Below, one piece after another: positions 1-64,000 of a stretch of DNA of 64,000 nucleotides (position 1 is the first letter of the stretch; every line of letters begins with the position of its first letter). Position numbers and translations under genes: made by a program. Location of the stretch: contig NZ_LMFR01000003.1 of assembly GCF_001426925.1 (NCBI RefSeq), positions 1-64,000 on the forward strand, read 5' to 3'. Below the pieces are notes generated by a model. That model did no database searches. It was given only the letters and a program-made list of their open reading frames with translations, and was not told the DNA's origin. The stretch comes from Microbacterium sp. Root53 (GTDB taxonomy: Bacteria > Actinomycetota > Actinomycetes > Actinomycetales > Microbacteriaceae).

Positions 1-69
1 CGTCTGGGCCGTTTGACGCCGATCGAGTTCGAGACCATCATGAACCAGAACCTGGCCCTCGCGGCCTAA
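1..69 (+). CDS. C-terminal end of an IS3-type transposase (cut by window start)
   Basis: The window opens in frame inside a coding region ending at the TAA at 67-69. The visible 22 residues read RLGRLTPIEFETIM and then NQNLALAA, which resembles the extreme C-terminus of IS3-family OrfB integrases (a conserved LTP-E-E motif just before the stop). The DDE catalytic core lies outside the window, so family and intactness cannot be confirmed. Its position beside a compact cargo-like block (318-2880) suggests that this end of the window is part of, or next to, a mobile region. The terminal inverted repeat of the element is probably in the following ~40 bases, but its partner is not visible. Confidence 0.55.
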   Translation, partial: RLGRLTPIEFETIMNQNLALAA

Positions 70-317
70 CCGAAACTGTCACCACTTCGTTCAGCAGACC
101 CGACCGTTGAGAACGCGACCGGCGTCGGCGCCCCACCGCACACCTGGCCCCGACGCGAGCTGGTGGTCGACGTGCTTCACAAGGTTGTCTTCGCCGTCAT
201 CACGGGAATCGTCGCAGACCGGATGATCCGACCGCACTTGGTCTCCACCAGGGGGCGAACCAGCCACTGACCAGGGCGACGCGCGAGGCGCGTTAGCACG
301 CCTTCCTTCCGCTAGGG
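70..317. other. Gap between transposase end and cstR
   Basis: No gene with plausible coding character is seen here. The first tens of bases probably contain the right end of the insertion sequence. The remainder has no recognisable promoter, RNA or repeat that I can support. Confidence 0.4.
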
Positions 318-614
318 CTATGCGAGGGAGAGGAAGAGTTTCTCGAGTTCTTCGGGGCGTGTGGCATCTTCTGCGTCTGGGTCGGCGAGGCACTCGCGGA
401 GGGCGCTTGAGATGACGAGGAAGCCGGCCCTGTCGAGCGCCTTCGAGACGGCGGCGAGCTGCTGCACGACGTCGCGGCAGTGGGCGTCCTGTTCGACGGC
501 GGTGATGACCGCTGCCAGCTGCCCGTGTGCTCGGCGGAGCCGGTTGACGACCTTGCGCTTTGCCTCCTGGTCGTGCTCCGGTGCCGCGTCCGCGAGTGTG
601 GGTGTGCTTGCCAT
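318..614 (-). CDS. cstR: CsoR/FrmR-family repressor of the CstR (persulfide-sensing) type
   Basis: 98 aa, the usual size for the all-helical CsoR/RcnR (DUF156) repressors. The start is the ATG at 614, with an AAAGGA-type ribosome site just upstream; longer open frames run into the promoter region. Copper-sensing CsoR uses Cys, His and Cys spaced 25 and 4 residues apart. Here Cys46 and Cys75 are kept with that exact spacing, but the His position is Ala71. Loss of the copper-binding His with both Cys retained is the signature of CstR, which senses persulfides by forming Cys-Cys sulfur bridges. The gene is divergent from a thioredoxin and CstB-like operon and faces a perfect CsoR/CstR-type palindrome at 651-666. 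It most likely represses that operon and itself. Family certain; CstR subtype inferred from residues and context. Confidence 0.85.
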   Translation of the reverse strand: MASTPTLADAAPEHDQEAKRKVVNRLRRAHGQLAAVITAVEQDAHCRDVVQQLAAVSKALDRAGFLVISSALRECLADPDAEDATRPEELEKLFLSLA

Positions 615-638
615 GAGAGGTCCTTTCGCGAGCCCGAG

Positions 639-669
639 TTGACAACCAGCATACCCCCGGGGGTATAGT
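639..669 (+). promoter_or_regulatory. Predicted promoter of the Cys-rich/thioredoxin/CstB operon
   Basis: TTGACA at 639-644 and TATAGT at 664-669 form near-consensus -35 and -10 boxes with a 19-base spacer. A perfect 16-base palindrome fills most of the spacer and overlaps the -10 box, so repressor binding would directly occlude RNA polymerase. Confidence 0.55.
651..666. promoter_or_regulatory. Perfect palindromic CstR/CsoR operator
   Basis: ATACCCCCGGGGGTAT is a perfect 8+8 inverted repeat, the A/T-rich flank plus C-run/G-run architecture of type-1 CsoR/CstR operators. It sits between cstR and the divergent operon and overlaps the predicted promoter. Confidence 0.75.
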
Positions 670-686
670 CGGGCTACCGGCGGCGA

Positions 687-702
687 ATACTCCCCCGGGT
701 AT
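687..702. promoter_or_regulatory. Second, imperfect CstR-like operator
   Basis: ATACTCCCCCGGGTAT has the same outer ATAC/GTAT and C-run to G-run layout as the perfect site at 651-666 but with an asymmetric centre. It is 18 bases upstream of the first Cys-rich gene, just downstream of the predicted start point, as expected for a second repressor site. Confidence 0.5.
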
Positions 703-719
703 AGCGAAGGGATGCGCAG

Positions 720-905
720 ATGTGCCGAGCAGTGATGTGCCGCACGTGCGGCAAGACGACATGGGCCGGCTGCGGCCAGCATGTCGCGGCGGTGAAGAGC
801 AGCGTCGCGAGCTCCGACTGGTGCGGTGGTCAGCACACCGCCGCGGAGCTGGAGGCGGCACAGGCGAACCGCGGCGGGTTCTGGTCACGCCTGTTCGGAC
901 GCTGA
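720..905 (+). CDS. Small Cys-rich protein with CxxCGKxTWxGCGQH motif (longer paralogue)
   Basis: 61 aa. The N-terminal 22 residues carry Cys2, Cys7, Cys10 and Cys18 in the pattern C-x4-CxxCGK-x-TW-x-GCGQH, so a compact thiol or metal site is likely. A fifth Cys follows at about position 35, and the tail ends in a basic-aromatic segment (FWSRLFGR). A purine-rich GAAGGGA site precedes the ATG. It is the first gene after the CstR operators, 15 bases before thioredoxin, and has a shorter paralogue at 1321-1437. Two copies flanking trxA inside one persulfide-type operon suggest a role as thiol carrier, sulfur acceptor or small metal-binding protein; that role is inference. I recognise the motif as recurring in actinobacterial small proteins but know no assigned function. 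Confidence 0.75.
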   Translation: MCRAVMCRTCGKTTWAGCGQHVAAVKSSVASSDWCGGQHTAAELEAAQANRGGFWSRLFGR

Positions 906-920
906 GGTCGGAGGACGCGC

Positions 921-1283
921 ATGCCTACAAAGAACCTGACTGCTGAGACGTTCGAGAGCACCGTCACCGCCACCGGCATCGTGCTCGTGGACTTCTGGGC
1001 TGCCTGGTGCGGCCCGTGCCGCGCCTTCGCGCCCGTGTTCGAGTCCGCCTCGAACCGCCACCGCGACGTGGTGTTCGCAAAGGTCGACACCGAGGCTGAG
1101 CCTGAACTCTCGGCGGCTAACCGCATCACCTCGATCCCGACGCTCATGGTGTTCCGCGACGGAGTGCTCGTGTACTCCCAGCCCGGCGCGCTCCCGACAC
1201 CGCAACTCGAGCTGCTGATCCAGAAGGCGCGTGAACTCGACATGGACGAGGTTCACCGGCAGCTCGCGCAGCGCACCGCCTAA
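921..1283 (+). CDS. trxA: Thioredoxin
   Basis: 120 aa with the thioredoxin fold signature: VDFWAAWCGPC with the redox-active WCGPC at about residues 32-36, the cis-proline segment SIPTLMVF and a C-terminal helix. It is a cytosolic thiol-disulfide reductant. A strong GGAGG site lies 7 bases before the ATG at 921. Placement between two Cys-rich microproteins and upstream of a CstB-like persulfide dioxygenase, under a CstR-type repressor, suggests a dedicated role in reducing persulfides or mixed disulfides rather than being the main housekeeping thioredoxin. The tail beyond the fold is slightly longer than in minimal thioredoxins. Family assignment is secure. Confidence 0.93.
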   Translation: MPTKNLTAETFESTVTATGIVLVDFWAAWCGPCRAFAPVFESASNRHRDVVFAKVDTEAEPELSAANRITSIPTLMVFRDGVLVYSQPGALPTPQLELLIQKARELDMDEVHRQLAQRTA

Positions 1284-1320
1284 CCAACTCACACAGACTA
1301 AGAGCCCCGAAAGGAACGCC

Positions 1321-1437
1321 ATGTGCGCACGAATCATCTGCCCTGCGTGCGGCAAGCCCACGTGGGACGGCTGCGGCCAGCACATCGAGCAGGCCCTCAC
1401 AGGAGTCCCCGAGAACGAACGCTGCTCATGCAACTGA
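1321..1437 (+). CDS. Tiny Cys-rich protein with CxxCGKxTWxGCGQH motif (38 aa)
   Basis: 38 aa, starting at the ATG at 1321 with a good GAAAGGA site 5 bases upstream; the longer frame beginning upstream overlaps trxA and is not used. Cys2, Cys7, Cys10, Cys18 and the G-K-x-T-W-x-G-C-G-Q-H spacing align exactly with the protein at 720-905, and a CSC motif near the C-terminus adds two more Cys. Six Cys in 38 residues imply a metal-binding or sulfur-relay peptide. It lies 30 bases before the CstB-like gene and is surely in the same transcript. Function unknown. Confidence 0.75.
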   Translation: MCARIICPACGKPTWDGCGQHIEQALTGVPENERCSCN

Positions 1438-1467
1438 TCACGGATCACGAGGAAAGGAGCGATCGCG

Positions 1468-2880
1468 ATGCTGCTTGAGCGCATCTACGACGAAGACCTC
1501 GCACAGGCCAGCTACCTGATCGGCTGCCAGCGCAGCGGCGAGGCCGTCGTGGTGGACCCACGACGCGATATCGGCGCTTATCTGGATCTCGCCGGCAAGC
1601 ACGGCATGCGCATCGTCGCAGTGACCGAGACGCACATCCATGCCGACTACCTGTCCGGCACGCGCGAGCTCGCTGCGCACACCGGCGCGACCGCGTACGT
1701 ATCCGACGAGGGCGGCCCGGACTGGACGTATGGGGCAGGCTTCGACACCGCCGTGCGCATGAAGCACGGTCACCAGATCACGCTGGGGAACGTCACGCTG
1801 GAAGCCGTTCACACCCCCGGACACACTCCCGAGCACCTGTCCTTCCTCATCACCGACGGCGCTCAGACCAACGAACCCGGCTACATGCTCACGGGCGACT
1901 TCGTCTTCGTCGGAGACGTCGGCCGGCCCGACCTGCTCGACGAGGCAGCCGGAGGCGTAGACACCCGCTTCGCAGGCGCCCACGCACTGTTCGCGAGCCT
2001 GCGCGATCACTTCCTCACACTTCCCGACTACGTGCAGGTGCTTCCCGCGCACGGATCCGGATCCGCCTGCGGAAAGGCGCTGGGAGCGATCGCCGCCTCC
2101 ACGGTCGGGTACGAGCGTCGCTTCTCCTGGTGGGGTTCGTACCTCGCCAACGACGACGAGCAGGGCTTCGTCGAGGCGCTGCTGAGCGACCAGCCCGATG
2201 CCCACGCCTACTTCGCGCGGATGAAGACACAGAATCGTGTGGGACCGGCCGTGATCGGAGAGTTGCCGACGCTGAGCGAGTACACGACAGCCGAGCTGCT
2301 CGTCGCCCTGGCAGAGGATCGGGTGATCTTCGTCGACACCCGTCATCACAGTCAGGTGCACGAAGGAACGGTCGCGCGTTCGCTGAACGTGCCGGGCGAA
2401 GCCAAAGCGGCCACCTACGGATCGTGGGTCTACGACCCCGAAACCGAGTTCCGGCCCCTCGTGTTGCTGGCCGACTCCCGGGCCGCCGCAGAGCGGATCC
2501 GCGACCACCTCATCCGGGTCGGCATCGACAACGTACAAGGCTTCATCACGACCATCGAGGGTCTTTCATTGGTGCGTCCCAAGACTGTCGCGCCGGATCG
2601 GCTCGGTCAGATCGATCGCGCGCTTCTGCTGGATGTGCGCAACCGGACGGAGTTCGCCGCCGGCCACATCCCCGGCGCCGACCAGATGTCCGGCGGTCGC
2701 GTCATGTGGCACACCGACGGACTGCCTGAGACCGGCACCATCGTGACTTACTGCCAGAGCGGTGTCCGCAACAGCGTCACCGCGAGTGCCCTGCGGCGGG
2801 CCGGCTACGACATCGCCGAACTAGAGGGCAGCTACGCCGCATGGTCGGCGCTACCCGACGCAACCCGACCGGCCGCCTGA
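1468..2880 (+). CDS. cstB: CstB-like metallo-beta-lactamase/rhodanese persulfide dioxygenase
   Basis: 470 aa, three domains. The N-terminal metallo-beta-lactamase domain (about 1-250) has the persulfide dioxygenase motif THIHADYLSG (His56, His58, Asp60), HTPGHTPEH (His119), TGDFVF (Asp144) and LPAHGSG (His195), which bind a single iron in ETHE1/CstB enzymes. A first rhodanese domain (about 265-355) lacks a catalytic Cys. The second (about 385-465) has an active-site loop starting at Cys429 (YCQSGVRN). This is the CstB architecture, which oxidises low-molecular-weight persulfides and releases thiosulfate. It is the last gene of the CstR-controlled block, consistent with sulfide/persulfide detoxification. 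No sulfide:quinone reductase or TauE-type exporter is visible, so the set is reduced compared with staphylococcal cst operons. Confidence 0.88.
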   Translation: MLLERIYDEDLAQASYLIGCQRSGEAVVVDPRRDIGAYLDLAGKHGMRIVAVTETHIHADYLSGTRELAAHTGATAYVSDEGGPDWTYGAGFDTAVRMKHGHQITLGNVTLEAVHTPGHTPEHLSFLITDGAQTNEPGYMLTGDFVFVGDVGRPDLLDEAAGGVDTRFAGAHALFASLRDHFLTLPDYVQVLPAHGSGSACGKALGAIAASTVGYERRFSWWGSYLANDDEQGFVEALLSDQPDAHAYFARMKTQNRVGPAVIGELPTLSEYTTAELLVALAEDRVIFVDTRHHSQVHEGTVARSLNVPGEAKAATYGSWVYDPETEFRPLVLLADSRAAAERIRDHLIRVGIDNVQGFITTIEGLSLVRPKTVAPDRLGQIDRALLLDVRNRTEFAAGHIPGADQMSGGRVMWHTDGLPETGTIVTYCQSGVRNSVTASALRRAGYDIAELEGSYAAWSALPDATRPAA

Positions 2881-3652
2881 CTCCCGCGGTGGGACCTCGA
2901 TGAACTCGGATGATGGTCAACGCCGCGCCCGAGGTGGTCTCGAATCAGACCGACACAACGGTCTCGTATCCGGTTGACATAGCCACTCGCGATCTCTAGG
3001 CCGTTGCGCACCTCCAACCCATCTGCAAGGAACTCGTAGCCATCTTGAATGATCGGATCTCCTTCGATCGGATGTCCGGCCTGGAAGCGCATCATCAACA
3101 TGAGGGTCTGTCGGTCGCGGGCAGTTAAGTGGATCTGGAGCGCGGCGCGATGCTTGTCATCGAGATCCAGTTCGTGCAGCAGCGGCAGGGCAAACGCTTG
3201 CGGGTCGGACGCCATGAACGGCTGCACCGACCTGATCCTCTCCAACACGTCGTCGGTGATGCTTGCCAACGTGGTGCGGACCAGCTCGTTCCAGCGAGAC
3301 TCAGTCTTGGCCATCGGGAAGTAGAGCTTGCGGGCGGAGTTGCGGCTCGGCTGCCCGCCGTCGAGATGAGCGACCTCCCACGCGAGCCCATCGAGCGCGG
3401 CGCGGAAGTTGTGGACGCGTCACCGTACCTCAGAGCCCAGTCGTCAATCGGCGGTGCGGACGGGAGTGCGGCGCGGAGGAGTGCGGTCTTTCGGTCTGCG
3501 CTGAACTCTGAACGGGTGTGAGGCGAGCCCGATTCGCTCCATGCGACGAAGTCCTGGTAGATCTCCGCCGCCAACTTGTTTGCTCGCACAAGCTTGAGCA
3601 GCGGGACACGTGAGATCTGCTCGCCGGGGATGATGAACCTGGTTCGGGGCAC
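2832..3652 (-). pseudogene. Frameshifted hypothetical gene
   Basis: Two overlapping minus-strand frames make sense only when joined. The upstream frame starts with MPRTRFIIPGEQISRV at 3652 and reads sensibly to DDWALRYGD at about 3420. The continuation (VHNFRAALDGLAWEVAH, then ARKLYFPMAKTESRWNEL) lies in another frame that stays open to 2832. A single-base indel near 3415-3425 separates them. The joined product would be about 270 aa. The N-F/L-R-A-L-D-L-W and FP segments resemble a hypothetical family often seen in mobile DNA, with no function I can name. The last ~49 bases overlap the 3' end of the CstB-like gene on the opposite strand. Either a decayed gene or a sequencing error. Confidence 0.6.
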
Positions 3653-3773
3653 GGGGGCACCTTATCCCCAGGTCGCGGGGTCATCGCGGTGCAGATCCCT
3701 TGAGCCCTGTACCGGCACAAAACCGGCACAACCCGGGACCGGTCCAACCCAGGACCATCCGCAGCAACGAGAA

Positions 3774-3795
3774 AACCCCCGGCGAACCGGGGGTT
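3774..3795 (-). terminator. Terminator downstream of tRNA-Phe
   Basis: AACCCCCGG, a CGAA loop and CCGGGGGTT form a perfect 9-bp stem just beyond the tRNA-Phe 3' end. On the minus strand it is followed by TTTTC, fitting an intrinsic terminator for the tRNA transcript. Confidence 0.75.
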
Positions 3796-3800
3796 TCAGG

Positions 3801-3876
3801 TGGTGGCTCCGACGGGCGTCGATCCCGTGACCTCACGATTTTCAGTCGTGCGCTCTACCAACTGAGCTACAGAGCC
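3801..3876 (-). tRNA. tRNA-Phe (GAA)
   Basis: Full cloverleaf on the minus strand: acceptor GGCTCTG... paired with ...CGGAGCC, D-arm AGCTCAGTTGGTAGAGC, anticodon loop CTGAAAA (GAA), and T-arm GGGATCGACGCCC. The 3' CCA is encoded in the DNA at 3801-3803. It is the last of three tandem tRNAs (Glu, Asp, Phe) and lies at the edge of the mobile-looking block 1-3650, a typical integration target. Confidence 0.95.
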
Positions 3877-3945
3877 TCGCGAGAGGCGAACCTGTCGCGT
3901 CCTAGACGAAAGGCCTCCTCGTGAAAGAAGGCCCGTCGCTCGGAG

Positions 3946-4019
3946 CGACCCTGACGGGACTTGAACCCGCGACCTCCGCCGTGACAGGGCGGCACGCTAA
4001 CCAACTGCGCTACAGGGCC
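3946..4019 (-). tRNA. tRNA-Asp (GTC)
   Basis: A 74-base cloverleaf: acceptor GGCCCTG with CAGGGTC, anticodon loop CTGTCAC (GTC) and T-loop GTTCAAGTC. The discriminator is G, as required for Asp, and CCA is not encoded. It lies between tRNA-Glu and tRNA-Phe in the same orientation. Confidence 0.95.
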
Positions 4020-4045
4020 AAACTATGGAATTGTATCAGCTCGTG

Positions 4046-4118
4046 TGACCCCAACGGGATTCGAACCCGTGCTACCGCCGTGAAAGGGCGGCGTCCTAGG
4101 CCGCTAAACGATGGGGCC
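4046..4118 (-). tRNA. tRNA-Glu (TTC)
   Basis: A 73-base cloverleaf: acceptor GGCCCCA with TGGGGTC, anticodon loop CTTTCAC (TTC), T-loop GTTCGAATC, discriminator A. CCA is not encoded. It is the first tRNA of the Glu-Asp-Phe array. Confidence 0.95.
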
Positions 4119-4305
4119 GGGGTGAACCGCCGGGGCTCACGTGCCGACGATCAAGCATAAGCGGAGCGCTGCGGATTTTCCAATTCGGGGCGCGTCCTCC
4201 CGCATCCCGGGCGTTTCGCGGCGAGGATGAACGCGCCCTCCCGGCCCTCCCGAGCCGCGGTGCCGCGCGCCCCGGGGTGTTGCAAGTGAGACGGATGTTG
4301 TTAGT

Positions 4306-5763
4306 GTGACGGATGTGAAACAGGCGGTGACCAGCCCGATGGACGCCCTGGAGTCCACAGCGGAAGAGTGCGACTGCGCTCCGACCGCCGCTGAGCGACG
4401 CCGCCTGTGGGTGCCGTTCTCGCGCCGCACGGCGCTCGCGCTCGCGGGCGTCGGAGCGGTCACCCTGGGGGTGGGCCTCTCGGGCGCGGGCAGCGCCTTC
4501 GCCGTGACCTACAACCCCGACGACTACCCCTCGTGGGAGGACGTCGAGCGCGCCAAGCGCAACCAGTCCGACAAGGAAGGCGAGATCCGCCGCCTCGAGG
4601 ACATGATCGCGCAGCTGCAGCGCCGCGTGGAGGAGACCCGCGCCGCCGCTCAGCAGGCCGCGAACGAGTACTACGAGGCGCAGCAGGCCTTCTTCGAGGC
4701 CTCGTACCGCGCCGAGGAGCTGCAGAAGCAGGCCGACGAGCAGGCCGCGCTCGCCGACACCGCCGCGACCAACGCAGCGCGCGTCGCGTCGCAGCTGTCG
4801 CGCGCGGGCGGGGACGGCACGTCGCTCGAGGTGCTGTTCGCCGGGTCGGCCGCGAGCGCCGACGAGCTGCTCACCAAGCTCGGCCAGATGGACAAGCTCA
4901 TCGCCGGCAGCGAGACGATCTACGCCGAGGCGGCCGCGGCCCGCGACTCCGCCCAGTCCCTCTCGGACCAGGCCGAGGTCGCCCGCGCCGAGCGCGACCG
5001 CCTGCAGAAGATCGCCGAAGAGAAGATGATCGCGGCGCAGAACGCGCAGATCGCCGCCGAGGAGGCGCTCGCGCAGCAGCAGGAGCACATGGTGACCCTC
5101 GAGGCCCAGCTCGCCGCGCTCCGCGACACCACCAGCAAGACGGTCGCCGACTACGAGAAGGGCGTCGCGGCCAAGAAGGCCTACGAGGAAGAGCAGCGCC
5201 GCAAGGAAGAGGAGCGCCGCAGGAAGGCCGCCGAGGAGGCCGCCCGCCGGGCGCGCGAGGCGGCGGCTGCGGCCGCCGCGGCGGCGAAGCCCAGCGGCGG
5301 GGGCGGATCGCCCGCGCCCGCGAGCAGCGGCGGCGCGCCGCAGGGCTCCGGATGGGCCCGCCCGAGCGACGGATGGCGCACCTCCGGCTACGGCTCGCGC
5401 CCCAAGATGTGCGGCCCGAGCTACTGCGGATCGACCTTCCACGCGGGCGTCGACCTCGCCGCCGGCTGCGGCGCGCCGATCTACGCGGCCGCGAACGGCA
5501 CCGTCACCTACGCGGGCCTTAACGGCGGCTACGGCAACTACATCCGTCTCGACCACGGCAACGGCGTGGGCACGGGCTACGCGCACATCGTGGGCGGCGG
5601 CATCCTGGTCGGCTGGGGCCAGTACGTGCGCGCCGGCCAGGTCATCGCGTACGAGGGCAACACGGGCAACTCGTTCGGCTGCCACCTGCACTTCGAGGTC
5701 TACCTCGGCGGGGCGCCGACCAACCCGATCCCGTGGATGGCCGACCGCGGCGTCTACGTCTGA
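4306..5763 (+). CDS. Tat-exported M23 peptidase with coiled-coil (peptidoglycan hydrolase)
   Basis: 485 aa from GTG at 4306. An N-terminal arm is followed by a twin-arginine type signal (SRRTALALAGVGAVTLGVG, about 43-65) with likely cleavage after AFA. Residues ~80-330 form a long Ala/Glu/Gln-rich coiled coil, then a Ser/Gly/Pro linker. The C-terminal LytM domain (~365-485) has HAGVD and HLHFE, the zinc ligands of M23 endopeptidases. This is the EnvC/RipA-like layout of secreted cell-wall hydrolases acting in septum splitting or remodelling. It stands alone between the tRNA cluster and ppa. The start could instead be the ATG about 11 codons downstream. Confidence 0.88.
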   Translation: MTDVKQAVTSPMDALESTAEECDCAPTAAERRRLWVPFSRRTALALAGVGAVTLGVGLSGAGSAFAVTYNPDDYPSWEDVERAKRNQSDKEGEIRRLEDMIAQLQRRVEETRAAAQQAANEYYEAQQAFFEASYRAEELQKQADEQAALADTAATNAARVASQLSRAGGDGTSLEVLFAGSAASADELLTKLGQMDKLIAGSETIYAEAAAARDSAQSLSDQAEVARAERDRLQKIAEEKMIAAQNAQIAAEEALAQQQEHMVTLEAQLAALRDTTSKTVADYEKGVAAKKAYEEEQRRKEEERRRKAAEEAARRAREAAAAAAAAAKPSGGGGSPAPASSGGAPQGSGWARPSDGWRTSGYGSRPKMCGPSYCGSTFHAGVDLAAGCGAPIYAAANGTVTYAGLNGGYGNYIRLDHGNGVGTGYAHIVGGGILVGWGQYVRAGQVIAYEGNTGNSFGCHLHFEVYLGGAPTNPIPWMADRGVYV

Positions 5764-5789
5764 CCCGGCGCTTCCCCGACAGAGTGTGA

Positions 5790-5828
5790 AAGGGGCCCGG
5801 CCGCTCGATCGAGCGGGCCGGGCCCCTT
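5790..5828. terminator. Bidirectional terminator between M23 gene and ppa
   Basis: GGGGCCCGGCC at 5792-5802 and GGCCGGGCCCC at 5816-5826 form a strong stem around the self-complementary GCTCGATCGAGC, flanked by AAA on the left and TTCC on the right. It lies between convergent genes, so it serves both. Confidence 0.8.
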
Positions 5829-5847
5829 CCGCGTGTGCGGATCTGCG

Positions 5848-6384
5848 TCAGGCGCGCGTGTCGGGGAACTCGCCCTCGCCCTGGGTGCGGGTCTCGCCCT
5901 CGTGCTGCTCGAAGCGCTCGTAGGCCTCGGTCACCAGGCGCTCGGCCTCGGCGGCGTCGCCCCACTGGTCGACCTTGACCCACTTGTTGGGCTCGAGGTC
6001 CTTGTAGTGCTCGAAGAAGTGCTCGATCTCCTTCTTCGTGTACTCCGCCAGGTCGCCGATGTCCTGGATGTGCTCCCAGCGCGGGTCCTTCGCGAGCACC
6101 GCGATGACCTTGTCGTCGCCGCCGGCCTCGTCCTTCATCTTCAGGACCGCGACGGGGCGCACCTTGACGCCCACGCCCGGGTACACGGCGTGGTCCATGA
6201 CGACCAGCACGTCCAGCGGGTCGCCGTCCTCGCCGAGCGTGTTCTCGAAGAATCCGTAGTCGGTCGGGTAGCCGAACGTCGTGTACAGCACGCGGTCGAG
6301 GAAGACGCGGCCCGTGCCGTGGTCGACCTCGTACTTCACGCGGCTGCCGCGCGGGATCTCGATGACTGCGTCGTAGGCGCCCAT
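5848..6384 (-). CDS. ppa: Inorganic pyrophosphatase
   Basis: 178 aa, a family I soluble pyrophosphatase that hydrolyses PPi to two phosphates with Mg2+, driving biosynthetic reactions in the cytosol. Diagnostic segments are present: [12 protein letters not shown] near the N-terminus and the signature [11 protein letters not shown] with its three catalytic acidic residues, then [15 protein letters not shown] and a Lys/Trp motif near 140. The tail is acidic. Monocistronic, divergent from tilS and convergent with the M23 gene across a strong terminator. Confidence 0.96.
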
Positions 6385-6475
6385 GCGGGTTGCTCCTTGA
6401 AATCAGTGGGATGTAGCCGCGTCAAGCCTACTGTTCCGCTCCGGGTGCCGCTGAGTGGCGCGGTTCTCAGGCCGA

Positions 6476-6481
6476 TACCGT
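6476..6481 (+). promoter_or_regulatory. Putative -10 box of leaderless tilS
   Basis: TACCGT is followed by exactly 6 bases and then the GTG start of tilS; no ribosome site is visible. The same -10/N6/start layout recurs elsewhere in the window. Confidence 0.4.
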
Positions 6482-6487
6482 TGACGC

Positions 6488-7465
6488 GTGCTCGATCCGT
6501 CCGTCGCCGCCGTGCGTCTCGCCGTCCGCACCGCGCTGTCCGCGCTCGACGACGGCGCGACGGTGCTGATCGCCCTCTCGGGCGGCGCGGACTCGCTCGC
6601 GCTCGCCGCGGCCGCCGCGCACGAGGCGCGCCCGCGCGGGATGCGCGTGACGAGCGTCACGGTCGACCACGGCCTGCAGGACGGCTCCGCCCGGGTCGCG
6701 GAGCGCGCGTCCGCGCAGGCCGCGGAACTGGGGATCGAGTCCCGCGTCGTGCGCGTCGAGGTGGGAACGGATGGCGGGCCCGAGGCCGCCGCGCGAGATG
6801 CCCGGTACGGCGCGCTGCGCGACGCCGCGGAAGGCGCCGCGGCCGTCCTCCTCGGCCACACGCTGGACGACCAGGCCGAGACCGTGCTGCTCGGCCTCGC
6901 GCGCGGCGCCGGCGGCACGAGCCTGGCGGGCATGGCACCCGCGCGGCGCGACGAGCGCGGCATCCTGTGGCTGCGTCCGCTGCTCGCGCTGCGGCGTTCG
7001 GTCACGCGCGAGGCGTGCGCGGCGCTCGGGCTCGCGGCATGGGAGGACCCGCACAACGCCGACGAGCGGTTCTCGCGCGTGCGCGTGCGCGAGCGGGTGC
7101 TGCCGGTGCTGGAGGCGGAGCTGGGGCCGGGCATCGCCGAGGCCCTCGCGCGCACCGCCGAGCAGTTGCGCGAGGACGCCGAGGCGTTCGCCGAGATGAT
7201 CGACGAGACCATCGAGGACATCGTCGAGCCCGCCGAGGCCGGCATCGCCGTCTCGGTGCCCGCGCTCGCCGCGAACCCGGCCGCGCTGCGGAACCGGATC
7301 ATCCGGCACGTCGTGCAGAGCGAGTTCGGCGTCGCGCTGACCCGCGTGCAGACGCTCGAGGTGGCCCGGCTGGTGACCGACTGGGCGGGCCAGGGGCCGA
7401 TCGACCTGCCGGTCTGCACGGCCGCGCGCCGCGGCGGCCTGATCGTCTTCACCGCGCGTCGATAG
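6488..7465 (+). CDS. tilS: tRNA(Ile)-lysidine synthase
   Basis: 325 aa. The N-terminal PP-loop ATPase has IALSGGADSLALA at about 28-40. TilS uses ATP and lysine to convert C34 of tRNA-Ile(CAU) to lysidine, changing its reading from AUG to AUA. Further conserved pieces are VDHGLQ, GHTLDDQAETVLLGLARGAG and RPLL. The C-terminal part is short compared with enterobacterial enzymes, as usual for actinobacteria. It lies 21 bases before hpt, the common tilS-hpt-ftsH order. The GTG start has no SD and fits a leaderless transcript. Confidence 0.95.
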   Translation: MLDPSVAAVRLAVRTALSALDDGATVLIALSGGADSLALAAAAAHEARPRGMRVTSVTVDHGLQDGSARVAERASAQAAELGIESRVVRVEVGTDGGPEAAARDARYGALRDAAEGAAAVLLGHTLDDQAETVLLGLARGAGGTSLAGMAPARRDERGILWLRPLLALRRSVTREACAALGLAAWEDPHNADERFSRVRVRERVLPVLEAELGPGIAEALARTAEQLREDAEAFAEMIDETIEDIVEPAEAGIAVSVPALAANPAALRNRIIRHVVQSEFGVALTRVQTLEVARLVTDWAGQGPIDLPVCTAARRGGLIVFTARR

Positions 7466-7473
7466 TGCGCGGA

Positions 7474-7479
7474 TAGACT
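7474..7479 (+). promoter_or_regulatory. Putative -10 box of leaderless hpt
   Basis: TAGACT sits 7 bases before the hpt ATG in the short tilS-hpt gap, suggesting an additional leaderless transcript for hpt. Confidence 0.4.
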
Positions 7480-7486
7480 GCCCGCC

Positions 7487-8038
7487 ATGCGCGCGGCAGA
7501 CATCCCGAACGACCTCACCTCCGTCCTCGTCACCGAGGAGCAGATCAACGAGAAGCTCGCGGAGCTCGCGCGTCGCGTCGAGGCCGACTACGCCGGGCGC
7601 AAGCTGCTGCTGGTCGGCGTGCTCAAGGGCGCGGTCATGGTCATGGCCGACTTCGCGCGCCACCTCACGCGGGACATCGCAATGGACTGGATGGCCGTCT
7701 CCAGCTACGGCAGCTCCACCAAGTCGAGCGGCGTCGTGCAGATCCGCAAGGACCTCGACACCGACCTGGGCGGCTGGGACGTGCTGATCGTCGAGGACAT
7801 CATCGACTCGGGCCTGACGCTCAGCTGGCTGCTCGACAACTTCGCGTCGCGCGGCGCCGAGTCCATCGAGGTGCTCGCGCTGCTGCGCAAGCCCGAGGCC
7901 GCCAAGGTCGAGATCGACTGCAAGTACCTGGGCTTCGACATCCCCAACGAGTTCGTCGTCGGCTACGGCCTCGACTACGCCGAGCGCTACCGCAACCTCC
8001 GCGACGTCGCCGTGCTCGCCCCGCATGTGTATGCATAG
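7487..8038 (+). CDS. hpt: Hypoxanthine phosphoribosyltransferase
   Basis: 183 aa type I phosphoribosyltransferase of purine salvage, converting hypoxanthine or guanine plus PRPP to IMP or GMP. The PRPP-binding loop VLIVEDIIDSGLTL lies at about 104-117, with the K/GxL segment VGVLKGAVM near 44-52 and the purine-binding Val/Lys/Asp region toward the C-terminus (FVVGYGLDYAERYRNL). It forms the classical tilS-hpt-ftsH neighbourhood. Length and motifs are normal. Confidence 0.96.
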   Translation: MRAADIPNDLTSVLVTEEQINEKLAELARRVEADYAGRKLLLVGVLKGAVMVMADFARHLTRDIAMDWMAVSSYGSSTKSSGVVQIRKDLDTDLGGWDVLIVEDIIDSGLTLSWLLDNFASRGAESIEVLALLRKPEAAKVEIDCKYLGFDIPNEFVVGYGLDYAERYRNLRDVAVLAPHVYA

Positions 8039-8318
8039 TTTTTTCAGAAGCGCCTCGCACGCTCGCGCCGACGCTCCGCGCCGGACACTCGCGAGCGAGG
8101 ACGGTCGCTGACGCTCCCGTCGGCAGCGCTTCGCGCTGCGTTCGGCCGCATCCGCGGCACGCTCGCTTCGCTCGCACGACGGCAGATCGGTTCCGCCGGG
8201 GGTCCGTACGCCATGGGCGAATCCCAGACGGCGCATAAGCGGCGCGGGGTAACGTGAAGCAACGTCGCCGGAGCGACAGCGCGCACGACAGGAGGGGCAG
8301 GGGGAGGACCCCCGAACC
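8039..8318. other. hpt-ftsH intergenic region with short inverted repeats
   Basis: 280 bases with no credible gene. The left half (about 8050-8190) is full of short self-complementary GC blocks (GCGAGCGAGG, AGCGCTTCGCGCTGCG, CGCTCGCTTCGCTCGC) related to the dispersed TTCGCTCGC repeats elsewhere in the window. The right part presumably carries the ftsH promoter, and GACAGGAGGGGCAGGG lies before the ftsH ATG. Confidence 0.5.
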
Positions 8319-10322
<2,004 letters not shown>

Positions 10323-10330
10323 GAGGCGCC

Positions 10331-10918
10331 GTGGCCGTCGACAGGGAGCGCATCGCCGCGCTGACCCGCGAGCTGCTGATCGCGATCGGCGAGGATCCGG
10401 ACCGGCCGGGCCTGCGCCAGACGCCGCAGCGCGTCGCGGATGCCGCGGTGGAGATGTACGGGGGAGTGGGACAGGATCCGGCCGAGCCGCTGTCGCACAC
10501 GATCAGCGTGACGCACGGGCCGGCTCCCGATACGCTGCCGTCCGGGGTGGTGATCCTGCGCGACGTGCGCTTCCGCTCGACGTGCGAGCACCACCTGCTG
10601 CCGTTCGCGGGCCACGCGCACATCGCCTACCTGCCCGGGGAGCAGGTCGTGGGGCTCGGCGCCCTGCCGAAGGTGGTCGAGATCCTGGCGGCCCGGCCGC
10701 AGGTGCAGGAGCGGCTCGGCGAGCAGATCGCCGACACGATCGCGTCGTCGATCGATGCTCGCGGTGTGCTCGTCGTCCTGGACGCCTCCCATCAGTGCGT
10801 GACCATGCGTGGATCCCGGCAGACCGAGAGCACGACCGTCACGGTCGCCGTCCGTGGCGAGCTCACGGACGCCGCGCTGCGTGCCGAGGCCATCGCCCTG
10901 ATCGGGGTGCACGGATGA
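10331..10918 (+). CDS. folE: GTP cyclohydrolase I
   Basis: 195 aa. It converts GTP to 7,8-dihydroneopterin triphosphate, the first step of folate synthesis. The GTG at 10331 is chosen because AGGAGG at 10321-10326 precedes it; a longer in-frame extension would overlap ftsH. Motifs: FRSTCEHHLLPFAGHAHIAY with the zinc-binding Cys and His residues, LGALPKVVEILAARPQVQERL and the C-terminal HQCVTMRG zinc Cys region. First gene of an overlapping folE-folP-folB-folK chain directly behind ftsH. Confidence 0.96.
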   Translation: MAVDRERIAALTRELLIAIGEDPDRPGLRQTPQRVADAAVEMYGGVGQDPAEPLSHTISVTHGPAPDTLPSGVVILRDVRFRSTCEHHLLPFAGHAHIAYLPGEQVVGLGALPKVVEILAARPQVQERLGEQIADTIASSIDARGVLVVLDASHQCVTMRGSRQTESTTVTVAVRGELTDAALRAEAIALIGVHG

Positions 10919-11736
10919 CGCAGGTCTGGGGCATCGTCAACGTCACGCCGGACTCGTTCAGCGACGGCGGCCGGTACTTGGAGCCCGAGCGCGCGATCGC
11001 CCACGGGCGGCTGCTGCGCGCCCAGGGCGCCGACGTGCTCGACATCGGGGGCGAGTCGACTCGGCCCGGGGCGGAGCCGGTCGGCGCGGAGGAGGAGATC
11101 CGCCGCGTCCTGCCCGTGATCGAGGCGCTCGCGGCCGACGGCGCCGTCGTCAGCGTCGACACGTACCGCGCCGAGACCGCGCGGGCAGCCGTCGAGGCGG
11201 GCGCGGCGATCGTCAACGACGTGGCGGGCGGACTCGCCGACCCCGAGATCCTGCGCGTGGTGGCCGCGTCGGATGGGCTCATCGCGCTGGGGCACTGGCG
11301 CGGGCCCTCCGCGGACATGTACGCCAAGGCCGAGTACGCCGACATCGGCCGCGAGGTCGCGGCGGAGCTGACCGAGCGGGTCGATGCCGCCCTCGCGGCG
11401 GGCATCCCGCGCGAGCGGATCATCCTGGACCCGGGCGTGGGCTTCGCGAAGGCCGGCGACCAGAACTGGGCGCTGCTGCGCGAGCTCGACGCGGTTCAGC
11501 AACTGGGATTCCCCGTCCTGATCGGGACGTCGCGCAAGCGGTTCCTGGCCTCCGCCCTGGGGGAGGACGCCCGGATCGAGCGCAAGGACCTCGCGACGGC
11601 CGTGACCAGCGCGCTCGCCGCGGCGCGCGGCATCCACGCGGTGCGGGTGCACGACGTGCAGGCCACGCGCGACGCGATCGCCGTGGTCGAGGCCTGGCAG
11701 GGCGGCGTGCCGAGCGAGCGGAGCGAGGCGAAGTGA
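10915..11736 (+). CDS. folP: Dihydropteroate synthase
   Basis: 273 aa TIM barrel joining p-aminobenzoate to 6-hydroxymethyl-dihydropterin pyrophosphate; the sulfonamide target. Signatures: GIVNVTPDSFSDGGRY near the N-terminus, VLDIGGESTRPGA, VNDVAGG and ILDPGVGFAK, then GTSRKRFL. The start ATG overlaps the folE stop (ATGA), implying translational coupling. Length normal. Confidence 0.97.
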   Translation: MTQVWGIVNVTPDSFSDGGRYLEPERAIAHGRLLRAQGADVLDIGGESTRPGAEPVGAEEEIRRVLPVIEALAADGAVVSVDTYRAETARAAVEAGAAIVNDVAGGLADPEILRVVAASDGLIALGHWRGPSADMYAKAEYADIGREVAAELTERVDAALAAGIPRERIILDPGVGFAKAGDQNWALLRELDAVQQLGFPVLIGTSRKRFLASALGEDARIERKDLATAVTSALAAARGIHAVRVHDVQATRDAIAVVEAWQGGVPSERSEAK

Positions 11737-12131
11737 ACTTCGTGGACATGATCGAGCTGACCGGGCTGCGCGCGTTCGGGCGGCACGGGGTCTTCGACTT
11801 CGAGCGCGAGAACGGGCAGGACTTCGTGATCGATGTGCGGCTCGGTCTGTCGACCGCGCGCGCGGCCGAGACGGACGACGTGGCCGACACCGTGCACTAC
11901 GGCGAGCTCGCCGAGAAGATCGTCGCGATCGTCGGCGGCGAGCCCGTCAACCTGATCGAGACCCTCGCGCACCGCATCGCGGACGCCGTCATGGAGGACG
12001 AGCGCATCTCGCACGCGGCCGTGACGGTCCACAAGCCGCAGGCGCCGATCGCGGCGCAGTTCCAGGACGTGTCGGTCACGGTCCACGCCTCGCGCGACCT
12101 TCCGCCGCACCGCGAGGGGAAGCACAGATGA
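11733..12131 (+). CDS. folB: Dihydroneopterin aldolase
   Basis: 132 aa T-fold enzyme cleaving 7,8-dihydroneopterin to 6-hydroxymethyl-dihydropterin and glycolaldehyde. Conserved parts are the N-terminal LTGLRAFGRHGVFDFERENGQDF and the central DTVHYGELAEKI, then ETLAHRIADAV and VHKPQAPI near the C-terminus. The GTG start overlaps the folP stop by four bases. In the overlapping folate operon. Confidence 0.95.
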   Translation: MNFVDMIELTGLRAFGRHGVFDFERENGQDFVIDVRLGLSTARAAETDDVADTVHYGELAEKIVAIVGGEPVNLIETLAHRIADAVMEDERISHAAVTVHKPQAPIAAQFQDVSVTVHASRDLPPHREGKHR

Positions 12132-12664
12132 GCCGCGACCTCACGAGGCCGCTCGACGGGATGCCGCCGGTCGAGCGCCGCGAGCCCGTGACCGCCGTGG
12201 TCGCGCTGGGCGCCAACCTCGGCGACCGCGCCGCGACCATCGCGCAGGCGCTCGCCGAGCTGCGCCGCCTGCCGCTCGTGGAGGACGTCGTCGCGTCGAC
12301 CCCGATCGAGTCCGTCGCCCTGACGCTGGACGGCCCGGATGAGTCCGAGCCTGCGTACCTGAACGCCGTCGCGCTCGTGCGCACGCGCCTGGATGCGAGC
12401 GTGCTGCTGGGGCTGCTGCACGCGATCGAGGCGCGGCACGGGCGCGAGCGACGCGAGCGCTGGGGCGCCCGCACCCTCGATCTCGACCTGATCGCGTACG
12501 GCGAGCTGACCTCGGACGACGAGAAGCTGAAGCTCCCGCACCCGCGCGCCGCCGAGCGCGACTTCGTGCTGGCGCCCTGGCTCGAGGTCGATCCCGACGC
12601 CGTCCTGCCTGGCCGCGGGCGGGTCGCCGACCTTCTCCGGGCCCTGCGGGAGGACGAGGGGTGA
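12128..12664 (+). CDS. folK: 2-amino-4-hydroxy-6-hydroxymethyldihydropteridine diphosphokinase
   Basis: 178 aa HPPK, transferring pyrophosphate from ATP to 6-hydroxymethyl-dihydropterin. Seen: VVALGANLGDRAATI at about 23-37, the motif RHGRERRERWGARTLDLDLIAYG with the Mg-binding DLDLI, and LPHPRAAERDFVLAPW. The ATG overlaps the folB stop. Completes the folE-P-B-K set. Confidence 0.96.
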   Translation: MSRDLTRPLDGMPPVERREPVTAVVALGANLGDRAATIAQALAELRRLPLVEDVVASTPIESVALTLDGPDESEPAYLNAVALVRTRLDASVLLGLLHAIEARHGRERRERWGARTLDLDLIAYGELTSDDEKLKLPHPRAAERDFVLAPWLEVDPDAVLPGRGRVADLLRALREDEG

Positions 12665-13164
12665 CCCGCACCTCGCCGCTGGCGCTGATCGTCGCCGCCG
12701 TGCTGGGCGGCGGCGCGGGGTTCCTGGTCGACCACGTGCTGACGATGGGCGGCCGCGCCACGTTCACCCCGGCCGCCGGGCTGCCCATCCTGCTCGTGCT
12801 GCTCGGCGCGCTGTGCGTCGCGCTGGCGTGGCCCGTGCGGCGTTCGGTGCGGCGTGCGGACGCGCCCCGCGTCGACCCGTTCCGCGCGGTTCGCATCGCG
12901 ATGCTCGCGAAGGCGTCGAGCATCGTCGGCGCCGCGGTCGGCGGCGTGGCCGCCGGGCTGCTGCTGTACGTCGCGACGCGGCCGGTGACCCCGCCGCTAG
13001 GCTCGATGGCGACGACCATCGCGACGATCGCGGCGGGGGTCGTGCTGGTCGTGGCGGCCCTGATCGCCGAGCAGTTCTGCAGCCTTCCCCCCGACGCTGG
13101 TGCAAAGGATCCGGATGACCGAGAGCCAGACGACGCCGAACCCGGAGCCGCCCGCGGGCGCTGA
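12661..13164 (+). CDS. DUF3180 family membrane protein
   Basis: 167 aa with four hydrophobic segments (about 8-26, 39-58, 83-104, 117-139), matching the actinobacterial DUF3180 family that habitually follows folK. Role unknown. The GTG start overlaps the folK stop. The C-terminus is a charged Asp/Glu/Arg tail, likely cytosolic, and overlaps the start of the next gene by 50 bases. Confidence 0.82.
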   Translation: MTRTSPLALIVAAVLGGGAGFLVDHVLTMGGRATFTPAAGLPILLVLLGALCVALAWPVRRSVRRADAPRVDPFRAVRIAMLAKASSIVGAAVGGVAAGLLLYVATRPVTPPLGSMATTIATIAAGVVLVVAALIAEQFCSLPPDAGAKDPDDREPDDAEPGAARGR

Positions 13165-13759
13165 CGTGCCGCCCGCGGCGCCGCCCGAGCCGTCGGTGGC
13201 GCCTCAGCCGTCGGCCGCCACTCCCGCGCCGGCGGTCCTGGACCAGGGCACGTACACCGCGATCCGCGAGCCGCGCTCGGCCGCACGTCTCGCGCTCGAC
13301 GGCACGTGGCACCAGATCTCGCCCCGGTACGTCGCGTCGCAGACGCTGCAGAACGCCATTTTCGTGGTCGTGGTGCTGGGCCTCGCCGCCGTCCCGGCGG
13401 TCGCGCTCGGCCAGGTGTGGGCGTGGATTCCCGCCGGCGTGCTCGTGGCGATCACGCTGATCTCGCAGCTCGTGCTGCCGCGACAGGCGCGGGCCCTCGG
13501 CTACATGCTCCGCGACGACGACATCGTGTTCCGCAAGGGCATCCTGTGGCAGCGCATGGTCGCGGTGCCCTACGGGCGCCTGCAGCTCGTCGACATCACG
13601 CACGGCCCGCTCGACCGCGCGTTCGGGATCGCCAAGCTCAAGATGGTCACGGCCGCCGCGACCACGGGCGTGGAGATCCCCGGGCTGGGCCGCGAGGCCT
13701 CCGAGGCGCTGCGCGACACGCTGATCCACGTCGCCGAGACGAGGCGGACCGGGCTGTGA
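13115..13759 (+). CDS. PH-domain (YdbS-like) membrane protein
   Basis: 214 aa. After a Pro/Ala-rich arm of about 60 residues come two membrane helices (~88-135) and a bacterial PH (bPH2) domain (RDDDIVFRKGILWQR, then VPYGRLQLVDITHGPLDRAFG). The ATG at 13115 is used because AAAGGA lies just upstream; an in-frame GTG at 13100 is less likely. It is the small partner of the YdbS/YdbT-type pair encoded with the next gene, with which it overlaps. Function not established. Confidence 0.85.
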   Translation: MTESQTTPNPEPPAGADVPPAAPPEPSVAPQPSAATPAPAVLDQGTYTAIREPRSAARLALDGTWHQISPRYVASQTLQNAIFVVVVLGLAAVPAVALGQVWAWIPAGVLVAITLISQLVLPRQARALGYMLRDDDIVFRKGILWQRMVAVPYGRLQLVDITHGPLDRAFGIAKLKMVTAAATTGVEIPGLGREASEALRDTLIHVAETRRTGL

Positions 13760-15456
13760 CCGACCCGGCCCTGCCGCCGCGGCCTCTCGCGGAGCCGCCC
13801 GCGCCCGGCGCGCTGCCGAGCGGGGGCGGCGCCTCGTCGCTCGCGGACGGCGAGTGGCACCGCATGCATCCGCTCACACCGCTGTTCAAGGGCGGGCTCG
13901 CGCTGATCATCGTCGCCGGCATCGTGATCGGCAACCTGCGCGACCAGCTCGTCTACTGGTTCGTCGCGGTGCTCGCGCCCGGCGTGGATCTCGGCGAGGA
14001 CCAGCCGGACCCCGGCTCGGACCCGTTCGGTTGGATCATCCGGAACGGCCTGCTCGTGTGGGCCCTGCTCGCCCTGCTGATCGTCCTCGCCGTGCTCGTC
14101 GGGGCGTTCTGGGTGCAGTGGCGGTTCCACCAGTTCCGGATCACGGGCGACGACGTCGAGGTGCGTCGCGGCCTGGTCTTCCGCTCGCACCGCAGGGCGC
14201 CGCTCGACCGCGTGCAGGGCGTCAACCTCACGCGGCCGTTCCCTGCGCGGCTGATCGGCATGGCCAAGCTCGAGGTCGTCGGCGCGGGCGCCGACGCCAA
14301 CGTCGCGCTCGAGTACCTCGCGACCGAGCGCGCGGAGCGCGTGCGCGGCGACATCCTGCGCCTCGCCTCGGGCGCCCGCGCCGCGCGGCAGGCCGCGCGC
14401 GACGCCGCCGCGGGGATCGCGCCCGCGCCGCGGGAGCGGCTCATCCAGGCGCTCAACGGCGGCGTGACCGGGATGATCGAGGGCGTCGATCACGCCGATC
14501 TCGTGCCCGAGAGCGTCGTGAAGATCCCGGCCGGCCGCCTCGTCGGCGCGCATGCGCTCTCGGCGCTCCCGTGGATCGGCTTCGCGTTCCTCGCGGTCGG
14601 GGTCGCGCTCGCGGTGGCCGCCGCGAACGTCGCCGACGATCCCGGCGGCCTGCTGCTGCTCGCGGGCACGGCCCTCGGCACCGGCCTTCCCGCGGTCCTC
14701 ACGGTCTTCGCGGTGCTGTGGTCGCAGATCGCGCGGTCGCTGCGCTACTCGATCGCGCCGACGCCCGACGGCGTGCGCGTGACGTTCGGCCTGTTCACGA
14801 CGGTGACCGAGACGCTGCCGCCCGGCCGGATCTTCGCGGTCGAGGTGTCGCAGGCCCTGCTGTGGCGGCCCTTCGGCTGGTGGTCCATCCGGATCAACCG
14901 GATGAGCGGCAAGAGCATGATGCAGGACCAGTCCTCCGCGGGCCAGCAGTTCAACACGGTGCTGCCCGTCGGCACGCGCGAGGACGTCGAGCGCGTGCTC
15001 GGCCTCATCCTGCCCGACATGCCGCACGCCGACCGCGCCCTTGTGTGGGAGCACGGCCTGCTGGGGCCCGCCGCCGGAGACCCGTTCCGGACCATCCCGG
15101 CGCGCGGCTGGTGGCGGCGGCCCGTGTCGTGGCGGCGCCACGGCGCGTTCGTCACGGCGTACGCGCTGCTGCTGCGCCGGGGCCGGATCTGGCGCAGGCT
15201 CGCGGTCTTCCCGCTCGCGCGCCTGCAGGGCTTCTCGATCGCGCAGGGCCCCGTCGACCGGTTGCAGCGGCTCGCGTGGGCGCAGGCCCACACCGTGATG
15301 GGCCCCGTGTCGGGCCGGGTCACGGGCCTCGAGCGCGACGACGCGGTCGAGCTGCTGCAGAGCGTCAGCCGTGGCGCGGTCGCGGCCGCCGCCGAGGACC
15401 GCAGCCATCGCTGGATGCAGCACGTGGCCGCCGCGGCCCCGGAGCGCGAGGCATGA
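13756..15456 (+). CDS. PH-domain (YdbT-like) membrane protein
   Basis: 566 aa from the GTG at 13756, overlapping the previous stop. It contains repeated bPH2 modules: ITGDDVEVRRGLVFRSHRR with LDRVQGVNLTRP in the first, and later copies around VRVTFGLFTTVTETLPPGRI and RIWRRLAVFPLARLQGFSI. Membrane helices lie between (about 50-70, 95-120, 255-320). This is the large partner of YdbS/YdbT-type pairs. The family occurs at the cytoplasmic membrane and has been linked to tolerance of antimicrobial peptides in Firmicutes, but its role here is unknown. Confidence 0.85.
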   Translation: MTDPALPPRPLAEPPAPGALPSGGGASSLADGEWHRMHPLTPLFKGGLALIIVAGIVIGNLRDQLVYWFVAVLAPGVDLGEDQPDPGSDPFGWIIRNGLLVWALLALLIVLAVLVGAFWVQWRFHQFRITGDDVEVRRGLVFRSHRRAPLDRVQGVNLTRPFPARLIGMAKLEVVGAGADANVALEYLATERAERVRGDILRLASGARAARQAARDAAAGIAPAPRERLIQALNGGVTGMIEGVDHADLVPESVVKIPAGRLVGAHALSALPWIGFAFLAVGVALAVAAANVADDPGGLLLLAGTALGTGLPAVLTVFAVLWSQIARSLRYSIAPTPDGVRVTFGLFTTVTETLPPGRIFAVEVSQALLWRPFGWWSIRINRMSGKSMMQDQSSAGQQFNTVLPVGTREDVERVLGLILPDMPHADRALVWEHGLLGPAAGDPFRTIPARGWWRRPVSWRRHGAFVTAYALLLRRGRIWRRLAVFPLARLQGFSIAQGPVDRLQRLAWAQAHTVMGPVSGRVTGLERDDAVELLQSVSRGAVAAAAEDRSHRWMQHVAAAAPEREA

Positions 15457-16151
15457 GGCGCGACGGACGGCTCGGCGTGGGCATCATCGGCGCCGGGCGG
15501 GTGGGTCCCGTGATCGGCGCCGCGCTCGCCGGCGCGGGGCATGCGCTGACCGGCATCACGAGCGGCTCGGACGACGAGCGCGTCGAGGCCATCCTGCCCG
15601 GCGTGCCCGTGCTCGACGCGCTCGAGGTCGTGCGCCGCAGCGAGCTCGTGATCGTCGCGGTGCCGCGGGCGGAGCTCGCGGGGCTCGTGGCGGGCCTCGC
15701 GGATCTCGAGGCCTGGCAGATCGGGCAGCTCGTGCTGCACACCGACGCGGCCCACGGCATCGAGGTGCTGCGTCCCGCGGCCGAGCGCGGGGCGATCCCG
15801 CTCGCGGTGCATCCGGCCATCGCGTTCACCGGCACGAGCATGGACCTGCGTCAGCTCGCGGCCTCCTACGCCGCGGTCACGGCGCCCGCCGCCGTGCTGC
15901 CGATCGCGCAGGCGCTCGCGGTCGAGCTGGGATGCGAGCCGGTCGTCGTCGCCGAGGAGGACCGCGCCGCCTACGCCGAGGCGATCGAGACCGCATCCGA
16001 GTTCTCGCGCCAGATCGTGCGCCAGGCCACCGGCATCCTGCGCGGCATCGGCTTCGACAACCCGGGCGGCTACCTCTCCGCGCTCGTCCGCTCCACGGTC
16101 GACCACGCCCTGACCGAGGGAGACCCGCCCCTCACGCCGCCGGACGAGTGA
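15453..16151 (+). CDS. Rossmann-fold protein with DUF2520 domain
   Basis: 232 aa. The N-terminal NAD(P)-binding fold starts with GVGIIGAGRVGPVIGAALAG (about 8-27); the C-terminal half matches the DUF2520 helical domain (HPAIAFTGTSMDLRQL, AYAEAIETASEFSRQIVRQ). The layout is like ketopantoate or prephenate reductases, but no substrate is established. In many actinobacteria this gene is followed by panC; here lysS comes instead. ATG overlaps the stop of the YdbT-like gene. Confidence 0.85.
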   Translation: MRRDGRLGVGIIGAGRVGPVIGAALAGAGHALTGITSGSDDERVEAILPGVPVLDALEVVRRSELVIVAVPRAELAGLVAGLADLEAWQIGQLVLHTDAAHGIEVLRPAAERGAIPLAVHPAIAFTGTSMDLRQLAASYAAVTAPAAVLPIAQALAVELGCEPVVVAEEDRAAYAEAIETASEFSRQIVRQATGILRGIGFDNPGGYLSALVRSTVDHALTEGDPPLTPPDE

Positions 16152-16238
16152 CCGGTCCCGGGTCAGTGCTGTCGGGACGCACAGGATGGCCCGCGGCGCG
16201 CCCATAGACTTGAGGGCAGACTTCCGAGGAGCTTCTTC

Positions 16239-17759
16239 ATGACCGACACCCCTGCCGAGACCCCGTCCGAGCCGACCGACGAGGACATCTTCGAGCAGAA
16301 GGCGGTGCGCCTCGCGAAGCGCGAGCGCCTGATCGCGGAGCGCGAGAGCGCTGCCGGCGGCGCCTACCCCGTGGTCGTGCCCGTCACCCACACGATCCCG
16401 GCCCTGCGCGAGCAGTACGGCGAGCTCGAGGCGGGCGCCGAGACCGGCGAGCAGGCCGCGGTCGCGGGCCGCATCGTGTTCAGCCGCAACACCGGCAAGC
16501 TCTGCTTCGCGACGCTGCAGGCCGGCGACGGATCGCGCATCCAGGCCATGGTCTCGCTCGCGAACGTGGGCCACGAGTCGCTCCAGCGCTGGAAGGAGCT
16601 CGTCGACCTGGGCGACCACGTCGCGGTGTCGGGCGAGATCATCTCCAGCCGCCGCGGCGAGCTGTCGATCATGGTGTCGGAGTGGCAGATCGCGGCCAAG
16701 GCCGTCCTGCCGCTGCCGAACATGTACACCGAGCTGAACGAGGAGACGCGGGTCCGCCAGCGCTACCTCGACCTGATCGTGCGCGAGCAGGCCCGCACCA
16801 CGGTGCGCACGCGCGCCGCCGTGATGGCGAGCCTGCGTGCCACGTTCGCGGCGCACGACTTCCTCGAGGTCGAGACGCCCATGCTGCAGGTGCAGCCGGG
16901 CGGCGCGACCGCGCGTCCGTTCATCACACACTCGAACGCGTTCGACATCGACCTCTACATGCGCATCGCGCCGGAGCTGTACCTCAAGCGCGCGGTCGTG
17001 GGCGGCATCGACCGGGTGTTCGAGATCAACCGCAACTTCCGCAACGAGGGCGCCGACTCCACGCACAGCCCCGAGTTCGCGATGCTCGAGGCCTACCAGG
17101 CCTACACCGACTACAACGGCATCGCCGACCTGACGCAGGAGCTGATCCAGAACGCCGCGATCGCGGTCGCCGGATCCACCACGGTCACGTGGGCCGACGG
17201 CACCGAGTACGACCTGGGCGGCCAGTGGGACCGCATCTCGATGTACCCGTCGCTGTCGGAGGCCGCGGGCGTCGAGGTCACGCCCGAGACGTCGCTCGAG
17301 GAGCTCGTCGCGCTCGCCGAGAAGAGCGGCGTGGACGTGCCGCCGCACGCCACGCACGGCAAGCTCGTCGAGGAGCTGTGGGAGCACTTCGTCAAGACGC
17401 ACCTCACCAAGCCGACCTTCGTGATGGACTTCCCGGTCGACACCAGCCCGCTGGTGCGCGAGCACCGCTCGATCCCGGGCGTGGTCGAGAAGTGGGACCT
17501 CTACATCAACGGCTACGAGCAGGGCACGGGCTACTCCGAGCTCGTCGACCCCGTGATCCAGCGCGAGCGCTTCGTCGAGCAGGCCAAGCTCGCCGACCGC
17601 GGCGACGACGAGGCCATGCGCATCGACGAGGACTTCGTGCGCGCGCTCGAGCACGGCATGCCCCCGACCGGCGGCATGGGCATGGGCATCGACCGCCTGC
17701 TCATGACGCTCACCGGCCTCGGCATCCGCGAGACGATCCTCTTCCCGCTCGTCAAGTAG
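16239..17759 (+). CDS. lysS: Lysyl-tRNA synthetase (class II)
   Basis: 506 aa. An OB-fold anticodon-binding domain (about 60-175, with GRIVFSRNTGKLCFATLQ) is followed by the class II core: motif 2 FEINRNFRNEGADSTHSPEF and motif 3 GGMGMGIDRLLMTLTG near the C-terminus. Length is normal for LysS. ATG at 16239 has an upstream CCGAGGAG site, and a TAGACT -10 box lies at 16205-16210. Convergent with the DUF4192 gene. Confidence 0.97.
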   Translation: MTDTPAETPSEPTDEDIFEQKAVRLAKRERLIAERESAAGGAYPVVVPVTHTIPALREQYGELEAGAETGEQAAVAGRIVFSRNTGKLCFATLQAGDGSRIQAMVSLANVGHESLQRWKELVDLGDHVAVSGEIISSRRGELSIMVSEWQIAAKAVLPLPNMYTELNEETRVRQRYLDLIVREQARTTVRTRAAVMASLRATFAAHDFLEVETPMLQVQPGGATARPFITHSNAFDIDLYMRIAPELYLKRAVVGGIDRVFEINRNFRNEGADSTHSPEFAMLEAYQAYTDYNGIADLTQELIQNAAIAVAGSTTVTWADGTEYDLGGQWDRISMYPSLSEAAGVEVTPETSLEELVALAEKSGVDVPPHATHGKLVEELWEHFVKTHLTKPTFVMDFPVDTSPLVREHRSIPGVVEKWDLYINGYEQGTGYSELVDPVIQRERFVEQAKLADRGDDEAMRIDEDFVRALEHGMPPTGGMGMGIDRLLMTLTGLGIRETILFPLVK

Positions 17760-17762
17760 CCG

Positions 17763-18875
17763 TCACCGGCGGCCGCGGCGCTTCGCGCGTCGGGCCCGGC
17801 CGCGCGGCACCGGGCGGTCGAACACCCACTCGGGCAGGTGCCCGGCCGCGAGCATGGTCGTGAGGATGTCGGCCAGCCCGTGATCCGGATCCAGTTCGCG
17901 CACCAGCCCTGTGAAGTGCGCCGCGTGGGTGGACCGGCCGAGCGCCCAGGACAGCCACGCGGCCGCGACCAGAGGGCCCGCGCGATGCGCGCGCGGCGCG
18001 CAGGACGCGAGGCGCTTGGCGAGCTCCAGCGCGCGCTCGAGCCGCCGGGCCTTCGGGCGCGGGCCCTCGCCGGCCAGCCGCAGCGGCCCGTCCGGCAGCG
18101 CGACGTCGCCGCGCGACCAGGCGAGCTGCCATGCCTGCGTCGCGACGCCCTCGTCGTATCCGCCGCACCACTGCGTCAGGGCGACGTCGCGCAGCGCCGG
18201 GCGGTCGAGCAGGTGGATCAGCAGCGCGAGCGCGCGGGGCGGCAGGTCGTCGGCCTCCTCCTCGATGGCGTGCTCGATCACGGCGGGAAGGGTGGCGTCG
18301 CCGAGCCTGAGGGACATGCGGCTCAGCTCCCGCGCCACGAGCTCCCGCTCGGCCAGGTCGCTGGGCGGCAGCTCGCATCCGTCGGACTGGGCCCGGCTCA
18401 CATCGATCGGGCGATCGTCGTCGAACTCGAAGTCGTCGGGGCGGATGTCCGACAGCGGCCGGCCCGCGAACGGGCCGTCGGGCTCGAGGTACGCGCCCCA
18501 GCCGTCGGCCGCCACGCACAGCGCGTCGACCAGCTCGAGCCCGCACTCGTCGGCGCGGCGGATCACCTCCTGCACGAGCGACGCGCGCGCGATCCTGCCG
18601 TCGGGATCGCGGTAGGGGGAGTCCGTGTAGACCACGACCGCGACGCGCGTGGCCTCCTGCACGCGGCAGAGCATGCCGACCACCGTGGCGGCGTACTCGG
18701 CCAGGTCGCCGCCGCCGTCGGGCGAGGCTCGCGGCAGGTCGACGCGCATGGCGCCGAGCGTGCGCCGTGCGGCGAACGGCACGAGCACGAGGCTCTCGCG
18801 CGGCGTGCACTCCGCGAGGTGCGGCACGAGGGACAGGAGGTCGGCGGGCTCCGAGGTGCGGATCACGGTGGTCAT
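17763..18875 (-). CDS. DUF4192 family protein
   Basis: 370 aa from the ATG at 18875 (MTTVIRTSEPADLLSLVPHL). Typical for the actinobacterial DUF4192 family: an N-terminal PADLLSLVPHLAE-x-TPRESLVLVPF segment, an alternating alpha/beta half and a helical C-terminal half with Ala/Arg-rich repeats. No catalytic motif recognised and no function known. The stop lies 3 bases from the lysS stop on the other strand. The longer upstream open frame (to 19241) is an artefact of base composition. Confidence 0.82.
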   Translation of the reverse strand: MTTVIRTSEPADLLSLVPHLAECTPRESLVLVPFAARRTLGAMRVDLPRASPDGGGDLAEYAATVVGMLCRVQEATRVAVVVYTDSPYRDPDGRIARASLVQEVIRRADECGLELVDALCVAADGWGAYLEPDGPFAGRPLSDIRPDDFEFDDDRPIDVSRAQSDGCELPPSDLAERELVARELSRMSLRLGDATLPAVIEHAIEEEADDLPPRALALLIHLLDRPALRDVALTQWCGGYDEGVATQAWQLAWSRGDVALPDGPLRLAGEGPRPKARRLERALELAKRLASCAPRAHRAGPLVAAAWLSWALGRSTHAAHFTGLVRELDPDHGLADILTTMLAAGHLPEWVFDRPVPRGRARRAKRRGRR

Positions 18876-18988
18876 GCGCCGATCGTCGCGGCCCGGCGCG
18901 ATGCCGCGGCAGGGGGCGGGACGAACCGGACGCCGGAACCGGCCTGGGGACGACCGTCCGGCCCGGGCGGCCTCCCAGGCCGCGCGCG

Positions 18989-18994
18989 TACCAT
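18989..18994 (+). promoter_or_regulatory. Putative -10 box of a leaderless small gene
   Basis: TACCAT lies exactly 6 bases before the GTG at 19001; no ribosome site is present. Confidence 0.35.
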
Positions 18995-19000
18995 GGCAGC

Positions 19001-19201
19001 GTGGACAGTTACTGGTCGGCCGTCGTGTGGTCGCTCCTGCCGACCCTCGTGATCTGCGTCGTGTTCTGGTACATCCTGCGCAGCATCCTGCGGTTCGATC
19101 GCACCGAGCGCCGCGCCTACGCGCGCATCGAGGCCGAGGAGCGCGCCCGTCGCGGCATGCCCCCGCGCGCCGACGACCAGGACCAGACCACCGCCGACTG
19201 A
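19001..19201 (+). CDS. Small single-pass membrane protein
   Basis: 66 aa from GTG: one strongly hydrophobic helix (about 5-28, VVWSLLPTLVICVVFWYIL) followed by a charged Arg/Glu-rich cytosolic tail. It lies 75 bases before the cardiolipin synthase on the same strand. Such short membrane proteins are common in this neighbourhood in related genomes, but no function is known. The start is supported by the TACCAT-N6-GTG arrangement. Confidence 0.65.
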   Translation: MDSYWSAVVWSLLPTLVICVVFWYILRSILRFDRTERRAYARIEAEERARRGMPPRADDQDQTTAD

Positions 19202-19276
19202 CCGGCTCCCATCGCCGCCCGGGCATGTCTCCCCGGAGCATTACGCTGGTGTCCTACCGGGGGAAGAGGTGATGCC

Positions 19277-20740
19277 GTGATCGACGTGATCCTCGCCACG
19301 CCGTGGTGGATCCTCGTGCTCACGGTCATCGACATCACCATCCGGATCGGGGCGATCATCGTCATCCCGCCGAACCGGCGCCCGACCGCGGGCATGGCCT
19401 GGATGCTGGCCGTCTTCTTCTTCCCGATCGCGGGCGCGCTGCTGTTCCTCCTGATCGGGAACCCGCGCCTGCCCCGTCACCGGCGGCGCCGCCAGGAGCA
19501 GATCAACCGTTACATCCACGCCGCGCGCGATCAGCTCGAGCGCGGCAGCCTGCGTCCGAACGAGCCGGCGTGGTTCACGTCGCTCGTGCGCATGAACCGC
19601 GAGCTCGGCGCCATGCCGCTCACGGGCGACAACGGCGTCCGCCTCATCAGCGACTACCAGGGCAGCCTCGCCGAGATGGCCGCGGCCATCCGCGAGGCGC
19701 GCGAGTACGTGCACGTCGAGTTCTTCATCTTCAAGTCCGACGACTCGACCGACGACTTCTTCCGCGCGCTCGAGGAGGTGCGGGCCCGCGGCATCCCCGT
19801 GCGCGTGCTGCTCGACCACTGGGCCAATCTCGTCAAGCCGTTCCACCGCCGCACGCTCAAGCGACTCGACGCCATGGGCGCGGAGTGGCGCTTCGCGCTG
19901 CCCATCCGGCCGCTCAAGGGGCAGTGGCAGCGGCCCGACCTGCGCAACCACCGCAAGATCGTCGTGGTCGACGGCGACGTGGCGTTCCTCGGCTCGCAGA
20001 ACATCACGGATCGCAGCTACAACCTGAAGGCGAACATCCGGCGCGGGCTGCAGTGGGTCGACGTCATGGTGCGCCTCGACGGGCCGATCGTGTCGAGCGT
20101 GAACGCGGTGTTCCTGTCCGACTGGTACAGCGAGGCCGACTCGCTGCCCGAGGGCATCGACCTCAAGCGCATGGATGCCGGCACGGGCGACCTCGACTGC
20201 CAGGTCGTGCCGTCGGGCCCCGGCTTCGAGTTCGAGAACAACCTCCGCCTGTTCCTCGGGCTGCTGTACGCGGCGCAGCGCAAGATCATCATGATCAGCC
20301 CGTACTTCGTCCCCGACGAGGCGCTGCTGCTCGCGATCACCGCCGCGACCAAGCGCGGCGTGCACGTCGAGCTGTTCGTGTCGGAGGAGGGCGACCAGGC
20401 GGTCGTGTATCACGCGCAGCGCAGCTACTACGAGGCGCTGCTGCGCGCGGGCGTGCAGATCCGGCTCTACCCGAAGCCGTACATCCTGCACACGAAGGGC
20501 CTCACGATCGACGACGAGATCGCCGTGATCGGGTCGAGCAACATGGACATGCGCTCGTTCGGCCTCAATCTCGAGATCTCGCTGCTGGTGCGCGGCGAGG
20601 AGTTCGTGCAGCAGATGCGGCAGCTCGAGGCCCAGTACCGCGAGCTCAGCCGGGAGCTCACGCTCGAGGAGTGGCTCCAGCAGCCGCTGCGCTCGACCGT
20701 GCTCGACAACCTCGCGCGCCTGACGTCCGCGCTGCAGTAG
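19277..20740 (+). CDS. cls: Cardiolipin synthase (phospholipase D type)
   Basis: 487 aa. Two N-terminal membrane helices (about 8-28 and 39-59) are followed by two PLD domains with HKD motifs, HRKIVVVDGDVAFLGSQN (about 225) and HTKGLTIDDEIAVIGSSNMD (about 405). It condenses phosphatidylglycerol to cardiolipin at the membrane. GTG start with GGGGGAAGAGG upstream. It converges with the lipid kinase gene, so two phospholipid-related genes share a locus. Confidence 0.94.
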   Translation: MIDVILATPWWILVLTVIDITIRIGAIIVIPPNRRPTAGMAWMLAVFFFPIAGALLFLLIGNPRLPRHRRRRQEQINRYIHAARDQLERGSLRPNEPAWFTSLVRMNRELGAMPLTGDNGVRLISDYQGSLAEMAAAIREAREYVHVEFFIFKSDDSTDDFFRALEEVRARGIPVRVLLDHWANLVKPFHRRTLKRLDAMGAEWRFALPIRPLKGQWQRPDLRNHRKIVVVDGDVAFLGSQNITDRSYNLKANIRRGLQWVDVMVRLDGPIVSSVNAVFLSDWYSEADSLPEGIDLKRMDAGTGDLDCQVVPSGPGFEFENNLRLFLGLLYAAQRKIIMISPYFVPDEALLLAITAATKRGVHVELFVSEEGDQAVVYHAQRSYYEALLRAGVQIRLYPKPYILHTKGLTIDDEIAVIGSSNMDMRSFGLNLEISLLVRGEEFVQQMRQLEAQYRELSRELTLEEWLQQPLRSTVLDNLARLTSALQ

Positions 20741-20761
20741 AGGCCGACCGCCGCGCCCGCA

Positions 20762-21814
20762 TCACATCGCGGTGATCTTGTGGCCCTTCGGGACGGTGAC
20801 CAGCAGGCCGCCCTTCTCGACCCGGCACGACACGCGCGTGGCCTCGCCGAACTCGTCGCCGTCGAGCTCGACCGGCTGCGGGATCGGGGTGGCCGCCTCG
20901 GCGGCGACGCCGCGCAGGTAGTGCACCGACGTGCTGCGGCCGCGGCGCTCGAGCACCGCGCGCCCGGCCCGCGTGCGCCGCAGCACCGAGTTGTCCCACC
21001 ACACCTTGCGCCAGACGCCGAGCCAGCCAAGCGGCCCGGTCGGCTGCACGAGCGCGACGTCCAGCTGGCCGTCGATGATGGAGCCGTCGGGGATCAGCGA
21101 GATGCCACCCGGCAGCTCGCCGCAGTTCGCGAACAGGATGCTCTGCACCTTCGCGGAATGCAGCCGCGCCGAGGTGGGCACCGCGCGGGTGATGCCCTGG
21201 CGGGTCTTCTCCCGCACGATCTCGTACACGACGCGGAACGGCTCGGCGCCCGCGAGCGAGCGGGCGGCGCCGTCCACGTACGCGACCCATCCCATCGACT
21301 TCTTCAGGTCTTCCTTGGTGTTCGCGATCATCGCGGCGTCCAGGCCCATGCCCGCCATCACGACGAACGCGTGCTCCTCGGAGTGGCCGTCGGGCCGGCG
21401 GAGAGTCGCGACGCAGATGTCGACGTCGACGGTCTCGCCGTCGAACGTGGCGGCGACCATGGTGTCCTGGCCGTCGAGCGGCAGCAGCAGGTTCCGGGCC
21501 AGCAGGTTCCCGGTCCCGCTCGGGATGATCGTGAGGGGCACGCCGGAGCCGCGCATCGCCTCGGTCACGGCGCGCACCGTGCCGTCGCCGCCCGCGACGA
21601 GCACCGCCGTGGCGCCCTCCTCGAGGGCCTCGCGCGTGGTGTGCTGGCCGGGGTCCTCGACCGACGTCTCGAGCAGCAGCGGCGGCTCCCATCCGGCCTC
21701 GGCCGAGTGGCGCTCCACGAGGGCGCACAGCGTCGGTCCGTCGACCTTGATGGGGTTGAACACGAGCGCCGCGCGGCGGCGGGCGGGGTCCTGGGCGGTG
21801 CTGTCATCGCTCAT
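20762..21814 (-). CDS. Diacylglycerol/lipid kinase (DAGK catalytic domain)
   Basis: 350 aa of the DgkB/YegS lipid kinase family. The ATP-binding region contains AVLVAGGDGTVRAV at about 66-79 and the following IPSGTGNLLARNL; the C-terminal beta-sandwich includes DGQLDVALVQPTG. It likely phosphorylates diacylglycerol, returning it to phosphatidate. Divergent from davB across 66 bases. Substrate is inferred from the family; related proteins act on other lipids. Confidence 0.87.
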   Translation of the reverse strand: MSDDSTAQDPARRRAALVFNPIKVDGPTLCALVERHSAEAGWEPPLLLETSVEDPGQHTTREALEEGATAVLVAGGDGTVRAVTEAMRGSGVPLTIIPSGTGNLLARNLLLPLDGQDTMVAATFDGETVDVDICVATLRRPDGHSEEHAFVVMAGMGLDAAMIANTKEDLKKSMGWVAYVDGAARSLAGAEPFRVVYEIVREKTRQGITRAVPTSARLHSAKVQSILFANCGELPGGISLIPDGSIIDGQLDVALVQPTGPLGWLGVWRKVWWDNSVLRRTRAGRAVLERRGRSTSVHYLRGVAAEAATPIPQPVELDGDEFGEATRVSCRVEKGGLLVTVPKGHKITAM

Positions 21815-21868
21815 GCCGCCAGCCTAGGGCCGCGGCCGGGTCGCGGCGGCGGGTTGACAGCCGGCGGA

Positions 21869-21874
21869 TAGACT
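21869..21874 (+). promoter_or_regulatory. Putative -10 box of leaderless davB
   Basis: TAGACT is followed by 6 bases and the GTG start of davB, with no SD. A TTGACA at 21854-21859 is too close (9 bases) to serve as its -35 box. Confidence 0.4.
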
Positions 21875-21880
21875 CCGGAC

Positions 21881-23575
21881 GTGACGACGACGCCACCCGA
21901 CGAAGGCTTCCTGACCGGACCCGGCGAACCCGCCGGCATCACGATGTTCGGCCCGGATTTCCCGTTCCCATTCGATGACTGGATCTCGCATCCGGCCGGC
22001 CTCGGCGAGATCCCGCGGGAGGCGCACGGGCGCGAGGTGGCCGTCATCGGCGCCGGCTTGGCCGGCATGGTGACGGCGTACGAGCTCATGAGCCTGGGCC
22101 TCGCTCCCGTGATCTACGAGCCCACGCGCATCGGCGGCCGGCTGCGCACGCACCGGTTCGAGGGCGGCGACGGCGCGATCGCCGAGCTGGGCGGCATGCG
22201 CTTCCCGATCTCGGGGCGCGGGTTCTTCCACTACGCCGACGCACTGGGGCTGACGCACCGTCCCTTCCCGAACCCGCTCACCGAGGCGGCGGGCAGCACC
22301 GTGATCGACCTGTGGGGCGAGACGCACTACGGCCGCACGCTCGACGACCTGCCCGAGTTCTTCCGCGAGGTGTCGGATGCGTGGGACGCCGCGCTCGAGG
22401 AGATCGGCTTCACGGCGCTGCAGGACGCGATCCGCGCCCGGGACGCCGTCGCGCTCAAGCGGCACTGGGACGAGCTGGTCGCCACGTGGGACGACCGCAC
22501 GTTCTACGACTTCATCGCCAGCTCGCAGGCGTTCTCGAAGCTGAGCTTCCGGCACCGCGAGGCGTTCGGCCAGGTCGGGTTCGGAACGGGCGGCTGGGAC
22601 TCCGACTTCCCGAACTCGATGCTCGAGATCCTGCGCGTGGCCGTGCTCGAATGCGACACCGACCAGCGCCTGATCGAGGGCGGCGTCGAGCAGCTGCCCC
22701 GCGGCCTGTGGGACCTGCCCGCGCGCGCGGGAAGCCCGTGGCCGGAGGGCACGACGCTGGCGTCGCTGCACGGCGGGGCGACCCTGCCGGCCGCGGCCGC
22801 GATCTCGCGCGCCGACGACGGCCGGTTCGTCGTGCGCGACCGCTGGGGCACCGAGCGCTCGCACGACGCGGTCGTCGCGACGTGCCAGAGCTGGCTGCTG
22901 ACCACCGAGATCGACTGCGACGAGAGCCTGTTCTCGCAGGACATGTGGATGGCGCTCGACCGCACGCGCTACATGCAGTCGACCAAGACCTTCGTGATGG
23001 TCGACGAGCCGTTCTGGAAGCGCACGGATCCGGAGACCGGGCGCGACGTCATGAGCATGACCCTCACCGACCGCCTGACGCGCGGCACCTACCTGTTCGA
23101 CAACGGACCGGGCCGCCCCGCGGTGATCTGCCTGTCGTACTCGTGGATGTCCGACTCGCTCAAGATGCTTCCGCACTCGGTGGACCGCCGCGTGGACCTG
23201 GCCCTGAACGCGCTCGCCAAGATCTATCCGGATGTCGACATCCGCGCGCACATCGTGGGCGACCCCGTCACGGTCACGTGGGAGGACGACCCGTACTTCC
23301 TCGGGGCGTTCAAGGGCGCGCTTCCCGGCCACTACCGGTACAACCACCGGATGTACACGCACTTCATGCAGGACGGCGCGCCCGCGGACGAGCGCGGCAT
23401 CTTCATCGCGGGCGACGACGTGTCTTTCACCCCGGCCTGGGCCGAGGGCGCGGTGCAGACGGCGCTCAACGCGGTGTGGGGCGTGATGCACCACTTCGGC
23501 GGCGCGAGCCACCCCGACAACCCCGGCCCGGGCGACCGGTTCGACGAGCTCGCGCCCGTGGCGCTGCCGGAGTGA
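21881..23575 (+). CDS. davB: L-lysine 2-monooxygenase
   Basis: 564 aa FAD-dependent amine oxidase-fold enzyme. The FAD loop VAVIGAGLAGMVTAYEL lies at about 51-67. The protein follows the Pseudomonas DavB pattern throughout: ITMFGPDFPFPFDDWI near the N-terminus, IAELGGMRFPIS, QVGFGTGGWDSDFPNSMLEI, the SLFSQDMWMALDRTRYMQS segment and the terminal HFGGASHPDNPGPGDRFDE. DavB decarboxylates and oxygenates L-lysine to 5-aminovaleramide. It lies 4 bases before a DavA-type amidase, which supports lysine rather than tryptophan as substrate. GTG start in a leaderless context. Confidence 0.9.
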   Translation: MTTTPPDEGFLTGPGEPAGITMFGPDFPFPFDDWISHPAGLGEIPREAHGREVAVIGAGLAGMVTAYELMSLGLAPVIYEPTRIGGRLRTHRFEGGDGAIAELGGMRFPISGRGFFHYADALGLTHRPFPNPLTEAAGSTVIDLWGETHYGRTLDDLPEFFREVSDAWDAALEEIGFTALQDAIRARDAVALKRHWDELVATWDDRTFYDFIASSQAFSKLSFRHREAFGQVGFGTGGWDSDFPNSMLEILRVAVLECDTDQRLIEGGVEQLPRGLWDLPARAGSPWPEGTTLASLHGGATLPAAAAISRADDGRFVVRDRWGTERSHDAVVATCQSWLLTTEIDCDESLFSQDMWMALDRTRYMQSTKTFVMVDEPFWKRTDPETGRDVMSMTLTDRLTRGTYLFDNGPGRPAVICLSYSWMSDSLKMLPHSVDRRVDLALNALAKIYPDVDIRAHIVGDPVTVTWEDDPYFLGAFKGALPGHYRYNHRMYTHFMQDGAPADERGIFIAGDDVSFTPAWAEGAVQTALNAVWGVMHHFGGASHPDNPGPGDRFDELAPVALPE

Positions 23576-23579
23576 TCGG

Positions 23580-24368
23580 ATGACCCCGCTGCGCGTCGCG
23601 GTCTGGCAGTGCGCCTCGCTGCCGGGAGACGTCGCGGGCAACCTGGCGCGGCTCGAGGCGGCGTGCGAGCGTGCGGCGGCCGAGGGCGCGGACGTTCTGG
23701 TCACGCCCGAGATGTTCGTCACGGGATACGACATCGGCGCCGAGCGGACGCGCGCGCTCGCCGAGCCGGCGGACGGGCCGATCGCCTCCGCCGTCGCCGA
23801 GATCACGCGGCGCACCGGGGTCGCGGTCGCGTACGGGTACCCCGAGCTGCTGCCCGACGGCGCGGTGGCCAACGCCGCGCAGCTGATCGACGGCGGGCGC
23901 GCGGTCGGCGCCCACCGCAAGGCGCACCTGTTCGGCGGGCTCGACACCGAGCGGTTCGCGCGCGCGACCGAGCGGCCCGCGGCGTTCGAGTTCCGCGGAC
24001 GCCGGATCGGGATGCTGATCTGCTACGACGTGGAGTTCCCCGAGGCCGTGCGCTCGCTCGCGCTGGACGGCGCCGAGGCCGTGCTCGTCCCGACCGCGAA
24101 CATGGTGCCGTACGAGATCGTGTCGACCGTGCTCGTGCGGGCCCGCGCGTACGAGAACGGCGTCGCGCTCGCCTACGCCAACTACTGCGGCACGGAGTCT
24201 TTCGAAGGCGGGAGCGAGCAGGTCTACGCGGGCCTCAGCACGGTGTGCGGCGCCGACGGTTCGGTGCTCGCGCTCGGCGCGGCCGAGGGCGAGGAGCTGC
24301 TGATCGCCGACCTCACGGGCGCCCCGCAGCCGTACCTCCGCGACCGGCGCGGCGACCTGTTCGTGTGA
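23580..24368 (+). CDS. davA: 5-aminopentanamidase (delta-aminovaleramidase), nitrilase superfamily
   Basis: 262 aa carbon-nitrogen hydrolase with the Glu-Lys-Cys triad: Glu in VTPEMFVTGYDIG, Lys in HRKAHLFG and Cys in GMLICYDVEFPE. The VPTANMVPYEIVSTVLVRARA and AYANYCG segments match Pseudomonas DavA closely. It hydrolyses 5-aminovaleramide to 5-aminovalerate and ammonia. Directly downstream of davB in one transcript. The gene ends just before a large hairpin repeat, which may also terminate transcription. Confidence 0.88.
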   Translation: MTPLRVAVWQCASLPGDVAGNLARLEAACERAAAEGADVLVTPEMFVTGYDIGAERTRALAEPADGPIASAVAEITRRTGVAVAYGYPELLPDGAVANAAQLIDGGRAVGAHRKAHLFGGLDTERFARATERPAAFEFRGRRIGMLICYDVEFPEAVRSLALDGAEAVLVPTANMVPYEIVSTVLVRARAYENGVALAYANYCGTESFEGGSEQVYAGLSTVCGADGSVLALGAAEGEELLIADLTGAPQPYLRDRRGDLFV

Positions 24369-24376
24369 GTCGCTGC

Positions 24377-24457
24377 CGTTTCGACTCGCTTCGCTCGCTC
24401 AACGACCATGAAATCTATGGTCGTTGAGCGAGGGAGCGAAGCGACCGAGTCGAAACG
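24377..24457. repeat. Dispersed hairpin repeat, complete copy between davA and gcdH
   Basis: An 81-base inverted repeat: the left arm runs CGTTTCGACTCG...CAACGACCAT, the loop is about 7 bases (GAAATCT), and the right arm is its near-complement ending GAGTCGAAACG. It sits between convergent genes. Related half or whole copies occur at 31475, 32253, 34513 and 52175, so it is a REP-like family. Confidence 0.8.
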
Positions 24458-24478
24458 TCCCGACGCCCGCCGCGGCTC

Positions 24479-25639
24479 CTAGCGGAACGCCTCGAGCCCC
24501 GTGATGTGGCGGCCGAGCACGAGCGTGTGGACCTCGTCCGTGCCCTCGTAGGTGCGCACCGACTCGAGGTTGTTCGCGTGCCGCAGCGGTGAGTACTCGG
24601 CCGAGATGCCGTTGCCGCCGAGGATCGTGCGGGCCTCGCGCGCGATCGCGATCGCGTCGCGCGTGTTGGCGAGCTTGCCGACCGAGATGTGGTGCGGCTC
24701 GAGCTTGCCGGCCTCCTTGAGGCGGCCCAGGCGCAGGGCGACGAGCTGGCCCTGCGTGATCTTCACGGCCATGTCGGCGAGCTTCGCCTGCGTGAGCTGG
24801 AACGACGCGATCGGGCGGTCGAACTGGCGGCGCTCCTGGGCGTAGTGCAGCGCCGTCAGGTAGCTGTCGCGCGCGGCGCCGAGCACGCCCCACGCGATGC
24901 CGTAGCGGGCCTCGTTGAGGCACGAGAACGGCGCGCGCAGGCCGCGCGCCTCGGGCAGCCGGGCCGACTCCGGCAGGCGCACGTCCTCGAGCGTGATGTC
25001 GCACTGGATCGACGCCCGCATCGACATCTTCGGCGCGATCGGCGTCGCCGTGAAGCCGGGGGTGTCGGTCGGCACCGCGAAGCCGCGCACGCCCTCGTCG
25101 GTCTGAGCCCAGATCACGGCGACGCCCGCGATCGAGGCGAGCCCGATCCAGCGCTTGGCGCCGTTGAGCACCCAGTCGTCGCCGTCGCGGCGGGCGAACG
25201 TCTTCATGCTGCCGGGGTCGGATCCGGCGGTCGGCTCGGTCAGGCCGAAGCAGCCGACGAGCTCGCCCTTCGCCATCCGCGGCAGGTACTCGTTCTTCTG
25301 CTCCTCGGAGCCGAACTTGTGGATCGCCGACATCGCGAGCGATCCCTGCACCGACACGAACGTCCGCAGACCCGAGTCGCCGGCCTCGAGCTCGAGGGCC
25401 GTGAGGCCGTACTCGACCGCGCCGCGGCCGGGGCATCCGTAGCCGGAGTAGATCATGCCGAGCGCGCCGAGACGGCCGAGCTCGGGGATGATCTCGGTCG
25501 GGAAGTGCGCGCGGTCGTACCAGTCGGCGATGTTCGGACGGATGTGCTCGTCGACGAACGCACGGACGGCATCGCGGGTGGCGAGCTCCGTCTCGGTGAG
25601 CAGATCGTCGAGGTCGAGCAGGTCGGCGGGGCCGCTCAT
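24479..25639 (-). CDS. gcdH: Glutaryl-CoA dehydrogenase (acyl-CoA dehydrogenase family)
   Basis: 386 aa FAD enzyme. The pattern is that of glutaryl-CoA dehydrogenases: CFGLTEPTAGSDPGSMKT near 130-147, NEARYGIAWGVLGAARD, FDRPIASFQLTQAKLADM and the C-terminal catalytic-base region RTYEGTDEVHTLVLGRHITG. It oxidises and decarboxylates glutaryl-CoA to crotonyl-CoA. Next to davBA and a CoA-transferase it would complete lysine breakdown after glutarate. Other short-chain acyl-CoA dehydrogenases are possible, but the arginine-containing substrate segments and context favour GcdH. Confidence 0.87.
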   Translation of the reverse strand: MSGPADLLDLDDLLTETELATRDAVRAFVDEHIRPNIADWYDRAHFPTEIIPELGRLGALGMIYSGYGCPGRGAVEYGLTALELEAGDSGLRTFVSVQGSLAMSAIHKFGSEEQKNEYLPRMAKGELVGCFGLTEPTAGSDPGSMKTFARRDGDDWVLNGAKRWIGLASIAGVAVIWAQTDEGVRGFAVPTDTPGFTATPIAPKMSMRASIQCDITLEDVRLPESARLPEARGLRAPFSCLNEARYGIAWGVLGAARDSYLTALHYAQERRQFDRPIASFQLTQAKLADMAVKITQGQLVALRLGRLKEAGKLEPHHISVGKLANTRDAIAIAREARTILGGNGISAEYSPLRHANNLESVRTYEGTDEVHTLVLGRHITGLEAFR

Positions 25640-25678
25640 GGGGCCATCTCCTTCGGTGGCGGGGGTGTCGATCTCACG

Positions 25679-26863
25679 CTATCCGACGGCGTCGCCATCG
25701 GCCGTTTCGGGGGCGTCGAGCCACGCGCGCACGTCGTCGCCGTGCTCGTCGAGCGCGGGGGCCGCGCGGCGCGGCGGCTCGAACGCCGGGTGCCACAGCA
25801 CCGGATGGCGCACCTGCCGCCCGTGCGAGACGCCCGCGTCGTCGACCACCTCGATCGTGGGCTCGAGGCCGATGCGCTCGGCGAACGCGAGCCCGTCGGC
25901 GATGTCGCCCGCCTGTCCCGCGGGCACGCCCGCCGCCGTGAGGCGCTCCTGCCACTCGGCCGCGGTCGCCGTCGCGAGCGCCGCCTCGAGCGCGTCGCGC
26001 ATCTCGGCGCGGTGGGCGACGCGATCCGAGTTCGTGCGGAAGCGGTCGTCCTGCGCCAGCTCGGGGATCCCGAGCGTCTGGACGAGCTTCGCGAACTGGG
26101 CGTCGTTGCCCGCCGCGATCGCGAGGGGCCCGTCGGCGCAGCGCAGCAGCTCGTACGGCGCGATCGACGGATGCACGTTGCCCAGGCGGGTGGGGGAGAC
26201 GCCCGCGCCGAGGTACGCCGACGCCTGGTTCGCGAGCGCTCCCTGCAGGCTGGACAGCAGCGACACCTCGATGCGCGATCCGAGGCCCGTGTGCTCCCGC
26301 CGCCGCAGGGCCGCGAGCACGCCGATCACGGCGTCCTTGCCCGTGAGGACGTCCACGAGCGCGACGCCGACCTTCATGGGGTCGCCGTCGGGCTCGCCCG
26401 TGATGTGCATGAGGCCGCCGAGCGCCTGGACCACGAAGTCGTAGCCGGGCAGCTGCGCGCCCCCCGCCGAGCCGAACCCCGTGACGGACACGTAGATCAC
26501 GCCGGGGTTGTCGCGCGCGACGTCGTCGTAGCCGAGCCCGAGGCGGTCGAGCGTGCCGGGGAGGAAGTTCTCGATCACGACGTCGGCGCGCGCCGCGAGG
26601 CGCCGCGCGCGCTCCACATCGGCCGGGTCCTTCAGATCGAGCGCGACGGACTCCTTGTTGCGGTTCACGCCCTCGAAGTAGGTCGCGGCGTGCGGGCTGT
26701 AGGGCGGGCCCCACGCGCGGGTGTCGTCGCCCGCGCCGGGCCGCTCGACCTTGATCACCCGGGCGCCGAGGTCGGCAAGGGTCATGGTCGCCAGGGGGCC
26801 GGCGAGCACGCGCGAGAAGTCGGCGACGAGGAGGCCCTCGAGCGGCGCCGGCGCGGTCGTCAT
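25679..26863 (-). CDS. Class III (CaiB/BaiF) CoA-transferase, probable glutarate CoA-transferase
   Basis: 394 aa from the ATG at 26863. Family III signatures: GLLVADFSRVLAGPLATMTLAD at the N-terminus, GADVIKVE-like ARVIKVERPGAGDD, NRNKESVALDLKDP and IGVLAALRRREHTGLG; the catalytic Asp is expected in the KVGVALVDVLTGKDA segment. It lies 39 bases upstream of gcdH in the same orientation, so it likely makes glutaryl-CoA from glutarate using succinyl-CoA, like human SUGCT. Substrate is inferred from context only. The upstream frame to 26992 is not used. Confidence 0.82.
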   Translation of the reverse strand: MTTAPAPLEGLLVADFSRVLAGPLATMTLADLGARVIKVERPGAGDDTRAWGPPYSPHAATYFEGVNRNKESVALDLKDPADVERARRLAARADVVIENFLPGTLDRLGLGYDDVARDNPGVIYVSVTGFGSAGGAQLPGYDFVVQALGGLMHITGEPDGDPMKVGVALVDVLTGKDAVIGVLAALRRREHTGLGSRIEVSLLSSLQGALANQASAYLGAGVSPTRLGNVHPSIAPYELLRCADGPLAIAAGNDAQFAKLVQTLGIPELAQDDRFRTNSDRVAHRAEMRDALEAALATATAAEWQERLTAAGVPAGQAGDIADGLAFAERIGLEPTIEVVDDAGVSHGRQVRHPVLWHPAFEPPRRAAPALDEHGDDVRAWLDAPETADGDAVG

Positions 26864-26897
26864 GAGGATGAGCCTAGGCCGCGAGGCGGCGTCGTTC

Positions 26898-27332
26898 TCA
26901 GTGTGCCGACGACGAGACGTCGATCGTGTGGAGCCCCGCCGTGTGCCAAGCGCGGAGGAGGTCCTGATCCCCGCTGACCGCGACACTGTCATCGCTCATG
27001 ATCAGCACGGCGGTCGCGCAATGCACCGCGTCGTAGCCCCGCAGGGCATGCGCGGCGCCCAGCGCAGCCGCGTGCCGGATGAGCGCATCCGACGGGGTGA
27101 TCGATGTGACCTGGCTCCATAGCTCCTCGAACGCGTCGATCGCCGCGAGGTGCTGCGGGTCGGAGAGACGATCGCGCCGGTGCGCCTGCGCCAGCGCGGT
27201 ATGAACCTCGACGTACGTGAGTGCCGTGCTGGCGATCCGGTGCGCGGAATCCCACGCCCTGGCGCACCGCTCGCTCGCCGGTTCGTCGATCAGCAGCGGG
27301 ACCACGGCGGATGTGTCGAAGTACGCGAGCAC
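26898..27332 (-). CDS. vapC: PIN-domain toxin (VapC family)
   Basis: 144 aa with the four acidic PIN residues: Asp6 (YFDTSAV), Glu42 (YVEVHTA), Asp101 (GYDAVH) and Asp122 (SGDQDLL). VapC toxins are Mg-dependent RNases that cut tRNA or rRNA when not held by the antitoxin. The GTG at 27332 begins 1 base after the antitoxin stop, the usual coupled arrangement. The gene pair sits at the edge of an accessory stretch rich in broken genes. RNA target unknown. Confidence 0.88.
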   Translation of the reverse strand: MLAYFDTSAVVPLLIDEPASERCARAWDSAHRIASTALTYVEVHTALAQAHRRDRLSDPQHLAAIDAFEELWSQVTSITPSDALIRHAAALGAAHALRGYDAVHCATAVLIMSDDSVAVSGDQDLLRAWHTAGLHTIDVSSSAH

Positions 27333-27333
27333 G

Positions 27334-27597
27334 TCAGCGACGCTGGTCGGCGATGAGGTCGCTGACGATGCCGTTCGCCTTGATCGGCGGCGGCAGCGGA
27401 CGCCGGGGGCTCGTCGGCAGTCGCACGTATCCCTCGCGAATGAGCCGTTCGAGCCCGGACTCGTCGCCGATGGGCACGATCTTGGCGATCGGCCTTCCGT
27501 GATCCGTGACAGTGATCTCAGTGCCCTCGCGCACCTCGGCGAGATGGCGACTGAGTCCGTCGCGCAGCTCCCGGATCCCGATTGTGGCCACATTCAT
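27334..27597 (-). CDS. vapB: Phd/YefM-type antitoxin (VapB role)
   Basis: 87 aa. The N-terminal DNA-binding half has the Phd/YefM pattern (MNVATIGIRELRDGLSRHL, then VTDHGRPIAKIVP); the C-terminal half is basic and Pro-rich and would wrap the PIN toxin. It presumably represses its own promoter in the complex. Immediately upstream of vapC, with one base between the reading frames. Confidence 0.87.
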   Translation of the reverse strand: MNVATIGIRELRDGLSRHLAEVREGTEITVTDHGRPIAKIVPIGDESGLERLIREGYVRLPTSPRRPLPPPIKANGIVSDLIADQRR

Positions 27598-27879
27598 GAG
27601 GCCATTGTAGCCACTTCAGCCGACCTCATGGAGGGCGTCGAGGTAGGCGTGGAAACCGGCGACTATCGACTGGGTCTCCGCGACGAGCTGCGCCGGATCG
27701 AGGCGGCGTCGGTAGATGTCCGCTTCAAGGGGATGGCACCCGTGGCGGATGTGATCCGCTTGCGTTCGTCGCGCGTGATCGTGAAGTCGGAGGCCGCGTC
27801 CCTCACGTCCTGTTCGACCGGACAGTCAGGTCGCCCATGCCGCGGTCTGTGTGGCCGTCGAAGTCGAGGCCGAGGAAGC
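27598..27879 (-). other. Intergenic stretch with possible gene remnants
   Basis: 282 bases without an intact gene. On the minus strand an open frame without a credible start ends at 27616 with a protein-like tail (ADIYRRRLDPAQLVAETQS and HAYLDALHEVG), resembling the 3' end of a lost gene. A 26-residue frame starting with an ATGA overlap at 27883 (MSFLGLDFDGHTDRGMGDL...) could be the 5' end of another. I cannot assign either family. Confidence 0.3.
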
Positions 27880-28248
27880 TCATCCGCGCCACTCCTCGGC
27901 GAGCAGGCCGTAGTTCATGCCGTCCATCCACTCGCCCGAGCGGTGCAGGCCGGTCTTGCGGCTGTGCTCCTCGCGCCGCATCCCGAGGCGCTCCATGACC
28001 CGCCACGACGGCTCGTTCGCGGCGAAGCATCCGGCGTGGACCCGGCGCAGGCCGAGCTGCGTGAAGCAGGCGCCGATCACGGCGCGCAGGGCCTCCGTGG
28101 CGTAGCCGCGCCCCTGGTGGGCGGGGTCGAGGGTCCATCCGAGCTCGGCCTGCACGCCGCGGCCCTGCTCGGCGACCTCGGCCTGCGCCCAGCCGTCCTC
28201 GATCCGGAGCATGACGTCGCCGATCAGCTGGTCCTCGCGCTCGATCAC
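27880..28248 (-). pseudogene. 5'-truncated GNAT acetyltransferase
   Basis: 122 codons from a GTG. The frame is open only to 28294, where an in-frame stop blocks extension. The visible part is the core and C-terminal half of a RimJ/RimL-type GNAT: GDVMLRIEDG, ELGWTLDPAHQGRGYATEALRAVI (acetyl-CoA loop QGRGYA) and NEPSWRVMERLGMRREEHSRK. About 50 N-terminal residues that normally form the first strands and helices are missing. Most likely a decayed gene; a short functional protein cannot be excluded. Confidence 0.65.
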
Positions 28249-28390
28249 GAGCTGGTCTGAGGGAGGTATGGCCTCTTGTAGCCGACGAGTACGTCAGGAT
28301 CTGGGATCTCCCAGGTCTCCGAAATACTTTCGGTTGACGAGCGATAGCTGAGTGTTAACCGCGCGCGCAGTTTGACGCGAGAATTCAGTC

Positions 28391-30118
28391 ATGCCTCCCC
28401 ACATGATCCCCGCCCGCCCCCGCAAGGGCGCGAACGGATCCGAGCGGCGGGTGTTCGACGCGTTCGCCTCGGTCCGCGGGCATGACGACTGGATCGTGAT
28501 CCACAGCCTGCAGCTGCGACGGCATGCCACGCAGTTCCAGGGAGAGGCCGATTTCCTCGTCCTCGTGCCCGGGCGCGGGATCGTGGTGATCGAGGCCAAG
28601 AGCCCCGAGTACGTCTCGTACCGCGACGGCGAGTGGATGCTGGACCGGGTGCCGAACCCGGGCAAGAGCCCGTTCGATCAGGTCGACGGGGCGATCCGGA
28701 GCCTGCGCGGGTTCCTGGCTCGGCGCGAGATCCTCGTCGGATCCGAGCCGATCGCGCGGCTCGTGTGGTTCACCTCGCTCGGGCGCCACCAGTTCGAGAC
28801 GCACGGCGACATGCAGTTCTTCGAGTGGGAGCTCGCGTTCCGCGACGACCTGCGCCGCCCGGAGGCGCTGATCGAGAAGGTGCTCGCCGAGCACGATGCC
28901 TGGTACCGCACGGTCGACGGGGTCGCGCACGACCCGGCCGTGATGACCGGCGATCACGTCTCGACGATCGCGCGGGCCCTGCTCGGCGACCTCGAGGGCG
29001 GGCGCACGCTCGCCGACCGCAAGCTCGAGCGGCTCGACGACGAGCAGCGACTGCTGAAGTCGCAGGCGCGCATCCTCGACGCGGTCGCCCGCAACGACCG
29101 GATCTACTTCGAGGGCCCCGCGGGCACCGGCAAGAGCCACCTCGTGATGAGCGCCGCGAAGCGCCACGCGGGGCACGGCGCGCGCGTGCTCGCCGCATGC
29201 TGGAACGAGCTGATGGCCGACGAGCTGCGCGACCGTCTCGGTCGCCACGCGGCCATCCACGCCACGAGCCTGAACGCGCTCATGCTGCGGATCGCCGGCC
29301 TCGAGGCCAACCCGGTCGACGCGGACAACGCCTGGTACACCGAGCGCCTGCCGCAGCTCGCGATCGAGGCGCTCCGCGCGGCGCCCGACCGGCACGCGTA
29401 CGACGTCGTGTGCATCGACGAGTTCCAGGATGTCGCGGGCCTGCCGGGCGTCCTCGCCTTCCTCGACGAACTGGTCGCGGATGACGCGAAGCTGGTGCTC
29501 GCCGGCGATCGGCGACAGCAGATCCTGCGGCCGTCGACCACGCACGTCGATCCGTTCGCGGTCGCGCGCGAGCACTTCCCGGGACTGATGCACGTCTCGG
29601 TGGACCAGGGCGTGCGTCAGGTCGCGGCGCTCGCATCCGGTGCCGAGGAGCTGCTCAGCCGCCGGTTCGGATACTCCAGCCACCGCCTCGTCACGAACGA
29701 CACGGGCGCCCTGTCGATCGTCCCCGTCGGGACCGACAACGCGGGCGCCGAGCTCGCGCGCTCCCTGCGCGAGCTGCTCGAGCATCATCAGGCGCACGAC
29801 GTGGTGATCCTCAGCCCGTTCGGCGAGCGGCACTCGCTCGTCGGCCGCCTGCTCGCCGCGCCGAACTTCACGAAGGACGAGAAGTGGCTGCGTGCTCAGC
29901 TGCGGCCGCTCGTGGGCGCGGCGGACGGCGACGCGCATGGACGTGTGCGCTGGGGATCCATCGGCAAGTTCAAGGGTCTCGACGCCGAGGCGGTCATCCT
30001 GACCGACGTCGGCGACGCGGGCATCGCGTTCGCGCGGGAGCACGGACTGTCGTGGTTCGACCTGCTCTACGTCGGGCTCACGCGGGCGCGCTACCGCTGC
30101 GTCGTCGTCGCGGGGTAG
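28391..30118 (+). CDS. NERD nuclease-domain / UvrD-like SF1 helicase fusion
   Basis: 575 aa. The N-terminal NERD domain (about 15-130) has the PD-(D/E)xK-like core GEADFLVLVPGRGIVVIEAK. After a linker, a superfamily 1 helicase follows: Walker A GPAGTGKS (about 248-255), Walker B CIDEFQD (about 341-347), GDRRQQIL, SIGKFKGLDAEAVIL (motif V) and YVGLTRAR (motif VI). Such NERD-helicases are thought to act on DNA, and relatives appear in defence or repair contexts. The gene stands alone in an accessory stretch between a broken GNAT gene and a DUF222-HNH gene. Role unknown; nuclease plus helicase chemistry is well supported. Confidence 0.87.
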   Translation: MPPHMIPARPRKGANGSERRVFDAFASVRGHDDWIVIHSLQLRRHATQFQGEADFLVLVPGRGIVVIEAKSPEYVSYRDGEWMLDRVPNPGKSPFDQVDGAIRSLRGFLARREILVGSEPIARLVWFTSLGRHQFETHGDMQFFEWELAFRDDLRRPEALIEKVLAEHDAWYRTVDGVAHDPAVMTGDHVSTIARALLGDLEGGRTLADRKLERLDDEQRLLKSQARILDAVARNDRIYFEGPAGTGKSHLVMSAAKRHAGHGARVLAACWNELMADELRDRLGRHAAIHATSLNALMLRIAGLEANPVDADNAWYTERLPQLAIEALRAAPDRHAYDVVCIDEFQDVAGLPGVLAFLDELVADDAKLVLAGDRRQQILRPSTTHVDPFAVAREHFPGLMHVSVDQGVRQVAALASGAEELLSRRFGYSSHRLVTNDTGALSIVPVGTDNAGAELARSLRELLEHHQAHDVVILSPFGERHSLVGRLLAAPNFTKDEKWLRAQLRPLVGAADGDAHGRVRWGSIGKFKGLDAEAVILTDVGDAGIAFAREHGLSWFDLLYVGLTRARYRCVVVAG

Positions 30119-30136
30119 GCGCCATCGCGCCCTGCG

Positions 30137-31414
30137 TCAGAACGGCGGATCCCCGTCCGCCGCGGCGGTGGCGACGAAGCGGACCGTGGGTGGCGGCTGT
30201 TCGTGGAGCACCTGGCCGGTGGGGGTGATCCACACCATGACGCCGTTCTCGTTGCGGCAGCCCCAGCGGCCGTGGTGCTTGAGCACGTGGTGGGCTCGGC
30301 AGAGCGCGGCCAGGTTGCAGACGTCGGTGGCGCCGCCCTCGCTGTAGGGGACCGTGTGGTCGATGTCGCATCGCCGGACCGGGCGGCGGCAGCCGGGGAA
30401 GCGGCAGTGCTCGTCGCGCGCGGTGAGGAACCGGCGCTGCTCGGCCGTGGGGGTGTAGGTGTCGACGGCGGTGAGGGCGCCGGTCTGCGGATCGCGGAAG
30501 AGCCTCGCCCAGGTGTGCGCCCGGCCGGCCAGGCGGCGGGCGGTCTCGGGGGCGACGGTGCCGACGCGCGTCGCGTGCGCGGGCTGGTCGTCGGCCCCGG
30601 CGATCACCTCGGCGGGCACGGTCACGTGCACGACCGCGCGGATCTCGTCGAGGCCCTCGCCCGCCGCGGTCGGCGTCGCGGTCAGGAGCATGTCGGTGAC
30701 GACGTCCGCCCGGATCTGCGCGAGCGTGCGCGGATCCTCGTCACCCTCGCCGGTGCCCGTCTTCACCTGGCGGGCGATCGCGTTCGACCGGTCGTCGATG
30801 CCGGCCGCGAGCGCCGCGTCGACGAGCAGCTGGATCAGCGCCATGCCGTCCTGCTCGGGCGTCACCCACATCCCCCGGCGCTCGTTCGCCGCCTCGTGGC
30901 GCTCCGCGATCGTCTGCGGCTGCAGCCGTTCGGCGATCGCCTGGCAGATCGGGCGCAGCCTGCCGGCGGTGGTGTCGGTGAACTGGAGCGCGATCTCCTC
31001 ATACCGGGCGCGGAGCTCGCCGTCGTCGAACCGGCCTCCCTCGTCGCAGACGACGCGGGCCTGAGCGGCCGTGATCCGGGACTCCGCCAGGGCCGTGAAC
31101 GTCGCCGGGAAGCGCTCGATCATGATCGCGGCGTCGTCCATCTTCGCGCGCATCGAGGTGTCCGGCACGCGCGTGACGGCCGCGAGATCGGCCGCCATCG
31201 ACCGGATCGGCACCTGGTACGAGGACGGGCGGCCCGGCATCGCCGACATCACGTCCTGCGCGATCGCGTAGGCCTGCGCTTGGAGGGTCGCCTCCATCGC
31301 CGCCAGGCCCGCCTTGGCGCTCTCGACATAAGCGAGGCCCGCCTTGATGGCCAGCACCTGTTCGCGCTGCGCGTCTGAGAGATCCCAGCGCTGGTCGAAC
31401 GGGTTGGTGGCCAT
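30137..31414 (-). CDS. DUF222 / 13E12-type HNH endonuclease protein
   Basis: 425 aa. The N-terminal ~300 residues match the actinobacterial DUF222 (13E12 repeat) region, with AIAERLQPQTIAERHEAANERR and the preceding helical segments. The C-terminus carries an HNH motif with zinc Cys: CRFPGCRRPVRRCDIDHTVPY, then CNLAALCRAHHVLKHH. These multi-copy genes are typical of actinobacterial genomes and may be mobile or domesticated endonucleases; no target is known. Convergent with the NERD-helicase gene (18 bases between stops). The upstream region holds tandem repeats. Confidence 0.87.
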   Translation of the reverse strand: MATNPFDQRWDLSDAQREQVLAIKAGLAYVESAKAGLAAMEATLQAQAYAIAQDVMSAMPGRPSSYQVPIRSMAADLAAVTRVPDTSMRAKMDDAAIMIERFPATFTALAESRITAAQARVVCDEGGRFDDGELRARYEEIALQFTDTTAGRLRPICQAIAERLQPQTIAERHEAANERRGMWVTPEQDGMALIQLLVDAALAAGIDDRSNAIARQVKTGTGEGDEDPRTLAQIRADVVTDMLLTATPTAAGEGLDEIRAVVHVTVPAEVIAGADDQPAHATRVGTVAPETARRLAGRAHTWARLFRDPQTGALTAVDTYTPTAEQRRFLTARDEHCRFPGCRRPVRRCDIDHTVPYSEGGATDVCNLAALCRAHHVLKHHGRWGCRNENGVMVWITPTGQVLHEQPPPTVRFVATAAADGDPPF

Positions 31415-31474
31415 GAAGCCAGTATAGAACGAATGTTCGAATGTCGCAAGAGATCTTGTGGGGAGGTTCGGTCG

Positions 31475-31555
31475 GTTTCGACTCGCTTCGCTCGCTCAAC
31501 CAGCACAGAGGGCTCGCTCAACGAGCACAGAGGGGCACGCTCAACCAGCACAGAG
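31475..31555. repeat. Dispersed-repeat arm plus a three-copy tandem repeat
   Basis: GTTTCGACTCGCTTCGCTC (left arm of the dispersed hairpin family) runs into three copies of GCTCAACCAGCACAGAG at 31494-31510, 31516-31532 (one mismatch) and 31539-31555, spaced 22-23 bases. No right arm is visible. It lies between the DUF222 and CDF genes. Confidence 0.75.
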
Positions 31556-31572
31556 ACGAGGAGGGATGCGGA

Positions 31573-32205
31573 TCAGTCCACGGCCTCGCCGGCGAGCACC
31601 TTCGCCGCCAGGCGCTCCTCCTCGCTGACCTCCCAGACCTCCCACGCGGAGTGCAGCGCCAGAAGGATGATCAGGCAGCCCAGGATGAGGTCGGGCCATC
31701 CGGACGACGTCCAGGCCGTGATCGCCGCCATCGCGATGATCGCGACGTTCACGAGCACGTCGTTGCGCGCGGACAGGAACGCGGCGCGGCTGAGGGACCC
31801 GCCGTGATGCCGGACCCGGGCGAGCAGGACGGCGCTCAGCCCGTTCACGACGATCGCCCCGATCGAGGCGAGCACCACAGGCAGCACCTCGGGAGCCTCG
31901 GGCGCAAGGAAGCGCTGCACGGCCTCCCACGTCGCGAACCCCGCCGGCGCCAGGATCAGCACCGCCATGACCTTGCCCATCAGCGCGCGACGGGCGAGGG
32001 CCCAGCCGAGCGCGATGAAGATCAGGAGGTTGATCGAGGTGTCCTCAAGGAAGTCGACGCTGTCCGCGAGCAGCGATACCGAGCGGGCCTGCAGCGCGAC
32101 GACGAACTCGACGAAGAAGTAGGCGAGGTTCAGCAGCGCGACCGTCAGCACCGCGCGGCGGATGCGGCGGCGGAGGTCGGCCCCGTCGTCGGCAGCGGGC
32201 GTCAT
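31573..32205 (-). CDS. Cation diffusion facilitator (CDF) family transporter
   Basis: 210 aa with about six hydrophobic segments. The metal site motifs of CDF proteins are recognisable: SLLADSVDFLEDT in helix II and a SARNDVLVNV segment in helix V, where Asn-Asp replaces the usual His-x3-Asp spacing. There is no long cytosolic C-terminal domain, so it is a short version. Family members export Zn2+, Fe2+, Co2+ or Mn2+ using the proton gradient; the metal here is not predictable. Flanked on both sides by repeat arms, within the accessory stretch. Confidence 0.8.
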   Translation of the reverse strand: MTPAADDGADLRRRIRRAVLTVALLNLAYFFVEFVVALQARSVSLLADSVDFLEDTSINLLIFIALGWALARRALMGKVMAVLILAPAGFATWEAVQRFLAPEAPEVLPVVLASIGAIVVNGLSAVLLARVRHHGGSLSRAAFLSARNDVLVNVAIIAMAAITAWTSSGWPDLILGCLIILLALHSAWEVWEVSEEERLAAKVLAGEAVD

Positions 32206-32252
32206 GGTTCGACGGTAGTGGGGCGGGGGATGCCGTGACCGGGCTCCGGGGC

Positions 32253-32286
32253 TTTCGACTCGCTTCGCTCGCTCAACCAGCAGAGG
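32253..32286. repeat. Dispersed repeat, half copy upstream of serS
   Basis: TTTCGACTCGCTTCGCTC followed by GCTCAACCAGCAGAGG, the left-arm sequence of the hairpin family; a degenerate GTCGTTCGACCAGCACCGGG follows at about 32293-32312. Confidence 0.7.
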
Positions 32287-32341
32287 AGGAGGGTCGTTCG
32301 ACCAGCACCGGGGGAGAGGGAGCTCCCGCGTCCGCGAGACC

Positions 32342-32347
32342 TAGACT
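32342..32347 (+). promoter_or_regulatory. Putative -10 box of leaderless serS
   Basis: TAGACT, 6 bases, then the GTG start of serS; no SD sequence. Confidence 0.4.
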
Positions 32348-32353
32348 GGGCGG

Positions 32354-33649
32354 GTGATCGATCCCGCTCTGCTCCGCGACAACCCCGACCTCGTGACCCG
32401 CTCGCAGGTGGCCCGCGGGCACTCGCCCGAGACCGTGACCGCCGCGGTCGAGGCCGAGAAGGCGCGTCGCGCCGCGATCGCCGCGTTCGAGGAGCTGCGC
32501 GCAGAGCAGAACGCGTTCGGCAAGCAGGTCGCGAAGGCCCCGAAGGACGAGAAGGCCGCGCTCGTCGCACAGGCCAAGGACCTGGCGAACCGGGTCAAGG
32601 ATGCGCAGCAGGCCGTGACCGAGGCCGAGGCCGCGTTCGCCGATGCGGCCGCCCGGATCGAGAACATCGTGCTGGATGGCGTGCCCGCCGGCGGCGAGGA
32701 CGACTACGTCGTGCTGCGCGAGGTCGGCGACGTGCCGGCGTTCGACCCGGCCGAGTTCCCCGACGGCCCGCTCGACCACCTGGCCCTGGGCGAGAAGCTC
32801 GGCGCGATCGACATGGAGCGCGGCGCGAAGGTGTCGGGCGCGCGGTTCTACTTCCTCAAGGGCGTCGGCGCGCGGCTCGAGATCGCGCTCATGAACTACG
32901 CGCTCAGCAAGGCGCTCGAGGCCGGCTTCACGCCCATGATCACCCCCACGCTGGTGCGCCCCGACATCATGGCGGGCACCGGCTTCCTCGGCGCGCACGC
33001 CGACGAGATCTACCGCCTCGAGGCCGACGACCTGTACCTGGTCGGCACGAGCGAGGTCGCGCTCGCCGGGTATCACAAGGACGAGATCCTCGACCTGTCG
33101 GACGGTCCGCTGCGCTACGCCGGATGGTCCACCTGCTACCGCCGCGAGGCGGGTTCGCACGGCAAGGACACCCGCGGCATCATCCGCGTGCACCAGTTCA
33201 ACAAGCTCGAGATGTTCGTCTACACGACGCCCGAGGATGCGGCCGCCGAGCACGAGCGCCTGCTCGCCCTCGAGGAGGAGATGCTTCGCTCGCTCGGCCT
33301 CGCGTACCGCGTGATCGACACGGCCGCGGGCGACCTCGGCTCGAGCGCCGCGCGCAAGTACGACACCGAGGCGTGGGTCCCGACGCAGGGCGCGTACCGC
33401 GAGCTCACGTCCACCTCGAACTGCACCACGTTCCAGGCGCGCCGCCTCGACATTCGGCACCGCCCGGCGTCGAAGGATGGCGGGGGCGCCGCGAAGACCG
33501 AGCACGTCGCGACCCTCAACGGCACGCTCGCCACGACGCGCTGGATCGTCGCGCTGCTCGAGACGCACCAGCGCCCCGACGGCTCGGTCGTCGTGCCCGA
33601 GCCGCTCCGCCCCTACCTCGGCCTCGACGTGCTGGAGCCGATCGCGTGA
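32354..33649 (+). CDS. serS: Seryl-tRNA synthetase
   Basis: 431 aa class II synthetase. The N-terminal long coiled-coil arm (about 28-105) that contacts the tRNA-Ser variable arm is followed by the core with [18 protein letters not shown], motif 2 [22 protein letters not shown] and the C-terminal motif 3 region ([18 protein letters not shown]). Length normal. It couples with a HAD phosphatase gene through a GTGA overlap. Two of its substrate tRNA genes are 5-7 kb downstream. Confidence 0.96.
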
Positions 33650-34494
33650 CGGACGAGCGCGTGGCGGGTCGCCGGCTCCTCGTGGCGCTCGACCTCGACG
33701 GCACGGTGCTGCTCGAGGACGAGTCGTTCAGCCCGCGCGTGCGCGAGGCCGTGCGCCGCACGGTCGACGCCGGGCACATCGTGACGATCGCGACCGGGCG
33801 CAGCTGGGAGGCGACGTCGTACATCCTGCACGCGCTCGGCATCCTGCCCGAGTTCGTCGTGTGCTCGAACGGGGCGGCCATCCTGTCGCGCGACACCACG
33901 CAGGAGACCGGCTACGCGCGGCACACGACCGAGACGTTCGACCCGACCGAGGTGCTGACGCTGCTCGAGAAGCACCTGCCCGACGCCAAGTACCTCGTCG
34001 AGCTCGCGGACGGATCGCGCCTCTACACGCACTACGTGGACGACTGGGGCCTCGAGCGCGACACCGCGAAGCACGTCGAGATCGACGACATGAAGGGCCG
34101 CCAGGTCGCCCGCGTCGTGGTCGTGTCGCCCGAGCATTCCGAGGACGAGTTCGTCAGCCTGGTCGAGCAGATCGGCCTGCACCACGTGTCGTACTCCGTG
34201 GGCTGGACCGCGTGGCTGGACATCGCGCCGCAGGGCGTCGACAAGAGCACCGCGCTCGAGCAGGTGCGCGAGTGGGAGGGCGTCGCCCCGTCGGATGTCG
34301 TGGTGATCGGCGACGGACGCAACGACATCGGGATGTTCCAGTGGGCGTCGGGACACGGCGGTCGCGCGTTCGCGATGGGGCAGGCCCCGGATGAGGTCAT
34401 CGCCGTCTCGACGGACCTCACGGGAACGGTCTACGAGGGCGGCGTCGCGCAGGCGCTCGACACGCTGCTCGAGACGGCGGCCGCGCCGAGCTGA
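33646..34494 (+). CDS. Cof-type HAD hydrolase
   Basis: 282 aa from the GTG overlapping the serS stop. HAD motif [16 protein letters not shown] (about 10-24), motif II ATGRSW, and motif [19 protein letters not shown] with an alpha/beta cap of the Cof (type IIB) class. Probable cytosolic phosphatase for sugar phosphates, nucleotides or flavin-type phosphates; the substrate is not predictable. The serS-HAD pairing is common in actinobacteria. Confidence 0.88.
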
Positions 34495-34512
34495 GCGGCG
34501 GCACGTTACCTG

Positions 34513-34600
34513 GGTTTCGACTCGCGCTGGCGCGCTCGCTCAACCAACATGTGGGCGGGACTGCCCGTGCTGCTCGAGCGAGCGAAGCGAGTCGAAACCG
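34513..34600. repeat. Dispersed hairpin repeat, complete copy with long loop
   Basis: The left arm GGTTTCGACTCGCGCTGGCGC...CTCAACCA (from 34513) and the right arm GCTCGAGCGAGCGAAGCGAG...GAAACC (to 34599) are complementary around a roughly 25-base loop. It lies between the convergent HAD and racemase genes, where it may also act as a terminator. Confidence 0.75.
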
Positions 34601-34617
34601 TTGAAGCAACCCAAGCG

Positions 34618-35742
34618 TCAGAGGGCGATCTCGACCAGGCGGGTGCGGAAGCGCTCGAGGCGCTCAGGGTCGATCTCGACGCCGAAGCCCGCGCCGGTCG
34701 GCACGTCGACGACGCCGTCGTGCATCCGGATCGGCTCGGTGACGATGTCCTCGGCGTAGAAGCGGTCGGATCCGGAGATGTCGCCCGGCAGCGTGAAGCC
34801 GGGCAGGGCCGCGAGCGCGGCGTTCGCGGCGCGGCCGATGCCGGTCTCCAGCATGCCGCCGCACCACACCGCGATTCCGTGCGCGCGGGCGAGGTCGTGG
34901 ATGCGGCGCGCCTCGAGATAGCCGCCCACGCGCCCCGGCTTGATGTTGATGACGGCGGCGGCGCGCAGCGCGATGGCGTCGGCGGCCGCCTCGGCGGACA
35001 CGACCGACTCGTCGAGGCAGATCGGGGTGTGCAGCAGCCTCGCCAGTTCCGCGTGCTGCCGGATGTCCGCCTCGCCGAGCGGCTGCTCGATCAGCAGCAG
35101 CCCGAACTCGTCGAGCTGGCGCAGGTGCGCGGCGTCGACGAGCGTGTAGGCCGCGTTCGCGTCGACCTGGAAGGGCAGGTCGTCGCCGAACGCGCGCCGG
35201 ACGGCCGCGACGTGCGCGACATCCGCCCCGGGCCGGATCTTGAGCTTGATGCGCGCATAGCCCTGCTCGATGTACCCGCCGATCACGCGCACCGTCTCGT
35301 CGCCCGAGTCCTGGATGCCCACCGAGACGCCCGACGGGACGGTCGTCCGGACGGCGCCGAGGTACGACGCGAGCGAGCGGCCCTCGGCCCGCAGCTGCGC
35401 GTCGAGCACGGCCATCTCGACCGACGCCTTGGCCATCTGGTGCCCCACGATGCGCCGCAGGTGGTGGGCCACGGTCTCGGCCGTGAGGTCGTCCACGGCG
35501 GCGAGCAGAGGAGCGAGCCAGCGCTCGATGACGTCGGCGGCGCCGTCCAGGTACTCGGGGGAGTAGATCGGGCGGTCGAGCGCGACGTTCTCGCCCCATC
35601 CGGTCACGAGCTCGCCCGAGGCGGTCTCGAGCTGCGCCTCGACCAGGAAGCAGTGCTTGACGGTCTGCGTGCCGAACGACGTGGTGAACGGCGCGACGAG
35701 CGGCATCTCGAGGTGGTGCAGCCGGATGGCGCGGAGCTTCAT
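34618..35742 (-). CDS. o-Succinylbenzoate synthase / N-succinylamino acid racemase family enzyme
   Basis: 374 aa enolase-superfamily enzyme of the MenC/NSAR clade. The catalytic residues are all present: Lys166 and Lys168 (RIKLKIRPG), metal ligands Asp194 (QVDANAAYT), Glu219 (LIEQPL) and Asp244 (CLDES), and Lys268 (INIKPGRVGG). The enzyme could make o-succinylbenzoate for menaquinone or racemise N-succinyl amino acids. No other men genes are near, while a GNAT gene overlaps it (ATGA) and an M20 peptidase is divergent, which favours the racemase role described in Geobacillus. Start: ATG at 35742. Confidence 0.85.
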   Translation of the reverse strand: MKLRAIRLHHLEMPLVAPFTTSFGTQTVKHCFLVEAQLETASGELVTGWGENVALDRPIYSPEYLDGAADVIERWLAPLLAAVDDLTAETVAHHLRRIVGHQMAKASVEMAVLDAQLRAEGRSLASYLGAVRTTVPSGVSVGIQDSGDETVRVIGGYIEQGYARIKLKIRPGADVAHVAAVRRAFGDDLPFQVDANAAYTLVDAAHLRQLDEFGLLLIEQPLGEADIRQHAELARLLHTPICLDESVVSAEAAADAIALRAAAVINIKPGRVGGYLEARRIHDLARAHGIAVWCGGMLETGIGRAANAALAALPGFTLPGDISGSDRFYAEDIVTEPIRMHDGVVDVPTGAGFGVEIDPERLERFRTRLVEIAL

Positions 35743-36587
35743 GGGGTTCCTTCCGTGGGTTGGTCGGCGCGGCGCAGCACGTACTGCCCCGCGTCGGTGA
35801 AGCCGTCGACGCCCCATCCGGTCGCGAGCAGGTCGGTGAACGCGGCGCGGGTCTCGGAGCGCCAGCGGCGGGCCGCCTCCGGATCCGTGCGCCGCAGCGC
35901 CTCGATGTCGGTGGGCGTGGCGAGGAGCGCGGGCCCGTCGCCGCTCGGCCGCGCGTAGGCGGACGGGACGTCGCCCTCGTCGGCGATCGCGTGCGCCCCG
36001 TCGACCTCGACCGCGCCGCCCCGCTCGGGCGGCGTGCGCGTCAGATCCCAGCGCACGAGCATGCGGTCGGAGTCCTGGCCCGCGTTGATCGCGTCGCGCA
36101 TCTCGCCGTAGAGCGACGGAAGGTACTCGGCCGGGCGCGCGCCGAGCGTGCGGATGTTGAAGTGCGCGTTGCGCCGGACGAGCGGATCGAACGTCCACGT
36201 CATGGCGTCGATCCCGCACTCGAGGCACCACGCGCGCTGCGCCAGCTTGATCGCGCGGCCCGCCCCGCGGCCGGCGGCCTCGGGGAGCAGGCCCACGATG
36301 TGCGAGTGGAACGGCGTGCCGGGCGGCCCGCAGAAGCCCATCGCGGCGCCGACCGGCTCGTCCTCGCGCAGCGCCAGCGTGACGGGGTTGCCGGCGTGGG
36401 TGAGCGCGACCAGCAGCGCGGGATCGAGCATCTCGGCGCCCGTGCGCCCCCACACCCGGCCGAGTACCTCGGACACGCTCCGGCAGGCGGCCGCGTCGTG
36501 CGCCTCCTCGAGCAGGATGCCCGCCCGCGCGAGCGCTTCGTCCGCGAGGGCGCGGGCCGCGGCGGCGACGTCGGCGGGCGGATGCAT
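35739..36587 (-). CDS. GNAT-superfamily N-acyltransferase (COG3375-like)
   Basis: 282 aa from the ATG at 36587, preceded by a purine-rich GGGAAGCTGGGG; an ATG 33 bases upstream lacks such a site. The GNAT core includes PVTLALREDEPVGAAMGFCGPPG, HSHIVGLLPEAAGRGAGRAIKLAQRAWC with the CoA loop AGRGAGR, and MTWTFDPLVRRNAHFNIRTLGARPAEY. This pattern is that of the large GNATs repeatedly found beside MenC/NSAR genes, proposed to succinylate D-amino acids. Its TGA overlaps the start of the racemase gene, so the two are co-translated. Confidence 0.83.
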   Translation of the reverse strand: MHPPADVAAAARALADEALARAGILLEEAHDAAACRSVSEVLGRVWGRTGAEMLDPALLVALTHAGNPVTLALREDEPVGAAMGFCGPPGTPFHSHIVGLLPEAAGRGAGRAIKLAQRAWCLECGIDAMTWTFDPLVRRNAHFNIRTLGARPAEYLPSLYGEMRDAINAGQDSDRMLVRWDLTRTPPERGGAVEVDGAHAIADEGDVPSAYARPSGDGPALLATPTDIEALRRTDPEAARRWRSETRAAFTDLLATGWGVDGFTDAGQYVLRRADQPTEGTP

Positions 36588-36709
36588 ATCCCCAGCTTCC
36601 CACTCCCGCCCTGGCTCCATGACGCTGCGAGCCGCCCCGGTTCACGCGCCCGGCGTGCGGCGGATATCGTCGGTAGGACACCCTGACGCGCACCGAGGAG
36701 AGGCGACAC

Positions 36710-37891
36710 ATGACGGATCGCGACACCGCCCTCGCCCGTCGGGCGCCCGCCGAGGTCGACGGGCTGCTGGAGTGGGCGCGCGACAGCCTGCCGCAGATGC
36801 TCACCGACATGGAGCACCTCATCCTGTGCGAGTCGCCGACCGGCGACCGGGAGGCGATCGCGCGATCGGCCGATCTCGTGTCGGCGATCGGCACGCGCAT
36901 CCTGGGCTTCGGGCCCGAGCGTCTTGTGATCGACGGGTTCACGCATCTGCGCTGGCACATCGGATCGCCGGCCCCCGAGGCGCCGCGCGTGCTCGTGCTC
37001 GCGCACCACGACACGGTGTGGCCGCTCGGATCCATCGAGACGCACCCGTTCTCGATCCAGGACGGCGTCATGCGCGGCCCCGGGTGCTACGACATGATCG
37101 CGGGTCTGGTGATGGGCCTGCACGGCATCGCGGCGCTCGGGCACATGGACGACGCGGCGGTGACGCTGCTCGTGACCGGCGACGAGGAGATCGGTTCGCC
37201 GTCGTCGCGCGACCTGATCGAGCAGGAGGCGCTCGGCTGCGTCGCGTCGCTCGTGCTCGAGTCGGCGGAGGGCCGCGCGCTCAAGATCGGTCGCAAGGGC
37301 GTCTCGCGCTACCGGATCGACATCACCGGCCGCGCGGCGCACGCCGGCCTCGAGCCCGAGAAGGGCATCAACGCCACCGTCGAGATGGCGCACCAGATCG
37401 GCGCCGTCACCGCGATCGCCGATCCCGCGGCCGGCACCTCGGTCGTCCCCACGGTCGCCAAGGCCGGGACCACGACCAACACCGTCGCGGCCCACGCCTC
37501 GTTCGAGGTGGACGCGCGCGCCTTCACGGCCGCCGAGCAGCACCGCGTCGACGAGGCCATCCGCTCGCTGACGCCGGTGACGGGCGCCGTCATCCACGTG
37601 GACGGCGGCGTGAACCGCCCGCCGATGGAGCGGTCGTCGGCCGAGGGCGTGTGGGCGCGGGCGCTCGAGGTGTCGCACCGGCTCGGGCTGCATCTGCCCG
37701 AGGCGGTCGTGGTGGGCGGTGCCTCCGACGGCAACTTCACGGCCGGCATCGGCGTGCCGACGCTCGACGGGCTCGGCGCCGTGGGCGGCGGCTCGCACGC
37801 GGACCACGAGCACGTGATGGTCGGCGAGATCCCCGAGCGCACCGCGCTGCTCGTGGCGCTGATGCGGGATCTGCTGCGCGTCGACGCGTGA
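36710..37891 (+). CDS. M20 family metallopeptidase (carboxypeptidase G2-like / N-acyl amino acid deacylase)
   Basis: 393 aa. Two-zinc M20 architecture: VLAHHDTVWPLGS (first His-x-Asp), GPGCYDMIAG (bridging Asp), TGDEEIGSPSSRD (catalytic Glu plus zinc Glu) and the C-terminal GGGSHADHEHVMV His. A dimerisation domain lies at about 195-305 (ITGRAAHAGLEPEKGINA). GCTs of this type remove N-acyl groups or C-terminal glutamate. Divergently transcribed from the racemase/GNAT pair across 122 bases, it would supply the desuccinylase step of a D- to L-amino acid route. RBS GAGGAG precedes the ATG. Confidence 0.87.
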   Translation: MTDRDTALARRAPAEVDGLLEWARDSLPQMLTDMEHLILCESPTGDREAIARSADLVSAIGTRILGFGPERLVIDGFTHLRWHIGSPAPEAPRVLVLAHHDTVWPLGSIETHPFSIQDGVMRGPGCYDMIAGLVMGLHGIAALGHMDDAAVTLLVTGDEEIGSPSSRDLIEQEALGCVASLVLESAEGRALKIGRKGVSRYRIDITGRAAHAGLEPEKGINATVEMAHQIGAVTAIADPAAGTSVVPTVAKAGTTTNTVAAHASFEVDARAFTAAEQHRVDEAIRSLTPVTGAVIHVDGGVNRPPMERSSAEGVWARALEVSHRLGLHLPEAVVVGGASDGNFTAGIGVPTLDGLGAVGGGSHADHEHVMVGEIPERTALLVALMRDLLRVDA

Positions 37892-38023
37892 TCGCCCGGC
37901 ATCCGCTCGTCCACAGCGGATGCCCGTGCGCCGTTCAGGGCCCGCCCAGAGCTCGCGGGCACAATGACGAGAAGGCCTGTCGGATAGACTCGACGCCTGT
38001 TCGGCAGGGGAGACCCTGCTCCA

Positions 38024-38108
38024 GGAGGGTTGTCCGAGCGGCCGAAGGATCTGGTCTTGAAAACCAGTGGGCAGCAATGTCCCGTGGGTTCGAATCCCAC
38101 ACCCTCCG
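38024..38108 (+). tRNA. tRNA-Ser (TGA)
   Basis: An 85-base class II tRNA: acceptor GGAGGGT with ACCCTCC, anticodon loop CTTGAAA (TGA), a long variable arm (GGGCAGCAATGTCCC) and T-loop GTTCGAATC. The discriminator is G, as required for Ser; CCA is not encoded. A TAGACT box at 37985-37990 is the probable -10 element. Confidence 0.95.
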
Positions 38109-38195
38109 CGGAATGACGGCGGCGGGGTGCGAGCACTCGGGGGAGCCGCCGGCAGGATCACCGCGCCCCAGCGGTGCGATGAGAGGAACACCCGA

Positions 38196-39476
38196 GTGAG
38201 CGAGACGTCCCCGCGGCGCCCCGGCCGGCGCACCATCGCGCGCCACGGACACCTCTCCCAGCCCAGCCTGCTGAGCCGCGTGATGCGCTGGCTCGGCATC
38301 GCCATGGCGTGCGTGCTGGTCGCCGGCGTCGGCGTCGCCGCCTACGCCGCCTGGGACTTCTCGGCCACGTTCGCGGCCGACGCGCAGGAGCTCGAGGGCC
38401 AGGACACCTCGCCGCCCGACATCGGCCAGCTCGTGAACGACGAGGGCGTCGACCTGCTGCTCACCGGCATCGACATCTGCGAGTGGGACTCGCACGAGAA
38501 GTTCGGCGACCGCTGCCCGACCGAGCGCTCGGCCTACGGCGACGATGGGCGGCAGCTCGAGGCCGGCCTCAACGACGTCAACCTGCTCGTGCACATCTCG
38601 CCCGAGCCGCGCAAGGTCTCGGTCGTGGCGTTCCCCCGCGACCTCATGGGCCCCATGCCAGAGTGCACCAACTCGGAGACCGGCGAGGTCACGCCCGCGT
38701 CGGATCGCCGCATGCTCAACGAGGCCTACGCGGCCGGCGGCCTCGCGTGCGTCGCGAAGTCGATCGACAGCATCACGACGCAGTATGACCCCGAGCTCGC
38801 GATCGACTACGCCGCGACCGTGACGTGGAACGGCGTGATCGAGATCACGAACGCGCTCGGCGGTGTGGAGGTCTGCGTCGACCAGACGATCAACGACGTG
38901 GACGCCGGGATGCTCTACCTCGAGCCGGGCACGCACACGCTGGTCGGTGAGCAGGCGCTCGCCTTCCTGCGGTCGCGCCACGGCGTCGGCGGCGGCGACC
39001 TCGCGCGCATCAGCAACCAGCAGGTCTACATGTCTTCGCTGGCGCGCAAGCTCATGAGCGCCGAGACGCTCACGAACCCGGGCACGCTTCTCAGCCTCGC
39101 GCGGACGACCGTGAGCAACGTCGACCCCAGCGCCCAGCTCACCCCCATCACGCTCGTCCAGATCGCCATGGCGGCGAGCTCGGTGCCGCTGTCGGACATC
39201 GAGTTCCTCCAGTACCCGGTGCTCGAGGACCCGCTCGACCGCAACCGCGTGGTGTCGGACGAGGCCGCCGCTGCGCAGCTGTTCGGCCTGATCTCGGCCA
39301 ACCAGTCGGTCATCCCGGAGGAGCAGGTCGCCGCTTCGCCGGAGCCGTCGCAGCCCGAGGCTCCGGTGGAGTCGGAGACGCCGACGCCCGAGGTCAGCGA
39401 GACTCCGACCGCCACGGCCGCGCCCGCCCCGGGCCGCACCGCCGAGGACACCAGCTGCTCCAACCCCATCGGCTGA
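38196..39476 (+). CDS. LytR-CpsA-Psr (LCP) family cell-wall polymer ligase
   Basis: 426 aa from the GTG at 38196, preceded by GAGAGGAA. A cytosolic arm and one membrane helix (about 34-55) precede the extracellular LCP domain, with GVDLLLTGID, GLNDVNLLVHISPEPRKVSVVAFPRD (Asp/Arg catalytic pairs), DYAATVTWNGVIEITNALGGVEVCVD and LAFLRSRHGVGGGDLARISNQQ. A Pro/Glu/Thr-rich C-terminal tail follows. LCP enzymes transfer lipid-linked glycopolymers to peptidoglycan. Flanked on both sides by tRNA-Ser genes. Confidence 0.9.
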   Translation: MSETSPRRPGRRTIARHGHLSQPSLLSRVMRWLGIAMACVLVAGVGVAAYAAWDFSATFAADAQELEGQDTSPPDIGQLVNDEGVDLLLTGIDICEWDSHEKFGDRCPTERSAYGDDGRQLEAGLNDVNLLVHISPEPRKVSVVAFPRDLMGPMPECTNSETGEVTPASDRRMLNEAYAAGGLACVAKSIDSITTQYDPELAIDYAATVTWNGVIEITNALGGVEVCVDQTINDVDAGMLYLEPGTHTLVGEQALAFLRSRHGVGGGDLARISNQQVYMSSLARKLMSAETLTNPGTLLSLARTTVSNVDPSAQLTPITLVQIAMAASSVPLSDIEFLQYPVLEDPLDRNRVVSDEAAAAQLFGLISANQSVIPEEQVAASPEPSQPEAPVESETPTPEVSETPTATAAPAPGRTAEDTSCSNPIG

Positions 39477-39568
39477 GACCCTCGTTTTCGCCCTCGTGCG
39501 GCGAGCGGTTACTATGGAGGGACTGCGCCCGCGAGGGCGCGCGGTCCTTCGGGAGCTCCCGAGGGCCA

Positions 39569-39658
39569 GGAGACGTCGCATAGTCAGGCCTAGTGCACCA
39601 CCCTGCTAAGGTGGAGTCCCCTTAATGGGGACCGAGGGTTCAAATCCCTCCGTCTCCG
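39569..39658 (+). tRNA. tRNA-Ser (GCT)
   Basis: A 90-base class II tRNA: acceptor GGAGACG with CGTCTCC, anticodon loop CTGCTAA (GCT), a long variable arm (GAGTCCCCTTAATGGGGACC) and T-loop GTTCAAATC. Discriminator G, CCA not encoded. TACTAT at 39510-39515 is a likely -10 box. A strong terminator follows 5 bases later. Confidence 0.95.
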
Positions 39659-39662
39659 CGGA

Positions 39663-39688
39663 AAAGCCCCGGTCATCCGGGGCTTTCT
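39663..39688 (+). terminator. Terminator of tRNA-Ser (GCT)
   Basis: AAAGCCCCGG, a TCAT loop and CCGGGGCTTT form a perfect 10-bp stem followed by TTCTC, immediately after the tRNA. Confidence 0.85.
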
Positions 39689-39951
39689 CGTTGGCGCGCT
39701 ACCCGGGTCCATGATCTGCACAACAAAGGACGATCTCGCACGCGAATCTGCTGAACCGTGCAGATCTCCTCGCCTCATGTCGGCCGCGTCCTGCAGATCG
39801 ATGCGATGTCCGACGCCGGGCCTGCAATGGACGGGCCCCGCGAGCCACTGCCAGCCCTCGCCCCTCCCGCGCAACCCTCTGGCCAAGGCCATGTCCCGGG
39901 GACAGAGTGGGAGCGAGTCGGAGCTCCTTCGCCGGCTCGGAGGGACGGCAG
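39689..39951. other. Gap before the pterin-like operon
   Basis: About 260 bases without a convincing gene on either strand; open frames here have no family resemblance or ribosome site. The right end carries GGAGGGA at about 39939-39945 serving the next gene. The promoter of the operon should lie here, but I cannot place it. Confidence 0.4.
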
Positions 39952-40974
39952 ATGGCGAGCGAGACATCGTTCTGGGTCGAGGGCCCCGGGCGGGGTCGGC
40001 TCCGCACCGCGGAAGTGCGGGAGCCCGGCGACGGCGAGGTCCGCGTGCGCACGTGGTTCACCGGCATCAGCCGTGGGACGGAGGCGACGGTGTTCCGCGG
40101 CGAGGTGCCCGAGCGGGAGCGCGAGCGCATGCGCGCGCCGTTCCAGGAGGGCGACTTCCCGGCGCCCGTCAAGTACGGCTATCTGAACGTCGGCGTCGTC
40201 GAGCACGGTCCCGCGGCGCTCAGGGGCAGGGCCGTGTTCACGCTCGTCCCGCACCAGTCGGTCTTCGTCGTGCCCGAGACGGCCGTCACGCCGGTCCCCG
40301 AGGGCGTGCCGCCGCGGCGGGCCGTGCTCGCGGGCGCCGTGGAGACGGCCGTCAACGTGCTGTGGGACGCCGCTCCGCTCGTCGGCGACCGGATCACGGT
40401 GGTCGGCGCGGGCATGATCGGCTGCGCGGTCGCGCGGCTGGCGCAGGGCATCCCGGGCGCCGACGTGGTCGTGGTGGACCGCGACACCGGGAAGGCCGAC
40501 GTCTGCGCCGCCCTCGAGGTCCCGTTCCGGACCCCGGACGACGCCCCTGAGGAGCGCGACATCGTGATCGACACCAGTGCGTCGGAGGACGGGCTGCGGC
40601 TCGCCCTGCGGACGGCCGCGACCGAGGGGGAGATCATCGAGGCCAGCTGGTTCGGCGCGCGCGAGGTGAGCCTGCCGCTCGGCGAGGACTTCCACTCGCG
40701 ACGGCTCACCATCCGCTCGAGCCAGGTCGGCCTCGTGGCCCCGCGCCGCCGTGCGACGCGGACGCCCGCGACACGGCTCGCGCTGGCGCTCGAGCTGCTG
40801 CGAGACCCGGCGTTCGACGCGCTCCTCACCGGCGAATCGCCATGGACGAGCCTGCCCGACGTCATGGCGGGCATCGCGGACGGCAGCCTTCCGGGGCTCT
40901 GCCACACGATCAACTGGCGAGACGGCAACTGGCGAGACGGCACCTGGCAAGGCGGCGACGGGACAGGCGGATGA
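39952..40974 (+). CDS. Medium-chain (zinc-type) dehydrogenase of a pterin-like operon
   Basis: 340 aa from the ATG at 39952, preceded by GGAGGGA. MDR fold: a GroES-like N-terminal half (TWFTGISRGTEATVFRGEVP) and a Rossmann half with VVGAGMIGCAVARLAQG (about 150-166) followed by an acidic residue (VVDRD), typical for NAD. The usual catalytic Cys of zinc alcohol dehydrogenases is not obvious in the N-terminal half (ISRGTE in place of the Cys loop), so chemistry may differ. First of four overlapping genes; its TGA overlaps the ATG of the PTPS-like gene. Substrate unknown; presumably an intermediate of this operon. Confidence 0.82.
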   Translation: MASETSFWVEGPGRGRLRTAEVREPGDGEVRVRTWFTGISRGTEATVFRGEVPERERERMRAPFQEGDFPAPVKYGYLNVGVVEHGPAALRGRAVFTLVPHQSVFVVPETAVTPVPEGVPPRRAVLAGAVETAVNVLWDAAPLVGDRITVVGAGMIGCAVARLAQGIPGADVVVVDRDTGKADVCAALEVPFRTPDDAPEERDIVIDTSASEDGLRLALRTAATEGEIIEASWFGAREVSLPLGEDFHSRRLTIRSSQVGLVAPRRRATRTPATRLALALELLRDPAFDALLTGESPWTSLPDVMAGIADGSLPGLCHTINWRDGNWRDGTWQGGDGTGG

Positions 40975-41372
40975 CCTACACGCTCACGGTCCGCGATCAC
41001 ATGATGGTCGCGCACAGCTTCACCGGTGACATGTTCGGGCCGGCGCAGCGACTGCATGGCGCCACGTTCGTCGTGGACGCCGCCTTCCGCGCCGCGGCGC
41101 TGGACGACAACGGCGTCGTGGTCGACATCGGCCGCGCGTCCGACGTGCTGCGCGGCATCCTGTCGTCGCTGACGTACCGCAACCTCGACGACGATCCGCG
41201 CTTCGTCGGCGTCAACACGACGACCGAACGGCTGTGCGCGTTCATCGCGGAGCAGCTCGCGACCGCGGCGCGCACGGGAACGCTCGGAAGGGATGCCGGC
41301 GACCTGCACGGGATCGCGGTCACGCTCCACGAGTCGCACGTCGCGTGGGCGTCGTACGAACTGGAGCTGTGA
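40971..41372 (+). CDS. Divergent 6-pyruvoyl-tetrahydropterin synthase (QueD)-like protein
   Basis: 133 aa T-fold protein of the PTPS/QueD family: MMVAHSF (His15), RLHGATFVVDAAF (His29), NLDDDPRF, then NTTTERLCAFIAEQL and VTLHESHVAW at the C-terminus. Compared with E. coli QueD (from memory), the catalytic Cys27 corresponds to Ala25, the zinc ligand His33 to Ala31 and the catalytic His71 to Asp73, while His15, His29 and the C-terminal Glu remain. It is therefore unlikely to be an ordinary PTPS or carboxytetrahydropterin synthase. Overlaps by ATGA with the dehydrogenase and by TGATG with the glycosyltransferase gene. I recall similar motif-altered copies in equivalent clusters of other actinobacteria. 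Confidence 0.85.
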   Translation: MTYTLTVRDHMMVAHSFTGDMFGPAQRLHGATFVVDAAFRAAALDDNGVVVDIGRASDVLRGILSSLTYRNLDDDPRFVGVNTTTERLCAFIAEQLATAARTGTLGRDAGDLHGIAVTLHESHVAWASYELEL

Positions 41373-42391
41373 TGGCGACCACGACCTTCGTGGTGCCGAC
41401 CGGCGTCGACGATCCGGCCCGAGTGAGCGGCGGGAACGTCTACGACCGTCACGTGCGGGACGGCCTGGCGCACGCGGGCTGGGAGGTGCGGATGGCCGAG
41501 GTCGCGCCGGGCGCGGACCGGGACGTGCGGCGCGCCCTCGCGACGGTGCCGGACGGCGGGGTCGCGCTGGTGGACGGCCTGATCGCCGGGGTGTCGGCGA
41601 GCGCGATCGAGGACGAGGCTCGCCGCGTGCGCGTGGTCATCCTGGCCCACATGGTCGTCGACGCGTTCCCCGGCGCGGATGCGGCCGCGGTCGACGGGCA
41701 GTGGCGCGCGCTGCGCGCGGCGCACCGGGTGATCGCCGTGAGCGAGTGGGCCGCGGCGCAGTTCACCGCGGGCGGGATCCGCGACGTCGTCGTCGCGACG
41801 CCGGGCGGCGCCCCGGCCGAGGTGGCGACCGGCACGCCGGGAGGCGGCGAGCTCCTGTGCGTGGGCGTGCTCGCGCCGCACAAGGGGCAGGATGTGCTCG
41901 TCGACGCGCTGGCGCGCCTCGTCGACATCGAGGGCTGGCGGTGCACGCTGGCGGGCGCCACCGACGTGGAGCCGGACTTCGCCGAGGCGCTGAGGGCACG
42001 CTCGCGCGCGGCCGGCGTCGCCGAGCGCGTCGAGTTTTCCGGCGTCCAGTCGGCCGCGGGTCTCGAGCGCATCTACCGGCGCAGCGACGTGCTGGTGGCG
42101 CCGTCGCGTGCCGAGGCGTACGGCATGGCGATCACCGAGGCGCTGGGGCGCGGCATCCCGGTCGTCGCCAGTCGTACGGGCGGGATCCCCGAGGCCGTCG
42201 ACCCGGACGCCGCGATCCTCGTGAGACCGGGGGACGTCCGCGCGCTCGCCGACGCCCTGGACCGATGGATGTCCGATCCGGCGCTGCGGCGCGGGCTCAA
42301 GGACGCGGCCGTCCGCGCGCGCTCGCGCCTGCGCGGCTGGCGGGACACGGTGACGCGGATCTCGTCCGCCCTCCGGGAGGAGGAACCATGA
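41372..42391 (+). CDS. GT-B (family 4 type) glycosyltransferase
   Basis: 339 aa. The C-terminal nucleotide-sugar half has the GT4 pattern: LLCVGVLAPHKGQDVLVDAL, VEFSGVQ, and the E-x7-E region SRAEAYGMAITEALGRGIPVVASRTGGIPEAV (about 245-277). The N-terminal half contains VSGGNVYDRHVRDGLAHAGW, a typical acceptor-side Gly-rich loop. No membrane segment. The start ATG shares a base with the previous stop; a GTG one codon earlier is also possible. In this operon it probably adds a sugar to a small heterocycle rather than building a cell-wall polymer; that is inference. Confidence 0.85.
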   Translation: MATTTFVVPTGVDDPARVSGGNVYDRHVRDGLAHAGWEVRMAEVAPGADRDVRRALATVPDGGVALVDGLIAGVSASAIEDEARRVRVVILAHMVVDAFPGADAAAVDGQWRALRAAHRVIAVSEWAAAQFTAGGIRDVVVATPGGAPAEVATGTPGGGELLCVGVLAPHKGQDVLVDALARLVDIEGWRCTLAGATDVEPDFAEALRARSRAAGVAERVEFSGVQSAAGLERIYRRSDVLVAPSRAEAYGMAITEALGRGIPVVASRTGGIPEAVDPDAAILVRPGDVRALADALDRWMSDPALRRGLKDAAVRARSRLRGWRDTVTRISSALREEEP

Positions 42392-43149
42392 CCGGATCGC
42401 GCGAGACGGACCGTCGCAGCCGCCCCTACGTCACGCTCAGCTGCGCCATGTCGCTCGACGGCTGCGTCGACACCGCCGCGCCTCACCGCCTGGCGCTGTC
42501 GAACGAGGCCGACTTCGACCGCGTCGACCAGCTGCGCGCGGACAGCGACGCCATCATGGTCGGCGCCTCCACGGTGCGGCGCGACAACCCGCGGCTGCTC
42601 GTGCGCAGCGAGGAGCGCCGCCGCGCCCGGGTCGAGCGCGGGCTCACGGAGTCGCCCGCCAAGGTCACCGTCACGGCGACCGGCGATCTGCCGGCCGACT
42701 CCTCGTTCTTCACGGCGGGCGACATCGAGAAGCTGGTTTACTGCCCCGCCGGGGAAGCCGACCGGATCTCCCGCGCGCTCGGCGACCGGGCGACGGTGGT
42801 CGGGCTCGGCGCGGAGGTGTCGATGACGCTCGTGCTGGAGGACCTCGCACAGCGCGGCATCGGCCGGCTCATGGTCGAGGGCGGCGGGCGGCTCCACACC
42901 CAGTTCCTCGTCGAGCGGCTCGCCGACGAGCTCCAGCTCGTGGTCGCGCCCTTCTTCGTGGGCGAGGCGGGCGCGCCCCGGTTCGTCCGTCCGGGACGGT
43001 TCCCGTGGGACGAGGGCCACCGCGCCCGGCTGCTCGACACCCGGCCCATCGGCGACGTGGTCCTGCTGCGCTACGCGCTCTCCGCGCGCTGCCCGGCGAG
43101 CGTCGCGGACGAGGTCGCGCGCGTGCAGGCGAGTTCGCCCGTCCCGTAG
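42388..43149 (+). CDS. RibD C-terminal-domain (dihydrofolate reductase-fold) reductase
   Basis: 253 aa, reductase domain only, without the deaminase half of RibD. Features: PYVTLSCAMSLDGCVDT near the N-terminus, DAIMVGASTVRRDNPRLLVR, GRLMVEGGGRLHTQFLVERLADEL and a C-terminal FVGEAGAPRF segment. Proteins of this fold reduce ribosylamino-pyrimidines or folates with NADPH. Stand-alone copies in secondary clusters suggest use of a riboflavin-pathway intermediate or pterin. The ATG overlaps the glycosyltransferase stop (ATGA) behind a GGGAGGAGGA site; last gene of the four. Confidence 0.86.
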   Translation: MTGSRETDRRSRPYVTLSCAMSLDGCVDTAAPHRLALSNEADFDRVDQLRADSDAIMVGASTVRRDNPRLLVRSEERRRARVERGLTESPAKVTVTATGDLPADSSFFTAGDIEKLVYCPAGEADRISRALGDRATVVGLGAEVSMTLVLEDLAQRGIGRLMVEGGGRLHTQFLVERLADELQLVVAPFFVGEAGAPRFVRPGRFPWDEGHRARLLDTRPIGDVVLLRYALSARCPASVADEVARVQASSPVP

Positions 43150-43301
43150 ACCCGCGCCGGCTCGCGCCGCACAGGGAGGCGCATCGCGGCGTGGGAGCGG
43201 TTTTACAGCGCCGACATGTGCGCCTGACCCGGGGGTAACGGCCGGCGCCTAGCGTCGCGGGTGGCGGGGCCGACGGCGGACCCGGCAGAGAGGAAGCGGC
43301 G

Positions 43302-44642
43302 ATGGAACACGAAGGCCGGCAGGCGGCGGAGACGATCGAGCGGGGCATCGGCCGGCGCGGGCTCCTGCAGGCGGCGGCGGCCGTCGGCGCGGGCACCGCC
43401 CTCGCGCTGGGGGCGACTCGGCCCGCGGCGGCCGCGCCGGTCACCGGACGGGCGGATGCGTACACCGGCGTCCTCCAGCCGGGCCGGGGCCGCATCGACG
43501 GGGACGTGTACCTCGGCTCGGAGCCCGACGAGGTGCTGTGGGGCTACGTCCCCTCCGTGCACGCGTCGCCGACGGCGCGCATCCGGTCGGGGCAGACCGT
43601 GACGATCGACGCGGTCTCGCACGAGGGCATCCTGGAGGATCAGGGGCGCGACCCGGTCGCCTACTTCGCGGAGCACGGCTTCTCGCGCCGCGAGGTGCTC
43701 GACGACGCGGTCGCGATCGCCTCCGGGTACACGCGCACCCCGCGCGACTTCGACCGCGACGGGCCCCACGTCGTCACCGGGCCGGTGTTCGTGGAGGGCG
43801 CCCAGCCGGGCGACGTGCTCAAGATCGAGACGCTCGAGGCGCGCCCGCGCGTGCCCTACGGCGTGATCTCGTCCCGGCACGGAAAGGGATCGCTCGCCGT
43901 CACGTCGAACGGGGCGCCCGCCGGCATCACGCTCGACGAGGTCATGCCGCCGGTCGAGACCGACGGGCGGTCGACGGGCATCCCGACCGAGTACGGCAAC
44001 GTGTCGGTGCTCGCCAGCGTGCAGGGAACAAGCGCGGTGGTCGGCTCGGGCGCGAGCCGCGCGAAGTTCCCGCTGCGCCCGTTCTTCGGGATGATGGGCG
44101 TCGCGTTCTCGCAGAACACCGAGCCGACCGCGCCGGAGGCGAACTCCATCCCGCCGACGCTCGGCGGCGGCAACATCGACATCAGCCTGCTCGGACCGGG
44201 GTCCACGTTCTACGTCCCCGTGAGCGCCGAGGGCGCCCTGTTCTACGTCGGCGACCCGCACATGGCGATGGGCGACGGCGAGGTCGCGCTCACGGCGATG
44301 GAGGGATCGCTGCGCGGGACCTTCCGGCTCACGGTCTGCAAGCCCGGTTCGGGCGACGCGCCGTCCGTCGCGTTCACATACCCGTTCGCCGAGACCGAGG
44401 ACCTGTGGATCCCGATCGGCCTGTCGGATCCGAACGGCTCGGTCGACGGGCAGATCAACGACCTCGACATCGCCATGCGCCGCGCGGTCGTGAACGCGCT
44501 GGACTTCCTGCAGCACGACCTCGGGATGGACCGCGCGATCGCGTACGCGTACCTGTCGGCCGCCGCCGACTTCGTCGTGTCGCAGGTCGTCGACCGCACG
44601 GTCGGCGTGCACGGCAAGATCCGCAAGTCCGACATCGGCTGA
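43302..44642 (+). CDS. Tat-exported acetamidase/formamidase family protein
   Basis: 446 aa. A twin-arginine signal (GIGRRGLLQAAAAVGAGTALALG, about 18-40; cleavage near AAAA-P) is followed by the FmdA/AmdA beta-rich fold: TVTIDAVSHEGILEDQG, HVVTGPVFVEGAQPGDVLKIE, SSRHGKGSLA, GNIDISLLGPGSTFYVPV and DPHMAMGDGEVALTAMEG. Cytosolic relatives hydrolyse formamide or acetamide; an exported one would act on amides outside the cytoplasm. It follows the pterin-like operon after 152 bases, so co-function is possible but unproven. A strong terminator follows. Confidence 0.85.
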   Translation: MEHEGRQAAETIERGIGRRGLLQAAAAVGAGTALALGATRPAAAAPVTGRADAYTGVLQPGRGRIDGDVYLGSEPDEVLWGYVPSVHASPTARIRSGQTVTIDAVSHEGILEDQGRDPVAYFAEHGFSRREVLDDAVAIASGYTRTPRDFDRDGPHVVTGPVFVEGAQPGDVLKIETLEARPRVPYGVISSRHGKGSLAVTSNGAPAGITLDEVMPPVETDGRSTGIPTEYGNVSVLASVQGTSAVVGSGASRAKFPLRPFFGMMGVAFSQNTEPTAPEANSIPPTLGGGNIDISLLGPGSTFYVPVSAEGALFYVGDPHMAMGDGEVALTAMEGSLRGTFRLTVCKPGSGDAPSVAFTYPFAETEDLWIPIGLSDPNGSVDGQINDLDIAMRRAVVNALDFLQHDLGMDRAIAYAYLSAAADFVVSQVVDRTVGVHGKIRKSDIG

Positions 44643-44658
44643 GCGAGCCGCGACGAGA

Positions 44659-44693
44659 AGCGGGCCCCCGTCAACCGGCGGGGGCCCGCTTTC
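44659..44693 (+). terminator. Terminator after the amidase gene
   Basis: AGCGGGCCCCCG and CGGGGGCCCGCT form a perfect 12-bp stem with loop TCAACCGG, followed by TTTC. It lies between convergent genes and may serve both. Confidence 0.85.
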
Positions 44694-44706
44694 ATGGTTG
44701 CGGCTG

Positions 44707-45837
44707 CTAAAGCGTGGCGGCGAAGGGGTCGAAATCGGCGTCGAGGGAGCCGACCTCGGCGAGCGTGCTCTGCACCTCGACGAAGCCGCGGGCCTCGGCC
44801 GACTCCTCGATCGCGAGCAGCGTGTCGAGCACGTGGTAGCCGAACTCGCCCGTGGCGACGTGGGGGCGGTCATCCTGGATCGCGCGGACCATGTCGAGCA
44901 GGCCCAGGCCGCGCCCGGTCAGGATGCCCTCCTGCTGCACGTCGACGACCTCCTGTACGACCGGCTCGGGCGGCACCACGTGGCGCTCCAGCTTGCGCGT
45001 GATCGTGATCGGGCCGCCGAACGTGTTCGGGTCGGGGATCACCAGGGTGCCCTCCGTGCCGGTGACCTCGACGATGCCGTGGCGCAGCAGGGGCGAGTCG
45101 GTGCTGTACAGGCTCTGCGCCTGACCGCCCTGCTCGAACTCCATCAGCACCTGCAGTGTCGAGGGGATCTCGACCGGAAACTCGTGCCCCGCGTACTCGC
45201 CGACCTGCACGAAGCGGGTCGGGGTGCCCTGCAGGCCGAGCGCCGCGACGGATGCGACCGGGCCGAACACGTGCACGAGCGTCGAGACGTAGTACGGACC
45301 CATGTCGAGCAGCGGGCCCGCGCCCTTCGCGTACAGGAACGCGGGGTTGGGGTGGAAGATCTCCGGGCCCTGCCACTGGAACGTCGTCTGCGCGAACAGC
45401 GGGCGGCCGATGTCTCCGCGCGCGATCACGCGCTTGGCCGTCTGCACGCCCGGGCCGAGCACGGTGTCGGGCGCGACGCCGACGCGCCTGCCGGCCGCGG
45501 CGGCGGCGTCGAGCAGGCGCTGCGACTCCTCGCGGTTCACGCCGATCGGCTTCTCGGTCCAGACGTGCTTGCCCGCGGCCACGATGGCTTCGGAGACCTC
45601 GACGTGCACGGCCGGGATCGTGAGATTGACGACGATCTCGATGTCGGGGTCGTTCAGCACGAGGTCGGGCGTGCCCGCGCGCGGCACGCCGTACCTGTCG
45701 GCCTGGGCGCGGGCACGCTCCTCCACGAGGTCGCCGACCGCGAGGACGCGGACATCCGGGAACTTCGTGAGGTTCGTCAGGTACTGGTCGCTGATGTTGC
45801 CGGCGCCGATGATGCCGACGCCCACGGGGGCGGCCAT
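44707..45837 (-). CDS. Gfo/Idh/MocA-type sugar oxidoreductase
   Basis: 376 aa. The N-terminal NAD-binding fold begins VGVGIIGAGNISDQYLTNL, with the characteristic VWTEKPIG motif at about 92-99 (catalytic Lys) and a C-terminal alpha/beta substrate domain containing GPLLDMGPYYVSTLVHVFG. Such enzymes oxidise inositols or sugars with NAD(P). The start ATG shares its first base with the stop of the sugar isomerase-like gene upstream, so the two form an operon opposite a TetR gene, suggesting an inducible carbohydrate or polyol use pair. Confidence 0.9.
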   Translation of the reverse strand: MAAPVGVGIIGAGNISDQYLTNLTKFPDVRVLAVGDLVEERARAQADRYGVPRAGTPDLVLNDPDIEIVVNLTIPAVHVEVSEAIVAAGKHVWTEKPIGVNREESQRLLDAAAAAGRRVGVAPDTVLGPGVQTAKRVIARGDIGRPLFAQTTFQWQGPEIFHPNPAFLYAKGAGPLLDMGPYYVSTLVHVFGPVASVAALGLQGTPTRFVQVGEYAGHEFPVEIPSTLQVLMEFEQGGQAQSLYSTDSPLLRHGIVEVTGTEGTLVIPDPNTFGGPITITRKLERHVVPPEPVVQEVVDVQQEGILTGRGLGLLDMVRAIQDDRPHVATGEFGYHVLDTLLAIEESAEARGFVEVQSTLAEVGSLDADFDPFAATL

Positions 45838-46673
45838 CAGGCGTCGACCTTCTGGTCGAGGCCGAGACCGCTCAGGAACGCCCGGCTCTGCTCGATCGCG
45901 TCGTAGATGTCGCCGCCGCGGGAATCGGCGTCGTAGTGGTCGAACTCGACGATCGCGACCTCGAGCGCGGTCGCGGCGGCGATCGCCTCCGCGAGCGGCA
46001 CGGCGCCCTGGCCCGCAGGCACCTGGTCGGCCGGGGGATAGGCGGCGACCTGCTCGGGGTCGAGTGTGCCGTCCTTGACGTGCACGGCGATCACGCGGTC
46101 GCCGAGCGTGCTCAGCAGCGTGGGGGAGTCGACGCCGGCGCGCGCCACCCAGTACAGGTCGACCTCGAGCACGACGCGCTCGTCGAGCAGGTCGGCGAGC
46201 ACCTCCAGGCCCGTCCTGCCGTCGAACGTGGCCTCGAGCTCGTGTGCATGGTTGTGGTAGCCGACGCGGATGCCGTGCTGCGCGCCGATCTCGGCGGCCG
46301 CGTTGAGCAGTCGCGCGGTCTCCTCGATCTGCTCGCGGCTCTCCCAGCGTGCGGGCTCCGTGTAGGGGTCGATGACCGTGTGCATGCCGAGCACCTTCGC
46401 GGCCGCGAACACCGTCTCGGGCGAGGGGACCGGCACGGTCGTGCCGCTGCCGTCGGGGTTCACGAACGAGGTCGAGGCCAGGAACGCGTGGCCCGTCGGC
46501 GCCGCGAGGCCGTGGGCCTGCAGCGCCGCGGCGAGCGGCTCGGCGCGTCGCACGAAGTCGTAGGGCTCGACCGACGTGAAGCCGCGCGCGGCGACCCAGG
46601 CGAGCGTGCCCTCGAGGTCGGCCTCGAGCGCGGCGTTGACGGTGAACAGCTGGATGGACGTCTGGACCGGCAT
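45837..46673 (-). CDS. Sugar phosphate isomerase/epimerase-like TIM barrel protein
   Basis: 278 aa xylose-isomerase/AP-endonuclease-2 fold. Metal-ligand type segments are seen: VGYHNHAHELEA (His), VVLEVDLYWVARAG (Glu/Asp), VIAVHVKDGTL (His, Asp) and a final VAIVEFDHYDADS (Glu). Related proteins act as keto-sugar or inosose isomerases and dehydratases. Coupled to a Gfo/Idh/MocA gene and divergent from a TetR regulator over about 110 bases containing a palindrome. Substrate unknown. Confidence 0.87.
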   Translation of the reverse strand: MPVQTSIQLFTVNAALEADLEGTLAWVAARGFTSVEPYDFVRRAEPLAAALQAHGLAAPTGHAFLASTSFVNPDGSGTTVPVPSPETVFAAAKVLGMHTVIDPYTEPARWESREQIEETARLLNAAAEIGAQHGIRVGYHNHAHELEATFDGRTGLEVLADLLDERVVLEVDLYWVARAGVDSPTLLSTLGDRVIAVHVKDGTLDPEQVAAYPPADQVPAGQGAVPLAEAIAAATALEVAIVEFDHYDADSRGGDIYDAIEQSRAFLSGLGLDQKVDA

Positions 46674-46744
46674 CGGTCGCGCTCCTTCGGGGTCGTCTTC
46701 GACAGGGGCCCTGGGCCCCGGATGGCATCACGGTAGCAGAAAAA

Positions 46745-46758
46745 CCTCCACATGGAGG
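46745..46758. promoter_or_regulatory. Palindrome, candidate TetR operator
   Basis: CCTCCA-CA-TGGAGG has perfect 6-base arms with a 2-base centre, in the divergent region between the isomerase and tetR genes, just upstream of the tetR -10 box. Confidence 0.5.
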
Positions 46759-46770
46759 ATTTGAGTTCGC

Positions 46771-46776
46771 TAGCAT
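46771..46776 (+). promoter_or_regulatory. Putative -10 box of leaderless tetR gene
   Basis: TAGCAT, 6 bases (GACGGC), then the GTG start of the TetR gene; no SD sequence. Confidence 0.4.
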
Positions 46777-46782
46777 GACGGC

Positions 46783-47394
46783 GTGACCGACGAGCAGCCC
46801 GCATCCGCCGCGCGCGGCCCCTATCCGAAGGGGATCGCGCGCCGCCGGGAGATCCTGGACCGGGCGATCGAGGTGTTCGCGCGGCGTGGCTCGAAGCGCA
46901 CCAGCCTGCGCGCGATCGCCGAGGAGGTCGGCGTCACGCACGCCGCGCTGAAGCACTACTTCGGCTCGCTCGACGAGCTTCTGGTCGAGGTCTACCGGGC
47001 CTCCGAGACGGGCGGCGCGCGACCGCGCCATCCCGAGGGGGCGACCCCTGTCGAGGTGATGCGCGACGCCGCCACCCGCAACCGCGAGGTCCCCGGGCTC
47101 GTGCAGCTCTACTCGACCCTCGTCGCCTCCGCCCTGGAGGAGGAGCACCCCGCGGCCCGGGAGTTCGCGACCGAGCGCTTCGCGCGGCAGCGCGAGACCC
47201 TCGCCGAGCGGGTCCGCCGCAATCAGGCGGAGGGGCGCATCCGGCCCGACGTGGACCCGGTCGCGGTCGCGGCGCTCGCGATCGCCGCGTCGGACGGCCT
47301 GCAGACCCAGTGGCTGCTGGATCCGGATGCGCCGCAGGAGGCCGCGCTCGCGCTGCTCGACGAGCTGCTCGCGCCGCCGGCGGATCCGTCCTGA
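46783..47394 (+). CDS. TetR/AcrR family transcriptional regulator
   Basis: 203 aa. The N-terminal HTH is clear: ILDRAIEVFARRGSKRTSLRAIAEEVGVTHAALKHYFGSLDELL (about 24-67). The C-terminal ligand-binding half is all-helical and Ala/Arg-rich. Divergent from the isomerase/dehydrogenase pair with a perfect palindrome in between, so it likely represses that pair and itself. Ligand unknown, plausibly a sugar-derived molecule. GTG start in leaderless arrangement. Confidence 0.9.
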   Translation: MTDEQPASAARGPYPKGIARRREILDRAIEVFARRGSKRTSLRAIAEEVGVTHAALKHYFGSLDELLVEVYRASETGGARPRHPEGATPVEVMRDAATRNREVPGLVQLYSTLVASALEEEHPAAREFATERFARQRETLAERVRRNQAEGRIRPDVDPVAVAALAIAASDGLQTQWLLDPDAPQEAALALLDELLAPPADPS

Positions 47395-47473
47395 CGCGTT
47401 CCCAGCAACCTCCCGCCGCGATCCGAACCGCGTCGCCTAGCGTGAGAGGCACCCGGCGAGAGGAACGTGACGC

Positions 47474-48643
47474 GTGAACCTGATCGACATCGTCGTGATC
47501 GCGCTGCTGATCGGCGCGCTCGTGGTCGGCGCGCGCGTCGGCTTCTTCGCGGGCCTCGGCGGGCTCGCAGGCCTGTTCCTCGGCGGGCTCGCGACCCCCT
47601 GGGTCGTGCCCCTCGTGAACGACGCCGTCACCAACCGCGAGTGGCGCGGCACGGCCGTTCTCGTCGCGGTGGTCGGGCTGCTCGTGGTCGGCGCGGCGCT
47701 CGGCACCGCGGTCGGCCGGCTGCTGCGGCACGGCGCCGACAAGATCAAGCTCAAGGCGGTCGAGCGCCTGCTCGGCGGTGCGCTCGGCGTGCTCGTGACC
47801 GCGCTCGCGCTCGCAGCGGCGGGGACCGCGATCGGCACCGCCGGCATCCCGGTGATCTCGTCGTCCGTGGCGTCCTCGAGCGTGCTGCGCGCGATCGACC
47901 GCGCGACCCCTCCGGCCCTCGCGAGTGCGTTCGCCGAGTTCCGCTCGGTCGTGCTGGACGACACGATCCCGACGATCGGCGGCCTCGTGGACCCGGGGCA
48001 GGACGTGCCCGAGCCGACGGTCGATCCGGGAAGCGGCGCGCTCGCCGCGGCATCCGGATCCGTCGCCCGCATCTCGGGCGTCGCGTACGCGTGCGGCGTG
48101 AGCTCGACCGGATCGGGCTTCGTCGTCGCCGAGGACCGGATCGTGACGAACGCGCACGTGGTCGCGGGCGTCGAGTCCGTGGTCGTGGAGCTGCCGAACG
48201 AGCCGGCCCGTGACGGCGTGGTCGTGTACTTCGACCCGGCCGACGACCTCGCGGTGATCGCGGTCGACGTCGACGCGGCGGCGCTGCCCGTGGTCGACCC
48301 GCTCGCTGAGGGCGACTCGGCCGCCGTGCAGGGATACCCGCACGGCGGCCCGTTCGAGACCGAGCCCGCGTCGGTCGTCTCGGTCGGCACCATCACGGCC
48401 CAGGACATCTACGGCGGCGGCGGATCGGACCGCGAGATCTACGCGCTCGCCGCGGAGGTCGTTCCCGGCAACTCGGGCGGGCCCCTGCTCACCCCGGAGG
48501 GCGAGGTCGCGGGCGTGGTCTTCGCGCGCGACGAGGCCCGCGCCGACATCGGCTATGCCATGACCACGACCGAGCTCGGCCCCGTGCTCGACGGCATGGC
48601 CGGGTTCGACGCCCCCGTGGCGACGGGGGAGTGCACCGCCTGA
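47474..48643 (+). CDS. marP: MarP-like membrane serine protease (CvpA domain plus trypsin-like domain)
   Basis: 389 aa. Four N-terminal membrane helices (about 5-130) form a CvpA-type domain; the extracytoplasmic chymotrypsin-fold domain (about 195-385) has His228 (TNAHVVAG), Asp258 (ADDLAVI) and Ser334 (PGNSGGPLL). Cys207 and a Cys five residues from the end correspond to the disulfide-forming pair known in mycobacterial MarP, needed there for acid and oxidative stress resistance through activation of a peptidoglycan hydrolase. The GTG start has GAGAGGAA upstream. Confidence 0.88.
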   Translation: MNLIDIVVIALLIGALVVGARVGFFAGLGGLAGLFLGGLATPWVVPLVNDAVTNREWRGTAVLVAVVGLLVVGAALGTAVGRLLRHGADKIKLKAVERLLGGALGVLVTALALAAAGTAIGTAGIPVISSSVASSSVLRAIDRATPPALASAFAEFRSVVLDDTIPTIGGLVDPGQDVPEPTVDPGSGALAAASGSVARISGVAYACGVSSTGSGFVVAEDRIVTNAHVVAGVESVVVELPNEPARDGVVVYFDPADDLAVIAVDVDAAALPVVDPLAEGDSAAVQGYPHGGPFETEPASVVSVGTITAQDIYGGGGSDREIYALAAEVVPGNSGGPLLTPEGEVAGVVFARDEARADIGYAMTTTELGPVLDGMAGFDAPVATGECTA

Positions 48644-48718
48644 CGTCGGTGCGCCGGCGCTCGCTCCGCTCGACGACCGGGGGTGGTCCACGCGCTGCGG
48701 GCGGGGCAGGATGGCCGC

Positions 48719-49549
48719 ATGCCCGAATCGCCCGAGGTGGATGCGCTCGCCGGGTTCCTGCGCGCGACCGCGACCGGCCGCGTGATCGCCGGGATCGAGC
48801 TGGAGGAGTTCCGCGCGTGGAAGTCGCGTGAGAGGCGCCCCGAGCAGCTGCACGGTCGCAGGGTCACCGGCGTGCGGCGGTTCGGCAAGCATGTAGCGCT
48901 CGACACCGATGGGCCGAGCCTGCTGATCGGGTTCGGCCGCGCGGGCTGGGCCCGCTGGCGCGAGGACGGCGACCCCGAGCCCGACGACGCGCCGCCGGCG
49001 ATCGCCCGGATCGGGTTCGAGGACGGCGCGGAGCTGGCCGTGAGCGACGCGGGGGAGTGGCTGTCGCTGAGCCTCACGGTGACCGATGACCCCACGAGCG
49101 AGGCGTCCATCGCGAAGCTCGGACCGGATCCGGTGAGCGACGCCTTCACGCGCGAGGTGTTCGACCGGATCACGGGCCGCCGCCGCAAGCAGCTCAAGGC
49201 GCTGCTGCAGGAGCAGGAGTCGCTCTCGGGCATCGGCAACGCGTACTCGGACGAGATCCTGCACGTCGCGAAGCTCGCCCCCACGGCGCACGCCGCGGCG
49301 CTCACCGAGGACGAGCGCGTGCGCCTCTTCGCCGCGATCCGCGAGGTGCTCGGCAGCGCCTTCGTCGCACGCCGGGACATCCCGATCGACCGGCAGAAGG
49401 CCGAGAAGGTCGCGGCGATGCGCGTGCACGGGCGCACGGGCGAGCCGTGCCCCGTGTGCGGCGACGAGGTGCGTGACGTGCCGGGCTCCAAGGGCAACGC
49501 GCAGTACTGCGCCACGTGCCAGAACGGCGGGGTCCCGCTCGAGCGGTGA
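48719..49549 (+). CDS. Fpg/Nei family DNA glycosylase
   Basis: 276 aa from the ATG at 48719. After Met removal the N-terminal Pro-Glu (MPESPEVDAL) supplies the catalytic amine and acid; Lys in RRFGKHVALD is the conserved beta-hairpin lysine. An H2TH segment (LSGIGNAYSDEILHVAKL) and a C-terminal zinc finger (CPVC ... CATC) follow. It removes oxidised bases and nicks the abasic site. The sequence departs from classical MutM (Ser instead of Leu at position 4, no typical damage-recognition loop), so a Nei-like or divergent subfamily is likely. CAGGAT lies 6 bases before the start. Confidence 0.88.
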   Translation: MPESPEVDALAGFLRATATGRVIAGIELEEFRAWKSRERRPEQLHGRRVTGVRRFGKHVALDTDGPSLLIGFGRAGWARWREDGDPEPDDAPPAIARIGFEDGAELAVSDAGEWLSLSLTVTDDPTSEASIAKLGPDPVSDAFTREVFDRITGRRRKQLKALLQEQESLSGIGNAYSDEILHVAKLAPTAHAAALTEDERVRLFAAIREVLGSAFVARRDIPIDRQKAEKVAAMRVHGRTGEPCPVCGDEVRDVPGSKGNAQYCATCQNGGVPLER

Positions 49550-49647
49550 CCCGGGGTCGTCCGGTGCCGTCCGGCCCTTATGAGCGCCCGGAAGGGCCGA
49601 TCCGCACCGATTCTCGATCGCGGGGCGCGTGAGGCAGACTCGACGGG

Positions 49648-52155
49648 ATGCCCTCCACCCTTCTCGAGTCCGTGCGCGCGACGGACGGCGACCCCGACGG
49701 GATCTACGACGCGTTCGTGCAGTGGGCCGAGGGCGAGGGGCTGAGCCTCTATCCGGCCCAGGACGAGGCCGTGATCGAACTGGTGTCGGGCGCGAACGTG
49801 ATCCTCGCCACCCCCACCGGCACCGGCAAGTCGCTGGTCGCGATCGCGGCGCACGCCGTGGCGCTCGCGCGCGGCGGCCGCACGTACTACACGGCGCCCA
49901 TCAAGGCCCTCGTGAGCGAGAAGTTCTTCGCGCTCGTCGACATCTTCGGACCCGAGAACGTGGGCATGGTGACGGGCGACTCGTCGGTCAACCCGGATGC
50001 GCCCATCGTGTGCTGCACGGCCGAGATCCTCGCGAACCTGGCCCTGCGGCAAGGCGCCGACGCCGACGTCGACCAGGTCGTGATGGACGAGTTCCACTAC
50101 TACGGAGACACGGATCGCGGATGGGCGTGGCAGGTTCCGCTGCTGCTCCTGCCGCGCGCCCAGTTCCTGCTGATGAGCGCCACGCTCGGCGACACCACGG
50201 AGATCCGCGCCGACCTCAGCCGCCGCACCGGCCGGACGACCGCGCTGGTCGCGGGAGCCGAGCGCCCCGTGCCGCTGCACTTCTCGTACGAGAAGCGCGC
50301 GGCGCACGAGCTGGTCGAGAGCCTGCTCGAGGAGCGCGAGACGCCCGTGTACATCGTGCACTTCGCGCAGGCCGCGGCCATGGAGCGCGCTCAGGCGCTC
50401 GCGAACGTCAAGGTCGCCACGCGCGAGCAGCGCGACGCGATCGCCGAGGCGATCGGCGGGTTCCGCTTCACCACGAACTTCGGCAAGACGCTCTCGCGCC
50501 TCGTGCGCGCGGGCATCGGCGTGCACCACGCGGGCATGCTGCCGCGCTACCGCCGCCTGGTGGAGACGCTCGCGCAGCGCGGCCTGCTGCGCGTGATCTG
50601 CGGCACGGACACGCTCGGCGTCGGCATCAACGTGCCCATCCGCACCGTGCTGATCTCGGCGCTGTCCAAGTACGACGGGACCCGGATGCGGCGCCTGTCG
50701 GCGCGCGAGTTCCACCAGATCGCGGGCCGGGCCGGCCGTGCCGGCTACGACACGCACGGCAACGTCGTCGTGATGGCGCCGGACCACGAGATCGAGAACG
50801 AGCAGGCGCTGCGCAAGGCCGGCGACGACCCGGCCAAGCGCAAGCGGATCCAGCGGAAGAAGGCGCCCGCCGGCTTCGTGTCGTGGAGCGAGGCGACGTT
50901 CGAGAAGCTCGTCGATGCCGAGCCCGAGCCCCTCACGCCGCAGCTGCAGATCACGTCGGCCATGATCATCAACGTCATCGGACGCGGCGGCGACGTGTTC
51001 GCGAACGTGCGGTCGCTGGTGTTCGACAACCACGAGCCGCGCGCCCGCAAGTACGCGCTCGCCCGACGCGCGATCGCGATCTTCCGCACCCTCCGCGACG
51101 CGGGCATCGTCGAGGTGACGGGCGCGGGCGACATCCGACTCGTCGTCGAGCTGCAGCCGAACTTCGCCCTCAACCAGCCGCTGTCGCCGTTCGCGCTCGC
51201 CGCGATCGAGCTGCTGGATCCCGAGGACGCGCCCGGATCCGCCGGCACCGGCCACTACGCGCTCGATGTGGTCAGCGTGATCGAGGCGACGCTCGACGAC
51301 CCGCGCGCCATCCTGTCGCAGCAGGAGTTCAAGGCGCGCGGCGAGGCCGTCGGCGCCATGAAGCGCGAGGGCATCGAGTACGACGAGCGGATGGCGCTGC
51401 TCGAGGATGTCACGTACCCGAAGCCGCTCGCGGAGCTGCTCGCGCAGGCGTTCGAGGTGTTCGCGACCAGCCAGCCGTGGGTGCGCGACTTCGAGCTGAG
51501 GCCCAAGTCGGTCGTGCGGGACATGTTCGAGCGCGCCATGAGCTTCGCGGAGTTCGTCTCCTGGTACCAGCTCGGCCGCAGCGAGGGGCTCGTGCTGCGC
51601 TACCTCAGCGACGCGTATCGCGCCATCCGGCAGACCGTGCCGGCTGAGGCCCGCACGGAGGAGCTGCTCGACATCATCGAGTGGCTGGGCGAGCTGGTGC
51701 GGCAGGTCGACTCGAGCCTCGTGGACGAGTGGGAGGCCCTGGTCTCGGAGCAGGACGCCCACGGGTCGGACGAGCCCGTGGTGCCGCCCGCGCCGCCGTC
51801 GCTCACCTCGAACCGCCGCGCGTTCACGGTGCTGGTGCGCAACGAGATGTTCCGGCGCGTGCAGCTGGCGGCCCGGGAGGCCGACGACGAGCTGGTCGAG
51901 CTCGACCCGGATGCCGGCTGGCCCGAGGCGCTCGACGCGTACTTCGCCGAGCACGACTCGATCGGCATCTCGGGCGCCGCGCGCTCGCCGCAGCTGTGCC
52001 GGATCACGGAGGCCCCCGGCACGTGGACCGTCGAGCAGGTCATCGACGACCCCGAGGGGAACCACGACTGGCGCATCCGCGCCGAGGTCGACCTGGCGGA
52101 GTCGGATGAGGTGGGCGCGGCCGTGGTGCGCGTGACCGAGGTCGCGCGCCTGTAG
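49648..52155 (+). CDS. DEAD/DEAH-box helicase with DUF3516 domain
   Basis: 835 aa. Helicase motifs: ATPTGTGKSLVAIAAHA (Walker A, about 51-67), YYTAPIKALVSEKF (Ia), VVMDEFHYYGD (Walker B), LLMSATLGD (III), GVGINVPIRTVL (V) and QIAGRAGRAGYDTHG (VI). The C-terminal ~300 residues are DUF3516, specific to actinobacteria. It resembles Ski2/Mtr4-like RNA helicases, so RNA processing or decay is a reasonable guess. Monocistronic between glycosylase and a two-component locus, preceded by CAGACT 7 bases before its ATG. Confidence 0.87.
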   Translation: MPSTLLESVRATDGDPDGIYDAFVQWAEGEGLSLYPAQDEAVIELVSGANVILATPTGTGKSLVAIAAHAVALARGGRTYYTAPIKALVSEKFFALVDIFGPENVGMVTGDSSVNPDAPIVCCTAEILANLALRQGADADVDQVVMDEFHYYGDTDRGWAWQVPLLLLPRAQFLLMSATLGDTTEIRADLSRRTGRTTALVAGAERPVPLHFSYEKRAAHELVESLLEERETPVYIVHFAQAAAMERAQALANVKVATREQRDAIAEAIGGFRFTTNFGKTLSRLVRAGIGVHHAGMLPRYRRLVETLAQRGLLRVICGTDTLGVGINVPIRTVLISALSKYDGTRMRRLSAREFHQIAGRAGRAGYDTHGNVVVMAPDHEIENEQALRKAGDDPAKRKRIQRKKAPAGFVSWSEATFEKLVDAEPEPLTPQLQITSAMIINVIGRGGDVFANVRSLVFDNHEPRARKYALARRAIAIFRTLRDAGIVEVTGAGDIRLVVELQPNFALNQPLSPFALAAIELLDPEDAPGSAGTGHYALDVVSVIEATLDDPRAILSQQEFKARGEAVGAMKREGIEYDERMALLEDVTYPKPLAELLAQAFEVFATSQPWVRDFELRPKSVVRDMFERAMSFAEFVSWYQLGRSEGLVLRYLSDAYRAIRQTVPAEARTEELLDIIEWLGELVRQVDSSLVDEWEALVSEQDAHGSDEPVVPPAPPSLTSNRRAFTVLVRNEMFRRVQLAAREADDELVELDPDAGWPEALDAYFAEHDSIGISGAARSPQLCRITEAPGTWTVEQVIDDPEGNHDWRIRAEVDLAESDEVGAAVVRVTEVARL

Positions 52156-52174
52156 CCCGTCGGCGGCTTCGACG

Positions 52175-52210
52175 CGTTTCGACTCCGCTTCGCTCCGCTC
52201 AACGACCGGG
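52175..52210. repeat. Dispersed repeat, half copy
   Basis: CGTTTCGACTCCGCTTCGC followed by TCCGCTCAACGACCGGG, a variant of the left arm of the hairpin family, just after the DUF3516 helicase gene. A weaker relative (GGCGCTCGCTCCGCTCGACG) is at about 48655-48680. Confidence 0.7.
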
Positions 52211-52268
52211 AGTCGACGGCCTGACTGCCGGCGCCGTCAAGGAGTAGGGCTCACGGGCGTCCGGAGCG

Positions 52269-52940
52269 TCAGCCGACGAGGCGGTAGCCCATGCCCTGCT
52301 CGGTGAGGAGGTGGCGCGGGCGGGCCGGATCGGCCTCGAGCTTCTTGCGCAGCTGCGAGATGTAGAGGCGCAGGTAGCCCGAGTCGGCGACCTGATCCGT
52401 GCCCCAGATGTCCTTGAGCAGGGTCTGGCGGGTCACGAGCGCGCCGGGGTTGCGGGCGAGGAACTCGAGAATGCGCCACTCGGTCGGCGTGAGGTGGACG
52501 GGCTCGCCGCCGCGCGTCACGGTCTTCGCCACCAGGTCGACCACCACCTCGCCGAAGGTCACCACCGGTTCGCCGGTCGGCGTGCCCATCCGCCGCGCGA
52601 GGGCCCGCAGGCGCGCCAGGAGCTCGTCGATCTGGAACGGCTTGGTGACGTAGTCGTCGGCGCCCGCGTCGAGCGCGTCGACCTTGTCGCCCGATCCGGT
52701 GCGGCCGGACACGACCAGGATCGGCACGTCGCTCCAGCCGCGCAGCGCCTGGATCACCTCGACGCCGTCCAGGCGCGGCATGCCGAGGTCGAGCAGCACG
52801 ACGTCGGGCTTCGTCTGCGCCGCGACCGCGATCGCCTCGGCGCCGTCGGCCGCCGTGACCACGTCGTATCCATGCGCGCCCAGCGTGATGCGCATCGCGC
52901 GGATGAGCTGCGGGTCGTCGTCGGCGATCAGGATCTTCAC
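52269..52940 (-). CDS. KdpE-like OmpR-family response regulator
   Basis: 223 aa from the GTG at 52940. Receiver domain: ILIADDDPQLIRAM, phospho-acceptor Asp in VVLLDLGMPRLDGVEV (about 51) and Lys in YVTKPFQIDELLARL; a winged-helix OmpR domain follows (LTPTEWRILEFLARNPGALV, YLRLYISQLRKKLE). Its start overlaps the stop of the sensor kinase (GTGA), so they form one unit. It most resembles KdpE, but no kdpFABC genes are near; the target may be different. Confidence 0.9.
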   Translation of the reverse strand: MKILIADDDPQLIRAMRITLGAHGYDVVTAADGAEAIAVAAQTKPDVVLLDLGMPRLDGVEVIQALRGWSDVPILVVSGRTGSGDKVDALDAGADDYVTKPFQIDELLARLRALARRMGTPTGEPVVTFGEVVVDLVAKTVTRGGEPVHLTPTEWRILEFLARNPGALVTRQTLLKDIWGTDQVADSGYLRLYISQLRKKLEADPARPRHLLTEQGMGYRLVG

Positions 52941-54406
52941 GCGTCGGCTCCAGGCTCGGTCGCGGCCGCGGGGTGCCGCGGGCGGGGCGCGGCGAGCGGA
53001 AGCTCGACCGTCATCGTGAGGCCGCCGCGGGGCGTGTCCGACGGCGTGAGCGTTCCGCCCATCCCCTCGGTGAAGCCGCGGGACAGCGCGAGGCCCAGGC
53101 CGAGGCCGGCGGAGTTGTCGGTGTCGCCCATCCGCTGGAACGGCGCGAACATCTCGTCCTGCTTGCCGGCGGGCACGCCCGGGCCGTGGTCGACCACGCG
53201 GATCCGCCCGCACCGCCCCGACGCGTACGTCTCGATGCGCACGGGTGAGCCGGCGGGGGAGTGCCGGTCGGCGTTCGCGAGCAGGTTCACGATCACGCGC
53301 TGCAGCAGCACCGGGTCGGCGGACAGCGGCGGCATGTGCGGATCGAGCGCCAGGTCGAGGCGCTCGGGCGGCAGCTTGAGCTCGTCCGCGGCCGCGAGCA
53401 CGACCTCCTCGGCGTCGAGCGGCGCGGCCGACACCGCCAGCACGCCCGCCTCGATGCGGCTCACGTCGAGCAGATCGGCCACCAGCGTCGACAGCGTGCG
53501 GAGGCTCTCGTCGGCCGTGGCCAGAAGCTCGGTGCGATCAGCCTCGGACAGCGTGCTGCCCGGCGCGCGCAATCCGCCCACCGCCGCCACCGCGGACGCG
53601 AGCGGGCGGCGCAGGTCGTGGCTCACGGCGGAGAGCAGCGCGGTGCGCACGGAGTCGGCCGCGGCCAGGGCGTCGGCCTCGCGGGCGGCCTCGGTGAGGC
53701 GCTGGTGCTCGAGCGCGGCGCCCAGCTGGGCCGAGACCACGGTGAGCAGGCGGCGCTCGGACTCGCCCAGCCGCGTGCCGTGCAGTTCGAGCGTCGCACG
53801 AGGCGTGCGCGCCGCGCCCACCGTGACGGAGTACGGCGCGCGGCCGTCGCGGGGCGGCTCGCCGTCGGCCGCGATCATCCGGCCGTCCAGGTCGACGAGC
53901 CGCGCGCCGGTCGCGTGGAACGCCTCGCGCGCGCGGGTCACCAGCGCCTGCGCCGCGCTCTCGCCGCGCAGCACGCTCCCCGAGATGCTCGCCAGCAGCT
54001 CGGCCTCGGCGGCCGCGCGCTCGGCCGCGCGGGCGCGGCGCGCGGCCTGGTCGACGATCCAGCTCACGAGCACCGCGCTCGCCACGTAGAACACGAGCGA
54101 CAGCGCATGCGTCGGCGAGGCGATCGTGATGGTGAACAGCGGATGCAGGAACAGGAAGTTGAGCGTGAAGCCCGACAGGACGGCCGTGAACAGGGCGGGC
54201 CAGATGCCGCCGATCAGGGCGACCACGACCACGAGCAGCTGATAGGCGAGCACGTTGACCGCGAGGGTCTCCTCGTGCGCGACCGTGAACAGCAGCCACG
54301 ACAGCAGCGGCCCGACCGCGAGCGCCACCGCGAAGCCCGCCGTCATTCGTCCCCGGCCGAGCGCCCCCGTGCTCACGCGGGGAAGCCTCACCGCACGCTC
54401 GCTCAT
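52937..54406 (-). CDS. KdpD-like sensor histidine kinase lacking the KdpD/USP input domain
   Basis: 489 aa from the ATG at 54406 (GGAGGA upstream). It begins directly with four membrane helices of the DUF4118 type (about 25-115, HPLFTITIASPTHALSL), then a GAF-like region, HisKA with SAVSHDLRRPLASAVAAVGG (phospho-His) and HATPase with NLLANADRHSPAG, DHGPGVP and GLGLGLALSRGF. Full KdpD has an extra ~400 N-terminal residues (KdpD sensor and universal-stress domains), absent here. The signal sensed is therefore uncertain. Divergent from an MFS exporter, which is a candidate target. Confidence 0.88.
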   Translation of the reverse strand: MSERAVRLPRVSTGALGRGRMTAGFAVALAVGPLLSWLLFTVAHEETLAVNVLAYQLLVVVVALIGGIWPALFTAVLSGFTLNFLFLHPLFTITIASPTHALSLVFYVASAVLVSWIVDQAARRARAAERAAAEAELLASISGSVLRGESAAQALVTRAREAFHATGARLVDLDGRMIAADGEPPRDGRAPYSVTVGAARTPRATLELHGTRLGESERRLLTVVSAQLGAALEHQRLTEAAREADALAAADSVRTALLSAVSHDLRRPLASAVAAVGGLRAPGSTLSEADRTELLATADESLRTLSTLVADLLDVSRIEAGVLAVSAAPLDAEEVVLAAADELKLPPERLDLALDPHMPPLSADPVLLQRVIVNLLANADRHSPAGSPVRIETYASGRCGRIRVVDHGPGVPAGKQDEMFAPFQRMGDTDNSAGLGLGLALSRGFTEGMGGTLTPSDTPRGGLTMTVELPLAAPRPRHPAAATEPGADA

Positions 54407-54554
54407 CCGGTCCTCCACTCTCCGCGCTGAGCGTACTCCGCACGCGAGAGGGCGCCGGGCGATCCTCATGGATTCCTCACGGCGCCGTGAGGATCGGCGG
54501 AAGACTTCGGCGCGAACGGGCCCCGGGGGTTCCGCGAGATGAAACGATGAACGC

Positions 54555-55964
54555 GTGACATCCCCCGCCGCCGTGGGTCTTCGCAGCGAGCGCGGGCCCG
54601 TCCTTCTCGCCGTGATGGTCTCGACCGGGCTGGTCGCGATCGACGCCACCGTCGTCGCGACCGCCGTGCCCTCGATTGTGGCCGACCTCGGCGGCTACGA
54701 GGCGTTCCCCTGGCTGTTCTCGATCTACCTGCTCGCCCAGTCCGTCCTGACGCCCGTGTACTCCAAGCTGGCCGACCAGCTGGGCCGCAAGCCCGTGCTG
54801 CTGCTCGGCATCGCGGTGTTCCTCGTCAGCTCTGTGCTGTGCGGGGCCGCGTGGGACATGCCGTCGCTCATCGTGTTCCGCGCGCTGCAGGGCGTCGGCG
54901 CCGGCGCGATCCTGCCCATGACCATCACGATCGTGGGCGACATCTACACGCTCGAGGAGCGCGCCCGCGTGCAGGGCTACGTCGCGAGCGTGTGGGGCGC
55001 CTCGTCGGTGATCGGCCCCACGCTCGGCGGGCTGTTCGCGCAGTTCGACATCTGGCGCTGGATCTTCTTCATCAACGTCCCGCTGTGCGTCCTGGCGTAC
55101 GTCCTCATCGCCCGCGCGTACCACGAGCGCCTCGAGCGGCGGGATCACCGCATCGACTGGGCGGGCGCCGCGCTGCTCACCGTCGGCCTGGCGCTGCTGC
55201 TGCTCGGCGTGCTCGAGGGCGGCGTCGCGTGGGCATGGGACTCGCCGGTCTCGCTCGCGGTGTTCGCCGGGGGAGCGGTGTTCATGCTGCTGTTCGTGCT
55301 GGTCGAGCGCCGGGCGCCCGAGCCCGTGCTGCCCCTGTGGATCTTCACGCGGCCTGTCGTGGCCTCGACCGCGCTGCTGAACCTGATCCTGGGCGGCGTC
55401 CTGATCGGCTACACCGCGTACATCCCGACCTACCTCGAGGGCAGCGCGGGCGCGACGCCGCTGCTCGCGGGGCTTGCGCTCGCGACCCTGACCCTCGGAT
55501 GGCCGGTGGCCGCCGCGCTGTCGGGACGGCTGTACCTGCGGTTCGGGTTCCGCCCCGTGATCATCGGCGGCACGGCCCTCGTCCTCGTGGCGGCCGTCGC
55601 GATCGCGCTCGTCGCGCGCTGGCCCAGCATCCCGCTCGTGGCCGTCATCCTGTTCGCGGCGGGCCTCGGTTTCGGCTTCGCGGCCGTGCCCTCGCTCGTC
55701 GCGGTGCAGTCCAGCGTGGCGTGGGAGGAGCGCGGCGTCGCGTCGGGCACCGTGATGTTCGCGCGGTCGATCGGCCAGGCCGTGCTGGCCGCGGCGATGG
55801 GCGCGATCGCCAACGGCATCGCCGCGTCGCGCGGCGGCGACGTCCACGCGGCCGGCACGGTGATCGCCTCGTCGACCGCGGTGTTCACGGCATCGGCCGT
55901 GTGCGCCGGGGCGATGTTCGGCCTCGCGTTCCTGCTGCCGCGGCGCGGGCGCGACCGGGCGTGA
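54555..55964 (+). CDS. MFS drug exporter (DHA2/EmrB-QacA type)
   Basis: 469 aa with about 14 membrane helices. Motif A-type KLADQLGRKPVLLLG after helix II, motif C-like GASSVIGPTLGGLF in helix V, and an Asp in helix I (VSTGLVAIDATVVATAVPSI) are the hallmarks of 14-TMS proton-driven multidrug exporters. Divergent from the KdpD-like kinase (148 bases between), so regulation by that two-component system is possible. GTG start. Substrate unknown. Confidence 0.9.
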   Translation: MTSPAAVGLRSERGPVLLAVMVSTGLVAIDATVVATAVPSIVADLGGYEAFPWLFSIYLLAQSVLTPVYSKLADQLGRKPVLLLGIAVFLVSSVLCGAAWDMPSLIVFRALQGVGAGAILPMTITIVGDIYTLEERARVQGYVASVWGASSVIGPTLGGLFAQFDIWRWIFFINVPLCVLAYVLIARAYHERLERRDHRIDWAGAALLTVGLALLLLGVLEGGVAWAWDSPVSLAVFAGGAVFMLLFVLVERRAPEPVLPLWIFTRPVVASTALLNLILGGVLIGYTAYIPTYLEGSAGATPLLAGLALATLTLGWPVAAALSGRLYLRFGFRPVIIGGTALVLVAAVAIALVARWPSIPLVAVILFAAGLGFGFAAVPSLVAVQSSVAWEERGVASGTVMFARSIGQAVLAAAMGAIANGIAASRGGDVHAAGTVIASSTAVFTASAVCAGAMFGLAFLLPRRGRDRA

Positions 55965-55980
55965 CTGATTCGCGGCCCGC

Positions 55981-56667
55981 TCAGCCGGCGGCGGCCTCCG
56001 GCATGAGGCCCTCGCCGAGGATGTGCTCCGTGAGCCGCGTGTAGTGGGCGCGCAGCAGCGTGCCCGCTCGCTCGCCGTCGCGATCGGCCACGGCATCGAG
56101 GAGTTCACGATGATCGCGCTTCGTCGCGTCGGCGAGTGAGCGCGTGACGGCCCTGGACCAGCGCAGATACAGCGACGCTCGGTCGGTCAGACTCCGCGAA
56201 AGCTCGATCAGGACGGGCAGTCCACAGGCGGAGATCAGGTGCAGATGGAACTCCGCGTGGGCGGCGACCCAGTCCGCGTTCAACGTCCCGTCCACACCGA
56301 GCGGCGGCGTGCGCTCGAGCGTGTGATGCGCTCCGAAGATCCCTGATTCCCAGGAGAGGTCGCCGCGTTCGATGGCCAACGCGATGCCGAACTCCTCCGA
56401 ACGACAGCGAAGCTCGTTGAAGTCGCGAAGCTCCGCGAGTGAGAGACGGGGCACGAAGAACCCACGATTGGGTATCAACTCCACCAGACCGACGGCCGTC
56501 AGGCGGGTGAGCGCTTCTCGCACGACGGTGCTGCTCGTGCCGTAATCCTCCGACAGGGCGATCAGCTGGAGCTTGTCTCCCGGCGCCCATCGCCCGGCGA
56601 GGATGTCGTGTCGCAGACGCTCACGGGCTTCGGCGCTCAGGGTCTCGGAATCACCGCGTCGGGCCAC
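55981..56667 (-). CDS. GntR family regulator (FadR/FCD subfamily)
   Basis: 228 aa from a GTG. Winged-helix N-terminus: LRHDILAGRWAPGDKLQLIALSEDYGTSSTVVREALTRLTAVGLVEL, then an all-helical FCD effector domain with potential metal ligands (HAEFHLHLISACG, RDHRELLDAVADRD). Codon choice is less GC-extreme than in neighbours, suggesting a different history. It converges with the MFS gene (16 bases) and no obvious operon partner is adjacent, so its target is unclear. Confidence 0.87.
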   Translation of the reverse strand: MARRGDSETLSAEARERLRHDILAGRWAPGDKLQLIALSEDYGTSSTVVREALTRLTAVGLVELIPNRGFFVPRLSLAELRDFNELRCRSEEFGIALAIERGDLSWESGIFGAHHTLERTPPLGVDGTLNADWVAAHAEFHLHLISACGLPVLIELSRSLTDRASLYLRWSRAVTRSLADATKRDHRELLDAVADRDGERAGTLLRAHYTRLTEHILGEGLMPEAAAG

Positions 56668-56744
56668 TTATGCAATATAGGCGAGGAATGCGACGAGCCT
56701 CGGCGCATGTCCGCCGCACCGGTGGGGCGTGGCCCGGGTCCGGC

Positions 56745-57554
56745 TCAGGCGGCAGGGCGCGGCGCGGCGCGGAGCGCGTCGATGGTCGCGGCGAGCTCCT
56801 CGGGCGTCGCGCCGGGGCGCGCGAGCGCGGCGGTGGCGACGTCCACGAAGCGGCGGGGGCCGGGACCGAGGCGCACGGCGCTCGGGACGAGGCCCTTCTC
56901 GTTGATGACCCACGCGCCGGCGGCGGCGTGCCAGGCGTGGGCGACGAGCATCGCGGCGTGCGACAGGCACAGCGCCACGTAGGTCGTGTCGGCGCGACGC
57001 GCGCCCTTCTGCGCGGCCTCGAGCAGGAAGTCGGCCTGCCACAGGCCGTCGAGCATCGCCTTGCGCAGCGGCTCGGGGTACGGCGTCACGCGCGCCGCGA
57101 GCCCCGCGAGCACGGCGGATGGGTCGTGCAGCGGGATCGCCGTGGCGACCTCGCCCGCGTACGACACGTCGAGGAACCCGAGCGGATGGCCCGGCTGCGG
57201 ATGGAACGCGAACTCGCCGCGGGCGGCCCGGTCGCACTGCTCCTCGACGCGCGCCACGTCGCGCAGGATCCAGTCGACCTTGGTGCCCTCCACGTCGAGC
57301 CAGGCGCCGCCGTCGACCCACGGGCCCCAGTCGCCCGGCGCGGCCACGGGGGCGGACTCGCCGGTCCACCGGGCGGCCACCGCGCCCATCGCCGAGAGGT
57401 CGAGCTCGCCGGCGCGGTAGTACACGCCGAGGTCGAAGTCCGAGTCGGGCCGATGCGTGCCCCGGGCGCGGCTGCCGCCGAGCGACACGGCGACGATCCC
57501 CGGGAGGCCGGCGAGCGCATCCGCCATCTGCCGGAGCCGGCGCTGATCCATCAT
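56745..57554 (-). CDS. Nucleotidyltransferase-domain protein
   Basis: 269 aa from the ATG at 57554 (MMDQRRLRQMADALAG). The Pol-beta type active site is visible: SLGGSRARGTHRPDSDFDLGVYY (about 24-46), with GGS and the two-Asp D-x-D. The rest is alpha-helical with DUF4037-like character. Might be an antibiotic or small-molecule nucleotidyltransferase, but no substrate can be inferred. Stands alone; followed by the GntR gene in the same direction. Confidence 0.8.
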   Translation of the reverse strand: MMDQRRLRQMADALAGLPGIVAVSLGGSRARGTHRPDSDFDLGVYYRAGELDLSAMGAVAARWTGESAPVAAPGDWGPWVDGGAWLDVEGTKVDWILRDVARVEEQCDRAARGEFAFHPQPGHPLGFLDVSYAGEVATAIPLHDPSAVLAGLAARVTPYPEPLRKAMLDGLWQADFLLEAAQKGARRADTTYVALCLSHAAMLVAHAWHAAAGAWVINEKGLVPSAVRLGPGPRRFVDVATAALARPGATPEELAATIDALRAAPRPAA

Positions 57555-57603
57555 GCGCCCGAGCCTAGGCGCGCGCCCGGCCCGCGGGGGCCGGGAGCGC
57601 CGA

Positions 57604-57643
57604 TTGCCCCGAACTGCCGCAACGAAGCGACAGCTCGGGGCAA
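57604..57643 (-). terminator. Hairpin downstream of hpaI
   Basis: TTGCCCCGA and TCGGGGCAA form a perfect 9-bp stem, extended by partial pairing, 6 bases beyond the hpaI stop. There is no T-run, so an attenuating or terminating role is likely but not certain. Confidence 0.5.
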
Positions 57644-57648
57644 GGGGC

Positions 57649-58449
57649 TCAGTACGACGCGCGCTCGGTCGCGTCGGCGGCGGGGATGAAGGTCTTCGCG
57701 AGTGCCTCCGAGCCGCGGGCGACCAGGCCCACGTCGGCGCCCACGAGCAGGAACCGCGCGCCGGCCTCGACGTAGCCGCGGGCCGCGGACTCGACGAACG
57801 CGTTGACGCCGACGGGCTTGCCGGCCGCCTGCACGCCCTCGAACGCGCGCCGCACGGCCGCCACGACATCCGGATGCGTCTGCTGCCCGATCAGCCCCAT
57901 CGAGGCGGCGAGGTCGCTCGGGCCGACGAACACGCCGTCCACGCCCGGGGTCGCCGCGATCGCCTGGGCGTTCTCGACGCCCTCCGAGGTCTCGATCTGC
58001 ACGATCACCGACGTGTGCTCGGCGGCGTTCGCGAGGTAGTCATCGACACGGTTCCAGCGCCCGGAGCGCGCGAGCGCGTTGCCCACGCCGCGGTGCCCCT
58101 TCGGCGGGTACGACGCGTGCGCGACGGCCGCGGCGGCCTGCTCCGCGGTCGACACCATCGGCACCATGATCGTCTGCGCGCCGAGGTCGAGCACCTGCTT
58201 GATCCACACGGCGTCGTTCGCCGGCACGCGCACGATCGTCGTGACGGGATACCCGGACGCCGCCTGCAGCATCGCCTGCACCTCGCCGAGCCCGATCGGG
58301 CCGTGCTCCATGTCGATCATGAGCCAGTCGAGGCCCGAGCCGGCCATGATCTCGGCCATCACGGGGGAGCCGGAGCAGACCCATCCGCCGGCCAGCGCGC
58401 GATCCGTCGCCGCCAGCCGGTGCCGCAGTGTCGGAGAGAGACGTGTCAC
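57649..58449 (-). CDS. hpaI: 4-Hydroxy-2-oxoheptanedioate aldolase
   Basis: 266 aa from the GTG at 58449, overlapping the hpaH stop. Class II HpaI/HpcH aldolase: GSPVMAEIMAGSGLDWLMIDMEHGP (catalytic His, metal-near residues), RVPANDAVWIKQVLDLGAQTIMVPMVS, ARSGRW, VQIETSEGVENA (metal Glu) and GVFVGPSDLAASMG (metal Asp). It splits 4-hydroxy-2-oxoheptanedioate into pyruvate and succinic semialdehyde, the last step of homoprotocatechuate degradation. Last gene of the operon, followed by a hairpin. Confidence 0.9.
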   Translation of the reverse strand: MTRLSPTLRHRLAATDRALAGGWVCSGSPVMAEIMAGSGLDWLMIDMEHGPIGLGEVQAMLQAASGYPVTTIVRVPANDAVWIKQVLDLGAQTIMVPMVSTAEQAAAAVAHASYPPKGHRGVGNALARSGRWNRVDDYLANAAEHTSVIVQIETSEGVENAQAIAATPGVDGVFVGPSDLAASMGLIGQQTHPDVVAAVRRAFEGVQAAGKPVGVNAFVESAARGYVEAGARFLLVGADVGLVARGSEALAKTFIPAADATERASY

Positions 58450-59231
58450 CGGAAGCTGCACGAGATCACCCCCATCGGGCCGTAGTCGCACAGGATGCTG
58501 TCGCCCGCCGTCGCCCACACCGGGCGCGTGAACGAGCCGGCCAGGATGATCTCGCCCGCCTCGAGGCGGTCGCCGTGCTGGTGCATCTTGTTCGCGAGCC
58601 ACGCCACGCCGTTGCCGGGGTGGCCGAGCACGCCGCCCGAGACGCCGGTCTCCTCGATCTGCTCGTTGCGGTACAGCATCGCGCCGATCCAGCGCAGGTC
58701 GATGTCGTCGGGCCGCATGGGCCGGCCGCCGAGCACCATGCCGCCGTACGCGGCGTTGTCCGAGATGGTGTCGACGATCGTGCGGCCCTCCATCTCGATG
58801 TGCGAGTTGAGCACCTCGAGCGCGGGCGTGACGTACTCGGTCGCCCGCAGCACGTCGAACAGCGAGCACGCGGGGCCCTCGAGGGGCTCCTTCAGCACGA
58901 ACGCGAGCTCGACCTCGATCCGGATGTTCGAGAAGTCCGCCGCGGGGATCACCGAGCCCGACTCCCACACGGTGTCGTCGAACATGACGCCGTAGTCGGG
59001 CTCGGTGATGCCGGTCACCTGCTGCATCGCCTTGGACGTCAGACCGATCTTGCGGCCGACGAGGCGGCGGCCCGCCTCGAGGTTCTTGTCGCGCCAGATG
59101 CCCTGGATCGCGTACGAGTCCTCCACGGTCGCCTCCGGGAACCGCGCCGTGATGCGGGGGATCACGCTGTGCGTGCGATCCGCCTCGGCGAGCTCCTCGG
59201 CGATCTGAGCGATCTGCTCCGATGTCAGCAT
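58446..59231 (-). CDS. hpaH: 2-Oxo-hept-3-ene-1,7-dioate hydratase
   Basis: 261 aa of the HpcG/MhpD hydratase family (FAH-like fold): SYAIQGIWRDKNLEAGRRLVGRKIGLTSKAMQ, EPDYGVMFDDTVWESG, RIEVELAFVLKEPLEGPAC (metal ligands) and GHPGNGVAWLANKM. It adds water to 2-oxohept-3-enedioate to give 4-hydroxy-2-oxoheptanedioate. Lies between hpaD and hpaI with a 4-base overlap to the latter, in the expected pathway order. Confidence 0.93.
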   Translation of the reverse strand: MLTSEQIAQIAEELAEADRTHSVIPRITARFPEATVEDSYAIQGIWRDKNLEAGRRLVGRKIGLTSKAMQQVTGITEPDYGVMFDDTVWESGSVIPAADFSNIRIEVELAFVLKEPLEGPACSLFDVLRATEYVTPALEVLNSHIEMEGRTIVDTISDNAAYGGMVLGGRPMRPDDIDLRWIGAMLYRNEQIEETGVSGGVLGHPGNGVAWLANKMHQHGDRLEAGEIILAGSFTRPVWATAGDSILCDYGPMGVISCSFR

Positions 59232-59241
59232 GCGCCCATCC

Positions 59242-60411
59242 TCACAGCTGGTTGCCGAGCTTGTACTCGCCCAGCTTCCACGAGGGCATCTCGGCGTCGT
59301 CCTCGGGACGCGTGTACGAGAAGCCGTCGGCGCCGATGGTCACGGCCATCTCGCTCTTGTCCTCGCGGGCCACGACGGGCTGCGGGTTGCCGTCGAGGTC
59401 GAGCACGAGCGAGGCCTCGGTGTACCAGCTGGGCACGACCGGGGTGCCCCACCAGTCGCGGCGCTGGTTGTCGTGCACGTCCCACGTGACGACCGGGTTG
59501 TCGGGGTCGCCCGTGTAGTAGTCCTGCGTGTAGATCTCGACGCGGTGGCCGTCGGGGTCGCGCAGGTAGAGGTAGAACGCGTTCGAGACGCCGTGGCGGC
59601 CGGGGCCGCGCTCGATCGCGTCCGACCGGCGCAGCGCGCCGAGCTTGTCGCAGATCGCGAGGATGTTGTGCTTCTCGTGCGTGGCGAACGCGACGTGGTG
59701 CATGCGCGGGCCGTCGCCGCCGGTCGTGGCGGTGTCGTGCACGGTGGGCTTGCGGCGCATCCACGCGGCGTAGACGACCCCGTCCTCGTCCTGGATGTCC
59801 TCCGTGACGCGGAAGCCGAGGTCCTGGTAGTGGCGCACGGCGCGCGGCACATCCGGCGTGACCTGGTTGAAGTGGTCGAGGCGCACGAGCTCGCCGGGCG
59901 ACTGCAGGTCGTAGCGCCACGACAGCCGCTCGACGTGCTCGGTCTGGTAGAAGAACTCGTACGGGAAGCCCAGCGGGTCCTCCACGCGCACCGAGTCGCC
60001 GATGCCCTTGGTGAAGCCCTCCGGCTTGCGGATGACGCGGCAGCCGAGCTCCTCGTAGAACGCGACGGCCTTGTCGAGGTCCTCGGGGGTGCGCACGCGG
60101 TACGAGAACGCGGCGACGCCCGCGATCGGGCCCTTGCGCAGCACCAGGTTGTGGTGGATGAACTCCTCGGTCGAGCGCAGGTAGATCGCCTCGTCGTCCT
60201 CCTCGGTCACGTGCAGGCCGAGGATGTCGACGTAGAACTCGCGCGACTTCTGCAGGTCGGTCACGACGAGGTCCATGTAGGCGCAGCGCAGGATGTCCGG
60301 CGCGGGCGCCTTGGGGGTGGCGACGGCGTTGGCGGCCTCGATGGGCGCCTCCTGCGAGACGAAGAAGCCCGAGGAGGTCTTGGTGCCCCGGCGGTCGGTG
60401 GTGTCGGTCAT
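59242..60411 (-). CDS. hpaD: 3,4-Dihydroxyphenylacetate 2,3-dioxygenase (Fe/Mn type)
   Basis: 389 aa type I extradiol dioxygenase with two vicinal-oxygen-chelate halves. The 2-His-1-carboxylate ligands are His180 (LDHFNQV), His239 (MHHVAF) and Glu292 (RVEIYT), with the same 59- and 53-residue spacing as in the Brevibacterium fuscum enzyme. It cleaves homoprotocatechuate to 5-carboxymethyl-2-hydroxymuconic semialdehyde. An extra Ala/Pro-rich N-terminal ~35 residues is present. Third in the operon as transcribed in this window after hpaE. Confidence 0.94.
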   Translation of the reverse strand: MTDTTDRRGTKTSSGFFVSQEAPIEAANAVATPKAPAPDILRCAYMDLVVTDLQKSREFYVDILGLHVTEEDDEAIYLRSTEEFIHHNLVLRKGPIAGVAAFSYRVRTPEDLDKAVAFYEELGCRVIRKPEGFTKGIGDSVRVEDPLGFPYEFFYQTEHVERLSWRYDLQSPGELVRLDHFNQVTPDVPRAVRHYQDLGFRVTEDIQDEDGVVYAAWMRRKPTVHDTATTGGDGPRMHHVAFATHEKHNILAICDKLGALRRSDAIERGPGRHGVSNAFYLYLRDPDGHRVEIYTQDYYTGDPDNPVVTWDVHDNQRRDWWGTPVVPSWYTEASLVLDLDGNPQPVVAREDKSEMAVTIGADGFSYTRPEDDAEMPSWKLGEYKLGNQL

Positions 60412-60458
60412 GTCAGCGTCCTTGCTTTTGTTCTGGGGATCCGGATGTCGGGCGGCGC

Positions 60459-61982
60459 TCAGTGAGCCGAGCCGCCCTCCTTGCCGAACGTGGGGTTGTG
60501 GACCTTGCCGAGCGTGATGTGCACGGCCTGCTGGTCGGTGTAGAAGTCGATCGAGCGGTAGCCGCCCTCGTGGCCGAGGCCCGAGGCCTTGACGCCGCCG
60601 AAGGGCGTGCGCAGGTCCCGCACGTTGTTCGAGTTGAGCCACACCATGCCGGCCTCGACGCTCTGCGCGAAGTTGTGCGCGCGCTTGAGGTCGTTGGTCC
60701 AGATGTAGGCCGCGAGGCCGTACTTGGTGTTGTTGGCGAGCTCGAGCGCCTCCTCGTCCGTGTCGAACGGCGTGATGGCGACGACCGGGCCGAAGATCTC
60801 CTCCTGGAAGATCCGGGCATCGGGCGAGACGTCGGCGAACACCGTGGGCGCGACGAAGTTGCCCTCGTCGAAGCCCTCGGGGCGGCCGCCGCCGGCGACC
60901 AGGCGGCCCTCGCCCTTGCCGATCTCGACGTACGACATGACCTTCTCGTAGTGCTCCGGGTGCACGAGCGCGCCGACCTCGGTCGCGGGGTCGTGCGGGT
61001 AGCCGACCTTGACGCGCTTGGCCTGCGCCGCGTAGCGCTCCACGAACTCGTCGTAGATGTCGCGCTGGACCAGGATGCGGCTGCCCGCCGTGCAGCGCTC
61101 GCCGTTCAGCGAGAAGACGCCGAAGATGGTGGCGTCGACCGCGGCCTCCAGGTCGGCGTCGGCGAACACCACGGCGGGCGACTTGCCGCCGAGCTCCATC
61201 GACAGGCCCTTCAGGTACGGGGCCGCGTTGCCGAAGATGATCTGGCCCGTGCGGCTCTCGCCCGTGAACGAGATGAGCGGCACGTCCGGGTGCTTCACGA
61301 GCGCGTCGCCCGCGTCCTCGCCGAAGCCGTGCACGAGGTTGAACACGCCCTCGGGCAGGCCCGCCTCCTCGAAGATGCCGGCCCACAGCGAGGCCGACAG
61401 CGGGGTGAACTCAGCGGGCTTGAGCACGACCGTGTTGCCGGTCGCGAGCGCGGGGCCGAGCTTCCACGACTCGAGCATGAACGGCGTGTTCCACGGCGTG
61501 ATGAGGCCCGCGACGCCGATCGGCTTGCGGTTGACGTAGTTGATCTGGCGGCCCGGCACCTTGAAGGTGTCGTCGGCCTGCGCCACGATCAGGTCCGCGA
61601 AGAAGCGGAAGTTCTCGGCCGCGCGGCGGGCCTGGCCGAGCGCCTGCGTGATGGGCAGGCCCGAGTCGAACGACTCGAGCTCGGCGAGGCGGGCGTCGCG
61701 CGACTCGACGATGTCGGCGATCCGGTGCAGGACGCGCGAGCGCTCGCGCGGCAGCATCTTGGGCCACGGGCCCTCGAGGAAGGCCTTGCGGGCGGCGGCG
61801 ACGGCGGCGTCGACGTCGGCCTTCTTGCCCGCGGCGGCCTGCAGGTAGGTCTCGTTCGACACCGGGTCGAGCACGTCGAACGTGTCGCCGTCGATCGAGT
61901 CGACGTGCTTGCCGCCGATGTAGTGCTGGATCTTGGCGGGCAGGTCCGCGGGGACGTGCCGCTCGGTCACGGGAGTGCTCAT
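60459..61982 (-). CDS. hpaE: 5-Carboxymethyl-2-hydroxymuconate semialdehyde dehydrogenase
   Basis: 507 aa NAD-dependent aldehyde dehydrogenase: ITPWNTPFMLESWKLGPALATGN, SFTGESRTGQ, the general base Glu in MELGGKSPAVVF and catalytic Cys in FSLNGERCTAGSR. Context (hpaD and hpaH next to it) identifies the substrate as the ring-cleavage semialdehyde, oxidised to 5-carboxymethyl-2-hydroxymuconate. Preceded by the GntR gene on the same strand, 26 bases apart. Confidence 0.92.
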   Translation of the reverse strand: MSTPVTERHVPADLPAKIQHYIGGKHVDSIDGDTFDVLDPVSNETYLQAAAGKKADVDAAVAAARKAFLEGPWPKMLPRERSRVLHRIADIVESRDARLAELESFDSGLPITQALGQARRAAENFRFFADLIVAQADDTFKVPGRQINYVNRKPIGVAGLITPWNTPFMLESWKLGPALATGNTVVLKPAEFTPLSASLWAGIFEEAGLPEGVFNLVHGFGEDAGDALVKHPDVPLISFTGESRTGQIIFGNAAPYLKGLSMELGGKSPAVVFADADLEAAVDATIFGVFSLNGERCTAGSRILVQRDIYDEFVERYAAQAKRVKVGYPHDPATEVGALVHPEHYEKVMSYVEIGKGEGRLVAGGGRPEGFDEGNFVAPTVFADVSPDARIFQEEIFGPVVAITPFDTDEEALELANNTKYGLAAYIWTNDLKRAHNFAQSVEAGMVWLNSNNVRDLRTPFGGVKASGLGHEGGYRSIDFYTDQQAVHITLGKVHNPTFGKEGGSAH

Positions 61983-62008
61983 GCGGGGCTCCTTCGGGAG
62001 GGTTCGGA

Positions 62009-62662
62009 TCAGTGGGAGGTCAGGTAGGCGTTCATGGTTCCCCAGCGGTGCTGCCGGGCGGCGAGCTCGATCTCGATCGGCGCGGCGCCGGACCGGATGA
62101 GCTCGAGGATCTGCGCGTGCTCGCGCACCGACTCATGCGCGCGGCCGGGGACGAACGCGAACGTGGAGTCGAGCAGGTTGTGCAGGCGGGTCCAGCCGCG
62201 GTGCACCAGGTCGAGGATGTGCGGGTTGGGGCACGTCTCGAACAGCACCGAGTGGAACTCGCGGTTCAGGCGCGTGAAGGCGATGGGGTCGAAGTCGTCC
62301 AGCAGCGCGATCAGCCGCTGGTTGACCGCCTCCGCGCGGTCGAGGTCGGCGGGCGTGAGGAGCGGGGCCGCGAGCGCGGTCGCGACGCCCTCCACGACGC
62401 CGAGCGTCTGCATCGAGTGGGCGTACTCCTCGCGGTCGACGAGCGACACGCGCGCCCCGACGTTGCGCTCGAACTCCACCAGGCCCTCGGCCTCGAGGCG
62501 GCGGATGGCCTCGCGCACGGGCACGACGCTCATGCCGAGCGTCTGCGCGATCGGGCCGAGCACGAGGCGGTAGCCGGGGCTGAACTCGCGGCGCTGGATC
62601 CGCTCCCGGATCCACTCGTACGCGCGCTCCGACTTGCTCTCGGCGGCCACGGCGGAGGCCAT
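62009..62662 (-). CDS. GntR family regulator (FCD domain) inside the hpa operon
   Basis: 217 aa from the ATG at 62662, one base after the stop of the hpaG-like gene; a GTG three codons upstream is also possible. HTH: YEWIRERIQRREFSPGYRLVLGPIAQTLGMSVVPVREAIRRLEAEGLVEFE; FCD effector domain with LNREFHSVLFETCPNPHIL and a final HRWGTMNAYL. Embedded between catabolic genes, it likely senses a pathway intermediate (4-hydroxyphenylacetate or homoprotocatechuate) and controls the operon. Confidence 0.88.
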   Translation of the reverse strand: MASAVAAESKSERAYEWIRERIQRREFSPGYRLVLGPIAQTLGMSVVPVREAIRRLEAEGLVEFERNVGARVSLVDREEYAHSMQTLGVVEGVATALAAPLLTPADLDRAEAVNQRLIALLDDFDPIAFTRLNREFHSVLFETCPNPHILDLVHRGWTRLHNLLDSTFAFVPGRAHESVREHAQILELIRSGAAPIEIELAARQHRWGTMNAYLTSH

Positions 62663-62663
62663 G

Positions 62664-64000
62664 TCAGGCACCGGTCTCGGCTTCGTAGCGGGCGCGCCAC
62701 TCGGCGTTCATCGGGAACAGGCCGTCGACCGGGTGCCCGGCCTCGACCTGCGTCGCGATCCAGGCGTCCTCGGCCTCCTGCGCGAGCGTCGCGTCCGCGA
62801 CCTCCTCGGCGAGGGGCGGGGGGATCACGATCACGCCGTCGTCGTCGCCCACGATGATGTCGCCGGGCTGCACCGTGGCGCCGCCGCACGCGATCGTCAC
62901 GTCGCCCTCCCACGGCACGTGGTAGCGGCCGAGCACGGCCGGGTGCCCGCCCTGCGAGAACACGGGGATGTCGAACGACGCGACCTGCGCGTGGTCGCGC
63001 ACGCCGCCGTCGGTCACGATGCCGGCGGCGCCGCGTGCCTTCGCGCGCAGGGCCAGGATGTCGCCGAGCGTGCCCGAGCCCGCGTTGCCGCGCGCCTCGA
63101 TCACGATCACCTCGCCCGGCTCGACCGCGTCGAACACGCGCTTCTGGGCGTTGTAGCCGCCGCCGTGCGTCGTGAACAGGTCCTCGCGCAGCGGCACGAA
63201 GCGCAGCGTCTTGGCCGTGCCGACGAGCTTGGCGCCGGGGGTGTCGCTCTTCGGCCCGTCGATGAACACGCCGCGGATGCCGCGCTGTCGCAGCTGCTGC
63301 GACAGCCCCGCGACGGGCGCCTCCATGAGCTTGGCGCGCAGGGTGTCGGTGAGCACGGACGCGGTGGCCTCGATCGGCGGCAGGCCGGCGGCCTCGCGCG
63401 AGCCCCAGGCCTCCTCGCGCTGCAGGTCGTCGACGCTCGGGAGCGATCCGATGTTCTCGTCGAAGTCGCCCGGTCCCTCGACCACGCGGGTCACCAGGCG
63501 GCCGCTCGTGGGGGAGCCCTCAGCGTCCGGCGCGTCGACCTCGACCTCGATCACGTCGCCGGGGACGGCGACCGACGAGCCCGCGGGCGTGCCCGTCAGG
63601 ATGACGTCGCCCACCTCTAGCGTGAAGTGCTGCGACAGGTCGGCGACGAACTGCGCGAGCGGGAAGATCATCCGGTCGTCCGACGTCGTGTCGTCCTGCA
63701 CGAGCTCGCCGTTGCGCCACGTGCGCACGCGCAGCGCCGACGGGTCGACCGTGCGAGCGTCGATCAACTGCGGGCCGAGCGGCGTGTAGCCGTCGCGGCC
63801 CTTGTTGCGCACGTTCGAGCCCTTGTCGTTGCCGCGCAGGTCGTACAGGCCCCAGTCGTTCGAGGCGGTCACCCACCCGACGTGGTCCCACGCGCGCTCG
63901 AGCGGGACGCGGCGGGCGGGCGTGCCGATGATCAGCGCGACCTCGCCCTCGAACGCGAGCAGCTCGGTGCCGGCGGGGCGCTCGATCTCGGCGCCGCTGG
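62664..64000 (-). CDS. hpaG: HpaG-like FAH-domain protein fused to an RraA-family domain (5' end outside window)
   Basis: At least 444 residues are visible; the start is beyond 64000. The first part is a fumarylacetoacetate hydrolase-family domain (AFEGEVALIIGTPARRV, VTASNDWGLYDLRGNDKGSN, DVILTGTPAGSS), as in HpaG isomerase/decarboxylase. The second part (roughly 63400-62664) is an RraA/HMG-aldolase-type domain: IRGVFIDGPKSD, GTAKTLRFVP, VIVIEARGNAGSGTLGDIL and an exact D-X20-R-D metal/pyruvate motif (Asp codon at 63060-63062, Arg-Asp at 62994-62999). E. coli HpaG is two FAH domains, so here the RraA-like domain may replace the decarboxylase half. Its stop lies 1 base before the GntR ATG. Confidence 0.85.
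   Translation of the reverse strand, partial: SGAEIERPAGTELLAFEGEVALIIGTPARRVPLERAWDHVGWVTASNDWGLYDLRGNDKGSNVRNKGRDGYTPLGPQLIDARTVDPSALRVRTWRNGELVQDDTTSDDRMIFPLAQFVADLSQHFTLEVGDVILTGTPAGSSVAVPGDVIEVEVDAPDAEGSPTSGRLVTRVVEGPGDFDENIGSLPSVDDLQREEAWGSREAAGLPPIEATASVLTDTLRAKLMEAPVAGLSQQLRQRGIRGVFIDGPKSDTPGAKLVGTAKTLRFVPLREDLFTTHGGGYNAQKRVFDAVEPGEVIVIEARGNAGSGTLGDILALRAKARGAAGIVTDGGVRDHAQVASFDIPVFSQGGHPAVLGRYHVPWEGDVTIACGGATVQPGDIIVGDDDGVIVIPPPLAEEVADATLAQEAEDAWIATQVEAGHPVDGLFPMNAEWRARYEAETGA

Follow-up and report, generated by a model that had tools for sequence, protein, structure and literature searches.

A four-gene operon of Microbacterium sp. Root53 that looks like a reduced version of the PTPS-IV (SCO6650-type) pathway

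This study examines four genes in a 64,000-nucleotide stretch of the Microbacterium sp. Root53 genome, referred to as the window. The genes form a genuine operon with all frames intact and coupled by overlaps (Table 1), and they look like a minimal, reduced version of the PTPS-IV (SCO6650-type) pathway. On the evidence below, it is about as probable as not that this minimal core converts 2,5-diamino-6-ribosylamino-4(3H)-pyrimidinone 5'-phosphate (DARPP) into a soluble, sugar-bearing compound resembling a pterin or diaminopyrimidine. A literature search found no product for the PTPS-IV cluster. The original prediction had treated these genes as an uncharacterised class; this did not hold, since the PTPS-like protein is a PTPS-IV with a solved relative (3d7j), and the family, its FGPAQ signature and its neighbourhood of GTP cyclohydrolase II (GCH II, PF00925) and RibD_C (PF01872) are already in print (PMC5445326, section 19).

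The operon and its products

Table 1. Genes and gene junctions of the operon, in window coordinates
Feature	Position	Strand	Description
Gene 1, medium-chain dehydrogenase, BchC-like	39952..40974	+	open ORF, 340 aa
Gene 2, PTPS-IV protein, SCO6650-type	40971..41372	+	open ORF, 133 aa
Gene 3, GT-B glycosyltransferase, family 4 (GT4)	41372..42391	+	open ORF, 339 aa
Gene 4, stand-alone RibD_C reductase	42388..43149	+	open ORF, 253 aa, RibD_C only
ATGA join, genes 1/2	40971..40974	+	4-base overlap
TGATG join, genes 2/3	41370..41374	+	1-base overlap
ATGA join, genes 3/4	42388..42391	+	4-base overlap

The junctions agree with the ATGA/TGATG overlaps originally predicted. A scan for promoters and terminators found none. 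A tRNA-Ser(gct) gene (39569-39659) lies upstream, its end 293 bases from the operon. An island at this tRNA was considered and rejected: stretches of 16 or more bases from its 3' end do not recur elsewhere in the window and, outside the window's genome, the downstream amidase matches nothing in the genus at more than 54% identity, so that no empty site was demonstrated.

The gene 2 product matches Pfam PTPS (E 1.6e-22, 80.2 bits) and carries FGPAQ, the signature of the PTPS-IV subfamily, at residues 22-26; the exact signature was present in 89 of 95 first-set loci and in 38/40 Hyphomicrobiales loci, three exceptions being from Haloarcula. The nearest solved relative is 3d7j_A, SCO6650 of Streptomyces coelicolor, which aligns over 129 residues (E 2.1e-48). 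Five residues (H15, H29, D52, E86 and E121) were invariant across 24 aligned members, and E86 and E121, the pterin-type glutamates, were kept in all 24. The Cys...HGH zinc/catalytic motif of 6-pyruvoyl-tetrahydropterin synthase and QueD is absent from the window protein, in which HGAT replaces HGH with loss of one of its two histidines, and scores fall under the cut-offs of both the QueD and 6PTHBS models. The usual annotation of PTPS-IV proteins in the records inspected is 6-carboxytetrahydropterin synthase.

The gene 4 product matches RibD_C (E 5.5e-40, 137.7 bits) and, in PDB, 5xux (E 1.7e-32), followed by 6p8c and 2azn; the fused deaminase domain of the riboflavin-operon RibD is absent from it. 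Its top NCBIfam model is TIGR01508, the archaeal DARPP reductase, at 131.3 bits, under the cut-off of 186.45 though the best model. The gene 3 product matches Glycos_transf_1 (E 5.8e-31, 107.8 bits) and scores 78.2 bits against MshA (TIGR03449), under the 462.5 cut-off; its top PDB matches, 3c4q/3c48, are titled 'predicted glycosyltransferases' and are presumably MshA. GT4 was the fastest-changing gene of the set. Glycosylation by this enzyme, and with it the glycosylated product originally predicted, is plausible, with an acceptor that is not readable from sequence.

In the bacterial members tested, the dehydrogenase matches BchC, the bacteriochlorophyllide dehydrogenase (TIGR01202), better than any other family, but gene 1 reaches 44.7 bits (E 9.2e-12), far under the 291.25-bit cut-off for membership, and also scores under the cut-off of Pfam ADH_zinc_N (22.9 vs 31.8 bits). 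Zinc alcohol dehydrogenases have Cys where the gene 1 product reads SRGTE, and S40, G42, T43 and E44 were invariant in eight aligned members, three of them from Haloarcula. Judged from these residues, gene 1 encodes a medium-chain dehydrogenase lacking the usual catalytic zinc ligands. Foldseek placed its AlphaFold2 model (mean pLDDT 88.6) next to medium-chain polyol and alcohol dehydrogenases in PDB at 12-19% identity, with sorbitol, xylitol and idonate dehydrogenases among them. Such neighbours would suit a sugar-polyol or nucleoside-type metabolite with no pterin or pyrimidine ring, the polyol dehydrogenase and the creatininase of some relatives resembling IolM and IolN; a Haloarcula dehydrogenase (L109) scored 68 bits against IolM and creatininases 64-75 bits against IolN, all under the cut-offs. 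This explanation is very unlikely, and leaves the GCH II, GCH III and RibD_C of the cluster unexplained.

Recurrence and reduction among relatives

Full-context loci, with at least 7 kb either side of the PTPS gene, numbered 58 among the best 80 loci of the scan, and counts from them lean to near relatives because these 80 are its best-scoring matches. Among these 58 the dehydrogenase and GT4 were always present and RibD_C was present in 47; the four genes occurred together in 47/58, beyond what chance would give and in line with the co-occurrence in other genomes on which the original prediction depended, and its mention of comparable actinobacterial sets with GCH II was borne out by GCH II in 47/58, a gene absent from the window, where RibD_C adjoins PTPS-IV. 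More widely, PTPS-IV genes were found in 118 of 397 genomes sampled from one alphaproteobacterial order and in 7/35 genomes of the window's genus. RibD_C was of two divergent types (58-69% vs 26-31% identity to that of the window) and was missing in 11 of the 58 loci, in 16/40 Hyphomicrobiales loci and, within 7 kb, in 12 of 17 creatininase loci. A universal reductase step is disfavoured because so many creatininase loci have no RibD_C nearby; the step may not be universal, or its gene may be located elsewhere. Other departures were L111, with no RibD_C by profile search in an unannotated record, L117, a lone PTPS-IV gene, and L017 and L086, where the loci are cut off.

Clusters in relatives usually add a methyltransferase, an LPG_synthase_TM membrane protein (LPG_TM), a CDP-alcohol phosphotransferase and a dedicated GCH II (the GCH II homologue of S. 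coelicolor being SCO6655), whereas the window operon has none of these adjacent. Methyltransferase and LPG_TM profiles had no match anywhere in the window's genome, and the cluster-type CDP-alcohol phosphotransferase was not found there (best 27 bits vs 359 in a positive control). The longer set is retained in each of the six relatives retrieved from the same genus (L140-L145), with the methyltransferase and LPG_TM genes at the place of the window's gene 3/4 junction. On the tree the window grouped with the full-set Microbacterium salsuginis (L009; support 100/99) and the four-gene L012 with full-set Agromyces (100/100), so the set lacking both the methyltransferase and the membrane protein, which takes two changes, arose at least twice. 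Phosphotransferase loss in L012 cannot be judged because its contig begins ~0.6 kb before the dehydrogenase gene; L042 likewise has no methyltransferase or LPG_TM, and its upstream context is short.

The losses could also mark a decaying remnant, in which methyltransferase, membrane protein and phosphotransferase were lost and the remaining genes make nothing. The longer set in all six relatives and the small genome of 2.9 Mb are consistent with this, but it is distinctly unlikely given four intact frames that meet in a new, close overlap where the deletion took place, retention of the invariant PTPS residues, and a second lineage (L012) arriving at the same form. It is also opposed by dN/dS against M. 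salsuginis of ~0.27, 0.30, 0.50 and 0.34 for genes 1-4 (Nei-Gojobori; dS values are rough because G+C is high), which points to purifying selection. Selection may be mildly relaxed on the window operon, since the full-set pair L140/L141 gives slightly lower values (~0.22-0.40).

Precursor supply and a proposed route

A RibA profile had no match in the 64-kb window, consistent with the earlier claim that no cyclohydrolase adjoins the operon; the sole GTP_cyclohydro2 match of the genome is on another contig and is an ordinary tyrosine-type GCH II. In 20 genomes searched, all 17 with RibA at the locus had at least two PF00925 matches, some partial, and two Microbacterium genomes without locus RibA had one each. 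Met at the RibA switch position would stop the reaction at FAPy. The switch residue could be read in 62 cluster RibA rows (L049, unreadable, and L082, a degenerate RibA with Ser, were set aside); it was Met (12) or His (3) in 15/16 with a creatininase nearby and Tyr in 45/46 without. On the RibA tree this pairing traces to a single change; it therefore lacks replication in bacteria and was dropped as independent evidence. The cluster creatininase matched MftE best (141 bits, under the cut-off) and ArfB at 37 bits or less, so that a role as FAPy deformylase would be by analogy alone with BrbF, an annotated creatininase that deformylates FAPy to DARPP (PMC9478397). In Haloarcula, GCH_III (PF05165, E 3.4e-81), unrelated to GCH II, lies beside the gene pair in L109 and an annotated GTP cyclohydrolase IIa in L114. 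The pathway feedstock is likely DARPP, the riboflavin precursor. The archaeal riboflavin entry (GCH III - ArfB - ArfC) and bacterial BrbF resemble the proposed precursor and reductase order, and share the creatininase-type formamidase of some relatives and the GCH III of the Haloarcula copies, but the cluster differs in the low ArfB similarity and in having no later riboflavin genes.

The original prediction had named folate or riboflavin intermediates, of which the ribosylamino-pyrimidine feed is likely while folE, placed ~30 kb off and seen here as a FolE-type CEHH motif at ~10583 (+), 29 kb from the operon, is probably not the source, relatives having GCH II or GCH III. A folate branch would run from FolE through dihydroneopterin triphosphate to the PTPS-like protein, the tetrahydropterin being finished by the dehydrogenase and a DHFR-like RibD_C and glycosylated by GT4. 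The PTPS fold and the FolE motif inside the window fit it, as do the ability of a RibD_C protein to act as DHFR and the occurrence of pterin glycosides in cyanobacteria (PMC13259868). The branch is nevertheless unlikely, since the catalytic Cys/HGH motif is missing, SCO6650 reportedly does not carry out the PTPS reaction, and GCH II and GCH III, rather than GCH I, are the cyclohydrolases that accompany the cluster. The precursor pathway of the pteridine glycosyltransferases in cyanobacteria and Chlorobium differs in starting from dihydroneopterin triphosphate; what these enzymes share with this operon is the idea of a glycosylated pterin (PMC5683033).

FO is likewise built from a ribitylamino-pyrimidine, and PTPS-IV might instead perform an F420-related step; an unpublished remark cited in PMC5041015 places it in archaeal F420 synthesis, and an FbiC-like frame occurs in the window's genome. 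That frame scores 254 bits, under the cut-off of 374, and among 42 PTPS-IV genomes CofH reached 40 bits or less in 24 (17 without any match), passed the cut-off in 8 and fell between in 10. Such co-occurrence is hardly compatible with an F420 role in bacteria, and we consider this explanation highly improbable.

For the DARPP route, we infer the precursor, the reductase step and the glycosylation; step order, PTPS-IV catalysis, the sugar and the compound's purpose are guesswork. The single ordinary GCH II of the genome would supply DARPP in common with riboflavin synthesis, and the stand-alone RibD_C, with no deaminase domain, would reduce this compound, or one closely derived from it, and leave the 2-amino group in place, as happens in archaea and fungi. 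PTPS-IV, a T-fold protein without zinc, might grip the 2-amino-4-oxo-pyrimidine edge via its conserved glutamates and remodel either the ring or the side chain, a side-chain hydroxyl might be oxidised or reduced by the zinc-free, BchC-like dehydrogenase, and GT4 might add a sugar to the side chain, the end product in the window organism then being the soluble compound proposed above. As a whole, the original prediction is partly supported.

Envelope partners and meaning

The cluster extends to proteobacteria and haloarchaea, with envelope-type partners. In other genomes the cluster includes a CDP-alcohol phosphotransferase or else an MdoH-like GT2 glycosyltransferase, with both together in 0/135, and this mutual exclusion suggests an envelope destination for the product elsewhere; neither was found within 20 kb around the window operon. 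It is conceivable, though as a whole rather unlikely, that in Actinomycetota, Pseudomonadota and haloarchaea the cluster makes an undescribed class of redox-active pteridine glycoconjugate anchored in the envelope, either a glycolipid with a pterin head or a substituent on a glucan, with a polyol-phosphate side chain joined to lipid by the CDP-alcohol phosphotransferase or handled by an MdoH-like route, moved by LPG_TM and coupled to cytochrome b561 in many proteobacteria, of which the window organism would retain the soluble core only.

The four genes look like the stripped-down core of a widespread, unexplained bacterial pathway, and their small number eases the hunt for its product. A natural four-gene version, arisen at least twice, would offer the most compact gene set to express when searching for the compound, and the precursor logic together with the either/or envelope genes gives concrete predictions on where that compound may be.

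The operon and its PTPS-IV protein

The overlapping four-gene operon of the original prediction was confirmed, with all frames intact and overlaps of 4, 1 and 4 bases (see table). Family profile searches assigned the first gene to the medium-chain dehydrogenases, the second to the PTPS family and the third to the GT4 glycosyltransferases; the fourth encodes a stand-alone RibD_C (PF01872) reductase. Just upstream are two tRNA-Ser genes with differing anticodons and, between them, a reading frame of cell-wall type (LCP-like, judged by eye); directly downstream is an amidase-like frame whose top same-genus match outside the window's genome has 54% identity, with a second copy (49%) on another contig, C10, of that genome.

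Coordinates of the operon and of other features observed
Feature	Location	Strand	Remark
Four-gene operon	window 39952-43149	+	overlaps of 4, 1 and 4 bases
tRNA-Ser	window 38024-38109		
tRNA-Ser	window 39569-39659		
Amidase-like frame	window 43302-44642	+	directly downstream of operon
FbiC-like protein	G000:C11:33016-34005		open frame 1005 aa
Lone PTPS-IV gene	L117:10004-10402		Streptomyces plasmid

The PTPS protein matched S. coelicolor SCO6650 (3d7j) at E 2.1e-48, the second-best PDB match reaching only E 0.003, and it contains FGPAQ, which PMC5445326 gives as the PTPS-IV signature along with PF00925 and PF01872 neighbours. PF00925 is there called GTP cyclohydrolase I/FolE2; its Pfam name is GTP_cyclohydro2. 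PMC5041015 describes PTPS-IV as F420-related on the basis of an unpublished remark. The proposal of an uncharacterised pterin- or riboflavin-precursor-derived, probably glycosylated metabolite is partly supported. The PTPS-IV family and its GTP cyclohydrolase II (GCH II)/RibD neighbourhood are already published. No product of the cluster was found in the literature reached by our searches. An FbiC-like protein occurs in the genome of the window (G000) and in its relatives within Microbacterium; the copy in G000 scored 254 bits with the CofH model against a cut-off of 374.

H15, H29, D52, E86 and E121 were invariant in 24 aligned PTPS-IV members, and the HGH of the classic enzyme was replaced by HGAT in bacterial members and by HSHH in the three from Haloarcula plasmid copies of the cluster (L109, L114, L115). 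For the dehydrogenase, the ADH_zinc_N match was below cut-off and the best family match, BchC, far below; its AlphaFold2 model (pLDDT 88.6) matched alcohol and polyol dehydrogenases. Zinc-type dehydrogenases are expected to carry a cysteine at a motif position where this protein and all seven other aligned members, Haloarcula included, have serine.

Recurrence and the reduced gene set

Among the best 80 loci listed by one scan, with partner genes scored by custom profiles, 58 had full context, with the PTPS gene flanked on either side by 7 kb or more. These included dehydrogenase and GT4 in 58/58, RibD_C and GCH II (RibA, PF00925) in 47/58 each, methyltransferase and the LPG_synthase_TM membrane protein (LPG_TM) in 55/58 each, CDP-alcohol phosphotransferase in 52/58 and creatininase in 14/58. 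The four window genes do co-occur in other genomes, the complete set being present in 47 of these 58 loci. There was a lone PTPS-IV gene on a Streptomyces plasmid, with no dehydrogenase or GT4 adjoining. Strong PTPS-IV matches occurred in 7/35 genomes of the window's genus, its own counted, and in Hyphomicrobiales, the order of Pseudorhodoplanes sinuspersici (G471), 118/397 genomes matched at E 1e-30. Of 396 genomes drawn from the phylum, 83 matched at E 1e-15; most of these are other PTPS types, since only 9 exceeded 180 bits, one partial match had 120 bits and the other 73 had at most 103.

All six same-genus relatives with PTPS-IV have the order CDP-alcohol phosphotransferase (divergent), dehydrogenase, PTPS, GT4, methyltransferase, LPG_TM, RibD_C. 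Profiles for methyltransferase and LPG_TM had no match in the window's genome, and that for the phosphotransferase only one, of 27 bits; in the relative G012, a positive control, the three scored 359-429 bits. On a tree of the four operon proteins the window was sister to a full-set locus (L009), and a four-gene locus from a MAG (L012) was sister to a full-set Agromyces locus (L013), both with top support. With two changes on this tree, the reduced form would have arisen twice, where reduced means lacking methyltransferase and LPG_TM; the L012 contig begins just before the dehydrogenase gene, so the phosphotransferase was outside the score. The dN/dS of the window genes against L009 was about 0.27-0.50. 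We read the window operon as a working core and not a remnant.

Cyclohydrolase, switch residue and creatininase

Of 20 genomes searched, 17 carry RibA in the locus, and each of these has two or more PF00925 matches, including a few fragments. The window's genome has a single GCH II, of tyrosine type (KLRAYALQ), on a different contig, and a creatininase search there gave no match. A change to Met at the switch position reportedly halts S. coelicolor SCO6655 at FAPy. In cluster RibA with creatininase nearby, the residue at this position was Met or His in 15/16 (Met 12, His 3) and Tyr in 1/16; among readable RibA without creatininase it was Tyr in 45/46, the remaining Ser being in a degenerate protein. 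Because it requires a single change on the RibA tree, this pairing would have one bacterial origin. Leu at this position, in KL(E/D)CLALQ, was seen in RibA-like proteins near the cluster in four loci (L196, L198, L208, L219), perhaps a different enzyme.

PMC9478397 reports that BrbF, annotated as creatininase, deformylates FAPy to the riboflavin precursor DARPP in S. meliloti and Brucella, and that GCH_III, a family distinct from GCH II, yields FAPy. In Haloarcula, the cyclohydrolase adjoining L109 is GCH_III (PF05165, E 3.4e-81), the neighbour in L114 shares its annotation (GTP cyclohydrolase IIa), and L115 has a creatininase and no cyclohydrolase within the stretch shown. The best model for the window RibD_C was archaeal DARPP reductase, with a score under cut-off. 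The lack of RibD_C within 7 kb in 12/17 creatininase loci, and from the fetched stretch in 16/40 Hyphomicrobiales loci, argues against a universal reductase step.

Possible envelope partners at other loci

The 47 proteobacterial loci sampled (40 fetched out of 118 matching genomes and 7 from plasmids) had dehydrogenase in 47, GT4 in 46, methyltransferase in 45, RibD_C in 31, cytochrome b561 in 30 (gained or lost 13 times), RibA in 19, CDP-alcohol phosphotransferase in 10 and LPG_TM in 7. A large GT2 protein (Pfam Glyco_trans_2_3), annotated MdoH in M. trichosporium, was present in 31. None of 135 loci had both the phosphotransferase and the MdoH-like gene: 80 had only the former, 36 only the latter, and 19 had neither. 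In a tree built from 70 of these loci, one replaces the other twice, so their exclusion partly reflects shared ancestry. All eight aligned cluster phosphotransferases had the full CDP-alcohol phosphotransferase motif, D..DG..AR........G...D...D. Their best model, a weak one, was archaetidylinositol phosphate synthase, an enzyme whose acceptor is a polyol phosphate.

Within the literature searched, the twofold origin of the reduced core, the switch/creatininase link, the presence of GCH III in copies from haloarchaea and the mutual exclusion of the envelope genes seem to be new. The envelope partner genes of relatives suggest a bold reading, which we consider rather unlikely: the cluster's product would be a pteridine glycoconjugate anchored in the envelope, and the window would have kept just the soluble core.
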